Shown piece by piece: positions 1 through 64,000 of a stretch of 64,000 bases of DNA; positions within the stretch are counted from its first letter, which is position 1, and each line of letters starts with the position of its first letter. The notes below the pieces were generated by a model. It was not told the DNA's origin, did no database searches, and saw only the letters and a program-made list of their open reading frames with translations. A program made the translations under genes and the position numbers. Source of the stretch: Aurantiochytrium sp. KH105 (taxonomy: Eukaryota; Sar; Bigyra; Thraustochytrida; Thraustochytriidae). The DNA is taken from assembly GCA_003116975.1 (NCBI GenBank), contig BGKB01000116.1, positions 1 through 64,000 on the forward strand, given 5' to 3'.

Positions 1-260
1 CCCAGCACAGGCGGGGTGTGTGCGCGCATGCGTGGAGGTGTGCGCGCGTACCCCTCGACCAACTTCGCCTCACCGAAACTGTGACGATCAGGACGGCTGT
101 TTGACTGACAGAGATTGATTTGGCTCAGCTGCTCCAGAGGAGGTGGATTCTTCATTTGTATACCTTACCGAGAGCGAACGAGGGAGAGGGAAAGCCAAGG
201 GGGCGGCGGCGGCGACGATCGCAAAGTTGGAAAATGCTTATACTTGAGCTAGGAATTCTG

Positions 261-470
261 TGACGACGATGGTGCAAGATTCCAAGCGCTCCGTAAGTAA
301 CCAACCGGTCGGACTCCTTGCAGAGTGCGACATCGTTTGTGACGATTTTTGTCGAGCACGGCCTGGGCCTCGGGCGAGAGCTCGAGACCGTACGTGATGT
401 TGCAATAGTTCTCCCTGCTTGGCGGCTATCTCTTCAAGCTCGAAACGGAAACGCCCTCGTAATAGGTGGC
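261..470 (-). pseudogene. Decayed copy of the 3' end of the neighbouring sulfotransferase gene
   Basis: About 200 bp here match the last coding part of the sulfotransferase gene (545-743) with scattered substitutions and small indels. Shared blocks include the stretches coding LLTERLESC and the run around SPEAQAVLDE. The two copies lie in the same orientation, about 280 bp apart. Indels break the frame and the N-terminal two thirds are missing, so this is a partial tandem-duplication relic and not a gene. Confidence 0.75.
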
Positions 471-540
471 ATGCACCCCTCTTTCTCTGTGAAATGCTTA
501 CGTACTTACGTTTTGGCAAAGGTTTTGACTATTATTTTTT

Positions 541-1773
541 TTAGACATCAATGGCGCATGACTCGAGGCGCTCCGTGAGCAACCGGTCGGCCTCCTTGTA
601 GAGTGTGGCATCGTTAGTGACGATTTCGTCGAGCACGGCCTGGGCCTCGGGCGAAAGTTTAAGGCCGCGCTTGGTATCGTCATAATTCTTCCTGTGAGGC
701 ATCTCTTCAAGCTCGGAAACGCCCTCGAAATAGGTCGGGAGGAGCTTCTCGAGGACCAAAAGGCTCTCGCGAAGACGCTCAAGAGTGCCGACAAAGAGAA
801 TCTTCTCGCGGAGGTTCGTGAGGGCCTTCTCGAGCGCGGCAGGGCCATACGTATAGCACTCGTCCGCATAGCCACAGAGAAAGGTAGTCTGCAGAGATCC
901 GAAACGGCGCAACTCGTTGAGCTCCACGCACTCTGGGCTGAGCAGGCAGTCCTCAAAGGTGAGATCTCCCTTTTCCTTAATGTAGTTTGCCCGCCATTTA
1001 TCGTTTCGGGCATGGGTGCGCACATAGTAATACATGGAACGCATGCGCTCCGACGGCTTGCGCATAATGGAAAATTCAATGACGTCCTGCATATCCTCCT
1101 TGGTCGGGCGATCGATGTGGAGAAACTCGAGAATGAACTTGGGGATCCTGTGCTCGTAGCCCGGTCTGGGCAATTCGAGCGCGTGCTCCCAGTTGAGGTG
1201 AAACACATGGCCGTAAAAGAAGGTGCGGTTGCGGCCTTGGTAGGGCGGGTAGACGACAGAGTTGCCTACCCTGTACAGAAATTCGCCCTTGCGCTTGGCG
1301 GTCCGGCGCGGATCGTCGTCATTGTAGCCCGCAGTGGCGTCAACAGACCACGACGTCTTGATGTTGTGCACAGCGTCCTCGGACTCGCCAACATCGACCC
1401 TGTTGTAGTTTTTCTTTTGGTTTAGCTGGCGTACAATGGCCTCCACGGTGGTGCTGCCCGTCTTGGGAATGCGCACGTAGACGAGACGCTTGGTATCCAC
1501 TGGCCCGCAATGAGGGTCTCTTTCTTCCGGGCTCACGTAGCATTTACCCTCGCATGGGGAGGTCATGAGTCCGAAGTGGCCAATGGTCATCGGGTTGAGC
1601 ACAAGCGTCGCTCCGAAGAGCAGAAAGGCGCCCAAGATTTGGAGCTTCGAGTACTCCTCCTTGCGGGCGCGAGGACGGGCAGCGGTTTGGCTGGCGCCCG
1701 GCTTTGCGTCCGATTTGCTCGCCGCGTCAGCAGTCGGCTTGCGCCGCTGCTTGAGCCCTTGGTCGGAGCTCAT
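541..1773 (-). CDS. Golgi type II membrane sulfotransferase (heparan sulfate 2-O-sulfotransferase-like)
   Basis: 410-residue protein read from the ATG at 1773. The frame is open further upstream, but only from a TTG. A basic, Ala/Lys-rich cytosolic tail is followed by one membrane segment at about residues 44-66, giving a type II Golgi topology. The 5'-phosphosulfate-binding loop RIPKTGSTT lies at residues 101-109. The 3'-phosphate-binding motif MRKPSERMRSMYYYVR begins at about residue 237. Both are the classic PAPS-binding elements of the uronyl 2-O / galactosaminyl sulfotransferase superfamily (Sulfotransfer_2). The expected role is PAPS-dependent sulfation of a secreted glycan; the acceptor cannot be predicted. 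No intron is evident. A broken copy of its 3' end lies just downstream, so the locus has been through local duplication. Confidence 0.85.
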   Translation of the reverse strand: MSSDQGLKQRRKPTADAASKSDAKPGASQTAARPRARKEEYSKLQILGAFLLFGATLVLNPMTIGHFGLMTSPCEGKCYVSPEERDPHCGPVDTKRLVYVRIPKTGSTTVEAIVRQLNQKKNYNRVDVGESEDAVHNIKTSWSVDATAGYNDDDPRRTAKRKGEFLYRVGNSVVYPPYQGRNRTFFYGHVFHLNWEHALELPRPGYEHRIPKFILEFLHIDRPTKEDMQDVIEFSIMRKPSERMRSMYYYVRTHARNDKWRANYIKEKGDLTFEDCLLSPECVELNELRRFGSLQTTFLCGYADECYTYGPAALEKALTNLREKILFVGTLERLRESLLVLEKLLPTYFEGVSELEEMPHRKNYDDTKRGLKLSPEAQAVLDEIVTNDATLYKEADRLLTERLESCAIDV

Positions 1774-2443
1774 CTTTCCGAAGTGCAACCTTTGCGCTCT
1801 CTTGCTGCTCTTGCACCTGCTCTTGCTCTTGCTTGCTGCTCCTGCAACTCCTGCTGCTTTTCGTAGACTCTGCGCGCGGACAGTCTCCCGCTCGCGGCCT
1901 CCTGCCCGCGGCCTCTGCTCGCGGCTGCTGCCTAGCCGTAATGTGGATTGCTTGTTTTGCGTTTGCCAACGTGGTGCGTGCCTCGTCTCCTTCTTGTTGC
2001 TGCTGCTCGTCTAGTTGTGCAAAAGTGTGCGTGCACTGCGGCGCGTGCTTGAGGGTGACGAAGTCCGGGCGACTCCCCGCTGCAGCTGCAGCTGCATCGC
2101 TGGCAGGCTTAACAAGCGCGTGCGAGCGAGCGAGCGAGCGAGCGAGCGCGCCAGCGAGCGTACGAGCAGGCGCATCGGGACCCGCGCAAGGTATACAAGG
2201 AGGTCGGACTTTTGCGCGAAGGTAAAGACTATTATTTTTTCTCTCTAGCCATGGTAGCCAGCCAGCTAGGTCAGTAATCCAATCGGTGCTTCTCCCTGAA
2301 CAATGCTGCTACTGATGGATGAACGAATGATACAATGCTCGATGACTTCTCGATCGTGGGCTCGTTTCTGCATGCGTGTAGACATTGTAGAAACATGAGA
2401 AACACTCTTGCTGAACAAAAGGAAAACGCGTTGCGAGGGTTGA
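1774..2443. other. Intergenic region between sulfotransferase and phosphatase-like genes
   Basis: No supportable gene. It holds the presumed promoter and 5' UTR of the sulfotransferase gene. A CTTGCTCTTGC-rich stretch at 1800-1860 and a GCGA tandem run lie within it. The segment at about 2216-2250 resembles the DNA just 3' of the sulfotransferase stop (about 517-545), sharing ACTATTATTTTTT. Confidence 0.5.
2121..2149. repeat. GCGA tetranucleotide run
   Basis: About seven head-to-tail GCGA units upstream of the sulfotransferase gene, followed by more degenerate GCGA-like units to about 2165. Confidence 0.8.
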
Positions 2444-3152
2444 TCAAGGCTTGAACCAATCTGGTGGATTTGGTGGGACGTCTACAAGGTCTGTGTCAAA
2501 GAGTTCGATGAACTGCTCATTGGCAGGTCGAACTTTGCTTCCAGCATATCTGTGCTTACGCAGTTCGCATCATCAGCGTTAGTCTCTTTGTTTGCCCCCA
2601 TTTCGTTCGTGTCTTTGGCTACAATTGGAGCTGCAACAGGTTGAAAAAATCGCAAGGACAACAGCTCACGCGGGACTTCGAACATCATACACAAAGCATT
2701 CATCCGACGCGATTCACCTGGTAGATTGCCAGGCCTGAGCGCAATACTTACCGTCTGTACTCGTCCCAAATCGACGTGAGCGACCAGCGCAGGGACTTTC
2801 GCAGAGCTCCGATGACGACACCTGTGCGATGCGAGCCTTGATGGTCGCAGACAAGCATAGGGTGGTTGGCACGATCGAGAATGATTTGAAGCGCCTCTAG
2901 TACAGTTTCCTCGCCAATGGGCGCGTAGAGGGCACGCACCGATTCGCTCGTACCTAGATGCACAAGATTCACGTTGTGGTCCTCGAGAAATCTCGTAAAC
3001 GAAACGTCGAGAAGGTCGTCACCACCCAAGTATACTACGGTCTTGAGCTGGAGCTGTTCCAAGAAGCGCAGATTGAGCTCGTTGGGCAGGCCCGAGCGAT
3101 GCAAGTCGACCTCGACCATGCCATAGTTAAGCGGGGGAATGAGCCCTGCCAT
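2444..3152 (-). CDS. Siw14/OCA-type atypical dual-specificity phosphatase-like protein, catalytic Cys displaced (2 exons)
   Basis: Two-exon model: exon 1 is 3152-2752, the intron is 2751-2550 (202 nt, GTAAGT...CACAG) and exon 2 is 2549-2444, giving 168 residues. The splice was chosen because it restores the family ending: exon 1 finishes in SLTSIWDEYR and exon 2 continues RYAGSKVRPANEQFIELFD. This architecture (LIPPLNYGMVE near the start, LKTVVYL, then the P-loop and the ELFD tail) is that of the Siw14/OCA family (PF03162), whose active members cleave inositol pyrophosphates. The P-loop here reads CDHQGSHRTG. That is CX6R instead of CX5R, so an Asp sits where the catalytic Cys is expected. 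The fold should be kept, but classical cysteine-phosphatase activity is doubtful. Confidence 0.8.
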
Positions 3153-3581
3153 GGAAACGTTGTTTGATCCCGAGTGATCAAACGTAGCTACACCCGCTCA
3201 ATGTGCTCGCGCAGAGCGACAGACACGCGTGCCCTGTGTGTGCGTGCCCTGCGAGGGCAGCAAAAGAGGGCTTCTTTCCCTTTCTTGCGCAGCGCCAAGG
3301 AGCGCTCGCGTTTGCAGGGCAAGACAAACTTGGCGCTCTGGAATCCCGTCTTTCCGCGTGCCCGTCTCACGCACGCTGACGGACGTTCTGAGCGCGGCCG
3401 CGCCGGTCTTGGAGCGAAACGGCCTGGTCCAAAGTACTTGCGCGAGCGCGCGCGCTTCCGCTTCCGCTTCCGCTCCCGCTGTCGCTGGCCTCTCCAATGA
3501 ATGCTCTTGTCCCCGTCGGCCAGGCGCCGCAGCTGCTTCTGCAGAGTGTGTTCAATCAATGTCGAACTGGAGCCAGACACC

Positions 3582-4754
3582 ATGGCGCAGTCACCCGCTC
3601 GCAGCAGACCTGCAAGCCTCCCGTGCGGCGGGGCCCGGAAGATGCACAGCGGCATCTGGCCGCGGCGCGAAGGTCGCCATGGCGGGTATAGCAGCAGCAG
3701 CAGCCACCGCAGCCGCAGGCAAAGAAGTAGGGTTGCCAACGTAGGAGCCGCGATCTTGTGGCTTTCGTTGGGGCTGTTTGCGCTGTGGACGTACTACTCG
3801 TTCTGGCGCTTCATGCTGGGCGAGGACGTCATGCCGAGGGCTGTACGCAGTCCAGAGGTGGACAAAGATGCGGACAAGGGGTTTGTTGTTCTCGTGCTTG
3901 TGATGCAAGCTCCTTTTGAAGCGGATCGTGTGCTGGAACGTCGAGAAGCGATCGAAGAAACATGGGCGACCTGGTTTGGATCCGGCCGCTTTACTTTTCA
4001 GGTTCGCCATGTGGGCAAAGACTTGGATTCCACGAATACGAACGTGTACAGCTGTTTTAGCGAGCACAAGTCGGAATGTCTTGTTGAGGGCTACGCTGCT
4101 GCAGCTAATGAATTTGGTATTGAGGCGCTCGCACATGTGGTCAAAGTCGACGACGTGACCTTTGTGATGCCCTCGCGACTACTCGCGTATCTCTCCACAA
4201 TCAATCCCGCAGATGCACGTGCGGGTGGCAGCTTACTGTGCACTAGTGCTCGACAACAAGACTGTTTTTTGTCGGGCGGGGCGGGTTTCTTTTTGACGCG
4301 CGAGGCTGTTCGACAACTGCTTGTGCATTGGCCAACGTGTAGCACGCAACTTAATACCCCTTTTCATCTGCGCGCAGAAGACGTCTCGATTGCATCCTGT
4401 TTACGGACCGAAGTTGGCATAGAGGTGTTTCCAGTCTTGGACTTCAAGGGCGACGAGTTGTTTCACGTGTTCGAGCCAGCAACGCTTTTGTTCAAGAACG
4501 TGGCTTCCTGGTATGAAGAGTACAAGAAGAATGCTGGATTGGCTGTTCCCCAGCAATGCTGCTCCATGCAGACCATTACCTTTCATTATGTCGAGCCCCC
4601 ATTGATGAAGCTGTTGTGGCGATGCCATTTGGACCGCGCTGCGTGCCCGTCACATCCGACTGATTGGCCAAGAGGGTTGGGCGGCCACGCGCGGCGGCCT
4701 CGATCTGATACAGAAGTGAAGATTATTTCCTATTTGATCAAGAGTCGCACTTGA
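3582..4754 (+). CDS. C1GALT1/Fringe-like beta-1,3-glycosyltransferase (GT31), type II Golgi protein
   Basis: 390 residues from the ATG at 3582, which sits in a good start context (CACCATGGCG). The frame is open 27 codons further to an ATG at 3501. A Ser/Arg-rich cytosolic tail precedes one membrane anchor at about residues 53-75. The luminal domain shows RREAIEETWATW near residue 120, a VDD metal-binding motif at 189-191 in place of the usual DxD, the SGGAGFFLTREA acceptor-site segment at 231-242, and AEDVSIASCL at 265-274. Near the C-terminus CCSMQTITFHYVEPPLM matches the core-1 galactosyltransferase/Fringe signature. The likely role is extension of O-linked or mucin-type glycans in the Golgi. 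The donor sugar is inferred from the family only. The flanking sulfotransferase suggests, weakly, a glycan-modifying neighbourhood. Confidence 0.82.
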   Translation: MAQSPARSRPASLPCGGARKMHSGIWPRREGRHGGYSSSSSHRSRRQRSRVANVGAAILWLSLGLFALWTYYSFWRFMLGEDVMPRAVRSPEVDKDADKGFVVLVLVMQAPFEADRVLERREAIEETWATWFGSGRFTFQVRHVGKDLDSTNTNVYSCFSEHKSECLVEGYAAAANEFGIEALAHVVKVDDVTFVMPSRLLAYLSTINPADARAGGSLLCTSARQQDCFLSGGAGFFLTREAVRQLLVHWPTCSTQLNTPFHLRAEDVSIASCLRTEVGIEVFPVLDFKGDELFHVFEPATLLFKNVASWYEEYKKNAGLAVPQQCCSMQTITFHYVEPPLMKLLWRCHLDRAACPSHPTDWPRGLGGHARRPRSDTEVKIISYLIKSRT

Positions 4755-5482
4755 ATGTTTGACGCCTCTGCAAGGGAAGGAAGGGAGTTTCTCGGCAATC
4801 GCACAATGGCGAAGAAAAGCGAGCATGACATGACATGACATCGCTTCGTACGTTCTGCTTTCACTCTACGTCTCTATGCGCTATGCTGCTGCGTCCAAAA
4901 TTGCGTGCCTTGCTGCATGGCGCGAAAGGGCATTGGCAAGAATAAAATTTGTTGCTGTCATCGCAAAGCTTCGTGTGTAATTTAGTGGTGCGAGAGACGA
5001 AAATGCGAAGACTCAAGATCCCTAGGAGAAAAGGAAAAAAAAAGTTAGAAATGGAATGACGCTGCTAGAACGGTCTGATATAATTCTGCACGTTTTGGTT
5101 TCCTCGCTTTTAATTAATCGATACTATTTCCTGAGTAAATTTGGTGAGGCGTGTTGAAAGTAAAAAAGACATACTAAAAAACTGAGGGATGCATTGTTTT
5201 CTCTGGCAAAGATTCATCGTGTTACTGAAAAAGATACGCCTCTTTACGAAAAGGTGCCCTTGAACCCTTCCCCCGCCTAAAAAAGCTCCTCGATTGCTCG
5301 TTTCTTCGTTCGTTCAAAAGTTCGTTCGTTAAGTCTAAACCTTTGTCCAGATTATCTCTTTCTTTCGTGGGAGATGAGAGTGGCAGGGCAAAGCACGACC
5401 CAGATTCGTGGCAAGCCAAGCACCATTGTTCACAGGTTTAGTGAAGGAATTGTCCCCCGGTCTCGATGATGGTCACAACTTG
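4755..5482. other. Intergenic region with 3' ends of two convergent genes
   Basis: Holds the 3' UTR of the glycosyltransferase, including an AATAAA, and that of the opposing EMC6 gene. It is clearly more AT-rich than its surroundings. Short runs such as GACATGACATGACAT at about 4826 and TTCGTTCGTTC-like units at 5305-5330 occur. No gene is supportable. Confidence 0.5.
4941..4946 (+). terminator. Putative polyadenylation signal AATAAA
   Basis: Canonical hexamer about 187 nt downstream of the glycosyltransferase stop, in the sense orientation. It is the only one in the near 3' flank. Confidence 0.5.
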
Positions 5483-5824
5483 TTAGTAAATGTGGACGAG
5501 CGCGTACATGAGAGTCCAGTATAGCACAAAAGCAAGGGCCTCATTGCCCATGCCTGAGACGAGGAAGGCGAGATTTGAGGTCTGGGGCACGTAGATCTTT
5601 GTGCGGCCGCCAAAGTTGAAGGCAACGATGGCCATCGAGGTGAGCAAATATTGGATGACGAAGAGCGCGAATCCCTTGAAGCCCGTGAAGCCGAAGATAC
5701 CTGCCGAGAAGCCGCCAACAATGGTGGAGATCGTGCGGATGTAGCCGATCGCTTTCATGTTGCTCGTCACGCTAGCCTTGTCGAAGAGCTCAGGCTCGTC
5801 GCTTGGTTGCTGCTGCGGCTGCAT
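5483..5824 (-). CDS. EMC6: ER membrane protein complex subunit 6
   Basis: 113-residue membrane protein in one exon. After a short Gln-rich N-terminus it carries the family core MKAIGYIRTISTIVGGFSAG followed by IFGFTGFKGF. A long hydrophobic stretch (FVIQYLLTSMAIVAFNF) follows, and then a final membrane segment near LAFVLYWTLMYALV. Length (about 110 residues) and three-helix layout match EMC6. The EMC inserts tail-anchored and polytopic proteins into the endoplasmic reticulum membrane. The start is the only ATG upstream of the conserved block. The gene converges on the glycosyltransferase and is divergent from the next gene. Confidence 0.88.
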   Translation of the reverse strand: MQPQQQPSDEPELFDKASVTSNMKAIGYIRTISTIVGGFSAGIFGFTGFKGFALFVIQYLLTSMAIVAFNFGGRTKIYVPQTSNLAFLVSGMGNEALAFVLYWTLMYALVHIY

Positions 5825-6239
5825 GGTCTCGAAGTCTTGTCACGTCAACGTGGCCTTGCCTCTGCGCTGTTGAGCGTTGAACGTGCGGTGGCTTGCTCAC
5901 TTGCTTGCTTGCTGGTTCACGAGCTGCTGCTGGCTGCTCTTTTCCGTCCCTGGCGACGTGGCAACCCTGCCAGCGTCTCCTTGCGCAAGCGGACTGCAGT
6001 GGCAGCTCGTGCGGCGTGCCGCGTGGCGTTGTAGCTCTCTTCGAACAGTTTCGGAAACTAGCTTTGGTGTCCACTACTCGATAGGTTTCTCGATGCGTAA
6101 CTAGTTTTGTACTACCACTTTGTTCACGTCACCTGCCACCGTCGCCCTCGAGTGCCGAGGATTCTCGCAAGCATGCAAACGTGAGAAGCACAAGACGCGC
6201 GGCGAGCAGGGCGCTGGCGTCACGTTTTCGCAAGTGACG

Positions 6240-8336
6240 ATGGCAGAGAGCGAGAATGGAGCTGACCTGACTTCTGTGGAGGGCCTCGCGGCCGCCGCGT
6301 TGACATTGTCAGACGCAGCAGGTGCGGCAGCTGGCGTCTCGGCATCGACGGCGGGGCCGGCAACAATCGCGACGACGGCGACGACGACAACGAGCTGGGC
6401 GACCTGGGTGGACGCTGTGCGAGTGCTCGCGCGCGATGCGAGCAAGCGAAAAGAGATGCGGCAGCGTGAAGAGATTTGCGCGGGTGTTGCGCGCGCGATT
6501 GAGACGACAGTGACAGCTGGAGCGGCTGCTCTTGCAAATCTCGTTGTCGACGACGACGAAAGCATGCAAGCCTGCACCGCGCTGGAGGCTGCGATTGTGA
6601 ACCTTGCAAAAGCGTGTGTGGCGCACATGGGGGACGAGAGCGGCACGGAGGATGCGAGCAAGTTCGAGATGATTAGCACGATTGCCTTGCGCAACATTTC
6701 GCAACAAGTGTCGAGCTCCAAGGAAGCGAGTTTGCTGATTGGGCGCTTGGCGGACACGGGTCTGCGCACGGCGTGCTTTGCTGCCTGTTGCCGTGCATCC
6801 TCTTCCTCGACACGCGAGAATGCTCTGGGCGCAGTGGACGCCTTTTGCGAGGGCAGCGCCGAGACGAGAGAGGCATTTTTGGGTGTCGACGTCGAAAGCC
6901 CGTCGAAAGCGCAGTCCCTAGATATTGTGAGCGAGGCCCTGGAGCGTGCTAATGATGAACGCGGGAGTCGTGAGGCCCTCGAGCTTGTGCAGCGTATTTG
7001 TGAGCATTGCGGAGCGCTGGAGCGCGAAAGCAAAGGAAACGCGACGGCGGCGATGCCAGCGAGCGCCGTTCGCGTCCTTTGCAAGCGCGGTATGGGTCGC
7101 CACTTGGGGTTGCTCGTTCGTGATGCGATCTTTCGTGCGCGAGCAGCAGGCGTGCTGACGGAGATGGCCAAGTTGGCATTGACGCCGCAAGGCGCGCCGG
7201 AGCAGGATGAGGACTTTGAACAACGAATTGCGCTGCTCGAGAAGGAGGGGGTGACGACCTGTGTGTTGGAAGCACTTGAATCGGCTCGCGCGCCATTTGG
7301 AGAGGCTGAGATCTGCTTGGCGCAGCTCTTGGCAGCCCTGGTGATGCCTCTTTCGGCAGATGGAGAATCGAGCGGAATGTTTGCAGCAGCGCGGGACGCA
7401 CTCGCAGCTGCCGTGCGGAATGCAAGCGAAGCGCTCGGCCCAATGGTGGGGCTTTTGCGGAGCAATGCCTCGGGGAGTCCTGACACTGAGGTGCGCATTC
7501 GCGGCGAGATCCTCCCTCTGGCCCGATTCCGCCTGTTTTGTCTTGGAGGTTTGAACTCTCTGTCTGGGTCGCCAGCCAACGCTGCGGGGTTCCTGGCGGA
7601 AGGTTCGCAGGTTTGCGCTGCTTGTGCAGAGGTCATTGCGGTGACCTTTGATTTCGATATCGAAGCGACGCGATTCGCGCTCAACGTGCTCCGCAATCTT
7701 TGTCTTGAGGAAGCGAATCGTGTCAAGGTTTTGGATGCCGTGGCAGACGCCCAGGCGCTTGGCGCAATGCTGGCGCGCGTGGCAACGCTGAGCAAGGACC
7801 CGAACTCTGCGGGTCTTGCGGCGGCTGTGGTTCGATTGGTGGCATCTTCTCGAGACGCTGCGCTTCTCGAACGTGTTCTCTCGCCCAAGTCGTGTGACTC
7901 TCTGGTGCTTGCGGCTCGTGGGCGGACCCTAGCGTTTGCGCATGTTGAGATTGGCCGCGCCTTGGCTCACGCTGCCGTCGCGATGAAAGATTCGCTGCAG
8001 CAAGAGGGTCTGGGCCGGCACGTGGGTGTGACGGCTGCCATGAACAAGGTGTGTTTCCTTTTGCAGTCAGACCAGGAGGTTCTTCACGTCGAGGCCCTCG
8101 AAGCGCTCTCGGTGTGTCCCGTGGCCCTCCTTGCGAGTTTGCAAAGCACAGTGAGCCTCGAGGTGCGGGACGCCAGCAAGGGAGATGGGGCCGGTATGCC
8201 GGGTGTCGTCAGCGGGGATGGGAGCAGCACGTCTGGGCAGAAGCTTTCGCTTCGTGAGCGACTCGAGCAGCTTATTTCGGTTTCGGAGGAGGGCCGGGCG
8301 GCTGTTTTGGCCAAGTCTGTACTTGACAACATTTAG
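6240..8336 (+). CDS. Hypothetical alpha-helical repeat (armadillo-like) protein
   Basis: 698 residues read from the ATG at 6240; the frame is open 40 codons further upstream but lacks an earlier ATG. The protein is rich in Ala and Leu and almost entirely predicted helical. It contains repeated blocks such as IEATRFALNVLRNLCLEEAN and ISTIALRNISQQV, which resemble armadillo/HEAT helices. There is no signal peptide, membrane segment or recognisable catalytic motif. The N-terminal 60 residues are low-complexity Ala/Thr. Such solenoids are usually protein-binding scaffolds. I do not recognise a specific family, and the coding call rests on a long open frame with consistent amino-acid texture. Confidence 0.72.
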   Translation: MAESENGADLTSVEGLAAAALTLSDAAGAAAGVSASTAGPATIATTATTTTSWATWVDAVRVLARDASKRKEMRQREEICAGVARAIETTVTAGAAALANLVVDDDESMQACTALEAAIVNLAKACVAHMGDESGTEDASKFEMISTIALRNISQQVSSSKEASLLIGRLADTGLRTACFAACCRASSSSTRENALGAVDAFCEGSAETREAFLGVDVESPSKAQSLDIVSEALERANDERGSREALELVQRICEHCGALERESKGNATAAMPASAVRVLCKRGMGRHLGLLVRDAIFRARAAGVLTEMAKLALTPQGAPEQDEDFEQRIALLEKEGVTTCVLEALESARAPFGEAEICLAQLLAALVMPLSADGESSGMFAAARDALAAAVRNASEALGPMVGLLRSNASGSPDTEVRIRGEILPLARFRLFCLGGLNSLSGSPANAAGFLAEGSQVCAACAEVIAVTFDFDIEATRFALNVLRNLCLEEANRVKVLDAVADAQALGAMLARVATLSKDPNSAGLAAAVVRLVASSRDAALLERVLSPKSCDSLVLAARGRTLAFAHVEIGRALAHAAVAMKDSLQQEGLGRHVGVTAAMNKVCFLLQSDQEVLHVEALEALSVCPVALLASLQSTVSLEVRDASKGDGAGMPGVVSGDGSSTSGQKLSLRERLEQLISVSEEGRAAVLAKSVLDNI

Positions 8337-8374
8337 GCCTAGCCATTGCTTGGGAGGCAGACGTGGCAGTTGAT

Positions 8375-8405
<31 letters not shown>

Positions 8406-8748
8406 CTGACTGACTGACTTCTCTGCTGCAGCTGCGCAAGGAAGCATCCGCATTGCCGCGGCACGGTGCCGCCCGCCCACGACGACTGGTCAAAAGCTAT
8501 CAACGCCGCAATTCTCTCATACATTCCTTTTTCTGCGGGTGACAACACTAATAGTAAGGCGGTAACTTTGCATCTTTTCCATAAATCGAGGCAAGAGCAG
8601 TGTGTAAGTAGAAGCTGCAGCTGGCAAATCGATCCAAGGTCAAGGCAAGACATACGAAAGAGGGAAAGGACAATTAACATGGAGACACAAATGTTTTTTG
8701 AAGAAGTTACGCAGGCACTGGGCGTGAGATGAACACATGGGCGCGCAT
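8337..8748. other. Intergenic region between helical-repeat gene and AMT
   Basis: Contains the 3' flanks of two convergent genes and a GATT/GACT microsatellite. No coding feature is supportable. Confidence 0.5.
8376..8419. repeat. GATT tetranucleotide run passing into GACT
   Basis: About seven GATT units followed by four GACT units, a compound microsatellite 40 bp beyond the upstream stop codon. The single base change spread over consecutive units suggests slippage after a point mutation. Confidence 0.85.
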
Positions 8749-10089
8749 TTAGAGGGCCTTGTCGTCCTCCGGAATGTAGGAGAAGACCTTGCCGCCGTGC
8801 TCAGAGGCATCGAGACCGGCGGTCTCCATCTCCTCAGAGACGCGGAGCTTGCCGGTGACCTTGAGGACAATGGCGAGGGGGGCGGTCGTGGCCGCGACCC
8901 AGGCAATGATGGCGGCAGCGCCAGCGAGCTGGGTGGCGATCTGGGTGCCCGAGGCGCCGTTGCACTCGAGGCTCGAGTAGGCGAGGTAGATGCGATCCTC
9001 CGAGGCGAAGCAGCCGACAGCAAGGAGACCCCAGACACCGGCAGCGCCGTGGACCGAGATGGCGTCAACCGGGTCATCAACGCCGATGATCTTCATGAGC
9101 TTGGAGGAGCCCATGTAGACGAGGGCGCCAATGCCACCGGCGACGATGGCGAAGCCGGGCTCGAGGGTGGAGCAGCCGGCAGTGATGGAGACGAGACCGG
9201 CGAGGGTGCAGTTGAGCACGTTGCCGAGCTGGTACTTGCCGGTGACAAGGCGGTTGACGATCATGCCGACGATGGCGGCGGCGGCGGGGGCGAGGGTGGT
9301 GGTGACAGCGACATGGCCGGCGTTGTCGCCATCGAAGGCGAGCGTGGAGCCGCAGTTGAAGCCGTACCAGCCGAACCAAAGGATGAAGGTACCGAGGGTG
9401 CAGAGGCTGAGGTTGTTGGCGGCGAACTCCTCCTCGTCGCCGGACCAGCGGCCGAGGCGGGGTCCGAGAATGAGGGCAACAACAAAGGCGGCGACACCAC
9501 CGGTGAGGTGGACAACACCAGAGCCAGCGTAGTCAATGACACCGCAGCCGCCGTCATCAACGAAGAGCGGGGTGTAGCCATCATCGGGGGCCTGGAAGGC
9601 GCTGGCCCAGCCGCCGGTGGCCCAGATCCAGTGGACGACGACAGGGTAGACGAAGGCGGTGAGCCACGAGGCAATCAAGAAGTAGGCGGGGAGGGCGACA
9701 CGGCCGGCGACGGCACCAGAGACGATGGTGGCGGCGGTGGCGGCGAACATGGCCTGGAAGAAGAAGCCGGCCATGCCACTGATGCTGTCGGCGGAAAGGG
9801 CGTAGTTGCCGTTGCCGATGAAGTCGAAGGTGGAGGTCTGGTAGTTGTCACCGCCGTAGGCGAAGCCGTAGCCGAGGAGGTAGAACCAGAAGGAGCCGAG
9901 GGAGATGGTGGCCAAGTTCTTGTACAGGATGTTCACGGCGTTGCGGTGGCGCACGGAGCCAGCCTCGAGCATGGTGAAGCCGGCGTGCATCCAGAAGACG
10001 AGGAAGCCGGTGATCAGCATCCACATGTTGTTGTAGCTGGTGGTCATCGCGTCAAACTCCGCTTTAACTTCATCGAGGGTTTCCGCCAT
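8749..10089 (-). CDS. Ammonium transporter (AMT/MEP family), copy 1
   Basis: 446-residue polytopic membrane protein in one exon with about 11 membrane segments. Family hallmarks in order: NNMWMLITGFLVFWMHAGF at the first helix, LEAGSVRHRNAVNI, the signature DYAGSGVVHLTGG carrying the first pore His, WFGWYGFNCGS, and ISVHGAAGVWG carrying the second pore His. The C-terminal GLDASEHGG corresponds to the regulatory tail of plant AMT1; the Ser aligns with the phosphorylated Thr of that tail. It imports ammonium across the plasma membrane to feed glutamine synthetase, and two glutamine synthetase genes lie about 34 kb to the right. It is divergently arranged with AMT copy 2. Confidence 0.93.
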   Translation of the reverse strand: MAETLDEVKAEFDAMTTSYNNMWMLITGFLVFWMHAGFTMLEAGSVRHRNAVNILYKNLATISLGSFWFYLLGYGFAYGGDNYQTSTFDFIGNGNYALSADSISGMAGFFFQAMFAATAATIVSGAVAGRVALPAYFLIASWLTAFVYPVVVHWIWATGGWASAFQAPDDGYTPLFVDDGGCGVIDYAGSGVVHLTGGVAAFVVALILGPRLGRWSGDEEEFAANNLSLCTLGTFILWFGWYGFNCGSTLAFDGDNAGHVAVTTTLAPAAAAIVGMIVNRLVTGKYQLGNVLNCTLAGLVSITAGCSTLEPGFAIVAGGIGALVYMGSSKLMKIIGVDDPVDAISVHGAAGVWGLLAVGCFASEDRIYLAYSSLECNGASGTQIATQLAGAAAIIAWVAATTAPLAIVLKVTGKLRVSEEMETAGLDASEHGGKVFSYIPEDDKAL

Positions 10090-10578
10090 GGTTGCTGCTT
10101 TTTGCTTGTTCTGTGCTTGCTGGGTGCTAAGCGGTGCTTTTCGATTGACGGCCCGGAGCGCGGCCGAGTATAGGTTTTGCTGCCGGCAAGCCCGCGCTTT
10201 CCTATTTTACCAAACCGCGCCCTTTTGCGCCCTTTAAAAAATCCTTTCTCTTGCCGCGTGCTGCCTCACTCACCGTCGCGTGCGAGCAGGCCCGCACAGT
10301 GCGCTGGGGTGGAAGCGAGGCGCGCGACTCGGGGCGCCGCCCGGGCCCGCGCCTGCTTGCGCGCCTTTGTTGATGCACTTCCCGCGCGGTCCGTGTGCAA
10401 AAGAAAAGAAATGTGTGAGAGAGGAAAAAAGGAAAAATTATCAAAAAGTTGTTTTCTTCCTCTCTCTCCATTTTCTAAGTTGCGCAGAGGAGGACGAGGG
10501 AGCGGATCGTGACGGAGGGCGGCCACGCAGCGCCAGCACGGCAGCCCTAGGACGCGAGTGTCCATGTCCGTGTGCGCG

Positions 10579-10620
10579 CAAGCAAGCGAGCAAGCGAGCA
10601 AGCGAGCAAGCGAGCAAGCG
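10579..10620. repeat. AGCAAGCG octanucleotide run
   Basis: Five or so head-to-tail units of alternating AGCA and AGCG in the AMT spacer. Similar GCAA/GCGA mixtures recur at 54100-54170 upstream of the MATE gene. Confidence 0.8.
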
Positions 10621-11041
10621 TGTGCAGACGCAGCGCCTCGCCTGACGAGCGGAGCAACGGCAAGAGCCGGAGGAAAACAAGACACCAAGAAGAAACAGCA
10701 ATCGACGCGTGTGCACGCACACCCGGCGCAGACTCGCACGGTGCCCCCTCCGCCAGCCGCCCCGCTCGCCGGGCTCCCCACAGTCGAGCAGGGTGCGCGC
10801 CGCGCTCCAGATTATTGCTCCGGGCGCCTCCCAGGGGCACGCGCCGGCTCCGCGCGCGCTCGCGGGCGGACTCCGCGCGGAGCTAGGCAGACGGTGAGGG
10901 GGGACGTAGGGCGTAAGTCCCAGGGGCAAGCTGCAGGGTGCCCGCCCCGCGCTCCGAGCAGCACCGCGTCGACCCCTGCAGCGCGTGCACGCGCTGCACG
11001 CCTCCCTTTTGCGTGGCGTTTTGGCGACGACTGCGTCTCGC

Positions 11042-11043
<2 letters not shown>

Positions 11044-11075
<32 letters not shown>

Positions 11076-11106
11076 AGCTGCTGCTGCTGCAGCTGCTGCT
11101 GCTGCA
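11044..11106. repeat. CTG/CAG trinucleotide tract
   Basis: About 20 CTG units interrupted twice by CTGCAG. It can be read as poly-Leu, poly-Cys or poly-Gln, which explains long spurious frames on both strands. Confidence 0.85.
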
Positions 11107-11750
11107 CAGCGCGTGCAGGTGCACGCGCGAGAGTCGGAATAGCAGGCTCTTGAAGAGCGTCACGGTGCGAGAGAGAGATAGTGCAACGGAACGGCGATTG
11201 CCAGAAAATGGGAGTGCAAGATTGTGTAAGGTGTGTAAGATGGGATTGCAATGTCTAGGCAAGAGCTATAGTTTCGATCTCTCGCGCTGCAGGCGCAGGC
11301 GCTCGCCGTCGATCGTTGCGCAGGACAGCTGGGCAGTGGCCATGGAGGATGGCTGGTCGAGCACTGCGAGGCGCAGCCGCAGCCGCTGGAGTCGCTGGTA
11401 TCGTTGGTGTCGCTTGCGCGTGCGCTCGCACGCGTTTGCTCGAAATGGAGAGGGAGCGAGACAGAAAGAAAGAAAAAAAAATGAACGACCCGACTGTCAC
11501 CGTGCAGCAGTGGTAGCAGCAGCAGCAGCAGCAGAGGGCGCGGGAGGGACGCGACGCGGGAGGCGCCTGCGTATCGCCGTAGTCCTCAAGGACCGCGCAG
11601 TGACGATGGGCCGGGCGAGCAGCAGCTGGCAGCAGCAGCGTCGATTGCCTGGTTGATCGGCGACTCGACGGTGATCTTGCGAGCGATCTTGGAGGGTGGC
11701 GCCCAAGCCGGCCGCCGATCAGGATCAGTCGGTCAGTCCAGCCCAAGACG

Positions 11751-11779
11751 GGCCGGCCGGCCGGTCGGCCGGCCGGCCA
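11751..11779. repeat. GGCC palindromic run
   Basis: Nearly uninterrupted GGCC tetramers, a self-complementary tract with one T interruption. It can fold on itself on either strand. Confidence 0.75.
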
Positions 11780-12269
11780 CTCGCAGTCGTGTCAGCCGTG
11801 GTCGTGGCAGCGGCCGGCCTCTGGCAATGGAAACCCTTTTACAATGGCAGCTAGCTTCTCCTGGGCTGTCTTGCCATTGTTTTGCTCCTGTCCTTCCTTT
11901 GTTTCGCGTGTTTTCGCTCCCTTCTGTGAGCGCACACCCGCTGCAGCCGGCCGCCACTCGCTCTCACCGCGCATGCCGGCCAGCAGCGGTGAGACGGCGC
12001 GGTGCAGCGGCTCCGCTTCCTGCCTCGAACGAAGCGCGGGCCTCCGCCGCTGGATTTTTTTCACCCTTCGCAGTTGGTTGGTCGTGCGCTCGCTTGCCGC
12101 TCAACTCGCGGGCCGATCGAGATCTTCTCCTGCTCCCGCGCAAGCCGCCCCGCGCTGGAACGACGCCGGCGCGGGCGGCCCAAAAAAAACGCCCGCAGCC
12201 GCCAAGATTGATGATGATGTGAGCCAAGCATGCTTTTGCAAGCTTGAGAAATGACCAAGACAAGATTAG

Positions 12270-12290
12270 CCCAGCCCAGCCCAGCCCAGC
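12270..12290. repeat. CCCAG pentanucleotide run
   Basis: Four units of CCCAG. The same motif recurs at about 34425-34452 upstream of the second secreted paralog. Confidence 0.7.
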
Positions 12291-12699
12291 GAAGGCAAAA
12301 GCCGCAGCAGCAGCAGCGGCAGCAGCGTCCACGCCGCACTTGCTGCAGCCACCCAGCCGCTTCCAGGTCGGTGTCGCGTCGTCGTCGCAGGCGTGTCGCC
12401 GCCGCGCTGCGCGCTCGCCGCGCGTGCTGCTCGGAGCTCGTCTCGATCGCATAGCTGATGCCTAGCACCTCCTATCTGTGGACCGGCCGGTGCACGCGCT
12501 GCGCCTCCCGACCCGACCCTCGCAGGGCAGCGAGCGCAGTCGCCACGACGCTGCTCCTGCTCTTGCTGCTGCTGCTGCTGCTCGCGGCCGCGAGCAGTGG
12601 CAGGCCGGCCGGCATGTGCCTGGATGGGCTGGCAGGTGGCATGGATGAATGGATGGCCGCGGGGGCTGGTCGGGCCAGGGGCCGCGAGAAGTGCAGGAG

Positions 12700-12728
12700 G
12701 GCGGGCGGGCGGGCGGGCGGGCGGGCGG
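12700..12728. repeat. GCGG run with G-quadruplex potential
   Basis: Seven GGGC units give at least four G-triplets with one-base loops, so this tract could form a quadruplex. A related tract is at 31790-31837. Confidence 0.75.
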
Positions 12729-13331
12729 TTATATATTGCTAGGAGCTGGCCGGGTGGCTCCCTCCCGAGATCAACACTTCCTGGTCTCTCTCTGGAACTT
12801 GAGCGTGCTTGCTCTGTTTTGCGGTTATGTGCATTAGTGCCAGCCAGGCATGGTTGGCTATCCAGGCTCGTGCGCGCGAGCGTACGGAGCCGGCGGCGCT
12901 GCGCTGCGCTGTGCGAGGCTACTCGCAAGTGAGTCACTGCGCGAGGGCCGCGCGTGCATGATGCGTCCATGCACCGCGACGGCGAGAGTTACGATCGATC
13001 GACAGCGATGAGCTCGCTCTAGCCAAGCCATGCCGAGGCGAGGCGAGGCAACTCGACTCGACTCGAGCCGACTCGGACTTGTTCCATTCACACGTTCTTG
13101 ATTGATCCAGGGCGCCGCCATGGAAGCAAGCAACGCAAAAGCTGCAGCACAGGCTGCGATCTTTTGCTTCCATTCCAGCCTCTTCCGAGCGCACGCTTCC
13201 AGGGACAGCGCCTCGGCGCGGCACGGCGACGGACCGGCGCGCTGCGGCCTCGGCTCTTTCAAGTTCTTGGCAGTAAGCTGCAGTCTTTGCCTGCTCGGCC
13301 CTCTAGGGCGTGCATTTCTTGCTTACTATTG

Positions 13332-13385
<54 letters not shown>
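13332..13385. repeat. TTTC tetranucleotide run
   Basis: About 13 perfect units. The same motif forms longer or similar runs at 50023-50110 and 51066-51096 in the glutamine synthetase spacer. Confidence 0.9.
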
Positions 13386-13387
<2 letters not shown>

Positions 13388-13580
13388 GCGTGACCTCGCC
13401 CCGTCATCTATGGCGCGAGCACTTTTTTTCTTTTTTCTTACTCCCTCACTCCGCCTCTGATATTGCACACGGGACTGGACTTGTGCAGCGCGATGACACT
13501 GCGGTCCAGCCGCACGGAGTCCACTCGGCGCGTTGCTGAGGGCACTGCAAGCAAATGGATGGGTGCAAGGTGTTCACACC

Positions 13581-13617
13581 GCATCGCATCGCATCGCATC
13601 GCATCGCATCGCATCGC
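13581..13617. repeat. GCATC pentanucleotide run
   Basis: Seven perfect GCATC units in the AMT spacer. Confidence 0.9.
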
Positions 13618-14203
13618 GTGCACATGGACCGAAGATCGCGGATCTTAATCCAACGAACGCGATCGTCTTGGCCGACGAACGAATGAAGGAACAATCAAAC
13701 GGTAGGCCGGCCGGCCAGCCGGCAGGGCATCGATAGAGGCGGAGGGCGGGCCTCCGCGCCGTTGCTCCAGCGAATCATGCGCCAGGTCTCGATCCGCGAG
13801 GCTCCGACCGGACTGCGCCGCGCACGGCGCTGCAGCCGGCTGCCGCTGCCGATGCCGCGCGCATTCGCCTCCCCTCGCCTGGCTAGCTATAGCTACTTTT
13901 ACGGGAGCTCTTGAGCGACGCACTATTCAACATAATCCATCCATCGCAATCATCGACAACGGGGTGTGCACGCGCGCAGAGGAGGCTGAGGGGAGAAAGG
14001 GTGGTGGTTAGGCGGCTACCGCAGGCGGGCAGATAGACTGCGGATAGTTAGAGGGTCGCGCGGGAGGCTCCCGTGTTGCACGCGCTGCGCGCGCCGCGCG
14101 GTCCGAGCAGTCACCCACAGTGCGCGAGCCGCGCCATAAGCGCCTATCGCGAAGAAAGAAAGGAAGAAAGATAGAAACGAGGGAGAGAAAGAGCAAGAAA
14201 GCT

Positions 14204-14234
14204 CAAGGCAAGGCAAGGCAAGGCAAGGCAAGGC
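14204..14234. repeat. AAGGC pentanucleotide run
   Basis: Six perfect AAGGC units, following a purine-rich GAAAGAAAG stretch. Confidence 0.9.
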
Positions 14235-15201
14235 TGTCGATGAGCGGGCGCCGCGCGCAAGAGACAGGACACGAGCGAGTAGCCCCGTGGGCGGGGCTGG
14301 CGTGCGTCCAGGCAGGCTGGCTCGCGGGTACGCGCTCATCTATCTTGGCCGTCGTGCACCCTTTATTCCTTGTGCTTGACCGCTCGCTCCCGCGCTCGAC
14401 CCTGCTCGGTCGTTCGCAGTCGCTCGATCCATCCACCCTGGGTAGGCTTGGTTGGCCTGCCTTGCCTGCCTCGCCTGCACAGCTGGCTGCCTGCACAGCT
14501 AACTGGCTGGCTGGCTGGCCTGCGCAGCCCGCGCCGATGAAAAGGGCTCGTCGATCGTGCACCCGGGCGACGCCCTGCCCACGCCTCGGGCCTTGCTTCG
14601 CAAGCAAGCTCTTCCTCCGCCTCGCCTCTTCCAGCGCGTCGGCTCCGGCCGTCCGGGCGGCGCCGTGTGCACGCCCGCCCTGGCGGCGGCCCACCCTCTC
14701 TCCCGCTCACACTGCTCGACACCGCCCTGCACTCACGCAGACACGCAGGCACGCGACGGCTCCGCTGCGACTGCGACATGGAGGACGGAGAGAAGAAAGG
14801 AAGGGAAAACAATCAAAACGCGGCGGCGTGTGCACGCGCGGCGTCGGCGGGCACTTTGTTTTTAGGCGCTCCGGGCAGGTTTTCCTTCTTTCCTAGCCCG
14901 TCGCTGCTTCCAAAAAATCCACTCCTCGCCTCGACGCGGCGCGACTCGTGCGACGCCCCCCCCCCCCAGCGCCCACTGGGGGGCGCGCAGAAGGGAGGGC
15001 ATGCGGCGAGAAAAAGGAAAAACTATGGTGGAAGCACGCGGCGCAAGGGGTGGAAGCAGGGCCGGCCTGCTTGTGCGGGCTCGCGCGGCGGCGGCCCGGC
15101 ATCAGCAAACCAGCAACTTGGCTTGACCCAAAGCAAAACCAAAACAACCCAACCCGACAAGCCAAGTCACCAACACTCACGCAAGGAACAAGCAAGGCAC
15201 A

Positions 15202-16524
15202 ATGTCCCTCAACATCTCGGAAGTTGAGGGCCTCAAGGCTGCCGCCGACGCCATCGAGTACCTTGAGGCTTCCGCCGACAACATCTGGATGCTCATTGCG
15301 GGCTTCCTCGTCTTCTGGATGCATGCTGGCTTCTGCATGCTCGAGGCCGGCTCTGTCCAGCACAAGAACTCCGTGAACATCTGCTTCAAGAACCTTGGTA
15401 CCGTCACCATCTCCGCCATCATGTACTACCTTGTCGGCTATGGCTTCGCCTATGGCCCCGATGGTGCCGACTCCTCCTCGTACGGCTTCATCGGCACCGG
15501 TTACTTCGCCCTCGAGGGCCGTGAAGCGAGCGGCATGGCCGACTTTTTCTTCCAGTTCGCCTTCTGCGCCACCGCCGCCACCATCGTCTCTGGTGCCGTC
15601 GCCGGCCGCATCAATCTCATCGCCTACTTCATCATCGCCATCTACCTGACCGGCTTTGTTTATCCTATCGTCTCCCATTGGATCTGGAACAGCGGCGGCT
15701 TCCTTAAGACCTTTGGCGGCAGCTGCGGCATGATTGACTTCGCTGGCTCCGGCGTCGTGCACATGACTGGCGGTGTCTCTGCCCTCATCTTCGCGAAGGT
15801 CCTCGGCCCCCGCAAGGGCCGCTTTGACGCCGACGGCAGCCCGCTCGAGATCCCCCCCCACAACATTGCCCTCCAGACCCTCGGCGTGTTCATCCTCTGG
15901 TTTGGATGGTACGGATTCAACTGCGGCTCCACCCTCACGTGGAGTGGCGACGCTGCCGGCCACGTCGCTGTCACCACCACCCTCGCTCCTTCGGCTGCGG
16001 TGATCACCTGCATGATCGTCCAGCGCTTCCTCACCGGCACCTTCGACATCGGCTCGGCCCTTAACGGCGCCCTCGCTGGCCTTGTCTCCATCACTGCCCC
16101 CTGCGCCGTTGCCCCCGTCTGGGGCGCCATTATCATCGGCATCCTCGGCGGCCTCATCTACATTGGCGCCTCCAAGCTCGTCGTCAAGGTCTTCAAGGTC
16201 GATGATCCCGTCGACGCCATCGCCGTCCACGGCATCTGTGGTGCTTGGGGTGTGGTCGCCGCCGCTCTCTTCGGCGCCGAGGCTTCCATCGAGTCCTCGT
16301 ACTCGTGCGACCTCGACCGCGGCCTGCAGCTCGGTGTGCAGATCGTCGGCCTTCTCACCATCATGGCCTGGTGCATCCTCACCTGCCTTCCCCTCGCTCT
16401 CCTCCTCAAGGTCACCGGCCTCCTCCGCGTGTCTGAGGCCGACGAGGAGATGGGCCTTGATGCTTCCGAGCACGGCGCTCAGGCCTACGTTTCGGGCAAG
16501 TCTGCCAAGCTGTCCCCCGCCTAA
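15202..16524 (+). CDS. Ammonium transporter (AMT/MEP family), copy 2
   Basis: 440-residue paralog of the AMT encoded at 8749-10089, on the opposite strand and divergently transcribed. It carries the same ordered hallmarks: NIWMLIAGFLVFWMHAGF, LEAGSVQHKNSVNI, DFAGSGVVHMTGG with the first pore His, WFGWYGFNCGS, and IAVHGICGAWG with the second pore His. The C-terminal tail contains GLDASEHG. The start ATG follows an A-rich context (GCACAATGTCC). Codon use is strongly C-ending (TTC, CTC, ATC), more biased than in the neighbouring genes, which usually marks high expression. The two AMTs diverge in loops and tails, so different affinity or regulation is plausible but unproven. Confidence 0.94.
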   Translation: MSLNISEVEGLKAAADAIEYLEASADNIWMLIAGFLVFWMHAGFCMLEAGSVQHKNSVNICFKNLGTVTISAIMYYLVGYGFAYGPDGADSSSYGFIGTGYFALEGREASGMADFFFQFAFCATAATIVSGAVAGRINLIAYFIIAIYLTGFVYPIVSHWIWNSGGFLKTFGGSCGMIDFAGSGVVHMTGGVSALIFAKVLGPRKGRFDADGSPLEIPPHNIALQTLGVFILWFGWYGFNCGSTLTWSGDAAGHVAVTTTLAPSAAVITCMIVQRFLTGTFDIGSALNGALAGLVSITAPCAVAPVWGAIIIGILGGLIYIGASKLVVKVFKVDDPVDAIAVHGICGAWGVVAAALFGAEASIESSYSCDLDRGLQLGVQIVGLLTIMAWCILTCLPLALLLKVTGLLRVSEADEEMGLDASEHGAQAYVSGKSAKLSPA

Positions 16525-19025
16525 ACAGCGGTCACTCAAATCGTGTTCCCGCGCTGGGCTCTCACCCTAAAAGCGTTGAGATCTTCGTAAATCATCAACT
16601 CTGTGTCCAATTGTTTCCACCTACCTTTGACTCTTTCTCTTGCCTCTTGTTCTTGTCCTGTTCTTGACACGCCCACTAGACATTTGACATCATCTCAGAT
16701 GGTCACTGTGGGAATGAACTGAGGGCTCAAAGTAAGCGCCAAGCTTTTGCATGCACCTGACGATGTGCAGTCTCTTCTTTGAGCTTTCGCAAGCACGAGA
16801 CTCCGTCCAGACTTCACCTCGAGCTTTTGCAAGCTCAAGACTTTGTCCAGACTCCGCCTTGAGCTCCTGCAAACAAAAGACTTTGTCCAGACTCCGCCTT
16901 GAGCTCCTGCAAACAAAAGACTTTGTCCAGACTCCGCCTTGAGCTTTTGCAAACAAAAGACTTTGTCCAGACTCCGCCTTGAGCTTTTGCAAACAAAAGA
17001 CTTTGCCTCCACCGTTTGCTTGAGGGCTACGCTTTGAGACTCGATTCGCCCCTAGAGCATGTTGAACGCCTTATTACAAGGATGACGATGCACAATGTCG
17101 ATTCTTCATATTTTCATCATCACGCAAGCCATTTCCATCCCGGCCAAAAACGGCACGTAGGTGCCAACGATCAAAGTTCGAACGTTGCCTTCAATAATGG
17201 CATGAAATGTGGCCGCAAGCGTCGATTGAAGCCGACACCATGCTGCAGGCGATGCGGACGAGATCAGCACGGCAGCCGCTGCACTGAAAAGAACCTCTAC
17301 CGCAAATATTGCCGAGCCCAACGCAAGAAACTCACGTCTGCTACTTAAAGGGTAAGAGACGCACGCACAGGACTGGCATGAATTACGAGAATTCCTTACA
17401 ATAAAGACAGATTATGCCCTTCCTGCAGGGAGAGGACAGAAATCCTACAGAGAATGGCTTATTGCCTCGGTCCGCGTTCAATTGCGCTTTGCCTATGTGC
17501 ATTTGACCAGTGTGAGCTTTGTCGTTCTGGCCGGCGCGATCTGCGTCGCCGGGGTTCACGATGATGCAGCTACCGAAGGTAGCGCATGAGACGGCGCGGG
17601 TCTTCTCGCTCACGAAAGTGGAGCGGAGCAACGATGGACACGATGTTGCAGTAGTCGCGTAGCACGACCTTTCGGTCCGTTGATAATGGAATTGATTTGG
17701 TGCATCAAGAAGATCGAAACTCTCAACAAGATCCCCGTACGCTGAAATATGAGCTTGAAGAGTGCCTAACTGATCCGTGCAACCGGCTACAGCCTAGCCT
17801 GAGCGTCGAAAGCGCGTCTGCGCCTGCGCTTGCTGGAAAGGACCTCCAGTTCTTTGAGGCCGAGGTTGAGATGTACAAGAGGCCCGCGGAAGCCGTATCG
17901 GCGCAGGGAGAGCACGCAAAGCACGAGTTGAAAGAACTTCTGCTTCCATCTCAACTCTGCGGAGTCAAAGACCCCGCGAGTCGAAGTGCATTTCAAGTAT
18001 GAGAACTATCAGATGTGCGTCTTTTCGTCCGCGTTGAAGCCGGTCTTACGGAATGCGTCTTTGTAGTAGAAGCGCCTTTTTTGAAATGCCGAGGCGAAAG
18101 CACTTCCCCTTTCATAGTTGTGGCTTGTAACGGGATTGCCTTTCGACGTTGCTGGAAAGAAGCTTTACCATAGAAATTGCACAAGAGCGAGTTTGCCTTC
18201 TTCTGGACCTTAGAAAGGTTTTCCTGTCTTGGCAATGGCTGCTTCAAGCAACTAAAAAAAAAATAGGTTGCAGCCGCATGTACGTGGGACTTTCCCGTCC
18301 ACATCGTCATTGGCATCAAAGTATAGTGCCTTGATGTCGCGGGTCTCTTTGCGCAGGTCTAGAAAGAATTACAGAATCGCGAGCTCCTCGTCAGACAAGC
18401 CCGGGTCAGTCGGCCACGGCATGACTCTTTGCTCCGCCGCCCACTGAATCTTCTTCTCCGCTCTTAAACCTGCCGCTGCCCTGCCGCGCTCGCGCTCCTT
18501 GATCCACTCCCCACTCCTGACTCTGCGATGGCAGTGTATAACACGCTCTTCGTACTGCTCGCAGCGCGTGCACCGAAGAGACGCGCGACGGACGCGCACG
18601 TGAAGAGACGCGGGGCGGAGGTGCGCGCACGACACGCCGCGGCGCGTGCGGGAGGACGAGACGGGAGGGACGACGTCCCGCGCGTCGCAGCAACCCGGCC
18701 GCGTGCTGCGCGGGTGCGCCGCGCGAGGGCAGGCGCCAGCAAAGCAAGAGATGCAGGAAAACGAGGACGAAGCAGCAGCAGCATTACGCAAACGAGGAAC
18801 AGGCGGCCGAAAGTTCACGAGCGTCCAGGAGCTCGAACACGGCGGAGGCAGCAGCGAGCGAAGCGGGCGCGTAACAGAGCGAGAGGCGGGCCAGGAGCGA
18901 CGCATTGCCACGAACGGTCCCAGCGCGGTGTGAAGGGGGCGAACGTCTGCTCTGACTGTGAGAGCAGGAAAGAAAGCGAAGAGCGTGTGCACATTGGTGC
19001 TCAAAACAAGGAGGTAGAGACGACC
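16525..19025. other. Gene-poor region with minisatellite and decayed coding fragments
   Basis: After the AMT 3' flank comes a 40-bp minisatellite. At about 17100-17340 a minus-strand frame encodes a hydrophobic segment (AIFAVEVLFSAAAAVLISS) that looks like a remnant of a membrane protein but is not part of any intact gene. Around 17940-18320 lies sequence resembling 36840-37060 at nucleotide and protein level. The GC-rich stretch 18400-19020 directly precedes the LRR-kinase-TIR gene and may be its promoter or an extension of its first exon. Confidence 0.45.
16759..17005. repeat. Minisatellite, 40-bp unit, about six copies
   Basis: Units start at about 16759 (degenerate), 16799, 16839, 16879, 16919 and 16959, with a truncated unit from 16999. 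The last four are nearly identical, differing mainly at a CTCCT/CTTTT site; the first two are diverged. On the minus strand two frames stay open through the array because the 40-bp unit rotates the frame and no rotation creates a stop. Confidence 0.93.
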
Positions 19026-21314
19026 ATGAAGAAGCTCACTGCGCCCATGAAGCGGGTGACTCGTCCCCAACGCGCTGATCGTGTGCCTTCTTTCGAGCAA
19101 GACGCGGTCGATCAAGATGATGCTTCGCTCCGTTATCTTTCCCGCGGTGACGAGGTCGTCGACGAGCATGGGAACGAAGAAGAGGACAACGATGACCACA
19201 GAGATATGGCCGATCACACGTACAGAGAGAAACACGAAGGAGAACGTGATGAAGACGACGATGAGGACGGAAATCATCACGATGATCACAGCGGCGGAGG
19301 CAGAGGCGATGGCGATGGCGATGGCGTCAGTGGCGGGCACGAAGAAGAGGACAATGGTGACGAAGATGGCGACGGTGGCAGGAAAGAGGATGAGTCGCCT
19401 GAGGAAGAACGCCTGGAGAAAGGTCTCAGTGGGCAACGTGCGGCCAAGAAGGCGATCGAACTGATGCGGAACGGCATCAAAGACATTGAGTGCGTTGAAA
19501 ATCTTCTCGGGAGGGAGTGTGACCTTCATGCGTTCCGACCTATTGACAAATTTCTTCAAAATTATTTACAGTCTTGCCAAACGTGGTATCGGCGACGAAG
19601 GGGCCTTGGCGCTGGGAGAAGAGCTTGGTGCGAACACCTCGCTCGTTTCGTTGAAGTAAGCTTGCGTTTGAGCGGGATTTGGTTTGATGGAAGCGCGTGC
19701 ATATTTGCGCAAGGATAGAACCGGAGTGGTTCGAAATTGAATGCACTATTGCACAATGCCAGGAGGATACTGACTTGATGTGCTTGTCGCCACTACCCAG
19801 TCTCGAAATGAATGGGATTCATGGAGAGGGTGGCGTTGCTCTGGCCGAAGCCCTGCACCAGAACTCCTCGCTCACCACGCTTTCGTGAGTCAAAGCTTGT
19901 CTCGAGATTGATCGGGAAACCTGTGCCAAGAAAAGAGACTCTGGTAAAGGCAGCTGGATATGAGCGTCGTAACAACGGCGTAATCTAAAAATCATGATAC
20001 TGACGATCATTAATTTTGAATTAATGCAGTCTTAAGTGCAACAGCATTGGTGTCGATGGCGCGGTTGCTTTTGCTGACGCATTGAGCATGAACATCACAC
20101 TCTGCTCGCTGAAGTAAGTTCGATCAGACGTTTCAATCAAAAAAGCCCTCGTCCGATGATTGTCAGGATCCCCTGGTCAAGCACTGAGCTCTGGTGTAGT
20201 GTTGTTCGATGTCAAGGTGACACAAAGTAAAGAGAGGGTCTCTTGGAAAAATAGTTGATCGAATACTTACAGGGCTCGCTTATTGTCACGGCTTCAATAG
20301 TCTTGGAAGCAAGCCTCACGAGAACCGCAATAACATTGGGGACGATGGGGTCTTAGTGCTTGTCGATGCTCTGGGCGAGAATGCAGTACTCACATCCTTG
20401 GAGTAAGTTAGCGTCTCGAGAGAGGTGCAGAGGACTTGTGACGACACTCTCTGGGCTGTATCACAAATCTACATTGCTGACATCTCGATTTATCACACTG
20501 CCAACACACAGTCTTAGCTTCAACAGCATCACCGAGGTTGGCGCCAAAGCAATTGCAGGCTTGCTCATCACAAACACGTCGCTGCAACTTCTCAGGTAAG
20601 TTCTGATTCTTGATAATGGGCAACAAGGCGGCATACGTTGATTTCTGCGTGAAAAAAGGCAGGTGGGCGTTCGTAGCGAAGAGCAGAGAGGCGAGACTGC
20701 GCCGAGACGATGGCGACGACGACATGAGGGTGGACACTGACAGCAATTTTGCGCTCTTCAATGAATGCCATGCCACGATCATTATGCACAGTCTTGAGGA
20801 AAACAACATCGGCGATGATGGCGCCATTGGGCTTAGGGAAGGCTTGGCCAAGAACATCTCGCTTTCATCTTTGAAGTATGTTGGTTCGGCTGGGCTGTCC
20901 TGCGTCTGATTGGAGGCAAGACTTTCGATTGGAGACAAGAAGGCGGCATGCGTGGATGTTTGCGTGAAGGCAGGTGGGCGCTCGTGACGGAAAGCATAAT
21001 GGCGAAATGGCGCGAAGACGGCGAAGGCGACATAAGTGTGGACACTGACAGCCATTTCGCGCTCATCAATGAATGCCACACCACAATCATCATGCGCAGT
21101 CTTCAGGAAAACAACATCGGCGACTCAGGCGCCGTTGGGCTCGGGGAAGGCTTGGGCAAGAACAGCTTGCTTACGTCTTTGGAGTAAGTTGGTTCAATTG
21201 TGTAGTTCGGAGGTTTGATTGGAGGCAAGAAGATATCATGCGTAGACTTCTGCGTGAAAGTAGGCAAGTGGGCGCTCGTGGCGGAGGAATAAGACGGGAC
21301 TGCGCCAAGACGAA

Positions 21315-21365
<51 letters not shown>

Positions 21366-24300
21366 ATGAGGGTGGACACTGACAGTCATTTCGCGCTCAT
21401 CAATGAATACCATGCCACAATCATCATGCACAGTCTTGGTTACAACAGCATTGACCCAATTGGCGCCGTTGGGCTCGGGCAAGGCTTAGACAAGAACATC
21501 TCGCTTTCATCTTTGAAGTAAGTTGGCTCGGTTGTGTTGTCCTGCGTTTAATTGGAGGCGAGACCTTAAAATGGAGGCAAGAAGGCGCCATGCGCGGATA
21601 TCTGCGTGAAGGATGGCAGGTGCGCGTTGTGGCGGAGAGCAGAAAGGTGGGACTATGCCAAGACGATGGCGACGGCGACATGAGGGTCGACACTGACAGC
21701 CATACGCGCTCATCAATGAATGCTATGCCACAATCATCATGCAGTCTTGAGGGAAACAACATCGGCGACGACGGCGCCGTTGGGCTCGGGGAAGTCTTGG
21801 GCAAGAACAGCTCGCTTACGTCTTTGAAGTAAGTTAGTCCGGTTGTGTTGTCCTGTGTTTGATTGGAGGCAATACTTTCCATTGGACGCGAAAAGGCGGC
21901 ATCCGTGAACTCCCGTGTGAAAGATGGCAGGTGCGCGTTTGTGGCGGTGATCGGAAAGATGGGCCTGCGCCAAGACGACGGCGACGGCGACATGATGGTG
22001 GACACTGACAGCCATTTCCCGCTCATCAATGAATGCAATGAATGCTATGCCACATCAAATTACCATGCACAGTCTTGAAGGAAACAACATCGGCCCAGAT
22101 GGCGCCGTTGGGCTCGGGGAACACTTAGGCAAGAACAGCTCGCTTACGGAACTGAAGTAAGTTGATTCGGCTGTGTTGTCCTGCGCATGATTGGAGGCCA
22201 GACTTGGGATTGGGGGCAAGATAACGGCATGCGAAGATTTCTGCGTGAAGGATGGCAGGTGCGCGTTCGTGGCGGAGAGCAGAAAGGCGGGACGACGCGA
22301 AGACGACGGCAACAGCGATTTGAGGGTGGGCACTGACAGCCATTACGCGCTCATCAATGATTGTCATGCCACAACCATCATGCACAGTCTTGGTTACAAC
22401 AAGATCGGCCCAGATGGCGCCGTCGGGCTCGGGGAAGGCTTGGGCAAGAACAGCTCGCTCACAGAACTGAAGTTAGTTGATTCGATCGTGTTGTCTTGCG
22501 TTCGGTTAGAGGCAATACATTTAATTGGAGGCAAGGAGGCGGCATGCGTGGATTACTGCGTGAAGGATGGCATGGCAGGTGGGCGTTCATGGCGGATATC
22601 AGAAAGGTGGGCCTGCGCCAAAACGGCATCGACGGCGACGGCGACAGCGACATGAGGGTGGGCACTGACAGCCATATTTCGCTCATCAATGAATGCCATG
22701 CCACGAACATCATGCACAGTCTTGAACAAAACAACATCGGCGACGATGGCGCCGTTGGGCTCGGGAAAGCTTTGGGCGAGAATAACTCGCTTACGTTTTT
22801 GAAGTAAGTTGGCTCGGTTGTGTTGTCCGGAATCTGATTGGAGGCCAGTCTTTCCACTGGACGCGAAAAGGCGGCATGCGTGGAATTCTGCATGAAGGAT
22901 GGCAGGTGCGCGTTCGTTGCGGAGAGTTTATGACCTGGAGTGCGCCAAGACGATGGCGACGGCGACATAATGTTAGACACTGACAGCTAATACGCGCTCG
23001 TCAATGGATGCTATGCCACGATCATCATGCACAGTCTTTATTGGAACAGATCGGCGACGANCTTGCGCTCTGAGTGTTGCTGACGCCCCGTTCAATGATT
23101 GACAGTGAGGCTGGCTGGGTCTCTGCTGCAATGGCTGGCTGTGGCTGCCAGTGAGGCAAATGACTGGCAAAGCTGATTCTGCATTTGCAAGCCGCATTGC
23201 TCGACTACGACTGACTAGCTATTGTCGAAAGCGCCCGAATCACCCCGTGCCGCGAACTTGCACTGAATAGCAGCCTGGCAGGCCAAACAGCAAGTCCAAG
23301 GAGTGATTCTGCACTTGCGATGGGCGGTTCTGCACTTGCAAATGTGTCGAGCAGCACTTGCAATCTGCAGCTGTGTGTAGTGCCTATGCCCCGCTCAGTA
23401 TTGACAGTAAGGCGGGGTGCGGCTGCTCACTGCTGCAATGACTGGATAATAGTAGAGCAAATGACTGGCTGCCACTTGCAAGCTGAATTGCTCGACTTGC
23501 TGAATAGCTATCAGAGACACTTGGAACAGGAAAACAGCCCTATTTGACAAGCGATTGAACGGTGAGTTCGTGGAGACGCGACCGTGCGGAAGACGCCGCA
23601 ATTGTCAAATTTCTGCGCGAGTTTTCTGCGCAAGTTTGCCCCCCGAGTAATAAATCAGTGCTAAAAACGCACTTCAGATACACAGTCTTGAGAGAAATAA
23701 CATCGGCCCAGATGGCGCCATTGGGCTCGGGGAAGGCTTGGGCAAGAACAACTCGCTTATGTCTTTGAAGTAAGTTGATTCGGTTGTGTTGTCCTGCGTT
23801 CGATTGGAGACAATACTTTGAATTGGAGGCAAAAAGGTGGCATGCGTAAATTTCTGCGTGAAGGAAGGCAGGTGGGCGTTCGTGGCGGAGAGCAGAAAGG
23901 CGGGACTGCGCCAAGACGACGGCGACGGCGACAAGAGGGTGGACACTGATAGCCATTTCGCGCCTATCAACGAATGCGATGAATGCCATGCCACAATCAT
24001 CATGCACAGTCTTCGCGCGAACAAGATCGGCGACGATGGCGCCGTTGGGCTCGGGGAAGGTTTAGGTAAAAGCAGCTCGCTTTCATCTTTGAAGTAAGTT
24101 GGTTCGGCTAAGTTGCCCTGCGTTCGATTGTAGGCAAGATTTGGGATTGGGGGCAAGAAGGCGGCATGCGTGGATTTCTGCGTGAAGGATGAAAGGTGCG
24201 CGTTCGTGGCGGGGAGCAGAAAGGCGGGACTGCAGCGTGCCGACGGCGAAGGCGACATAAGTGTGGACACTGACAGCCATTTCGCGCTCATCAATGAATG

Positions 24301-27300
24301 CCACACCACAATCATCATGCGCAGTCTTCAGGAAAACAACATCGGCGACTCAGGCGCCGTTGGGCTCGGGGAAGGCTTGGGCAAGAACAGCTTGCTTACG
24401 TCTCTAAAGTAAGTTGGTTCAGTTGTGTCGTCTGGGGTCTGATTGAAGGCAAGACTTTGGATTGGAGGCAAGAAGGCGGCATGCGTGAAATTCTGCGTGA
24501 AGGGTGGCAGGTGCGCGTTTGTGGCGGAGAGCAGAAAGGCGTGACTGCGCCAAGACGACGGCGAAGGCGACATGAGGGTGAACACTGACGGCAACTTCGC
24601 ACTCATCAATGAATGCAATGCCGCAATCAATCATCATGCACAGTCTTCGATACAACAACATTGGCGACTCGGGCGCCGTTGGGCTCGGGGAAGCCTTGGG
24701 CAAGAGCTGCTCGCTGACGGAACTGGAGTAAGTTGGTCCGGTTGTGTTGTCTTGCGTTTGATCGGAGGCAAAACTCTGCATTGGTGCAAGAAGGCGGCAT
24801 GCGTGGATTTCTACGTGAAGGACGGAAGGCATGCGTGGATTTCTGCGTGAAGGATGGCAGATGCGCGCTCGTGGCGGAGTAGAAAGGCGGGACTTTGCCA
24901 AGGCAACGGCGACGGCGACATAAGAGTAGATACTGACAGCAATTTCGCGCTCATCAATGAATGCAATGGATGCCATGCCACAATCTTCATGCACAGTCTT
25001 CAGCAAAACAACATCAGCGTTGCTGGTGAGATGTCGATTGTGGAAGCTCTCTTGACTGAGAATGATGGTCTACGTGAAATATCGTACGTTGCCTTTGGGC
25101 ATCACTTTTGCCTTGGACAAAGTCTTGAATTTCTGCATACTAAAATTTTCCGTCCTCTTGTGTTAGTGGCCTGCCTGATCTCCCGTCAATTAAATGGTCT
25201 ACGCTGCTCAGAACTTCGAAAGGCGATGCTCGGATGAAGCGAATCCATGAGTATCTTTTCGATAGGAATGAAGAGAAATGGACCTCGGCCGCGCATGAGT
25301 TGGCCAGGACACTTGCACATATCTTCGCGTGTTTTCTTATCATTCTCACTCAAGATTACGCGGAGATGCAGGAGACGCAGATGCGTCTCGAGAACCCTAA
25401 TTTTTGGCTATTGAAGCACGAAAGTGCGTACGAAAAGGAGAAAGAGGGACAGGATGAAGACGCCGATCTTCCATTGATCCATGCACTGTTTGACTGTCAC
25501 GCGACAACAACGCATTACTCGCTTCCGCTACGCTTTTGCGATGAAGTTCTTATGAAGTGTCTGTCTCTCAAAGATGGTCTCCTGTTGATGAAGGCTGAAG
25601 ACGACGGTGGCCGAACGGTTCGTTCACTTGCGCTCACTAATAAGAATACCAAGGGGTGGGCCAAAACGTATGGCACATATCTCAATCGTTACAGTGTCAT
25701 GGAAGGTCCTCCAGTTCATGAATCCAAAACATGTGCGGTTCACTTTGCGACGAACATCCTAACAAACAGAGCTGTGGCGCTCAAGATCATGCGTAAAAAA
25801 GACCAGTACGATCGCGAGATTGTTGCACGCACAGCTGGAGACGGCGGAGATGCGAATCTTGAAGGCTGTTTGCCACTTCTTCACCGCAATGATCCGAAGT
25901 TCGCTGAGTGCCTAAACGATGAGCTGTGCCTTGTGATGAAAGAGGCTCGCGCTCGCTTTTCGAAGCCATCAACACGGAGCGTTTTGCCGGCCGCGATCTG
26001 CAAAAGATCCGCACGATCGCGTACAAGATTGTTTCTGCGGTTCAAGAACTTCACCAAAGTGGTCGCATCCATGGCGACATAAAGCCACGCAATGTGGTGC
26101 GTGTCAGCGATCCCAAACTGCACACATTCTCAGATGAAGACAAAGGAGATCGTCTCCGCGTGCCAAAAAAGTGGCGATACAACGTGACGGGAGAGCAAAC
26201 TGAGGACATCATCAAAGAAGAAGAGTGGCAACTCATCGATTTGGACGCATCGGCACCAATTTCGACGCCGAAAAAGAAAAGTCTTGTCACGGAAAAGATG
26301 AGCACTGGCTATGCAGCCCCTGAATTGGCCAAATGGCATTTCCTGCACAAAGCAAACAAGGACAAGGCGCCCCAGGCCAACCCAGCGATTGATGTTTGGG
26401 GCTTTGGCGTGGTGCTCTTTCAGATGCTCACTGGCACGAAGCTGTTCATGGTCGATGAGTCAGACGACAATCTGGTGACAACTCGTGACAAGACGGAGCT
26501 CATGAACTGGCTTGTGCTGGACGACGAGCGCCTGCAACGTATCCAACGACGTGGTCGCGACACCACAGACGATGATAGTGACGACATGGCGGACACGTCC
26601 AACGAAAATGGCCTCAATGAGGGTGAAGACGAGATTGAGGCTGCCCGTGACCTCGTTCGTCTGTGCTTGCGTGGCGACCCGGAAGAGCGCATCACCGTCA
26701 AGCAGATCATTGAAGAGCATCCTTTCTTTGAGACATTTCAAGGGGGGCTGTGCGAGCCGAGAGATGAGGATGACATCGACGCAGATACTCCAGCTCGCGA
26801 GATTCGTGCAAGAACGAGAGCGCGATTCTCACGCCGCGTGATGAGCCTTCACAGGCGTGTTTTCTCAACGCGATTTAGTCTTTTCGGCCGCACAACACAA
26901 GCCCGACTGCACAGAAGTACGATTTCGAGCGAGTTCTACAAGCAACGTGCTCGCAACGATCTCATTAAGCTTCCCACATACCACTTCTTCCTATCGCACA
27001 TGCAGGTGCAGGCGGGGGGAATTGCCAAGGATCTTGCAGCTGGCCTTGAGCGCCACAGAATGTCATCTTGGATTGATATGAATGCTGCCGAGATCCACCT
27101 TCGAGGCATGCATCGCGGGGTGCTCTCATCGCAGCGCTTTGTGATGGTGCTCACCAAGGATGTACTTTTCCGGCCCTACTGTCTCGCAGAACTGCATTTT
27201 GCCGTTGAGTTCTTTGGCTCGACAGAGGATGGGCTGGCAAAGAAGATCTTTTTCATTGTCGAAGAAGATGAGCGGTTCGATCCATGGAAAGATGGCGACT

Positions 27301-28226
27301 TTCCGTGGCTTTATCCTTCCGAGGAATTTACTGCGGGCAACATCCAGTCGGATCGAGAAGAAGCTGGCGATGATGGCGCTTCCAGTCATAGCACAGGCCT
27401 GAGCAAGCTGAGCGCATGCAACTTTTGGTCAAAGAGGAAAGTCTATGTGGGTTCTTCTCGACGTGATTTACAGCCATTTGACAGCCACGAGGCGAATGCA
27501 GCAAGATCTGAATCTGAACTCGTGACTTTGCGCAAGTCATTGGACAAGCTAAAGTTACAGAACTGGAATGGAGAAATTGTAGGGTCAGAACAGATACTGT
27601 CCAATGCGAGAAAGGCCTTGGAAAGTTGCGTGAAGATACCCTATCGTCGTCGTCAGTTCGAAGAAGAGGAAATGCTGCGTGCCTTGGCACAGTGCGCAGG
27701 ATTCCAAGCCATCCCACGTCCCAAGGAAAAGTATTCTCCTGATGAGGAAGAGCTTCGGGTGGCAGTCGTGGGGAAAAAGAAGTCCAAGGCAGTCAAGAAA
27801 CTTGGAGTCAAGCTCGGTGAGCAAATCGGGCTTTCTGTGGATGACCAAGATCCTCACGTCATCGTGGTTGTACTCGAAAAAGATTGCTGGGACGAAGTGC
27901 AAAAGTTTTGGGAGAACCTGCGGGGTCAGTCCGAAGACGAAGGAGATGAAGAAGAAGAAGAAGAAGAAGAAGAAAAGGGACATCCCTTGCTGGCAGTTGC
28001 GGTCTGCGGTACTGAAGAGAAATGGGATTTCAAGGACCAGGATAACTTTGAACCTGCGCTCCGTGCAAGACTATTTGACCATCTTGAGGTGCTGACGTGG
28101 CGGGATGCTCCTGAAGTCGAACATCGGGATTCCAAGAATTACTACTTGGAGCACGAGGAGCCGGCGCTTTTACATGAGCTTTGCTCACGTGCGAAAAGGC
28201 TGCAACGGTCTTTTCTCAATGCCTAA
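19026..28226 (+). CDS. LRR-protein kinase-TIR multidomain protein, 19 exons, with apparent frameshift
   Basis: Model: 19026-19489, then LRR exons 19572-19655, 19801-19884, 20030-20113, 20301-20402, 20512-20595, 20792-20875, 21100-21183, 21434-21517, 21745-21828, 22073-22156, 22388-22471, 22720-22803, 23686-23769, 24010-24093, 24325-24408, 24644-24727, 24997-25083, and a last exon 25212-28226. All junctions are phase 2 with GT...AG borders. The acidic leader ends MRNGIKDI and joins the first LRR in frame. Each LRR exon encodes one 28-residue ribonuclease-inhibitor-type repeat (pattern NNIGDDGAVGLGE). The kinase has VALKIM, HGDIKPRN, a DLD in place of DFG, and GYAAPE. The TIR-like domain runs about 26967-27330 (YHFFLSHMQ...RPYCLAEL). 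The predicted length is about 1,642 residues once a one-base gap near 25939 is bridged. The start is uncertain: an in-frame ATG also lies at 18528. It is probably an intracellular sensor. Confidence 0.75.
21315..21365. repeat. GACGGC hexanucleotide run inside an LRR intron
   Basis: About eight GACGGC units expand a shorter GACGGCGAC motif found at the same place in sibling introns. Confidence 0.85.
23035..23061 (+). pseudogene. Broken LRR exon ending at an undetermined base
   Basis: The usual ATGCACAG acceptor is followed by TCTTTATTGGAACAGATCGG, which matches sibling exons but has lost one base (siblings have AACAAGATCGG). It then stops at the N at 23061, after which similarity to the array ends abruptly. 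It was left out of the gene model. Confidence 0.8.
23062..23685. other. Non-array sequence interrupting the LRR array, with internal direct repeat
   Basis: About 620 bp unrelated to the LRR units. It contains two imperfect copies of a roughly 140-bp segment, at about 23085-23230 and 23387-23520. They share blocks such as GCTGCAATG, GAGGCAAATGACTGGC / GAGCAAATGACTGGC and the stretch around ATTGCTCGACT. No coding potential is evident. It could be an insertion, or a misjoined contig given the N at its left edge. Confidence 0.7.
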
Positions 28227-28998
28227 ACGCATCTAAAATTGTTCTGTTTATTGCCTTTGTTACAAGAAATCGCGGTCGCCGCCTGAGGCCATGCTACTGA
28301 GAAGGAATCGAGTGTATCTTACCTTCAACTCGAGACCGTGTTGCCTTGTGTGCGCCATCTGAACAGGGGTTTAGCATGAGTGACAGCGGTCCAAACAAAT
28401 GAACTTGCTGGACATGGACATGTTATTCTTCGCTTTAAGCGCCTACCGTGTACAAAGAGAGCTACGTCGGACTCTGTTCTAGCAAAGAGAACGGTACTAT
28501 CCTCAGATAACAAACGAATGAAAAGAAGAATTTGGTTTCACAAAACGTGTAAGAGGTTCCGCTCCGTGGTGAGGATGAAACGGGAATTTAGAGATTGTAA
28601 GCTTCTCAAGCTGCTGCTTGGAGATTGCTTTTATGGTTGGTGTTTTTCGGGTCTGCCGGCTTCCGGCATCGACTTCGGTCGCTGCCTAGTTTGCTCGGCT
28701 CAGTAGTCCCAGATTGCAGGCCTACGGCTATCTTATGCTAGTCTGGTTCGGGGGCTGGTCCACGCTCCAGCGTGGACTTATGGCGCTGCCTTTTGCTTGC
28801 CACTAACTCCGCGTGATATCACGGGGCGGGGCCGATGCGGAGCCCGTTGTCCCTGCGTCGTGTCTCTCTAGAGCAGCTTGCCTCCTAGTTGACGATATTT
28901 TGGTGACTAAAAGCTTGGAAAAGAGGGAAATATCGTCAACTAGGTTATGGGCCTTGAACCGATCACCTGAAAGTACAATAGAATCGGTTCCTGACACA
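28227..28998. other. Intergenic region with palindromes before the gag-like relic
   Basis: Contains the 3' flank of the LRR-kinase-TIR gene, the near-palindrome GTCCACGCTCCAGCGTGGAC at about 28758-28778, the 12-bp palindrome CGTGATATCACG at 28811-28822, and a 17-bp inverted repeat listed separately. No gene is supportable. Confidence 0.55.
28884..28944. repeat. Perfect 17-bp inverted repeat with 27-nt loop
   Basis: Left arm CCTAGTTGACGATATTT (28884-28900) is exactly complementary to the right arm AAATATCGTCAACTAGG (28928-28944). It lies about 55 bp upstream of the first ATG of the gag-like relic and could be an element terminus or an RNA hairpin. Confidence 0.85.
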
Positions 28999-30285
28999 AT
29001 GGCTTCCACGGACGATGATGAAAAGGATCTTCTCGAAGAGATTGACCGAGAAATTATGACCATTGATAATGGACAGGATCAAGCACCCAAACCTCCGCAC
29101 CAGACACGAGCAACGCTAGCTCTGCCCCAGATCAAGGATGACCTTGAATTGAAATGGCCGAAGTTCGTGCTAAAGGTGAATGGATACAGGAACGATCATA
29201 CCTCACGGAGGAAGACATCAACGCAATTTCGGACCCAGTCATAAAGCGCCGGATTGATTCCAAACCCTGTCCGGAGACGTCTCGGGTCTGCTCGAGGACT
29301 ACGAAATCGATGGATCCGGCCTCAAAGCATGGGAAGTACTCGAGAAATCTCAAGACCGAGCATCAGTCAAGAGCAACGCCACCACACCTCCGGTACGGCA
29401 AGCAGAAAGGCACGCCAGGGGACGCTTCCTGATGTCATACGCTACTTCGCGGAGGTACGACGGATAAGACAACAGAATCAGGCCCGAAACATCACCGTCG
29501 CCGACATAGGATCACTGTTGGTTCTAACTGACTTCCAGCGGATCGCTCCAACACAATCGCTTGCCTCTATCAGCGATCTCCTCACAAAAGCGACGCTAAA
29601 TCCTTTTCAAGAACGACAGGGACTAATGGACACGCACCAGTCGACCCACGAAGAAGGAGGTGCCACATCAAACCCATCTGAACGCAACACCGAATCCCCA
29701 GGTACGAGAGCGTATCTGGCACGAGGACGCGAAGTCAAGTTCTAGGCGGCGCCAGGGAACCATCAAAACTGCAGACGCCGTAATGGTGCTTGCAGGCCCC
29801 TCTGTTGCGAGTATAAAGGGGACGTATTCTGCCCGGAATGTCGTTCCAACTCGCACAATGCCGCAGCATGCCGAAGGGGTTCCGCCAACGGCCGTGAGAA
29901 GAAAAGGAAACGTTTGTCCTCGCACCAGAAGCGGAACGAGAAGGCGAATCGTCAACTACCTCCTGACATTAGATCTTTGGAAAGGTCCACTTCTTTATCG
30001 TGGTCCAACACCAAGGGTACGGAAACGCGGTATCTTCCAGAGACTGTTGGGATTGCGCAGCAATTTCGCGCTTCCTTAAGGAAAGAGATCACGATCGATC
30101 GCCTCGCCGTTGATTCCGCTTTGCGATTGGCGAGAGGCCAGGACAATCAGTCACTTCATTCATGCGGGGACTTACTCGAAAGAAATGCGCGATCTGGCGA
30201 TGAATTGACTGCCAGAGAGTCTCGTGCTTGTTTCGTTTCTCTCACTCGCCGTAAACTTGCTTTCACGAATGACTCCAGATTCTAG
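28999..30285 (+). pseudogene. Decayed retrotransposon gag-like coding region with CCHC zinc knuckle
   Basis: Protein-like sequence continues across the region but jumps among all three plus-strand frames. It begins MASTDDDEKDLLEEIDREIM, moves to a frame with RSYLTEEDINAISDPVIKRR, and then to one with LSGDVSGLLEDYEIDGSGLK. It next continues as LPDVIRYFAEVRRIRQQNQA, meets an in-frame TAG at 29743, and then reads on to 30285. The last part holds CPECRSNSHNAAAC at 29830-29871, an exact CX2CX4HX4C zinc knuckle typical of retroelement gag proteins, followed by a very basic region. No protease or reverse transcriptase is visible nearby. An old cellular gene with the same knuckle is a less likely alternative. 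Confidence 0.6.
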
Positions 30286-31671
30286 TTTCTCTGTGACAAG
30301 AAAAGAAGGCAAGCAAAAGGCGTCTCGCTGAAGCTCGTTCCAACCTTCCTGTTTCATTCGGGTGAGCGCAGATTGCCATGTAATGAGAACTTCCTCCACT
30401 ATTATTACTTAGACCACGAATTTCCTTTGAAAATCACAAGACGCTTGTTCGCCTTGGCAAGAAAACGCCCTCTCCTCTTTTGCTGGTACTGGCAGATCAA
30501 TTGATTCCAAGGGAGAGCAAAAGGATTGGGCATCAGCGTTTACCGAGGTTTGTATCCCCAGCTATTGCGTTCAGCCAGGCAAACGACCCAGACTCAGGAC
30601 CGTATTCCAAGAGTGAAGCAGATACACTTGGCCAGGTGTTCTGAGCCATTCATGCTTTTCCCGATTCAGTCTGCAGCTTGATTGCAGAGAGTCGCAGCGT
30701 GAAGCGTCTTAGTTGTGCTTCGACGTACACGCTGGCCTGAGCTCCGATCGGCGCTACAAGAATAGCATAAAAGCTGAGGTCACAGATTCTCTGCTGCTGC
30801 TGCTTGAACAAGAAATTTTCAAGGTCAGCTGAAGATAAATGTTAATTCCTCATCAAGAAAAGTCATTCCATTCGCCGTGATCTGTCCCTTGGAGACTGTC
30901 AATTTCAGGTCCCACTTGCCATGATTGGTTGACTTTGCTTTTTCCAACTCGATGTGGGTGGGTCCCGAGGCCGGCCTCACAAACCATAACAAACTCAAGC
31001 AAGCCGTCTCTGGCGAGCGCTCCTCCGACCACCTTCCTTCCGTCAACCTCTCCCGAGCTCCACATCTGGCTGGGCCTCTGGCCACCTGCCTCGACCCGTC
31101 CCTGCCTCCTCCCCGGCCAGACCTGTCGCCGCAGAAGCACGCCCCCTCGCCCTCGCCCTCACCTGCCCCTCCTCGGCCCGCGGTCGAGGCCCTCCCGCCG
31201 CCCTCTCCGCCACGCGACGCCGCTCTCCACGTCCTGCTCGGCGCCCTCCTCCACGTCCTCGTCCTCGTCCTCCGCGCGAGTGCCGGTCGCCGTTGGACCG
31301 GCTCGAGCCGTAGCCCGCGCCTACGCCCCCCTACGGCGCCCGCCATCTTGCCACCTCGGCGTTCGTGCGCACTGCCTCTAACTACCGGGCCGGTCGCGGA
31401 AACATGGCGGCCCCCAATTTGCTCTTTTCGGGTCTCCCTCCTCTCTCTTTCTGTTCTTTCTTTCTTTCTTTTCTTTCTTTCCTTTCCTTCTTTCCCCCTT
31501 TCCGGCCGGCCTCCTCCTCGCCCCCTGCGCCGCCGCCGCGCGCCGCCGCTCTCCGCGCCCGCCGCCGCTCCCCGCGCCCGCGCGGCGGCGGCCGCTCGCA
31601 GTGCGCGGGCTGCGCGGGCTGCGGCTGCTGGGCGGGCGCGGGCACGGATGGATGGGTCGACGATGCCTGCA

Positions 31672-31702
31672 GATGATGATGATGATGAGATGATGATGAT
31701 GA
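31672..31702. repeat. GAT trinucleotide run
   Basis: ATGATG units with one GAG interruption, about 160 bp upstream of the first secreted paralog. Confidence 0.75.
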
Positions 31703-31789
31703 CGATGGCCATGGAGAATAATGCGCGCGCGCGGCGAGCAAAAACCGAACGAGGCCGCCGGCGGCCACGCGCGCGCGGTCGGGGAGCGC

Positions 31790-31837
31790 GCGGGCGGGCG
31801 GGAGGGCGGGCGGGCGGGCAGGCAGGCAGGCAGGCGC
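31790..31837. repeat. GGGC/GGCA run with G-quadruplex potential
   Basis: About ten G-triplet-containing units, GGGC passing into GGCA, ending 25 bp before the first ATG of the downstream gene. Confidence 0.75.
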
Positions 31838-31862
31838 GCGGGCGGCGCGCGGCGCGGCGAGG

Positions 31863-33641
31863 ATGATGCAGGGCGGCAGCATGGCCGCGGCATCGCAGAT
31901 GGGCGGCGCCAACGCTCGCGGGCAGAGCAGCCGCCGCCGCGGCCGCCGCGGGGAGCGGCGCGGCGCGTGGGCGCTGGCGCTGGGCGCGGTGGCGGTGGCG
32001 GTCGGCGCGCTGGCAGCGAGCGCCGAAGCGGAGACGGCCTCGTGCGACGGCCAGGCCAAGGGCGTCTCGTGCCTGCGCAAGCCCGAAAAGTGCCTCACAT
32101 GGCGCAAGGCGCAGTTCATCGAAAGCTTCCCGGCCTTCGATGACAGCTACTTCATCCGCAAGCTGTACAAGTGCAACAGAGACCCGCGCAAGTCGCGCTG
32201 CTGCTGGGCTGACGCCGGCATGAACTATATTGGCGTCGATGAGTCGGCCGCCGAGAGCACCGTGAGTAGCGAGGACGCTGAGGCTCTCCCCGGCATTACC
32301 TGCGAAAACCCGCAGCGCCTGGCCAATGGCTCCTGGACCGATCTCAAGCTCAACGTGGTCGGCGACTTTGAAGAGGTCGACCTCTACGAGGGCAACTACT
32401 CGTTTCCCATTTACGGAGACGCTGATCCGCCCGCAGCTTGCACCTTTCTCATCTCCAACATTCGCTACCAGCTCGACGACGAGCAAGGCTCGTCCACACT
32501 TCCCTCCATGGGCGTGGTCGATCTCTCGAGCCCACGGAAGGGTCGCTGCAACCGCTACCCCAACAAGGACACGTGCGCGTGTAACACCGACGACGGTTCG
32601 TGTCCGGGCGTCTGCCTCCAGCTCAAGCGCCACTTTGAATGTCAGCACTGCACACGCCAGGAGTGCGCAGCCTTTTGCGACGGGGACTTTAGCTGTGCAG
32701 CCATGGAATACCAAAACAGCACGGAAATGTGCTGGATGCTCTACCGACCGGGCTACATCCAAAATGTAGACCTGACTGACCTGGGGGCGGGCGTCAGCGA
32801 GAATGTCCCTTCCTTTACCTACGCGCAGCCCCTCTCGGTCCCGCCTCCCATTGAATCTGGATCCGCTCGAAGCGGCATCGACTGCTACGGCCGCTCGCCG
32901 GACGCCGCACTCGACACAAAGTCTGTCGAGGTCGTCGACGATGACGGCAATGGCGGCCGTTGCGCCATCTCGGACGCTTCCCAGCGCGTGCAGCGATGTG
33001 GGTCCTATTTTCCGCACATGGGCCAGTGCGGACCTGCCGAATGCGCCTCGCTTTGCCGACAGGACCCGCTCTGCAGGGCGCACGAGTACAACGAGAACTT
33101 CAAACGCGGCCAGTGCTTTAGCATTTTCGAGGAGCCTTCTGGCGTTGTCGAAGGCACGACCGGCACCTATCGCTGTTTCGCTGTGGATCGTTCTGTCGAC
33201 ACATATGATAGCGACTGGTTCCACGACTATCGTAACCACGGCTTTAGGGATCTCTCGACCGAGCCTGGCGGTGTCCCCATCGATCTGTACGACATTGTCG
33301 GTGGCAATCCTGGCGCGACCACGCAGCTCGCCTCGAGGCCGACCGCCAGCCCGACGGAGAGCCCAACGGCAAAGAAGGCTGGCCGAGGACCGTGTTCCCT
33401 CAACTCGAAGCGCGGTCGTTGTTGCCACGCCATCAGTTCCTCCAGACGCCGCTGCTGCAAGGGCAAGATCGAGACCACGGAGGGACGTCAATGCTGCACC
33501 ATCGTGTCACACCCCAATTATGACAAAATCGCCAAGTGCTGCAGCAAGTACACCATTAATGGCGAGACGTACCGTGATTGCGTCAGCAACCCTTCGACGA
33601 GCTCTGGGGAATACGCTGCCATCATCCGCACCTTTACATGA
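31863..33641 (+). CDS. Secreted cysteine-rich protein with PAN/Apple-like segments, paralog 1
   Basis: 592 residues from the first of two adjacent ATGs (31863, 31866); a third in-frame ATG at 31881 is also possible. A basic N-terminus and a hydrophobic stretch (WALALGAVAVAVGALAASAEA, split here as about residues 36-56) form a signal peptide. Shared family layout: a small Cys motif ending RCCWADAG, an ENPQ..NGSWTD block, a first PAN/Apple-like segment around HCTRQECAAFC, CYGRSPDAAL, a second around CGPAECASLCRQDPLC, and DSDWF-type DWFHDYRNHGFRD. A short PTASPTESPT linker leads to a C-terminal module with repeated CC pairs. The protein is probably extracellular or wall-associated and may bind glycans or proteins. 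Unlike its two paralogs it has no acidic tail. Confidence 0.8.
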   Translation: MMQGGSMAAASQMGGANARGQSSRRRGRRGERRGAWALALGAVAVAVGALAASAEAETASCDGQAKGVSCLRKPEKCLTWRKAQFIESFPAFDDSYFIRKLYKCNRDPRKSRCCWADAGMNYIGVDESAAESTVSSEDAEALPGITCENPQRLANGSWTDLKLNVVGDFEEVDLYEGNYSFPIYGDADPPAACTFLISNIRYQLDDEQGSSTLPSMGVVDLSSPRKGRCNRYPNKDTCACNTDDGSCPGVCLQLKRHFECQHCTRQECAAFCDGDFSCAAMEYQNSTEMCWMLYRPGYIQNVDLTDLGAGVSENVPSFTYAQPLSVPPPIESGSARSGIDCYGRSPDAALDTKSVEVVDDDGNGGRCAISDASQRVQRCGSYFPHMGQCGPAECASLCRQDPLCRAHEYNENFKRGQCFSIFEEPSGVVEGTTGTYRCFAVDRSVDTYDSDWFHDYRNHGFRDLSTEPGGVPIDLYDIVGGNPGATTQLASRPTASPTESPTAKKAGRGPCSLNSKRGRCCHAISSSRRRCCKGKIETTEGRQCCTIVSHPNYDKIAKCCSKYTINGETYRDCVSNPSTSSGEYAAIIRTFT

Positions 33642-33719
33642 GCACGCGCACGCGTGCTGAAGCCTGTTACTACTACTACTTCTACTACCTACAACTCTGG
33701 TGTTGATTGACAGTGATTG

Positions 33720-33725
33720 AATAAA
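33720..33725 (+). terminator. Putative polyadenylation signal AATAAA
   Basis: Canonical hexamer 79 nt after the stop of secreted paralog 1. Confidence 0.6.
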
Positions 33726-33741
33726 GAACCTTGGATTGTCG

Positions 33742-33765
33742 TTGCTTGCTTGCTTGCTTGCTTGC
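33742..33765. repeat. TTGC tetranucleotide run
   Basis: Five to six perfect TTGC units, 16 nt beyond the AATAAA of secreted paralog 1. Confidence 0.85.
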
Positions 33766-34301
33766 CACGTTGCAGTGCTGGATGCTTGAAAAGTAGAATT
33801 CTGAACTGACCGAAGTCCCTGGATGGACCCCATGCACTCTGTTTTTCCATGGTGGAGAGGTAGATGTCTCCAACCCCTTATCCACATGAAGACTAGACCC
33901 ATCCTGCAATGTCTTCAGAAGCCTTTCCTCCTCATGTAGCCACGAGGCTTAGACGCCCATGACAAACCCGCCCTCAAAGATACTTCCCGTCTCCAAAAAT
34001 TCCTCGCGCGTCGCCGCTCGTTTGCGCTTTGCCTGCAGGCGGCCCGCGCCCAACTCCTTTCGCCCCTGCCCGGGGACAGGTCTCCATCTTGCGGGGCGCA
34101 TACCACCGCCGCGGCCGCGACGCTCGCCTCGCCGGTGGCCGCCTCGCCTCGGACGGCCTCGCGGCGAGGGCAGCTGGCAGACTTGCCGCGGTTTGCCCGC
34201 TCGCGCACTTAAGGGACCTCGAGGAGGTCCCCGAAGCGCAACGGAAGGAGAAGAAGAGACTCGTCCGCGCGTGCTCAGCAGTGGCAGCTAAGCTGCCAGT
34301 G

Positions 34302-34356
34302 GAAGAAGAAGAAGAAGAAGAAGAAGAAGAAGAAGAAGAAGAAAAAGAAGAAGAAG
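34302..34356. repeat. GAA trinucleotide tract
   Basis: About 18 GAA units with one AAA interruption. On the opposite strand it is a TTC tract, so long Phe or Ser frames here are artefacts. Confidence 0.9.
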
Positions 34357-34984
34357 ATAAAAAGAGGAGAAGATAAGATGACCACCGACCAACCAACCAT
34401 CTTGGCGGCCCGTCCCAGCTTAGCCCAGCCCAGGCCAGCCCAGCCCAGCCCGAGTCCGTGCGGAGCGGCCGCCAAGAAGTTACCTCCGAGCTAGCTAGCT
34501 AGCTGCAGCTGACTTGAGTCAAAAGAGCGAGGGGCTGGTTTTCTCTTTCCAGCGAGATACCATCGCTGCCTGCCTGACAGTGAGGACAGAGGCAGTGCCG
34601 CGCAGCCCGCACCGCTGCCGCCTGCAGCTGCCTGCGCGCGACCAGCGTCCGCGTCCGCGCGAGGACGCCGCGCCGTGCCGCGCCGTCGTCGGGTGCAGCC
34701 GGCCGGTAGGTGTAAAAGCCGTCGCACGTGCTGCGCCCCTCAGGTTTTCCTCCTCTTTCCACCTTTTACCAAGTTCACGTTCGCGTTTACTTTACTACTA
34801 CACTTGCGTCTCTCCACAACCTAACAGTAAACACGCGGGCGAGGGTCGCGTGCCCTGCCCTGCTCGCGCGCGCAGTCACGGGCTAGGCGGCAGAGCAAAC
34901 CGCAAACCCTTCTGGCGAAGAGTCGCTCGGAGAGCGAGGCCCTTTCGAGGGACGAAAGGCCGCGGTCCAACGAGCGTTGAGACG

Positions 34985-36814
34985 ATGGCGAGGGCTGTGG
35001 CGCGGACGCTCGCCCTCGTGGCGCTCGCGGTGGCGCTCGGCGGACTGGGCGAGGTCGAGGCGCTGTCCAGGTGCGGAGCCAAGAGATATGGCCACATTGC
35101 GGACACGTGCAACTACAAGCCGAGGCCGCAGCAGGACAACTGCAAGCGGTGGGCGGGCAAAAACCTCATCAGGAGCATCGCGCCCTTCACGAGCGAAGAT
35201 CAGCTGTACATGGTGCGCAAGTACGAAAGGTGCTCCAGACAAAACTTTCAAAAGGTGCGCTGCTGCTGGCAGCAAGTCGGCGACTCGTACAGACGACAAG
35301 TGGCATCCCGCCGGACGCTCCAGGACCTTTCCGAGGATGATGAACCCGTCGAGTTTGCTTGCGCCAATCCCGTCCAGCTGGAGAATGGAACCTGGACGGA
35401 TATTGAGTTTTACGTAGCCGGAGACGTCGCAGCACGAATCCCTCTTCCCGATGGAAACTACTCGATCCCCTTCTTTCCTCTCGTTTCAGACATTGATCCG
35501 CCCTCCGTCTGCAGCTTCATTCTCTTCTACCTCAAGTACAATTCCCCATCAGACGAATTCGTCTCCCAGCCTCAGCCGAAGCCCGACGTCGTTGATCTCT
35601 CGCAGCCATCCTCTGGCTCCTGTTCCCTCACCCCCAACGCTGAGATCTGCTCTTGCTCATCTCGGGACGAGGACCCCGACTGCCCTGACAACTGTCTCGA
35701 GCTCGAACGCTATCACCGCTGCAGGGGCTGCTCTCATCAAGAGTGCGCAGCCATCTGCGACAGCATTGCAACCTGCGCAGGAATCGAGTACCACAACAAG
35801 TCAGAGACCTGCAAGCTCATGCTCCATCCAGAATTTTCGACCACTGCTGACCTTCGGCTCTTGGGCGGAATCAACAACGAGTCCTTCCCCAGCTTTACCA
35901 TTGGCCTTTCCTTGGAGGCGCCACCTCGTGTTGAGGACGGCTCTGCTGACGGGTCGACTACCTGCTACGGACGATCCGAGAGTGCCGCGCTCAATGCCAA
36001 GGCCGTCGAGCTCAAGACGTCCTCTGGCCAAGGCGGCATGTGCGCGGTTTCGGACCCCTCGTATCGCGTGCAACGCTGTGGCCCTTCAGGCTTCAACAAC
36101 GTCGGACTTTGTGGAGCTGCCGCCTGCTCGCTCATGTGCGCGCAGGACCCTTGGTGCCAAGCGTATGATATCGACCTCGACGTGGACGAGGGTCTTTGCT
36201 TTCTCATTTACGAGGAGCGCCCTACCGAGGTGGTCGAAGGAACCTCGGACTCGTTTCGCTGCTATGTGATTGACCGCGATGTGACAGACGTGGAAAGTGA
36301 CTGGTACAACCTCTACGTGCACGTCGGCTATCGCGATGTGGCGAGCGAGCCCAACGGGACTGGTCTGAATCTTGCTAACCTCTTAGACAACAACGTGATC
36401 GGGCTTGCACAGACGGAAGCCCCTACGCCAAGCTCGGGATCAACGTGCAAGACGGGTGGCTGCTCGTTGAACTGCAAGAAAAGTTCTTGCTGCAGGAATG
36501 TTGGAGTCGACGTGCAGCGCTGTTGTGAGGGCGTCAGATTCTCCGATGCCGGACGCACGTGCTGTACCGTTGATTATGTCACCGATGAGTACAGGTGCTG
36601 TTTTAAGATTAGAAACAGGAAGAAGTTCTGTTCGGTCGCCTTGGCAAAATCTTCCTTTGACGACCTACTTGCAAGCGATGGCAGCTACAATGCCAGCGAC
36701 GTGGACCTTGCAGCCCGAATTACGCACGATGCAGCATCTTCCGCACCAGACGGAGATGATGCCAGCGATGTCGACGACGATGGCGATGATGATGACGACG
36801 ACGATTATTTCTAA
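34985..36814 (+). CDS. Secreted cysteine-rich protein with PAN/Apple-like segments, paralog 2
   Basis: 609 residues from the ATG at 34985, chosen because it begins a clean signal peptide (ARTLALVALAVALGGLG, cleaved near VEA). The frame is open about 157 codons upstream, but that part is low-complexity leader. It shares with paralog 3 the N-terminal block CGAKRYGHIADTCNYK, SIAPFTSEDQLYMVRKYERC and KVRCCWQQVGD. It then has two PAN/Apple-like segments (CRGCSHQECAAICDSIATCA; CGAAACSLMCAQDPWC), CYGRSESAAL, VESDWYNLYVHVGYRD, a very short PTPSSGS linker, a CC-rich module and a highly acidic Asp tail ending in DDYF. It is likely extracellular. The acidic tail could bind calcium or other cations, which is inference. 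Confidence 0.83.
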   Translation: MARAVARTLALVALAVALGGLGEVEALSRCGAKRYGHIADTCNYKPRPQQDNCKRWAGKNLIRSIAPFTSEDQLYMVRKYERCSRQNFQKVRCCWQQVGDSYRRQVASRRTLQDLSEDDEPVEFACANPVQLENGTWTDIEFYVAGDVAARIPLPDGNYSIPFFPLVSDIDPPSVCSFILFYLKYNSPSDEFVSQPQPKPDVVDLSQPSSGSCSLTPNAEICSCSSRDEDPDCPDNCLELERYHRCRGCSHQECAAICDSIATCAGIEYHNKSETCKLMLHPEFSTTADLRLLGGINNESFPSFTIGLSLEAPPRVEDGSADGSTTCYGRSESAALNAKAVELKTSSGQGGMCAVSDPSYRVQRCGPSGFNNVGLCGAAACSLMCAQDPWCQAYDIDLDVDEGLCFLIYEERPTEVVEGTSDSFRCYVIDRDVTDVESDWYNLYVHVGYRDVASEPNGTGLNLANLLDNNVIGLAQTEAPTPSSGSTCKTGGCSLNCKKSSCCRNVGVDVQRCCEGVRFSDAGRTCCTVDYVTDEYRCCFKIRNRKKFCSVALAKSSFDDLLASDGSYNASDVDLAARITHDAASSAPDGDDASDVDDDGDDDDDDDYF

Positions 36815-36837
36815 GCAATCTTTTTCTAGCTAAACTT

Positions 36838-37060
36838 TAATACCTTCCGAGGCTGAAGACCCCGCGATCTGAAGTGCGTTTCTAGTCCGAGCTGCATAGA
36901 ACCTTTGTCAAAAGAAACCTCGGCATAGAAGTCGCGCAAGAGAAATTTTACTTTCTCTTTGAGTGCAAAAGTACTTTCCGTTTTCAGGAAAAGCTGCTTC
37001 GAGCAAAAACTCCGCTGCTGCCGCTCGTGCATGCATATATTCTCGGACTTTGCCACTGAT
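36838..37060 (-). repeat. Dispersed decayed coding repeat, related to 17940-18320
   Basis: The minus-strand translation here (FCSKQLFLKTEST, then KVKFLLRDFYAEVSFDKG) parallels that of 17993-18319 (FSCLKQPLPRQEN, then KANSLLCNFYGKASFQQR). At DNA level GACCCCGCGA followed by GAAGTGC is shared. Both are broken, so they look like relics of one multicopy gene or element. Confidence 0.5.
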
Positions 37061-39045
37061 CTCGTTTATCTTATCCAAATAGATCGTCATGATCTCAGGG
37101 AGCACCTTGCGGAGACCTAGTAAGGTCCAGACATTCTCGACGACATCGAAATTGGCGTTCTGATCGTAAAGGAAATCGTCCAAGTCGCGCTTTGCGTAAG
37201 AATCGCACACCGCACGCTTCACTTGCGCACCCACCCCCGGCTCCCGGTGTCGACAACGAACGCTGTCTCGTGAGCTCCGCTCTCTTGCATGTTGGCTTTG
37301 GCGATGTGGCACCTGAACTCCAATGGACTCGCCTTTGTCGATCGCACAACCCTTTCAGAAACCCGGCGCTTCAAAACGCAATGAAGATAGAGGCTCCCAC
37401 GCCATGTACAACTTACCACTGCGGTAATCGTGGCTTCAGTTTCATTTTGAACGTATTGAGTCGAATTGATTACTGGTAAGACTATGTGCGCTCAGATCGC
37501 CAAGGTAGATTCGGTCTGCCCGAATGAGAAGCATTTGTCTTGAGACTGAACTTCGGTTTTACCTTCGCCTGCCCTGAAGTGAAGACCTGTTCGGCACTTC
37601 TTGCCGAGTCTCCGAACCTTTGCTTGCCCATATCACCTGCAGAGTTTGACTCACCTCAAAGTTAGCGTGAGAAAATACGCGGCCCAGAAACTATGGTTTC
37701 ATAGGAAACTCCCCATGGGTGCGAGGTTAGGTACTGCCGGTTCATTTTATTATTCTTCTCGCAGCCCCTCGCAAAAGCGTACATCAGGTCGCGAGGATCT
37801 TCGGAGTTGCTAGAATTCATTGCCCACTTTGGTAGCGATACTTCGTTGCAGCATGCTGCGACACATTTTCTGTCTTGAAATGGGACAACGTAGATCATTC
37901 TTGAAACGAAAAGTTCTCAATGGCATTCGTGTCACCGCCCGTTCTCCGCTCGCGCAAATTTCAGAGGCCTTATGCAACGCGCTTGAGCCAAGCCGTTGCG
38001 TTGTTCAGTGTCAATGTCGGGCGGCGCTAATTCTGGTTAGCCTATGGGTCTTGTTTTTGTCGGCAATCCCCCGGAGTACCGCGAAGATGTTGGTGATCTT
38101 TCAAAAGATAATTTGCGCACAGCATTGACCATCCCTGACCGGCTGGTTGACAAGTCGGCCGGACGGTCCCGGCATTTATTTGCTGAGATTTGCAGCACGA
38201 GCCGAGCTGTCGATCGACCCGTGGAGTCAGTCAGCCTTGAGCATGCATCCTCAGCGAGACTGGCAGCCCTTTGCTGCATGCCAGACACCAACGCGCTTGC
38301 TGGTAGAAGGTTGCGCCTCGATCTTCCCGTCGCGAATCAAACAAGCTCTCACATCACCGTCTCCCCCGTCGTTCGTCGTTTGTCGCTGGTCTCCGGGCAG
38401 ACCTTCGAATCTCCTTTCTTTACCTCGTGTCACGAATCCGTCCGGCCGCCAGGCAGCGATGATGCCGGATGACGTGACAGTGAGGTCGTCGCCTTGCCCA
38501 GTCCTCTGTGAGCCAGTCGGCGAGGTTAGGATTCCCTGCCTCAGAGTGACATGCCAAGTCCACCAACGGACTCCAAGTTGAAGCCGGTGCGCCGAATCTC
38601 CCAGATCTCTTCGAAAAAAAAGGAAGCAAAGAAAGAAGCAGCTCGATTGCTGCGCGCCGCTCCGCGTCAATTAACCGCGTCAAGCGGGCAAGCCCGCCTC
38701 AAAGACCTGGCTGGTGCGTCCCGGCGGGCTCGGCGCTCGCTCCCTCCCTCGCTCTCCGCGTCTCTCTCGCGCGACGGCCCGCGCCTCGCCTCGTCCCGCC
38801 TCGTCCCGCCTCGTTCCGACGCGAGGCCGGCCACGCGCTCGCGAGTACCCTTCGAGGGCGGCGCGGCATCTTATCTTCACCGTCGTCCGCGCCAATCATC
38901 CCCTCAAACGCGGCCTCGCGCCGGAAGAGAGCGCCCGCCGTCCCGTCACGGGCGGCTCGCGCTGGCCGCGGCGTGCCCTCGTCGCGCAGGGTCTTGCCGC
39001 CCCGGGCTGCGCGGCGACGTCTCGAGAGATCATCGTCGCGACGCC

Positions 39046-39115
39046 ATGCCAAGCCATGCCACGCCATGCCATGCCGTGCCATGCCATGCCGCGCCGCGCC
39101 GCGCCGAGCCCGCGT
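39046..39115. repeat. Degenerate GCCAT / GCCGC pentanucleotide run
   Basis: About a dozen GCCAT-like units that drift to GCCGC at the right end. Confidence 0.8.
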
Positions 39116-39931
39116 CAAGCCGCGCCGAGCCGGCGTCGCGCACGCTCGCCAGGCCCTCCCTCCCGCGCGCTGGCCACGGCAGGGGGGCCGCGCGCAGGCA
39201 GCCGGGGGTCGCGGCCCCGCGGCGACTTGACGAAGACTTCCTCACCGCGGCGCACACCGCCTGGGCAGGCACGCGCGTGCACAACGCGAAGGAGAAGACG
39301 ACCTCGAGCACCCGGCCAACCAACGGCCGCGCGTTTTCACGAATACGAACGAGGCCTGCTCAGAGAAAAGAAGATCGCGACGGCCGGCGGCCGGTCGAGG
39401 ATCCTTGAGGAGGGAGCTCGAGCTGAGCTGGAAACCTCGGGCTGGGCACGGCGCCGTCCGTCGTGTGGCCCTCCATCATTGATTGCACTATGGCAGCCAC
39501 GACGGACCTTGGTGATGGCGCCGCGCAGCACGTGGCGCCGGAATGGGCGTGCACATCCCGAGCCAGCGCGGCGCTGCTGCGCGGCCTGCGCCTCCCGAGC
39601 AAGTCGCCCTTCGCGGAGAACGCAGACGACCTGGCCGAGCTACGGCGGCCTCAGCTCGCGCCGGAGCGGGAGCGAGCCGCCATCATGCCGCGGGGGGTGG
39701 GGGGGTCCCCGTCCCGGAGACGATCCGAAGAGCCGCTTGTCTCGGATCGATTGCCTCTGAGAAACGCGGCCCGCGTTGCTCGGCGGGGACCGAAGAGGAG
39801 GGAGCCAACATGCGCAGCAGACCCACAACTGAGACGGCCGCGATCAGGGCGGCCAAGAGAAGCGTGCAGGCGAGCGAGGCGAGCGAGTGGAGGAGTGGAA
39901 GAGCAAGGCGAAGGAGCGAGGCAAGGGCAGC

Positions 39932-39983
39932 TGCATTGCATTGCATTGCATTGCATTGCATTGCATTGCATTGCATTGCATTG
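39932..39983. repeat. TGCAT pentanucleotide run in the paralog 3 5' UTR
   Basis: Ten perfect TGCAT units ending 26 nt before the start codon at 40010. The unit is AT-rich in an otherwise GC-rich stretch and contains the TGCA palindrome. Confidence 0.92.
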
Positions 39984-40009
39984 TGTGGCAGACGGCACGC
40001 GCGGCAACA

Positions 40010-42322
40010 ATGCGGGTCGCGGTGGGCATCCTGCTCGTGGTGGTCCTGCTGGGGCTGCTGCGAGACGGCGAAGCGGCGAGCCAGTGCTCTGGAAAAAGAG
40101 AGGGCCACATCGCGACAACATGCAACATAAAAAACTCTGAAGAAGAAAAGGCAAAGTGCAAAAATTGGGCGAAGAAGCACCTCATCAACTCGATAAGTCC
40201 TTTCACTGGCAGAGACCAGGAGTACATGGTTCGTAAATATGACAGGTGCTCGAAAAATGGGTTTTCCAAGGCGCGTTGCTGCTGGAAAAAGTCAGGTGAC
40301 ACTTGGAAAAGAGAAGTTCAGAAAAAAGGAAGACGTCTTCAAAGCGATGATGACGAGAGTATCTTTGAGTGTGCAAACCCGGTGTTCAAAGAAAGCGCCA
40401 ACACCTGGACCAACCTGACATTCTACGTCTCGGGAAACATTGCCAATCTAACAGGCCTAGCGGATGGATTTCATTCCATCCCGTTCGAGCCGGTGCCTGG
40501 TGCTGATGTTAATCCTCCCTCGGCCTGCAAGTTCATCCGTACCAACATCCAACGTCTCGTTGCGGAGAGTTCTGATAATGGAGAAATTCCCACGATCGAT
40601 GTTGTGAATCTTGAGAAACCTGCCACGGGCATGTGCTCATTGACTCCCTTCAGCGGGGCGTGTCAGCAGTTCGACGACCCGGCTTACTGCAACGACCTCG
40701 AAAGCGAACACAGGTGCAGCGAGTGCTCGGTCGAGGACTGCGCTGCGGTCTGTAATGGTCTTGCGCCGTGTGCCGGCATCGAGTACTACACGGGGGATAA
40801 CAGCTGCAAGCTCGTAATGCATCCAGAGTACAATGGTTTTGCGCAATTTAATTTCATCACACCAGAGTCCGAGGAGGGTGAAGATCCTCCAACGTCGGAT
40901 GCAGAATTTCCGGCTTTCACCGTCGGGTACTCTCTGAAGGCGCCTCCTGCGATCGTCAAGGGCTCGAAAAACTCTGGTGCCACATGCTATGGCCGTTCCA
41001 GCGAGACCGCGATCCATTCCAAGGCGGTCGAGGTGAAGACTGATGGAGGCTTAGGCGGAAGATGCAAGATATCTGAGTCTGCGAACCGCGTTCAAAAGTG
41101 TGGTCCTGGGTTCGTCGGTCTTGGTCTTTGCGGGATCCCGACTTGCGCGTCACTCTGTACACAGAACGCACTGTGTAACGCCTACGAGTACTTTTTGGAC
41201 GGCGATGAGGGTCTCTGCTATCTGATCTTCAACGAAACTGTAACCACCGTCGAGCAAGATACGTCCTCCTTGTATCGGTGCTTTCATGTAGAGCGTGATG
41301 GCGTGCGTGCCGAGGACAGCGACTGGATGAATCCCTATCGAAACTTGGGCTTCCGCGACATCAAGGGCAAGGATGGTGGAATAGGTCTGAATCTATTTAA
41401 CTTGACGGACAACCCTGGTGTCATAATCCGCACGCCCACATCTCCCCCGGTCCTCACACCAGGTTTTACGGAAATGCCGACGACTGCGCCCACGACGTCT
41501 GGACCCACGTCTACCCCCTTCCCAACGACAGGTTTCACGGAAACGCCAACGTCTGCGCCCACGACACTTGGGCCCACGTTGAGCCCTGCCACATCGATGA
41601 CTCCCACCGAAGCGCCAACGACTGCGCCCACGACGTCTGGACCCACGTTGAGTCCCGCCACATCGACGACTCCCACGGAAATGCCAACGACTGCGCCCGC
41701 GTTTGTTGATCCTACGTTGAGTCCCACTCCTACTACCATTATGTTGCCAACGGACATGCCAACGGCATTCCCACTCATGGAGTCCCCAACACCAGGTCCA
41801 GCTGGGGCTCCACAAGAAGAGCTTACTCAAGCACCAACAATCATGAATGCAACCCCTGTCCCCACACGATCTCCAACACCAATTGACGAGGAAACAATAG
41901 GTCCATCGAATGCACCGACACAATATCCTACGATTGTACCGACACAAAACCCTACACGGTACAAGCGATGCAGTCTGAGGAGAGGCCCTGACAAGGGTTG
42001 CTGCATTAAGCTTGGCAAGAGAAAGTTCCGCTGCTGCAAAACTTACGAGGACGTCCGCTACTGCTGCACGGGTCGGAGGAAGAACATCCCGGAGGCCGAC
42101 CAGGGATACGAGGAAAAGTTTACGTGCTGCGTACGGTATGAAGATGATACGGTCGAGTGCATTGAGAAAGAGAGCGCGAAGACTGCGGATGATTCGGAAC
42201 CAACCTCTGAGGCTATGAATCTCTTGCAGGTTGCCCTTTCTGAGGACGATGATGACGATACGTACTACAATGCTTACTACAGTGACGAAGATTACGATGA
42301 GGGCAGCGATGCTGATGACTAG
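40010..42322 (+). CDS. Secreted cysteine-rich protein with PAN/Apple-like segments and mucin-like linker, paralog 3
   Basis: 770 residues from the ATG at 40010, which opens a textbook signal peptide (MRVAVGILLVVVLLGLLRDG, cleaved near EAAS). The upstream frame only reads a TGCAT repeat. Family blocks: CSGKREGHIATTCN, SISPFTGRDQEYMVRKYDRC, KARCCWKKSGD, PAN/Apple-like segments around CSECSVEDCAAVCNGLAPCA and CGIPTCASLCTQNALC, CYGRSSETAI, and AEDSDWMNPYRNLGFRD. A Thr/Pro/Ser-rich linker of about 170 residues follows, including several 23-residue repeats (TEAPTTAPTTSGPTLSP type), then the CC-rich module and an Asp/Glu/Tyr tail. The linker should be heavily O-glycosylated. Such a linker would project the N-terminal domains away from the cell surface or wall. 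Confidence 0.85.
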   Translation: MRVAVGILLVVVLLGLLRDGEAASQCSGKREGHIATTCNIKNSEEEKAKCKNWAKKHLINSISPFTGRDQEYMVRKYDRCSKNGFSKARCCWKKSGDTWKREVQKKGRRLQSDDDESIFECANPVFKESANTWTNLTFYVSGNIANLTGLADGFHSIPFEPVPGADVNPPSACKFIRTNIQRLVAESSDNGEIPTIDVVNLEKPATGMCSLTPFSGACQQFDDPAYCNDLESEHRCSECSVEDCAAVCNGLAPCAGIEYYTGDNSCKLVMHPEYNGFAQFNFITPESEEGEDPPTSDAEFPAFTVGYSLKAPPAIVKGSKNSGATCYGRSSETAIHSKAVEVKTDGGLGGRCKISESANRVQKCGPGFVGLGLCGIPTCASLCTQNALCNAYEYFLDGDEGLCYLIFNETVTTVEQDTSSLYRCFHVERDGVRAEDSDWMNPYRNLGFRDIKGKDGGIGLNLFNLTDNPGVIIRTPTSPPVLTPGFTEMPTTAPTTSGPTSTPFPTTGFTETPTSAPTTLGPTLSPATSMTPTEAPTTAPTTSGPTLSPATSTTPTEMPTTAPAFVDPTLSPTPTTIMLPTDMPTAFPLMESPTPGPAGAPQEELTQAPTIMNATPVPTRSPTPIDEETIGPSNAPTQYPTIVPTQNPTRYKRCSLRRGPDKGCCIKLGKRKFRCCKTYEDVRYCCTGRRKNIPEADQGYEEKFTCCVRYEDDTVECIEKESAKTADDSEPTSEAMNLLQVALSEDDDDDTYYNAYYSDEDYDEGSDADD
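41464..41770 (+). repeat. 69-bp tandem repeats coding the PT-rich linker
   Basis: Four to five imperfect in-frame 69-bp units coding 23 residues each, starting at successive TE(M/T/A)PT motifs. The middle two are most alike. The linkers of paralogs 1 and 2 lack this array. Confidence 0.75.
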
Positions 42323-43263
42323 GGTGCCTAGGTCTTCAAGAACTCTAAAAAATAAGTCTCTAGAATACAGATTCTCTTGCGTGGGAAATTGGAGCAATTC
42401 GAAGCAGCATAGCTCAATGCGACGATTTCGCCCCGGAATACCTTGATCTGTAGAGCAGGGATAAAGGCTACATTCTTGCTCTTGCATCTCGTCGAGCAAT
42501 TTCTCCATGAAAGTCTTTTGCATGGGCGAAAAGAAAGCCAAATTTGGTGCGAGAAGTAGATGAAAGGTTTTGTTCGTCTCCTTGCTTTGGAAAGTTCGAA
42601 TAAAGCAAATGCAGAAGAGACGGTCTTGTGGAGATGTTGTACTTTACACTCAAGATGCAAGAGTTTTTCCTGCCAGTGCTTTGGAAGCGAAGAAGACCCA
42701 AGAGTATCAAACCTACGTCAAACTTGACAAAGACTGACAGTCGCCGGACAGCATCGTGTTGGACGACATACGGCGGCAAGATCTCACAGTAGAGCACCTG
42801 CTAAAGTTGCTATTTAGAGGGTAAGCGGAGATGAGTAAAAGGGGGAAGAAACACACATAAATTTGTTTTGTTTGTTGTTGTTTTTGGTTTTCATGGTCTG
42901 GCTGTGTACACCGACTATATAATATATGAAGCGGCGTGCACGATTTTGTCACGAACGAGGAAGGGGAGAGGGGAGAGAGATAAGGGTCGGCACACTTCGA
43001 ATAGGTCAAGCAAGCTGGCCAAAGAAAGACGCGACGTGTATCGTTTGCTCAAAACAAAACAAGAGACGCGCGTCGAAACACGTCAACGAAATTGAGCTGT
43101 ATACGTCAAGATCGCGAGCAAGCGACTGCACAACACAGATCCATCCTCAGCGACGCTGGTCAGACAGAATCCTCGACTTGGGATGGTCGATGGGTTGAGT
43201 GGGTCCTCCCCTCCTCAGATTTGCTCAAAAGTTCATGTCACATCGAGAGTTCAACGACACGTT
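42323..43263. other. Intergenic region between secreted paralog 3 and glutamine synthetase 1
   Basis: AT-richer than its flanks. No intact gene; a minus-strand stretch around 42470-42660 has some protein texture but is broken. It contains the 3' ends of two convergent genes. Confidence 0.45.
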
Positions 43264-44415
43264 TTAGCGGCCGAGGGAGGCGCGCTTGAGCTTGCTACCC
43301 AGGCCAACAATGGACTTGCGCGGGCCCTTGGTGAGGTGGATGCCGAGGAAGGACTGGCGGCGAGGCGCGTCGAGCACGGCAGTGTGGAAGAGCTTGGCCG
43401 TGACGAGGTACGGGTCCATGTTGGAAGCCGGGCGGCGGTCCTCAAGGTAGCCGCGGCCCTTCTCCCGGGTCTCGTTGCCGATACGAACCGAGGCGCCACG
43501 ATCGGCGAAGCCCCACTTGAAGGTGTCAATGGAGGCGGTCTCGTGGCCACCGGTGAGACGGAGCTCGTTGTCGGTACCGTAGATGGCAATGTGCTCTGCG
43601 TGCTTGTTGCCGAGGCGCTCGATGGCGGGGATGATGACCTTGTCGAGAGCGTTCTTGCCCTCGCGCATCTTCTTGGTGGAGAAGTTGGTGTGGCAACCGG
43701 CACCGTTCCAGTCGCCAGGGATGGGCTTGGGATCGAGAGATGCGATGATGCCGTACTTTTCGGCGAGGCGGTTGAGGATGTAGCGGGCGACCCAGAGCTG
43801 ATCGGCGCCGTCAATTCCGACGCAAGGGCCAACCTGGAACTCCCACTGTCCAGGCATGACCTCGGCGTTGATGCCAGAGACGTTGAGGCCGGCGTAGAGG
43901 CACATGGCGAGGTGCTCCTCGACGATGTCGCGACCAAAGGCGACGTCAGCACCGGCTCCGCAATAGTACGGGCCCTGGGGTCCGGGGTAGCCGAGGGTCT
44001 TTGTGGGTCCGCCGAAGGCGCGGGCCTTGGAATGCGGCCAGCCGAGAGGAGTGCCGTCCTTGAACATGGTGTACTCCTGCTCGATGCCGAACCAGGGGAT
44101 CTCCTTCTTGCCGGCCTCGAAGATGGCGGCGGCGGCGGCGCGGGTATTGGTGGGGATGGGCTCGCCTTGCGGGGTGTAGGTGTCGGTGAGCACGAGGACG
44201 TGGTTGCCGTTCTTGCGGAAGGGGTCCGGGTAAATGACGCGGGGGACGATCATCACCTCGGAGTCCTCGCCGGGAGCCTGGCCTGTGCTGGACCCGTCAT
44301 AGTTCCAGTTGGGCAGGTCCTTGAGCTTGATCGTGTCCTTGTTGTGGAAGACGCGGGTCTTGCTTCGGAGGCCGCCGTAGGCGTCAATCCAGATGTACTC
44401 CGCGAGCACGACCAT
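43264..44415 (-). CDS. Glutamine synthetase type II, copy 1, with C-terminal extension
   Basis: 383 residues from the ATG at 44415. The frame stays open to 44748, but that extension contains no ATG, so an N-terminal targeting peptide is not supported. GSII hallmarks: [20 protein letters not shown] near residues 33-52, [14 protein letters not shown] with active-site Glu residues, [24 protein letters not shown] (ATP-binding loop), [13 protein letters not shown], and [10 protein letters not shown] at the C-terminal catalytic loop. It condenses ammonium with glutamate using ATP in the cytosol, accepting ammonium imported by the AMTs in this window. About 25-30 residues follow the usual end ([19 protein letters not shown]), a basic tail that copy 2 lacks. 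It is divergent from copy 2. Confidence 0.95.
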
Positions 44416-44942
44416 GGTTCCTCTGCTTCTGCTCCTCCGAGGTAAACCTTCTGCTGCTGCTCTTGCTCTTGCTCTTGCTGTTGCTGCTGCTGCTGCGCCT
44501 GGCAACGCAATGCAAGGCGAAAGCACGGCCGGTCTCGTTCTGCACGGGACTGCCTGCTGGCCCTCGAATGGTGTTTGCTGCGTGCAGAGGCCGCCTCTCT
44601 CTCTGGCCCCGGAGGCGAGAAACAGCCGAGGCGAGCGGGAAATGGGTGCAAAGGAAACAAAGAAACAGCCACCTAACAAAAAAGATTGACGAGAGGGAGA
44701 GAAGAGGAGAGGAGAGGAGAGGAGAGAGAGCGCGGGCCGCGCGAGCACCGCCTTCCCTCCCTCCCTGCCTCCCTTCCTGCGGCGCAGAGGGAGCCTCCCT
44801 GCGGGCGGCGCCAGAGGAGACGGAGCCGCGCCCGGGGCCGCGTGCTGCGCCGCGTGCGCCGGTGGACACGGCGAAACCCGAGCGCGGAGGGAGCGCAGGG
44901 TCGAGCGGACTGGAGAGCGGCTGGGCGGAGTGGAGAGTAGTA

Positions 44943-44968
44943 GTGGCGTGGCGTGGCGTGGCGTGGCG
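44943..44968. repeat. GTGGC pentanucleotide run
   Basis: Four to five GTGGC units in the GS spacer. Confidence 0.8.
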
Positions 44969-45170
44969 AGGAGTGGAGTGGAATGGACGGAGGGGAGAGG
45001 ACTTCTTTTACTTTGTTTTCTTTCTTTCTTTCTTTCCTTCTTTTTTTGTTTCTCTCTCTCTCTCTGCCCCCCCTCACCCTCCTTGTCTCTAGCTGTCCGC
45101 GCGCGCGTCGGAGCGGGTGTGGGTGTGCAAGAGGGGCTGGAGTGTGCGCCTTAAAAAGAAAGAATGGAAG

Positions 45171-45173
45171 AAA

Positions 45174-45207
<34 letters not shown>

Positions 45208-45210
45208 AAA
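45171..45210. repeat. GAAA tetranucleotide run
   Basis: About nine GAAA/AAAG units; the reverse complement is the TTTC motif seen elsewhere in both spacers. Confidence 0.85.
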
Positions 45211-45716
45211 ACTGTGCTTTCCGCTTACTACATTTCTTTGTCCAGTCAATGAAAAACCTCGATCGGCGATCGGAGCGCGCGCGCGCAGTGCAGGCACCAG
45301 CCGCGCTCTCTCGGCCATCCCTTCCCATGCTTGCTTCCTTCCTCACCCCGGAGCCTCCGGGAGCGGGCGGGCGCGAGCGAGCGCGAGCGAGCGCGAGCAG
45401 GAAGGAGCAGGAGCAGCAGCAAGGCGAAGAATCGAATACAAAATGTGCACCGCATTGCAGAGCAGGACGAAAGCCAGGCGAGCGAAAGCTTGCAAGCTGG
45501 CTTTCGGCCGCCATCGATCGACCTTGGCCACCCATTTTCGATTCTTTCGAAGAAGCTGCCTGGCCCGCGAGCTTGCGTTGCTGCTTGCAGTGGGGTCAAG
45601 AAGAAGTAGAAGAAGAAGAAGAAGGAGACGAAGAAGAAACCTGAAAGAAATTGTCATCCGTACACTCGCCGGAGCCGCCAGGGCGCGAGTGTGCACGCGC
45701 TGCCAAGCCAGCGTCG

Positions 45717-45752
45717 GCCAGTCAGTCAGTCAGTCAGTCAGCCGGTCAGTCA
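45717..45752. repeat. GTCA tetranucleotide run
   Basis: Eight or so GTCA units, one interrupted by GCCG. Confidence 0.8.
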
Positions 45753-48700
45753 GCATGCTAAGCTGAGCAGGCACGCAAGTGTGTGTGTGCAGGCGTGCAC
45801 ACGTCTCCGAGCAGCAGCAGCAGCAGCAATCATTGTCATTCTCAGCGCCGCTCATTGTCGCGCGCTTCCGCGCCTCGCGTTTCGACGAAGAAAAAGAAAG
45901 AAAGAAAGCCCTGATCGATCAATCTATCCGACTGAAACTCGCCAGGGCGGGCGAGTCTCTGTCTTGCAGCTGCGACCAGCCAGGCCCGCTGATTGCAACA
46001 GCAGGTCTCTTGCCTTGCTTGGCCTTGACCTGAGGCATTGCAATGCACTTGCACAACTCCTCGCTCCCCTTTCTTCCATGCGCCAATGATGCACAGTGCA
46101 CGCATTGCAAATTCTCTTCCCAGTGTGCACTTTTTCACGGGCGCCTCCCGCCCTCAATTTCTGCTCCGCGGACCCTGCACGTGCTGCGGCGCGAGCCTGC
46201 CCAACCGCGCGCTCCTGCCCGACCCTTTCCTTTCCTTTCCTTCCCGACCCTTTCCTCCTTTTCGCCTCGCTTTGCCGCGGCCGCAGCCACTGCCCGCGAG
46301 CGCCTGTCACGCAGGACCGTCCCGCGCGCGCGGCGCTGCGTCCACCCATCCAGCCTCGCCGGCCCGCCAAGAGGGCCGGCGTCGCCGGGAGCGCGCCGCT
46401 CAGCCTGAGCTGCTCGCGCCTGCTCGCGTCCGCTGTCCCGCGAAGAAAGCGAAGAAAGAGGGAGAGAGAGAGGCAGAGGAGGAAGAAAGAGGCCGCGGCG
46501 ACCCCCGTCGCCTGTCCCGGGGCATTCACGCCCTTTTCGAGATTCACTGGTGATCCTACGTGCTGGCTTGCTTGCATTCTTGGCTGTTGGTTGCCATGGA
46601 CGAGGGACTTGCCAGGTCAATGCTGCGAGAGCCGCAGCTGCAGCTGCAGATGATGCGACAGATGCCGCAGATGCCGCGCTTGGCGCTCATTTTGGGACGG
46701 ACTGGATTGACTGTAATGCAAACAGAAATCCTCGCCATGGCAAGAAGATCGGCACTGGTGGAAGCGATCGCGCCTGCCCCGGACGGTGGGCAAGTGGTGG
46801 GCTGGTGGTTGGGGCGGTGGTGGGCCACCAGCGAAAGTTTGCAAAAATTGCAATTTCGAGTGGTCGGCAGAGCGGCTTGATCAGCGTGCAAACGGTGGCA
46901 CGGACGGTATGGACACACTATTGCTGTGCCCGCAGTGCAGCTCACGCGAGGCCTGTAGAGCCCAACCGTTCCGCCACAGCGTTAAAGGAAAAGTCTGCAT
47001 GGCTGGCTTGCCATTGGCCATGATCAGCAAACAGCGAGCCAGCCGCCTAGCCCAAGAAAAAAGGTAACGCGTTGTGCACACACCTGACTGGCAATTTACG
47101 AAACACCTCATTCTGCAATTTGCATTCACTGTCACACGTGCATGCGCACACCTCGCGCGCTTTTTGATGGCAAGCGAACTCGCGGTTGTGCCGCACGCAC
47201 GCGACAGCAACGTCCCCGAATTGGGCAAGTCGCAAAGAGCCTGGTGGCACGGGTTGGTGGGTGCCAGTGCAGCTGCTCGTGCCGTGAAAATCGGCGGCCT
47301 CTGCCAATGGCAGAATAGAGAGTAGCTGAGCTGCCAAAAGCCACGAAACGCAACCAAGCAGCCCATGAATTTTCAATGGGGTGGCCATGGTGGATTCGAT
47401 CGCGCACCTGCAATGGCTGTTTTGAGTTCAGATCGACCGGTCCACACCCGATTCGACATGGGTAGAATTCAGTCACCATCCAGCTTGGCAGGAATAGCTA
47501 GCTACCAGCGCTTGTGGCTGACTGTGTATGGGATCAAAGTAAAGCAGAGCAAAACAGAGCAAAACAAAAGGAAGCACCTGCACATCGAATGGGTGGCCCT
47601 GAGAGCGATGTTGCAATGCACACCGTGCACCCGGGCGGCTAATTTTACCAATAGAATTGCCTTTTGCACACGATACAACAGGACAAGAGACGCTCGCCCG
47701 CTTCCGCACGGGTGCGGGCGGTGAATTCAACAAACGCATGCCTTCGCTGCCGCACGCACGCTCGCTTCGCTTCATCCCGTCCACCCAAACCAAAACAAAA
47801 CATTTGCTACAGCTAGTCGCAGTGTCGCAGTCGCAGTCGCAGTCTATGCCGGGGGTCCGAGCAGAGCGAACTTCCAGCCTCGCGCTCCGAGCGACCTCAT
47901 TGACCCCGATGGGCCCCACAGTGCGGCACAGCATCACATGGGTGGGCCGCCACACCACTCACACATTCCTCTATACACCTATTGACTTGTTCTGCTTCCG
48001 AATGTGCGTCAAAAAACCGGCGACGATAAATGAATGAATGGCCAATGGTGGATGGATGGATGCGAACGAATGAATGGCCGCGGAAGATCGAACGCCCGCG
48101 CGAGTAACCAGCGCAAGCGAACGAACGCGAAAGCGAGGCCATCAGTGGCAGGTGCAGAGCAATGGAGAGGCGTTCCCAGGCGCGTTCACGCTGGACGTCT
48201 GTCTGCTGCCCGCATTGTGGAGTCTCCGAGCAGCCAGCCACCGCTGTCGGTCAGTCAGATTCATCTGCCGACCGCAAATGCAGCAAAAGCAGTCGCTCGA
48301 TCATTCATTTCAAACTTTCTTTGTTTCTTTCTTGTTTTTCATTCTTTTCGGAGGTCGATGCGCGCGCGGCAGCGACACCTGCACACGGCGCGGCACGGCA
48401 GGCACGGCACGACTCGAGGCGCTTCTCACGAGAAAGGAAAGGAAATCCAGTCTTCTCCTTTCCTTCGAGCTGCCCTGCCACTGGTCACTGCTGCACACTC
48501 CGGCGACATGGCTCTGGCTCGCAGCTGCTTGCTGGCGAGCACCCACTCCACCAGGTCCCGCGCAGCACAGTGAGCACGACCTTCTCCATCGTCCAGGGCC
48601 GCCGCCGCGCGCGCCTGGAGACCTGTCAGCCAGGCAGCTCGAATCGATCGGTCGACCGCATAAGTCCGTCATTCATAGCAGCTGCTGCTGCAGCTCAACC

Positions 48701-48785
48701 AACTCCCGTGATCGCACGGCCGCACGAATCTTGAAACTCCGGGGGCTTCTTTCCTGCGCTGGCTGCTGACCGACTGGCCGCCCGA

Positions 48786-48786
<1 letters not shown>

Positions 48787-48817
<31 letters not shown>

Positions 48818-48818
48818 T
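48787..48818. repeat. CTGG tetranucleotide run
   Basis: Seven CTGG units in the GS spacer. Confidence 0.85.
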
Positions 48819-50021
48819 TGCTTCCATTCGCAGTCGCCAATGGCGTGTTTTGTTCTCTCTCTCGCACTCGCGGTCGGCCTTTGCTGCTTGCTCGTGCACA
48901 AGGCCTTGCTTTCTTTGCCCTTGCCCTGCCTTGCCGTGCCTTGATCACAACGACCAGTGAAAGCACGAACGATCGTCGGAAAAAATCTTTCCTTCCTGCT
49001 ATCCTTTCTCGGCTCTTTCCCGGTGCAGGAAGCAAGGAACCTGCGCGCGCGGCAGCGAGCAAGGCCGCGGCCGCTCGGTCGCAGTCGCTCGGTCGCTTGC
49101 TTGCTCGCATCCACCCGCGGCCGCAGCCGCGCTCTCGCTCGTTCGCTCGCTACTCGATCGAGCGATCGAGCGCTGTCGCGCGGCGATCTTGGATGCCAGG
49201 AATGGCTCGATGATGGTTGGCGCAGCAGGCTAGCTAGCTAGCTTGCTTGCAGCCATGGCAGCTGCAGCTGGCATTTCTCCTACAGAAGATGGATGGGTCA
49301 TTCGCCGCGTGCCGCGAACCCGGAATTGCGGCCTCGTCCCGCGATGCCCTCTACGAGTTTACCATGTACTTGATGCATACTCGTAGGAAGACACAAGAGC
49401 AAAGAGTCTGCCTAAACTTGTAGCCGCGGCTGCTTGCGCGATCTTTTCGCGAACAGGGCGAAACGCGGAAATGGCCTCCGCGCGGCGGCTTGGGATAGCG
49501 CACTTCACGGACGGCGGCGGCCAGTGGCGGCCGGGCGCACCCAAATGCGGCAAAGCGCGGCCGCAAGTGCCGCAAAGCACGGCTGTAAGGCAGCCGGCGC
49601 AGGCCGCCCACGCGCGCGCAGTGCCAGCTGCGGGTGCGGCACGCCGTCTGCCGCTGACGCGGACCACTGACTCGCCCTGGGCGCCTCCCGCACATGCTAG
49701 GGCCCTTACTGCGTTTCGTCTAGCGCTGGGGTGACGCACGGTTGCGAGCAGGCGCACACTCCCGCGCCAGTGCCAGTGGACCCAGGTCGGCGCTGCGGGT
49801 GTCTTGAACGCATGCAGCTTTTCCCCGCACGCGTGGCGTGAGGGCCGCAGCGTGCCAGTGGCGGCGTCCACACATTCGGCCGAGATCCGGGCGCAGTGGG
49901 CGAGAGTCGCCCGGGCGACCCCCGCAGCGCCGCCTGCGCGTCCTCGGGGCCCGGTCCTAGTGTTTCGCCTCGACGCGCCTTAGTCCCGCTCGCTTGCTCG
50001 CGCAGGTCCTGCTTATTTCCT

Positions 50022-50022
<1 letters not shown>

Positions 50023-50109
<87 letters not shown>

Positions 50110-50110
50110 G
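50023..50110. repeat. Long TTTC tetranucleotide run
   Basis: About 21 nearly perfect TTTC units, the longest microsatellite in the window. Similar runs are at 13332-13385 and 51066-51096. Confidence 0.95.
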
Positions 50111-50442
50111 GTTTCCATTTCTTTTCATTTCTTTTTCTCCGGAAACTTTCTTTTCCCGTTCAGTCCTCACTACCTCCGCGCGAGTCGCGGAAACAGGGAA
50201 GAAACGCGGTACTCCACTTTCCCGCGCCCGCGTGCGCACTGGCGCAAACGCAGCGTCCACTTGCGTGCGACCCGGCGAGGGAGAGAGGGAGAGAGAGAGC
50301 CGAAGAGCACCCAGAAGAAGCCGCGCCGGCGCACGCACTGCAGATCGATCGATCGCAGCAAACGCGCAGAGGAGACCGAGGGAGAGTAGGAGCGGAAGAT
50401 CTTTCCTGAATGGCTGGCTCCGGAAGGAGACACAAAGAAAGA

Positions 50443-50470
50443 AGGAAAGGAAAGGAAAGGAAAGGAAAGA
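50443..50470. repeat. AAAGG pentanucleotide run
   Basis: Five AAAGG units, followed by TTTGC/TTGCA-like units with partial dyad symmetry to about 50550. Confidence 0.85.
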
Positions 50471-50610
50471 TTGCTTTCCTTTGCTTTGCCTTGCTTAGCT
50501 TTGCTTTGCATTGCATTCCATTGCTTTGCAATGCAATGCTCTGCTTTGCACCACACATCACTTTGTCCCCGAGCGGCTGCTTCCAGGCCGTCCAGCGCGG
50601 CCTGGCTGTC

Positions 50611-50639
50611 CCGTCCATCCATCCATCCATCCATCCATC
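50611..50639. repeat. CCAT tetranucleotide run
   Basis: Six to seven CCAT units in the GS spacer. Confidence 0.85.
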
Positions 50640-51065
50640 TCGCCAGCCAGCCCGCCGCGCCGCCCTCGGAGCCGTCCAGCCGCGCGCGCAGCCGCTCTGC
50701 CGCGGCGCCGCGGCGCGTTTCGGGTGCGCGTCGCGCGTGCTGGCGGCGTTGCCTCGAGGCCTCGCGCCTCGCACCTCCAGAAAAATCCGGGGCCCCGTGC
50801 TCCCTAAACGCGCAGCCACCCGGCCGCCCGAAACAAGGGATGGATAAAAAAAATGGAAGAAAATGGAAAGAAATGAAAGAAGGGCGGAGACAAAAGTTTC
50901 GAGATCTACGCACGGCGCCGCACCGCGCTGCACCGAGGCGGCGAGGGAAGGGGAAAAGGCTGCACTGCACTGCACTGCACCGCACGCACGCACGCACCCG
51001 TGTGTAAGTGTGTGTGTGCGTGCTTGCCCCGCCTGCGTGTGCATCTTTGCATCTTTCTTTTTCAT

Positions 51066-51096
51066 CTTTCTTTCTTTCTTTCTTTCTTTCTTCCCC
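51066..51096. repeat. TTTC tetranucleotide run
   Basis: About seven TTTC units, 680 bp upstream of glutamine synthetase copy 2. Confidence 0.88.
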
Positions 51097-51778
51097 TGTC
51101 ACTGCACAGCGTCACGGCGCGTCGCCTGCACACGCAGCCGCGCCCAGACCCGCAGCCCGCCCCGCACGCTCCCCTGTCGTCGGTAGTGCACGCAGAGCCC
51201 GCAGCGAGCCCCACGTGCGCGCGCAGCACTGGGTGCAATGGAGGCAGGGGTGGGGTGGGCGCTGCGGGGAGGCCGGCGGCCCTGGTCCCGCTGCTCGCGC
51301 TGCTCGCGCAGGCCGGCGCGAAAGATCGGGCGGCTCCGGAGGGGGCGCGAAGGCGGCTCGAAGTGGACGCCGCGTCGCCGCGGGCAGCAGCGGCTGCAGC
51401 GGCGGGAGCAGCGCAGCTGCTGCTGCACGGGCGGCCAGCCCCCTCCGACGACCGCGGCGCCGGCCTGGAAGCGCGCGGGCGTCGCGCCGGGGCGAGTCGA
51501 CTCGCCCCGCCTCGCCTCGCCTCGATTTGGGCTGGAATTGCAATGCGAGAGCGTGCGAGAGAAAATGTAAAAGGAAAGAGGTAAAAGAAGGAAAGGAAAA
51601 AAGAAAAAAGGAAAGGAGGAAGAAAGAAGGAAAAGAAAAGGAAAGGAGGACGAGGCGCGGCGGCGGCAGCCAGCAGAAGCAACAGGCCGAGCAAACCCGC
51701 AACCAGCAAACCCAAATCAAGCCAACTCAGAAACACGCAAGCAGCAGCAGCAGCAGCAGCAAGAAGAAAAGAAGCAAG

Positions 51779-52834
51779 ATGCCCGACTACGTCCTCGCCG
51801 AGTACGTCTGGATTGACGCCGATGGCGGCTACCGCTGCAAGACCCGTGTGATGCACGGCAAGAAGACCGTCAAGCTCGGCGACCTCCCCTCGTGGAACTA
51901 CGATGGCTCCTCGACCGGCCAGGCCCCCGGTGAGGACTCCGAGGTCATCCTCGAGCCCCAGGCTGTCTACGTCGACCCCTTCCGCGGCGGCAACAACGTG
52001 CTCGTCCTCTGCGACACCTACACCCCCCAGGGCGAGCCCATCCCCACCAACACCCGCGCCCCCGCCAAGGCCATCTTCGACATGGACACCTCGCTCGTCC
52101 CCTGGTTCGGCATTGAGCAGGAGTACACCCTCTTCAAGGACGGCACTCCCCTCGGCTGGCCCAAGTCCAAGGCGCGCGCCTTCGGCGGCCCCACCGTCCA
52201 GCTCGGCTACCCCGGACCCCAGGGCCCGTACTACTGCGCTGCCGGCGCTGACGTCGCCTTCGGCCGCGAGATCGTCGAGGAGCACCTGGCCATGTGCCTC
52301 GAGGCCGGCCTCAACGTCTCTGGCATCAACGCCGAGGTCATGCCCGGCCAGTGGGAGTACCAGGTCGGCCCCTGCGTCGGCATCGACTCCGGTGACCACC
52401 ACCACATGTCGCGCTACATCCTCAACCGCGTCTGCGAGAAGTACGGCGTCATCGCCTCGCTCGACCCCAAGCCCGTCCCTGGCGACTGGAACGGTGCCGG
52501 CTGCCACACCAACTTCTCCACCAAGCCCATGCGCGAGGAGAAGGACGGCTACGAGAACTACATTGTCCCCGCCATCGAGCGCCTCGGCCAGAAGCACGCC
52601 GAGCACATCGCCGCCTACGGTGAGGGCAACGAGCTCCGCCTTACCGGCGGCCACGAGACCGCCTCTATTGACGAGTTCTCCTGGGGTGTCGCCAACCGTG
52701 GCGCCTCGGTCCGCGTCGGCAACCAGACCAAGGAGGAGGGCCGCGGCTACCTCGAGGATCGCCGCCCGGCCTCCAACATGGACCCGTACCGCGTGACCTC
52801 TATGATCTTCCACACTACGTCGATCGATGTGTAA
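51779..52834 (+). CDS. Glutamine synthetase type II, copy 2
   Basis: 351 residues in one exon from the ATG at 51779, of typical GSII length. Hallmarks: [71 protein letters not shown] and [10 protein letters not shown]. One segment is unusual: after GIDSGDH the family normally has LWVAR (copy 1 has QLWVAR), whereas copy 2 reads HHMSR, keeping only the Arg. Codon use is extremely C-ending, as in AMT copy 2, hinting at high expression. It catalyses ATP-dependent amidation of glutamate. It is divergently arranged with copy 1 and presumably performs the same reaction under different regulation. Confidence 0.95.
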
Positions 52835-54198
52835 AACCTTCAATAATTTCCGTTTTCTGTGAACCACGATTAGATCTTTTTTTGTCATGCATGCGATAGA
52901 TAGCTATAGCTGCCTGCTCAGCTTCTTCGAATTCGTTCAACTATGACGTTTTCACGGGAAAACCTGGAGCACTTGCAGAACAATCCATTCCATCCTTGTG
53001 CGGCTTGGCTAAGTTTGGTTCGAGCACATTCTCTTCCGCAGCCCTTTCTCATAGTTCATCGGCCACGTCGTACTCCAGCGTATAGATACGTTCATTTCTT
53101 ATCAACGGCCGACCATCTTGGAATTCGAGCACATTTTCCTTTCTCTGCCACTCAACGCAACTTGCGCGAGGTCTTCGGTGCTACCCACCTGTTCCTCCTA
53201 TCGAGCAAGCATCCAGGCTAAGCCAAGACAAATCAAGACAAGTCAAGACAAATCCTCGCAGCCATCATTCTCATCTCACGAGCAACCATGACTGGTGCAA
53301 CTGCAACCGCAACCAACCATCATCGCCCATCTCAAACCGAACCCGAACGCTCATTCTCGCACCAAGCTCAGTGACCTCGCGATCATCGCTTTCTGTCTAC
53401 GCTTGCAGTTGCATTGTTGCAGTTGCTGTGCTGCTCCGCCACGTGCCGTGCCGTGAGCCGGAGGGGGCCTCCGAGCCTGCCGTGAGCGAGGGGTGGCGCT
53501 TGCTTTCCTCTCCTCCAAACAAGTTCATCAATTCTATCCTCTCCGGGGTCTTCCGAGCTAGCTCGCCTTCTTCTTCAAGACTGCGGCGCCACTGGCCGCC
53601 GCCGATCCTTGATCGATCCTTCGATCATTTACGTCTCTCCAGGTCCAACTTGTGCCCGCGCCGCATCGCCTCCGGGGTTTCTTTTCCCGCGTCAGAGAAG
53701 TCTCTGAGATCATGATTGGCTGGCCAGGCGTGGCCGTCTTTTGTGGTGGGTGCTGGATGGTTTAGTCCACTTTGGTTGGTCGCCAGTTCTACTGACTGAT
53801 CGACTGCCAGATCGACTGTTGTCTCCTACCTCTGCTGGCCTGCCCTGCCTGGCTCTCTCCCTCTCCCTGTATGTATGTATGTGTGGCTGGTTCTTGCGCA
53901 ATGCGACATAGACCGAAGCGCCAGCGCCTCACGCCCGGTGAACGCCAACCAGCGGCGCGCCGCCAGATCCGAACACGCTCGCTGCCTGGTCCGCGACCGC
54001 GCGCGACCGCCCCACGCGCTGAACGCGGCAGAACACCGCGCGCAGCAGCGCGACGCCGCCTCGCCTCGCGAGCGAGCAAAGGCGCATCGACAGGAGTCGC
54101 GAGCGAGCGAGCGAGCAAGCAAGCAAACAAGCAAGCGAGCGAGCGAGCGAGCAAGCGAGCAAGCGAGCTAGGTCGCTCGCACGCTCGTTCACGTGAAA
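52835..54198. other. Intergenic region between glutamine synthetase 2 and MATE
   Basis: Contains CAAGACAAAT-like tandem units at about 53222-53256, a CT-rich stretch near 53560-53660, and a GCGA/GCAA run just upstream of the MATE start. No gene is supportable. Confidence 0.5.
54101..54170. repeat. GCGA/GCAA tetranucleotide run
   Basis: About 16 mixed units ending 29 bp before the MATE start codon; similar to 10579-10620 and 2121-2149, each of which also lies upstream of a gene start. Confidence 0.85.
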
Positions 54199-55920
54199 AT
54201 GGCGCAGGTTGGTGTCCAGGACGACGACCGCCTTGACAGAGGCCTGCTCGCAGGGCATGCCGACGACGCGGTGAACGGCAATGAGACCATCGCTGACGGC
54301 GAGGACAATGGCGTCGCCTCCAGGCCCGAGGACGTCGAGTTTTGGCATGAAATGAAGGAGCTCAGCGTGCTCTCTCTCCCCGTCGCGCTTTCCACCCTCT
54401 GCCGCCTCGTCATCATTAACACCGATACCGCCTTCCTCGGACATCTCGGCAAGAAGGAGCTCACCGCCGCTAGCTTTGGAAACACCTGGAACCAGTTCCT
54501 CAGCAACATCGTCTTTGCACCCGGATATGCCCTCAACTCCCTCGGAAGCCAGGCCATTGGCGCCGGTAACCCCAAACTTGCTGGTGTGTGGCTCCAGCTC
54601 GCCATCTTCATCACCACCATCATGTGCATCCCCGTTCTCGCAGGATACCTCCTCACCAAGCCTGTCGTCGCACTCATGGTCAAATCCGATGGCGTGCCCG
54701 AACTTGCCCAGGAGTTCAACAACGTCTCCATGCTCGTCCTCTGGCCCATGGTCATGTACATGATCATCCGCCAGTACTTTCAGTCCATGCAAATCGTCAC
54801 ACCCGCCATGGTCGTCTCCGGCCTCACCGTCGGCGTCAACTATGCCATGAACTACGTCTTCGTGCCTCCTGACGGCCTCTTCCGCTGGGGTATCAAGGGA
54901 AGTCCTTTTGCCACCTTCCTTTCCATGCTCTTCCAGATCGGATGCTTTACCACCTACACTGTCGTCATTCGCGGCTACCACAAGCCCTACTGGGGCGGAT
55001 GGTCCTGGGACTTCCTCGCAAAGTCCCGCGTCGCCCGCTTTTCCAAGATGGTCCTTCCCATGGCTGTCGGCATTGTCCTCGAAAACTCGGGCCTTCAAAT
55101 GATTTCCTTCTCCACCGGTCGCATCGGTACCGAGGAGAACCGCGAATCTCTCATCGCCGGTAACGCCATTCTCGCCAGTCTTTGGGGCGTCCTCTGGTCC
55201 CTCTATTGGGGCTGCGGTCTTGCGCTCCAAGTCCGCGTCGGCGCCTACCTCGGCCAAGGCAACGTCTACGGCGCCAAGCTTGTTGCACGCATCTCCATTG
55301 TCCTCGTCGTCATCATTTGCTTCCTCGTCGGCCTCTTCACCTTTCTCTTTCGCGTTCAGATCGCAAAGCTCTTCTCCACCGAGCAAGAGGTCATCGACGT
55401 TGTCGATGGCGCCATGTATGCCCTCGTCATTGACTACTTTACGGCATGCATGGCTCTTTGTGCCGTCAACCTTCTCGAGGCCATGGCGCAGAACCGCATC
55501 CTTGCCTTTACCCTTTCCGCCGGCATGTGGTGTGTCCAGGTCCCCTGCGCACTTCTCTTTGCCTACAAGATCCCCTACTTCAAGGACCACCCTGTTCGCG
55601 GCATCTGGATGGGCCAGGTTTGCGGCGAGGTCTTCAAGCTCGTCATCCTCTGGACCTACATTGCTCGTCTTGACTGGGACCAAATGTGCAGGGAGGCAAA
55701 GGAGCGCTCAGAGGCCAACGAGACCACCGATGAGGCTGACGAGCAGCTCGAGCACCTTCTCGAGGAGGAGGATCCCGCCTTTGAGGAAGAGTCCCAGGCC
55801 ATCCCCATCGTCCGCTCTCACCACCTCGACACCGCCGAGGCCATCGCCTCGTCCATGCAGGCGGGATCGCCGAGCCCCTTTATTGGCTCTCGCTCCCCCA
55901 AGTTTGTTCGCCAAATGTAA
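54199..55920 (+). CDS. MATE family multidrug/organic cation efflux transporter
   Basis: 573-residue membrane protein from the ATG at 54199 (the frame continues two codons upstream only from a GTG). About 12 membrane segments follow a 60-residue acidic N-terminus. MATE features are ELSVLSLPVALSTLCRLVI in helix 1, NTDTAFLGHLG, an ALNSLGSQAIGAGN loop, PWGG-like WGGWSWDF between the halves, and LRVGAYLGQGN-type ALQVRVGAYLGQGN in the second lobe. It should exchange protons or sodium for organic cations or metabolites; the substrate is unknown. The acidic C-terminal tail (about 70 residues) is cytosolic. It resembles the plant DTX/fungal branch more than the bacterial NorM type. Confidence 0.88.
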   Translation: MAQVGVQDDDRLDRGLLAGHADDAVNGNETIADGEDNGVASRPEDVEFWHEMKELSVLSLPVALSTLCRLVIINTDTAFLGHLGKKELTAASFGNTWNQFLSNIVFAPGYALNSLGSQAIGAGNPKLAGVWLQLAIFITTIMCIPVLAGYLLTKPVVALMVKSDGVPELAQEFNNVSMLVLWPMVMYMIIRQYFQSMQIVTPAMVVSGLTVGVNYAMNYVFVPPDGLFRWGIKGSPFATFLSMLFQIGCFTTYTVVIRGYHKPYWGGWSWDFLAKSRVARFSKMVLPMAVGIVLENSGLQMISFSTGRIGTEENRESLIAGNAILASLWGVLWSLYWGCGLALQVRVGAYLGQGNVYGAKLVARISIVLVVIICFLVGLFTFLFRVQIAKLFSTEQEVIDVVDGAMYALVIDYFTACMALCAVNLLEAMAQNRILAFTLSAGMWCVQVPCALLFAYKIPYFKDHPVRGIWMGQVCGEVFKLVILWTYIARLDWDQMCREAKERSEANETTDEADEQLEHLLEEEDPAFEEESQAIPIVRSHHLDTAEAIASSMQAGSPSPFIGSRSPKFVRQM

Positions 55921-56655
55921 ACTGGCACGGCAACTGTTGCCTATCCGTCCTGTGAATGCCTTTCTTCTTTTTTCTTTCTCACCCACGCTTTTGCCTTGCT
56001 TTTAGGCACAGACAAGAAAAAATGCATCATTACCATCAATCTTTAATCGTCCCGTGCTTTTGCGCCCGTTCGCGATTATGTCTGTCCTTCTGATCCGTCT
56101 CTCGACGGGAGGCAAAGAAGCGAAGAAGAAAGAGCACGTCCGCGCATGCGCACTCATTGCTAGTCCTCGTCACGAGAATAATCGTCGTATCATGTATAGC
56201 AAGCCAAGCTAACATCAGTCGCCTTGCCCAAACTGATCTTCTTCTTTGCAATCAACTAACCCTCCATGACCTTGCCCTGCCCCAACACCCTTGGTTCGCT
56301 TTGTCATCGATTCTCAACCCTCTTGCCAAAAAAAATACCCATCATTTCTCTCACCCAAAGCACCAGCCTTGTCAACGACGATCCCAACTCGCATTTTTCG
56401 TGCACGATACCTCACAACGGCCATATTGAGCGCGTATGTGCGCCATACTTGATGTCGGATCATCACCTACTTTTCGACCCAAAACAGTAGCAAGCAGCAG
56501 CAAGAGAGAGCGCCACACGCGGACGGGCGGGCGGGCGGACGGACAGACGGACAAACGCACGTGTTGATTGCCGCGCTTCTGCCTGGGGGAGCGGGGGCTC
56601 TCCTCTTCGTGTGCGAGCGAATCGTTCTCCTCCCGGCCAAAAGAGACATCATAAC
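55921..56655. other. Intergenic region between MATE and EF-hand-like repeat genes
   Basis: AT-richer 3' flank of MATE, then a short GCGG/GACG run at about 56520-56550 before the next gene. No gene is supportable. Confidence 0.5.
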
Positions 56656-59508
56656 ATGGAAACCAAGCCGATGACGCGCTCCTTGGTCCTTGACACATTG
56701 CAAGGAGACAAGAATTCCTCGCGCGTAGACAGTGCAACTATGTGCTCGATCGAGAGTCGCGACGGCTCCAACGCCGTCGCGGTGTCAAGTTCACAGGCAA
56801 AACAACTCAGGAGCATCTTCACCAAGTATTGCAATTATGGCGCCCCGCAGCAGGTAAAGCGACCTGAGCGCTTGACAGGACCAAAGTTTGAGCGTCTACT
56901 GCGTGATACAAGTCTCTTTCCAATGCTATCAGAGCAGCAACGCCACCTTTTTCGAGCCCTTTACCTCGATGACATGGACATGCAAATGGACTTTTCGGAC
57001 TTCCTCCGTGCTCTTGGCCATATTGCAGCCTCGAGCCTTGCCAGTCAGCCCAGAAAATCTTCGGGACCTGCTTTTTCTCCTTCAGCGCCGTCTCCTCGAT
57101 CATTTTCAAGAGCGGTGCATCGTCTTCTTGAAGAACACTTGAATGTATGCAACCAAATTGAGGAAAGCACCGCTTCCGTTGACCCTCTTCACAGTGAAAA
57201 TTCTCCAAGCAAGGTGCTTGACCATGACGAGAGCAACTCGCCGCAAGATATCAACTCGCCAATCGCGCCAGCTGAAGATGGATCTACAAACGCCGACCAT
57301 TTCTCTTCAGAGTGCAGCAACACCGAAGATCAGCCTCACGAGGAGCACCAAAAGAGTGTCGCCCATCTTACTGAGAGTTCTGCTCTTGATTCCCATCGAG
57401 TCGACGAAGCACCTCTCTCGATGCACAGCGTGGGTACTTTCGAGAGCGGTCACGGTCTTTTGGTTTCACCGTGCAGCCGCGACGCAGATTTTGAGGAAGC
57501 CGACTCTGAATCGACTACCAGTACGCAAGCCTTTACGCTCGCTTCGGACGCCTTCCCTCTCGACTCTGCTTCTGCCATCTTGCGCAAACCTGTCGGTCCC
57601 GAGCTTGTACAGATCGGTGCGGCAGAGGTTGAGCTGTTGCACAACATATTTGAGCAGTATGCTCCGCATTGGTGTTCTGGTGCAGGCAAAGACTTTTTGG
57701 CACGGCGATGCTTGCGCTCGCGTCCTTCACACGCGACTTCACCAAAACGCTCTTCGCTCAAACGTCCTCGCTTCATCTGGACAATGTCCATGTGCTTTGG
57801 TGGCTTTGCCAGCTTTGCCCAAGACTATCGAATCGCAAGTGCAGACAACAAGGATCTTAAAGCAGCCTTTTTGGCAACGCTTGGCATTCAACAACGTCAG
57901 CTTTGGCATCGCGCTCTTTCCTTTCATGACTTTGTTCGTGCAGCAGCTGGGCTCGTGACCCTCCAGGCCAAGCGAAAATCTTCCGAAACGAACGCTTTTA
58001 CAACTTTTGAAAAGTCCATGCAACAACTCATTCAGACGTGCCAATCATGTTTCATACCGCAGTGTACGCTTGGGATGAGCAACCAAGAAGGAGAAGAAGA
58101 CTGTGCTTCTTGCGCAGATCCTTATGCAATTGTCCGCGTCATTCCTCACACGCTGCCCAGCGTTTGCCGTCAAGATCCCGCCTCACACCATCTTCTCGAA
58201 GACGCTCGCACCTCCCTTCAAGCCATATTCAATCACTACTGCGAACATAAATCCGTCACCAAGACGAGCTTGGAGCCATGTCGAGGAGCTCGTTGCGCGG
58301 GTCCTCAGCCGTTACTGCCTGAGACTGCCTTTATGGCGTTTTGCAAAGACTTTGAACTCTCACCACGCTTTCTTAGCGAAGTCCAGCTCACTTCGCTTTT
58401 TCAAATTCAGGCGCGAAGAATGTTTGATTCACGTCGTGAGGGAGGGGTGGGCATCGCTATTGGCACCACCAGCGATTCAGACCCTCTCGAAGCAAAGCGA
58501 ATTTCTTTCCCTGCATTTGTAGCTGTGCTCGCTCATGCAGCCATCAAGGCGCTCTCGAGGTACCCGTACGAGCGCCTCGCCTCCACACCGCATGAAAAGA
58601 TCGCGCTTCTCTTCAAGCGTATGCAGGTCTCTCAAGCCTTTGCAGACATTCTCGGTCCCACTGCTGCTCTGCAGCCGAATCTTTACACCCGAAAGGAATC
58701 CGCCGCAAACGCTGTTTCTGCACATGAATGCGACCATTTGCGCCTCGAGGCCCGACGAAAAGCAAGCAGACCCGCTTCGCTCTTGTCTAACGCCTCGACC
58801 TCTTCGTCCTCTTCGTCCTCTTCGACCTCCTCCATCTCGACCGTAATTTCTCCTGGCGCCTTGGCAGTCCCCTCGCAGCTCTGCGCAATACCGCCTCAGC
58901 ACGTCCCGCCGGGACTCGCTACGTCGGCCTCGTCCTCGTCCTCGTCCTCGACCTCGTCTGCGGCCTCCGGAACGTCCTCGTCGTCCTCGTCGCGGCCGTC
59001 TCTGACGACGACATCGGCATCGGCGGCGCCTTCAGGGCTCGCAAGCTCGTCGACCTTTTCTGTCCTGGCGAGCCTTTCCGAGGCGTCCGAGGCCGTTGAG
59101 CGCCAAGCCGAGCGCCGCAGAAAGCTGCAGCGCGACTACGACCGCGCCCTGCGCCGGAAACAAGCGCGTCGAAGGGCGGCGGCACTTCACGAACACCCCT
59201 GTCGCGACCAGCAGCAGCAGCAGCAGCAGCAGCGACACCAACTTCGCGCTGGTGGCCTTGGCCCAGGCGGCGTGGCGGCAAGCACTCGCAGAGCAAGGCC
59301 GGTGACGTACGCGTCTACGGCCTCCACGACTGCTGCGCGCAGACCGAAACCGGAGCCCATACGCTCGCTTTTCGCGCCCAGGACGCGAGACGCGCCTCGT
59401 CGCCCAGTCCACGCCCCGGCGACCAAGACCGCAGCGGATATTCGCCTTGCCGTCCACGAGCTTGACAAGCTCACTCTCGAGGAGAAGATTGACCTTGCCT
59501 TGCGTTGA
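56656..59508 (+). CDS. Large Ser-rich protein with three EF-hand-like repeats (function unknown)
   Basis: 950 residues from the ATG at 56656. Three related segments share the pattern of a LRSIF..YC-type helix, then F..F..D, then a Ser/Gln-rich turn and LF, then a closing DFLRAL helix: about residues 50-130, 320-440 and 510-670. This resembles a calcium-independent EF-hand pair, such as in p25-alpha-like proteins, but loop acidic residues are mostly missing. The C-terminal third is poly-Ser, followed by a basic coiled stretch (ERQAERRRKLQRDYDRALRR) and a poly-Gln run. In the second segment another frame (57669-57860) gives a better match to the repeat pattern, so a frameshift pair is possible. 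No specific family is recognised. The stop is 58 nt before the next start. Confidence 0.65.
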   Translation: METKPMTRSLVLDTLQGDKNSSRVDSATMCSIESRDGSNAVAVSSSQAKQLRSIFTKYCNYGAPQQVKRPERLTGPKFERLLRDTSLFPMLSEQQRHLFRALYLDDMDMQMDFSDFLRALGHIAASSLASQPRKSSGPAFSPSAPSPRSFSRAVHRLLEEHLNVCNQIEESTASVDPLHSENSPSKVLDHDESNSPQDINSPIAPAEDGSTNADHFSSECSNTEDQPHEEHQKSVAHLTESSALDSHRVDEAPLSMHSVGTFESGHGLLVSPCSRDADFEEADSESTTSTQAFTLASDAFPLDSASAILRKPVGPELVQIGAAEVELLHNIFEQYAPHWCSGAGKDFLARRCLRSRPSHATSPKRSSLKRPRFIWTMSMCFGGFASFAQDYRIASADNKDLKAAFLATLGIQQRQLWHRALSFHDFVRAAAGLVTLQAKRKSSETNAFTTFEKSMQQLIQTCQSCFIPQCTLGMSNQEGEEDCASCADPYAIVRVIPHTLPSVCRQDPASHHLLEDARTSLQAIFNHYCEHKSVTKTSLEPCRGARCAGPQPLLPETAFMAFCKDFELSPRFLSEVQLTSLFQIQARRMFDSRREGGVGIAIGTTSDSDPLEAKRISFPAFVAVLAHAAIKALSRYPYERLASTPHEKIALLFKRMQVSQAFADILGPTAALQPNLYTRKESAANAVSAHECDHLRLEARRKASRPASLLSNASTSSSSSSSSTSSISTVISPGALAVPSQLCAIPPQHVPPGLATSASSSSSSSTSSAASGTSSSSSSRPSLTTTSASAAPSGLASSSTFSVLASLSEASEAVERQAERRRKLQRDYDRALRRKQARRRAAALHEHPCRDQQQQQQQQRHQLRAGGLGPGGVAASTRRARPVTYASTASTTAARRPKPEPIRSLFAPRTRDAPRRPVHAPATKTAADIRLAVHELDKLTLEEKIDLALR

Positions 59509-59566
59509 GCGCTTCGTTCTTCGTGGTCATCCCTCCCCAAGAAGAAAAAAGGAGGACAAGAACAAC

Positions 59567-60286
59567 ATGAGTTTTGACACGCTTCGCAATGAGCTCCTCG
59601 AGCTGCAAGAGCAAAAGAAGCGCAATGAGGATGAAGCCATGGCTCTTCTCGACGAGCTCAACTCCCCGGGCGCCGATGGCTCTCCTCCCGTCGGCCTGAC
59701 AGGAAACCTCGTCGACGAGGAGGGTTTTCCCCGCGCGGACATTGACATTCCAAGAATTCGCAAGCACAGAAACCGTCTCGCAATCCTCAAGACGGATCGC
59801 AAAACCCTCGAAGCTCAAATCGAGGACAAGCTTCATGCCTTGCACGAGGCTCAACGCAATGCTCCAGACGACGACGACGACAACGATGATAAGAATGGAG
59901 ACCACCAAGCTGGCCGTAATCAGGCTCGCAATGGCGACGCTCTGGTCGAGCCTGCTCAGGCCATGCGTCTCGCGCAGGGTACGCAAGGCGAGGGTGACGA
60001 CCTTGTTCCCTTGGCGCTTGTCAATGAGGTCTTTGCAGGATCTCCCGCTGAGCAAGCTGGCCTTGAGGAGGGTGATCGCATCGTTCAATTCGGAAGTGTT
60101 TCGTACTTGGCTGGAAGCACTGACCCGCGCCCAGACCTTAGTGCATTTGCTGCCGAGGCAAGTAGTCATTTTGAGCAACCTATTGCGGTGCGCGTCTTCC
60201 GAGGAGATGCCACCGTTCCCCTCGAGCTCGTGCCTCGTCGCTGGGAAGGCCATGGCGTGCTGGGCTGCCACATCGTTCCATTGTGA
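59567..60286 (+). CDS. PSMD9: 26S proteasome non-ATPase regulatory subunit 9 / Nas2-like assembly chaperone
   Basis: 239 residues from the ATG at 59567. The N-terminal coiled coil (LLELQEQKKRNEDEAMALLD) is followed by the Nas2 core VDEEGFPRADIDIPRIRKHR and a second helix (LKTDRKTLEAQIEDKL). A variable acidic linker leads to a C-terminal PDZ domain with VFAGSPAEQAGLEEGDRIVQ. This is the domain order of PSMD9/p27/Nas2, a chaperone that binds Rpt5 during assembly of the 19S base. Length is close to the family norm (about 220). The gene lies only 58 nt downstream of the preceding stop on the same strand, so a shared regulatory region or readthrough transcript is possible. Confidence 0.92.
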   Translation: MSFDTLRNELLELQEQKKRNEDEAMALLDELNSPGADGSPPVGLTGNLVDEEGFPRADIDIPRIRKHRNRLAILKTDRKTLEAQIEDKLHALHEAQRNAPDDDDDNDDKNGDHQAGRNQARNGDALVEPAQAMRLAQGTQGEGDDLVPLALVNEVFAGSPAEQAGLEEGDRIVQFGSVSYLAGSTDPRPDLSAFAAEASSHFEQPIAVRVFRGDATVPLELVPRRWEGHGVLGCHIVPL

Positions 60287-60394
60287 GTATTTTTGCTAGC
60301 AGTCATACAAGCCATCGTATCACGCATGCCCATGATATACATTACAAGTAAAAACAAGGTCTTGTGCTTCTTATTCTTTTTTGTTTCGAAAAGC

Positions 60395-60400
60395 AATAAA
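60395..60400 (+). terminator. Putative polyadenylation signal AATAAA
   Basis: Hexamer about 109 nt after the PSMD9 stop, in the sense orientation. Another AATAAA lies at 60438-60443. Confidence 0.5.
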
Positions 60401-60483
60401 AGGCCTTCCCGATCCGACCAATTGCTTTCAACACAGAAATAAAATTCATCAATCACAGAGCAGGCCTACACGAGGTTACAACG

Positions 60484-60738
60484 TTACTCGTCATCTCGCT
60501 CGAGCAGACTTTCAATCTCCATGAGCTCCCGTTCCTTGCGAGCAATACCTTGAGCTGTATCGGGCAAAACAAATCCGGGCCCGGTGCCACGTATCCGCAC
60601 AAAAACCCGAGATCCTTGCTGCAGCGCTTCTCGAAGCGCGCCAAGCTCCTTTGTCAGTTTTTCATGCGCCTCCAGCAGCCGCAGACGGTCAGACTTGGCA
60701 AGTTTACGCTGCTCTTGTCCGCCTTGCTGCGCTTCCAT
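60484..60738 (-). CDS. Small coiled-coil protein of unknown function
   Basis: 84 residues from the ATG at 60738 (the frame extends eight codons further, but to a TTG). An N-terminal coiled coil (LLEAHEKLTKELGALREALQ) is followed by a compact segment SRVFVRIRGTGPGFVLPDT and then a second helix (ARKERELMEIESLLERDDE). The heptad pattern and the well-formed middle strand make it look like a real small protein, perhaps prefoldin-like, but I do not recognise a family. An upstream exon is possible because a CTGCAG acceptor-like site sits just before the ATG. Confidence 0.55.
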   Translation of the reverse strand: MEAQQGGQEQRKLAKSDRLRLLEAHEKLTKELGALREALQQGSRVFVRIRGTGPGFVLPDTAQGIARKERELMEIESLLERDDE

Positions 60739-61646
60739 CCTTTGAAAAGCTGCAGAGCGCAATCTCGATCCGCTTCCAGCGCTCGTGTTCTCCTTGGAGG
60801 GCGTGGTCCTGCTGCGCCTTGCTTTGCTTTGTTTTACTTTGCTTTGCTTTGCTTTGCTTGGTTTTACTTTGCTTGCCTGCTGCTGACAATCAAACGTCGC
60901 AATGGGGGCTGCACACCAACCTCAGCAGCCTTGCACGACCTCGAACACCAAACGCACGCAAAGACTCTCCGTCGTCGCGCCGGCTTCGCCCTTTCGCTCC
61001 TTGCTTCTTGGTCTTTGCTTGGTCTTCGCCAGCGATACCTCAAAACTCCGTGAATAGGGTACCTACCAATTTCACCTCAAAACTTTTACCTTTTTACTGT
61101 GACTAATATTTAGTCTACTCCTATGCAGAGGAGCGGAAGAGGAACGCCGACCCAAGAAAGTTTTGCTCGACGCCCATATCAACGCGGGAAGGTGTGGCCA
61201 GTGGAGGATAGGGCGAAGCGCCACTAGAGGCGGGCAAAGATCAAAAGTCACAGAAGAAGAAGAATCGAGCGAGCGCGACAAGCAAGAACAACAACAATCG
61301 ACGTATCCGAGGAGGCGCACTCGCTCCCCGTCGCGCTCGCACGCCCGCGCCCAACCCGTAGACGGCGAAGGCGCCCGCGCACACGCCGAGCAAGGCGGCA
61401 CAAGCACCAGGTAGGTTGGACATCGGTCGGTCAACTCGCGCGCGCACACGCGCAAGGGGAAGGGCTCGGTCGCGCGCCGTATCCCTCGCTCGCTCACTTG
61501 GCTAAAACGCGCACTAACCCTCCCTCCCTCCCTCGCTCTCTCGCGCGCGCACAAACTCGGCGGCACGAGGGTGGCCGTGACGCATTGGCTCTGCACAGCA
61601 CGGCAAAGCAAAAGCAGAAGCGAAGCAAGCAAGCTCGCGAACTACA
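60739..61646. other. Divergent intergenic region with TTTGC repeats
   Basis: Holds the promoters of the small coiled-coil gene and of the capping protein gene. No other gene is supportable. A TTTGC run lies in its left part; the right part is GC-rich with CGCGCGC-type leader sequence. Confidence 0.55.
60816..60872. repeat. TTTGC / TTTAC pentanucleotide run
   Basis: About ten TTTGC-like units in the upstream region of the small coiled-coil gene. Confidence 0.85.
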
Positions 61647-62522
61647 ATGGCTTCCTTTGCTGACGAGGATGAGGAGTACCCCGAGGTGACCGACGAGGAG
61701 AAGCTCGCCATCGCGTCGCAATTCCTGCTGCAGTCGCCCCCGGGCCAGATCAAAGAGGTCCTCAGGGACCTCAAGAACCTTTGCTCAGAGGACGTTCTCA
61801 CAGAGGATGTAGTCGCCGGCGTCTTCCACAGATACAACAATGCTACCCAGCAAGTCATCGGCAGCATTGTCTGTGACGAGGCCACCGAGATCGACGAGGG
61901 CCACTACCTGGACCCGGCCTCGCAGTCCACCGTCCACGTGGATCACCTGCACCACAAGGTCATCAACGAAAATGCTTCTGACGATGTTCCGCCTCCAGAG
62001 TTTCCCGAAGAGGCCATGGAGATGCGTGAGGCTGTCGAGCACGAGCTCAACGAATACATTGGCGAACAGTACGTCAAGGGTACAACCACGCTCAGTGTTG
62101 TCTGCTCCAAAGACGGCTACGAGCTCGTAGTCCTCATTTCTGGCGAAAAGATTAATCTGAAGAACTACTGGTCCGGCCGCTGGCGCTCCCGCTTCGTCGT
62201 TAACATCAACGACTGCTCGCTCTCTGGCTTTGTCAAGATCAACTGCCACACTTTCGAGGACGGCAACGTCCAGCTGGACACGAGCAAAAACGTTAGCGAC
62301 ATCAAGCTCTCCTTTGATAACTCCGCGTCGCTCGGTGTCGCCGTGCGCAAGAAGATCGTAAGCATCGAGTCCAAGGTCCAGGACTCTCTCGAGGACATGT
62401 ATGTCAACATGAGTCAGGAGGCATTCAAGGATATGCGCCGCGCGCTGCCCATCACCCGCCAAAAGATGGACTGGAGTGGCGCTCAGATGCAGCTCGCCAA
62501 GGGCTTTTCCAAGTCCAAGTAG
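61647..62522 (+). CDS. F-actin-capping protein subunit alpha
   Basis: 291 residues from the ATG at 61647. Features: EKLAIASQFLLQSPPGQIKE at the N-terminus, HYLDPASQ, the near-invariant NYWSGRWRSRF at about residues 171-181, HTFEDGNVQL at about 200-209, and a C-terminal MRRALPITRQKMDWSG that matches the alpha-subunit tail. It dimerises with the beta subunit (not in this window) to cap barbed ends of actin filaments. Length fits the family (about 280-290). It is a conserved housekeeping gene without visible introns. Confidence 0.93.
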   Translation: MASFADEDEEYPEVTDEEKLAIASQFLLQSPPGQIKEVLRDLKNLCSEDVLTEDVVAGVFHRYNNATQQVIGSIVCDEATEIDEGHYLDPASQSTVHVDHLHHKVINENASDDVPPPEFPEEAMEMREAVEHELNEYIGEQYVKGTTTLSVVCSKDGYELVVLISGEKINLKNYWSGRWRSRFVVNINDCSLSGFVKINCHTFEDGNVQLDTSKNVSDIKLSFDNSASLGVAVRKKIVSIESKVQDSLEDMYVNMSQEAFKDMRRALPITRQKMDWSGAQMQLAKGFSKSK

Positions 62523-63008
62523 CTGCCGAATTTTCTTTTTCTTTTCCCCTGGACTACGCGGTCTCACTCTGCGTTTGTGACGACTCAGCAGAAGGACGAG
62601 GAGGCATTGTCGTCGCTGCCGTCGAAAGCTTGCCCCAGAGAGTTGCCGCACCAGGTCAACTCTCTTTCCTCGAGCGCACAGCGCAGCGAAAGTTGCAATA
62701 AACTAACTAAAGAAGGGGCGCCGTGACATGCATCATCTTGAGTCAAAACCTGTTTTATCAAAAAAAAAAGTTTTCTTTTTCTCTCCTTTTCTAAAAATGA
62801 CCCTGAATGAGCAACAGGGAGAGCATGTGTCTGTGTATGCATGCGCGCTCGTTGGCTGCACAAATGGAAAAGAAGCGTGTAAGCTGCTGCAGGTGAAAGC
62901 TTCTTCTTTTTTTCTTCTATATCTTGGCGCATTTCGGCTGTCACTGATCGTTCCCGTGCTTGCACAACGTCCCAATTGCGCGCGCGTACCGTGTACACGC
63001 GCGCATGC
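62523..63008. other. Intergenic region between two convergent genes
   Basis: 3' flanks of the capping protein and HAD phosphatase genes. No gene is supportable. Confidence 0.5.
62697..62702 (+). terminator. Putative polyadenylation signal AATAAA
   Basis: Hexamer 175 nt after the capping protein stop. Confidence 0.5.
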
Positions 63009-64000
63009 TCATTTCGTGAAAGACGATGAGCCTGCCTTGGACAATTCTTCGTGCAATGGAAGAACTAGCTGCTCAATCGCATCCCATACACCTGGGACAA
63101 CAAAATCTGCATTGTTGGTGTCTTGACCTTGCTTATAGACGCCAGTTTCAAGAAGCACGCTACGAAAGGGATCACCGGCGTTATTGGCGCCTGCCACGTC
63201 TGCGTCTGGATTGTCACCAATCATAAATATGCGATCCAACGGTCCATCGTGCTGCTTTTCGAGGATCTTGCGCGCAAAGTCAAAGGTTACAACGTGCGGC
63301 TTGCCAAAACGGTTCACCTTGAGCTCCGAGGTCCCACCCGTCGTCTTACGGAAAAGGGCCGAAAGCGTCTCAATAAAGGCACCCTGAGCGAGTCGAGGGT
63401 GCGGGTATGACGAGGCGTAAATGAAGTCGTCATTGGAGTTGTAAAGAGGAACCACCTGGGTACGATGCGTTGGGTCGACTTCCGGCTCGCCCGAGCTCAT
63501 TCGCACGGGATCTCGCCCGAGCAAAATGTCCAGACAGACCTGAACCTCAATGTGCCAGTCTGCAGGATCGTGCATAACGACCAAAGCCTCGATGGGATCC
63601 TCATGGTGATCGTCGTGAGGATGTGGGGTCGCTGCGCGAAACGAATAGAGCTCCGGGTGAAGCGCGTGAAAGGCCTGTGGTGTCGTCACCCGTTCAAAGC
63701 CGTAGGCTTTAGCCACGTCGACCTCTTCGCGGCAGCCCAAGATCATCACGCGCTTCTTGCCGAACTCGGGCACAAGTTGCTGCATGGGGCTGTGCGCGAG
63801 AACGACCTGCGCAGGGTCTACCGGGACCTCGAGACGATCTGAGAGCCTGCGTGCGCGGACGCTTTCCAAGTGGCCTCCTCCATTTGTCAGGAATACGTAC
63901 GGGACGCCCACGCTCCGCAACTTTTGCACGGCCTCTCGAGCGCCCGCGAGCACCTCCTTGCCGCGCACAAGGACACCGTCGATGTCGAAGCACACGCCCA
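63009..64000 (-). CDS. HAD-superfamily hydrolase, HDHD5/CECR5-like (5' end beyond window)
   Basis: The open frame runs off the right edge of the window, so the N-terminus is missing; at least 330 residues are present. HAD motif I FDIDGVLVRG lies at the truncated edge, and LTNGGG (motif II) follows. A long cap domain contains DPIEALVVMHDPADWHIEVQ, and motif III/IV residues appear in NRFGKPHVVTFDFA and FMIGDNPDADVAGANNAG. This is the subclass IIA pattern of CECR5/HDHD5 and yeast YKR070W, mitochondrial phosphatase-like proteins of unknown substrate. A mitochondrial presequence, if any, would be outside the window. Confidence 0.9.
   Translation of the reverse strand, partial: GVCFDIDGVLVRGKEVLAGAREAVQKLRSVGVPYVFLTNGGGHLESVRARRLSDRLEVPVDPAQVVLAHSPMQQLVPEFGKKRVMILGCREEVDVAKAYGFERVTTPQAFHALHPELYSFRAATPHPHDDHHEDPIEALVVMHDPADWHIEVQVCLDILLGRDPVRMSSGEPEVDPTHRTQVVPLYNSNDDFIYASSYPHPRLAQGAFIETLSALFRKTTGGTSELKVNRFGKPHVVTFDFARKILEKQHDGPLDRIFMIGDNPDADVAGANNAGDPFRSVLLETGVYKQGQDTNNADFVVPGVWDAIEQLVLPLHEELSKAGSSSFTK

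Follow-up and report, generated by a model that had tools for sequence, protein, structure and literature searches.

A predicted LRR, kinase, and TIR gene in the window

The window, a 64,000-nucleotide stretch of DNA, carries on its forward strand a predicted gene spanning positions 19026 to 28226. The initial annotation had described it as one continuous model consisting of an acidic leader, 17 LRR exons, a protein kinase domain, and a TIR-like domain. We found each of these elements to be encoded; the single continuous frame, however, is broken by a frameshift in the kinase. The features are as follows (C and L numbers denote other contigs and loci of the genome).

18596..28719, no strand assigned: gene-bearing 10.1-kb segment, missing from the apparently homologous contig C44
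19026..19489, + strand: leader exon, very acidic and low-complexity, with no hydrophobic stretch by hydropathy
19572..20595, + strand: proximal LRR exons 1-5, starting at 19572, 19801, 20030, 20301 (102 nt), and 20512
20792..22803, + strand: amplified LRR cassettes 6-12, each with a single 84-nt exon, at a spacing of 308-334 bp
23036..23061, + strand: broken 18th LRR exon, stopping at 23061, the only N in the window
23686..24727, + strand: amplified LRR cassettes 13-16
24997..25083, + strand: final LRR exon, 87 nt long; this distinct end repeat is present also in C69 and C9
25167..25941, + strand: linker domain and kinase N lobe (VALKIM)
25941..25953 (approximate), + strand: frameshift relative to paralogues
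25953..26729, + strand: kinase C lobe with HGDIKPRN (non-RD), DLD, and GYAAPE
26970..27353, + strand: TIR domain, with a putative NADase glutamate in CLAEL
27642..28217, + strand: C-terminal domain, common to 21 of 22 aligned members (the reading of L042 stopped short of it)
28224..28226, + strand: stop codon of the model

The introns of this gene are predicted from sequence. We checked each LRR exon for splice sites, phase, and stops, and all 17 held up: 15 are 84 nt long, one is 102 nt, and one is 87 nt. Each has an AG acceptor and a GT donor (16 donors read GTNNGT and one reads GTAAGC), is entered in phase 2, and lacks in-frame stops. The kinase exon, which starts at 25167, continues the phase 2 of the LRR exon before it. 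Checks of translation and phase likewise supported the acidic leader exon, which shares 73% DNA identity with the region upstream of the paralogue C225. The start codon of the leader is not certain: the reading frame stays open upstream as far as 18468, and C225 lacks an ATG at this place. The proximal exons recur in the same order elsewhere, exons 2-5 in C69 and exons 1-5 in C225. Within the amplified part, the protein sequence of LRR 15 repeats that of LRR 7, and by eye the approximately 600 bp that follow the broken exon are unlike the cassettes.

With introns predicted rather than observed, the initial annotation could have joined an LRR gene to a separate, adjoining kinase-TIR gene. The unbroken phase 2 between the last LRR exon and the kinase exon argues against this. 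So do two paralogues, L044 and L042, that carry LRR, kinase, and TIR within a single uninterrupted frame, as well as the LRR motifs found within the first 1 kb at 13 of 20 member loci and the full LRR array of C69 found in L039. We therefore regard two separate genes as very improbable and largely refuted. The order of LRR, kinase, and TIR within one gene agrees with the exon phases in the window, with Pfam, and with the single-frame paralogues.

Domain matches and catalytic residues

Pfam searches of the window pieces identified the kinase and TIR domains. The region 25923-28223 matched TIR_2 (E 2.5e-7, above the Pfam cut-off) and Pkinase (E 5.8e-21), the latter over the C-lobe part of its profile. 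The LRR_6 match was weak, limited to a single LRR exon in 22191-22655 (E 0.079), and the separate kinase N-lobe frame (25144-26079) had no Pfam match at E <= 1. For both of these domains, the evidence comes from paralogues. L044, a single frame of 1313 aa, matched LRR_6 (4.3e-18), Pkinase (1.6e-16), and TIR_2 (1.4e-9). L042 has a frame of 1570 aa, 1352 of which were read, with LRR and kinase recognized by eye and TIR by Pfam. L010 matched Pkinase from profile position 14 to 263 in one frame (E 7.2e-23).

The kinase lysine is present in all 21 members that cover its position, and the Asp of HxD with its Lys and Asn, the Asp of DLD, and the Glu of APE are each found in 22 of 22 members. The kinase is non-RD, with HGD and a G at the RD arginine position in 21 of 22 members, and has DLD in place of DFG. 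We conclude from the alignments that the residues predicted to be catalytic in an active protein kinase are kept across the family.

The TIR assignment was borne out across the family. When the TIR regions of the members were cut out, 22 of 22 matched TIR_2 at E <= 0.01. A profile of the family TIR matched the other TIRs of the same genome at 98.7% in a profile-profile comparison and bacterial TIR structures weakly (best E 0.0038). By profile, the putative NADase glutamate aligned, also weakly, to a glutamate of two bacterial TIR structures that we take to be the catalytic one. It is kept in 20 of 22 members, including the window copy, and is replaced by G in L015 and L016, a pair that is 95% identical. 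A PDB search with a single TIR sequence returned five hits (best E 0.12), among them just one TIR protein (E 0.73), and a single-sequence AlphaFold2 prediction of 26931-28223 was uninformative (mean pLDDT 33.8, pTM 0.19).

The C-terminal domain had looked by eye like a degenerate second TIR. This assignment was not supported: hhalign gave probabilities of 0.2% against the family TIR and 1.3% against other TIRs of the genome, and Pfam reported TIR in one of 19 members (E 0.0077). The domain had no PDB match at E <= 1.

The state of the window copy

VALKIM lies in an ORF at 25144-26082 and HGDIKPRN in another at 25923-28226. With the kinase motifs split over two ORFs, the continuous frame that had been proposed fails at this point, and a small indel near 25.94 kb interrupts the kinase. 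The aligned paralogues that cover this site read through it without a break. For the linker and N lobe, comparison with five paralogues gave dN/dS values of 0.28-0.37 for four of them and 0.14 for the other; the 767 codons that are otherwise open gave 0.18-0.31 against four paralogues. Considering both sides of the frameshift, dN/dS was 0.14-0.37 in 9 of 10 comparisons, and one comparison was saturated. The frameshift in the window copy is due to a recent loss or else to an error in base calling.

The whole gene is absent from C44, which is apparently the homologous chromosome. Positions 423486-425368 of C44 align to 16742-18595 of the window and positions 425367-426864 align to 28720-30159, with a 2-bp overlap at the junction. 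We saw neither a target-site duplication nor terminal repeats at the C44 junction, so that a deletion could not be distinguished from an insertion. The empty site was found at one locus; for the C69 flank, the other locus tried, there was only a 67% partial match at C171.

The kinase frameshift, the LRR exon broken at 23061, the absence from C44, and further damaged copies elsewhere (C95 with three TAG codons and C171 with several stops) would fit a pseudogene in decay within a family that otherwise works, which is compatible with each reading of function considered below. The 767 otherwise open codons and their low dN/dS against four paralogues speak against decay. In addition, the N in the array and a second paralogue that appears frameshifted by eye (L013) suggest base-level assembly errors. 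We consider decay of this copy quite possible, at somewhat under an even chance.

A gene family built from one-exon LRR cassettes

The kinase-TIR half of the gene had 79 matches in the genome, which reduced to about 29 loci after grouping, and TIR matches elsewhere in the genome numbered at least 150. The typical LRR unit is one 84-nt phase-2 exon within a cassette of about 300-350 bp, and the arrays extend from as few as three exons up to 51 or more cassette matches. One LRR per exon, a single phase, and tandem duplication are features of exon-shuffled LRR receptors, and all of them were found here. The same cassettes that precede the kinase-TIR gene C69 also precede a Roc-COR-TIR gene, C90, with 90.8% identity over 565 bp, introns included. 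The Roc-COR tandem was found by Pfam in L045; it had no match in the window pieces or in the kinase-TIR members L044, L010, and L024. L030 and its near copy L036 have a 506-aa kinase frame without TIR, and L030 has an LRR motif upstream. No relatives outside the genome itself were confirmed in the viral contigs or prokaryote genomes searched. The host is probably a thraustochytrid, a single-celled protist: a search for a PfaA-type PUFA synthase points to this group. An 18-mer used as a labyrinthulomycete 18S primer had no match in the genome, and an 18S 3' motif matched once, with a mismatch, next to a small-GTPase gene, hence not in rRNA.

We tentatively propose that a recombining pool of one-exon LRR cassettes could serve at least two chassis, kinase-TIR and Roc-COR-TIR, with arrays of three exons to more than 50 cassettes, frame-preserving exon skipping, and whole genes that one haplotype has and another lacks. 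Alternative splicing or recombination within the population may add further diversity.

Leaving out positions held fixed by the exon filter, mean pN was 0.506 at the five predicted concave positions of the repeat and 0.148 at the other positions. Only 17 of 15504 position sets scored as high as the concave five. Positions 8 and 9, outside the concave set, were equally variable. With a pN/pS ratio of only 1.07 for the concave face, the data suggest positive selection without proving it. We conclude that the amino-acid changes cluster on the face of the LRRs predicted to bind the ligand.

Hydropathy and cellular location

The initial annotation reported neither a signal peptide nor a membrane segment. 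Starting from the ATG at 19026, the leader shows no hydrophobic stretch (best hydropathy -0.28), and the absence of a signal peptide stands for that start codon, which is itself uncertain. For membrane segments we used hydropathy only, taking the best 19-residue value with a cut-off of 1.6, and examined 23 other members. The window copy reached 1.52, in agreement with the annotation, whereas four of the 23 exceeded the cut-off between LRR and kinase (L010, 1.83; L011, 1.65; L017, 2.02; L019, 1.76).

This helix is placed where the choanoflagellate "Kinase TLRs" have a membrane segment, between LRR and kinase, in the accessible text of Richter et al. 2018 (PMC6040629). With four members above the cut-off and the true start codon unproved, the family might comprise membrane receptors near the Kinase TLRs, with LRRs on one side, a crossing helix, and kinase-TIR in the cytosol. 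We find this improbable. The other 19 members do not exceed 1.6, the single-frame members L044 and L042 reach just 0.64 and 0.63 at the helix, and in many members the helix bears His together with Arg, Lys, Glu, or Asp. The leader has no hydrophobic stretch, and the LRRs of L044 match those of ribonuclease inhibitor and NLRP; LRRs of the ribonuclease-inhibitor type are cytoplasmic where known. Taken together, hydropathy leans toward the absence of a membrane segment between LRR and kinase, and the receptor family is probably intracellular.

Proposed function

On balance, we favor a polymorphic receptor family, most likely intracellular, in which LRRs would sense and the kinase and TIR would provide the output of an infection response. 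An immune-type sensor, as suggested by the initial annotation, is thus the reading we judge best from the sequences. The LRR horseshoe, encoded by one exon per repeat, would bind a ligand or a guarded protein through its concave face. Binding might cause the proteins to cluster or open up, upon which the kinase would trans-phosphorylate and TIR domains would pack together. The TIR could then cleave NAD+, which we propose because its glutamate is mostly conserved, or recruit other TIR proteins of the genome. Infection would in this way set off an alarm or cell-death response.

The same protein might instead sense internal or environmental cues (stress, development, or self versus non-self in mating), with the kinase as main output and the TIR as a scaffold. 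Loss of the TIR glutamate in two of 22 members and the kinase frames without TIR in L030 and L036 are consistent with such a role, as is the response of brown-algal LRR-ROCO genes to several stresses, noted in the accessible text of PMC11378527. The face-specific variability, the large differences in cassette number, and the absence from the apparently homologous contig are better suited to antagonistic recognition, and we consider a role in internal or environmental sensing unlikely, though less so than a membrane topology.

Separately, the LRRs could bind a fixed endogenous partner, which would count against an immune role.

Thraustochytrids can be grown in culture and have viruses that infect them, so the proposed receptor is open to test. 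If the proposal is correct, a distant unicellular lineage has the logic of the animal TLR, adaptor, and kinase within a single protein, and exon-cassette duplication would have built large polymorphic sets of LRR receptors outside animals and plants too. The same cassettes on two output modules would give a direct view of sensor arms moving between signalling systems.

Relation to known systems

The initial annotation knew of no common family with this domain order and took it for a candidate undescribed system; the order, however, is not new. The Kinase TLRs combine LRR, protein kinase, and TIR in that order in one protein (PMC6040629). They differ in having a transmembrane segment, where 19 of 23 members here have none by hydropathy, and in that the accessible text describes no exon-cassette organization for them; the host here is probably a stramenopile. 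Choanoflagellate "Kinase TIRs", as presented there, are likewise single proteins with both a kinase and a TIR and no membrane segment, but are defined by these two domains, whereas the present family has an LRR array before the kinase. Oomycete LRR-receptor kinases are stramenopile proteins that also contain both an LRR region and a protein kinase; they have one transmembrane helix by definition, and the accessible text of PMC2939053 does not mention TIR. Searches of the open-access literature turned up no account of TIR or LRR-kinase-TIR receptors in thraustochytrids. A thraustochytrid transcriptome paper tallies LRR and kinase domains in its accessible text (PMC8917795), where a word search for TIR hit nothing but the name of an author in the reference list.

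NLRs such as NLRP and plant TNL proteins resemble the family in their LRR sensors, but carry NACHT or NB-ARC, for which Pfam gave no match in the window pieces or in L044, L010, and L024. The animal TLR-MyD88-IRAK pathway also combines LRR sensing, TIR assembly, and a kinase, and IRAK1 is also non-RD; there, membrane receptor, adaptor, and kinase are separate, whereas here they would be one protein. Brown-algal LRR-ROCO genes were reportedly treated by Zambounis et al. in 2012, as cited in Teng et al. 2024. Shuffling of one exon per LRR is known in these genes, which share with the present family the phase-2 exons, concave-face change, and a proposed immune role, according to the accessible text of Teng et al. 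2024 (PMC11378527). Their exons are 72 nt long and encode 23-residue LRRs with a Roc-COR output, in contrast to the present family, whose 84-nt exons encode 28-residue LRRs of the ribonuclease-inhibitor type and whose output is kinase-TIR. By these sequence features, the Kinase TLRs and the exon-shuffled LRR-ROCO genes appear to be the closest precedents. The domain order is already known, and the unusual part is the one-exon cassette organization. The parallel with the brown-algal genes extends to the LRR-Roc-COR-TIR gene of C90, which the same genome holds with the same cassettes.

LRR, kinase and TIR domains belong to one gene in an expanded family

The initial annotation described the receptor candidate at 19026-28226 as one continuous model with a leader, LRRs, a kinase and a TIR domain. 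We rebuilt the gene model one exon at a time, leaving the pieces unjoined:

ends at 19489, + strand: leader exon
19572 to 25083, + strand: 17 LRR exons (15 of 84 nt, one of 102 nt, one of 87 nt)
starts at 25167, + strand: kinase exon

All 17 LRR exons are entered in phase 2 and are flanked by an AG acceptor and a GT donor (GTNNGT in 16, GTAAGC in one). Every 84-nt exon corresponds to a single repeat of 28 residues, its boundary codon being split. From LRR 6 onward, exon and intron recur together as direct repeats, spaced mostly 308-348 bp. LRR exon number 18 is truncated at 23061, the sole N in the window; the roughly 600 bp that follow within the array (23062-23685) differ by eye from the cassettes, as the one-exon LRR plus intron units are called here, and are either an insertion or an assembly join. 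Pfam matched Pkinase and TIR_2 in 25923-28223, but found no match in the separate frame of the kinase N lobe and only a weak one (E 0.079) in the single LRR exon scanned. Thus, the exons, splice phases, kinase and TIR of the continuous model held, but a single reading frame did not, because the N and C lobes lie in separate frames with a break near 25.94 kb.

The aligned paralogues that cover the break site have an open frame there. We compared the window copy with five paralogues by NG86 and found dN/dS of 0.28-0.37 against four of them and 0.14 against L015 on the 5' side, and of 0.18-0.31 against four on the 3' side, where the ratio against L015 was undefined because synonymous change was saturated. 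These low ratios on either side suggest either that purifying selection acted on both halves until recently or that a base-calling error produced the break. Kinase-TIR copies damaged by in-frame stops occur at C95:87980-89161, 89% identical to the window copy, and at C171:36703-38814.

Two paralogues, L044 (C53) and L042 (C41), carry LRR, kinase and TIR within a single uninterrupted frame (L044 wholly by Pfam; in L042, LRR and kinase were recognised by eye), and on C69 a complete LRR exon array reaches the kinase frame (L039). With these results, we conclude that the three modules form one gene. Of 20 member loci, 13 have LRR motifs within their first 1 kb, and the remaining loci may also have them. 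The kinase-TIR half matched its own genome at least 79 times at E ≤ 0.001 (165 candidates, 59 scored); we grouped the matches into about 29 loci, counting fragments, while C182 and C96 match in the kinase only and a few others only in the C terminus or TIR. The number of genes should be smaller than that of loci, because two haplotypes seem to be present in the genome. Matches to PUFA synthase fall mostly into near-identical pairs, each on different contigs, and identity reaches 80% or more in 11 pairs of members. The window gene is a member of a real, expanded family. Two loci, L030 and L036, have a 506-aa kinase frame without TIR, and L030 has an LRR motif upstream.

We aligned 22 of the 25 extracted members, omitting L014 (damaged), L030 and L036. 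The kinase lysine is kept in all 21 members covering it, and the catalytic Asp, Lys and Asn, the DLD Asp and the APE Glu in 22 of 22, while the RD arginine position holds Gly in 21 and Ala in one. The best structure matches of a kinase profile from 20 of the 25 members were CLK and DYRK. Matches between the TIR profile and TIR structures from bacteria were weak (best E 0.0038), and in them the glutamate of CLAEL pairs with a Glu of the bacterial domain. The CLAEL glutamate is present in 20 of 22 members and is Gly in L015 and L016, two kinase-TIR genes that are 95% identical. Searches with the C-terminal domain, aligned from 19 members, identified no fold.

The domain order had been thought undescribed. 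It has a precedent in the Kinase TLRs and Kinase TIRs of choanoflagellates, which within the data set of that paper occur in choanoflagellates only (PMC6040629).

Two receptor classes carry the same LRR cassettes

The most interesting part is a cassette system on two chassis, together with an apparently homologous site that is empty. We searched the genome for a 33-base cassette pattern, allowing at most 3 mismatches, and obtained 104 matches (100 listed), compared with 0 for the reversed pattern. Among the listed matches, at least 51 form a single array at C9:107225-126198, upstream of the C9 member, so the predicted protein would greatly exceed the window copy in size. In 9.9 kb of this array we read 26 LRR exons (25 of 84 nt, one of 87 nt; two 90-nt non-LRR matches excluded), none with stops. 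The listed matches also include cassettes upstream of kinase-TIR genes on C29, C42, C57, C69, C116, C225, C300 and C21, upstream of a C-terminal fragment on C215, and at a contig end on C66.

Listed cassettes also lie upstream of 858-914-aa TIR frames on C90, C101, C303 and C342, of which C90 was read. Its frame (L045, C90:3500-8700) matches Roc, COR-A and TIR_2 and has three LRR exons of the same type upstream, an apparent LRR-Roc-COR-TIR gene. Because the C90 cassettes are 90.8% identical to those of the kinase-TIR gene on C69 over 565 bp, introns included, the two classes share one cassette pool, and we infer exchange between them.

We extracted 64 LRR exons, of which 54 passed a core filter fixing 7 of 27 positions and 51 were unique. 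Over the 20 unfixed positions, mean pN was 0.506 at five predicted concave-face positions, which we set by the usual LRR convention, versus 0.148 at the rest; 17 of 15504 five-position sets equalled or exceeded the concave-face value. Positions 8 and 9, directly after the strand, were also highly variable (pN 0.574 and 0.439). The pN/pS ratio was 1.07 on the predicted concave face and 0.67 elsewhere.

Brown-algal LRR-ROCO genes, like this family, have one LRR per phase-2 exon, and shuffling and concave-face selection are described for them (PMC11378527). In the open-access literature we found no report of the LRR-kinase-TIR order combined with one-exon LRR cassettes, of shared cassettes on two outputs, or of such receptors or cassettes in thraustochytrids.

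The apparently homologous site on C44 lacks the gene

The right flank (31722-33400) has a single other strong match, C44, at 97%. C44 is collinear on either side of a gap and lacks window 18596-28719; its junction has a 2-bp overlap, with neither target-site duplication nor terminal repeats, and aligned blocks nearby are 80-90% identical. None of the kinase-TIR matches listed for the genome is on C44. From identity and collinearity, C44 is probably the other haplotype. A 17-bp inverted repeat with a short loop at 28884-28947, partly present in C44, is possibly a small mobile element, and overlapping frames at 29245-30285, in which a gag-like zinc knuckle was recognised by eye, are a possible retroelement remnant.

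Most members lack a candidate membrane helix by hydropathy

The absence of a signal peptide or membrane segment had also been proposed. In the window copy, hydropathy from ATG 19026 revealed no hydrophobic stretch and the LRR-kinase interval reaches 1.52. For the family the proposal is less sure, since the helix between LRR and kinase exceeds 1.6 in 4 of 23 other members (L010, L011, L017, L019; up to 2.02). In L017 (2.02) and L019 (1.76) it is a possible membrane segment. This ATG is a putative start: the frame is open back to 18468, and the C225 paralogue has no ATG there. L044 has LRRs of the ribonuclease-inhibitor/NLRP type, which is cytoplasmic where known. Given this type, the leader and the 19 of 23 members at or below 1.6, an intracellular location is likely.

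TIR domains have other partners in this genome

There were 258 TIR_2 candidates, and all 150 scored were above the cut-off. Only one lies less than 5 kb from a listed kinase-TIR locus, on the opposite strand and in a different frame, so these matches are additional to the family. At least 68 of the 150 have a Roc match within 4.5 kb on the same strand, a pairing that used 81 of 150 Roc matches (frames >430 aa, not all such) from 381 candidates. One such case is L041 (C137), a 1238-aa frame that matches Roc and TIR and in which WD40-like repeats plus Roc-COR were recognised by eye; many frames of its size match both Roc and TIR. Ankyrin is the TIR partner in L005; L001 has TIR alone by Pfam and armadillo-like repeats by eye.

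As a pointer to the host, which is probably a labyrinthulomycete, pieces of a PfaA-type PUFA synthase reach scores of up to 930 bits on near-identical contig sets. The cut-off for the whole model is 1010, which none of them reach, and matches below it also occurred in 11 of 14 control genomes. Nearby, the opposite strand carries a 2081- or 2152-aa frame that matches ketosynthase, an arrangement typical of thraustochytrids.
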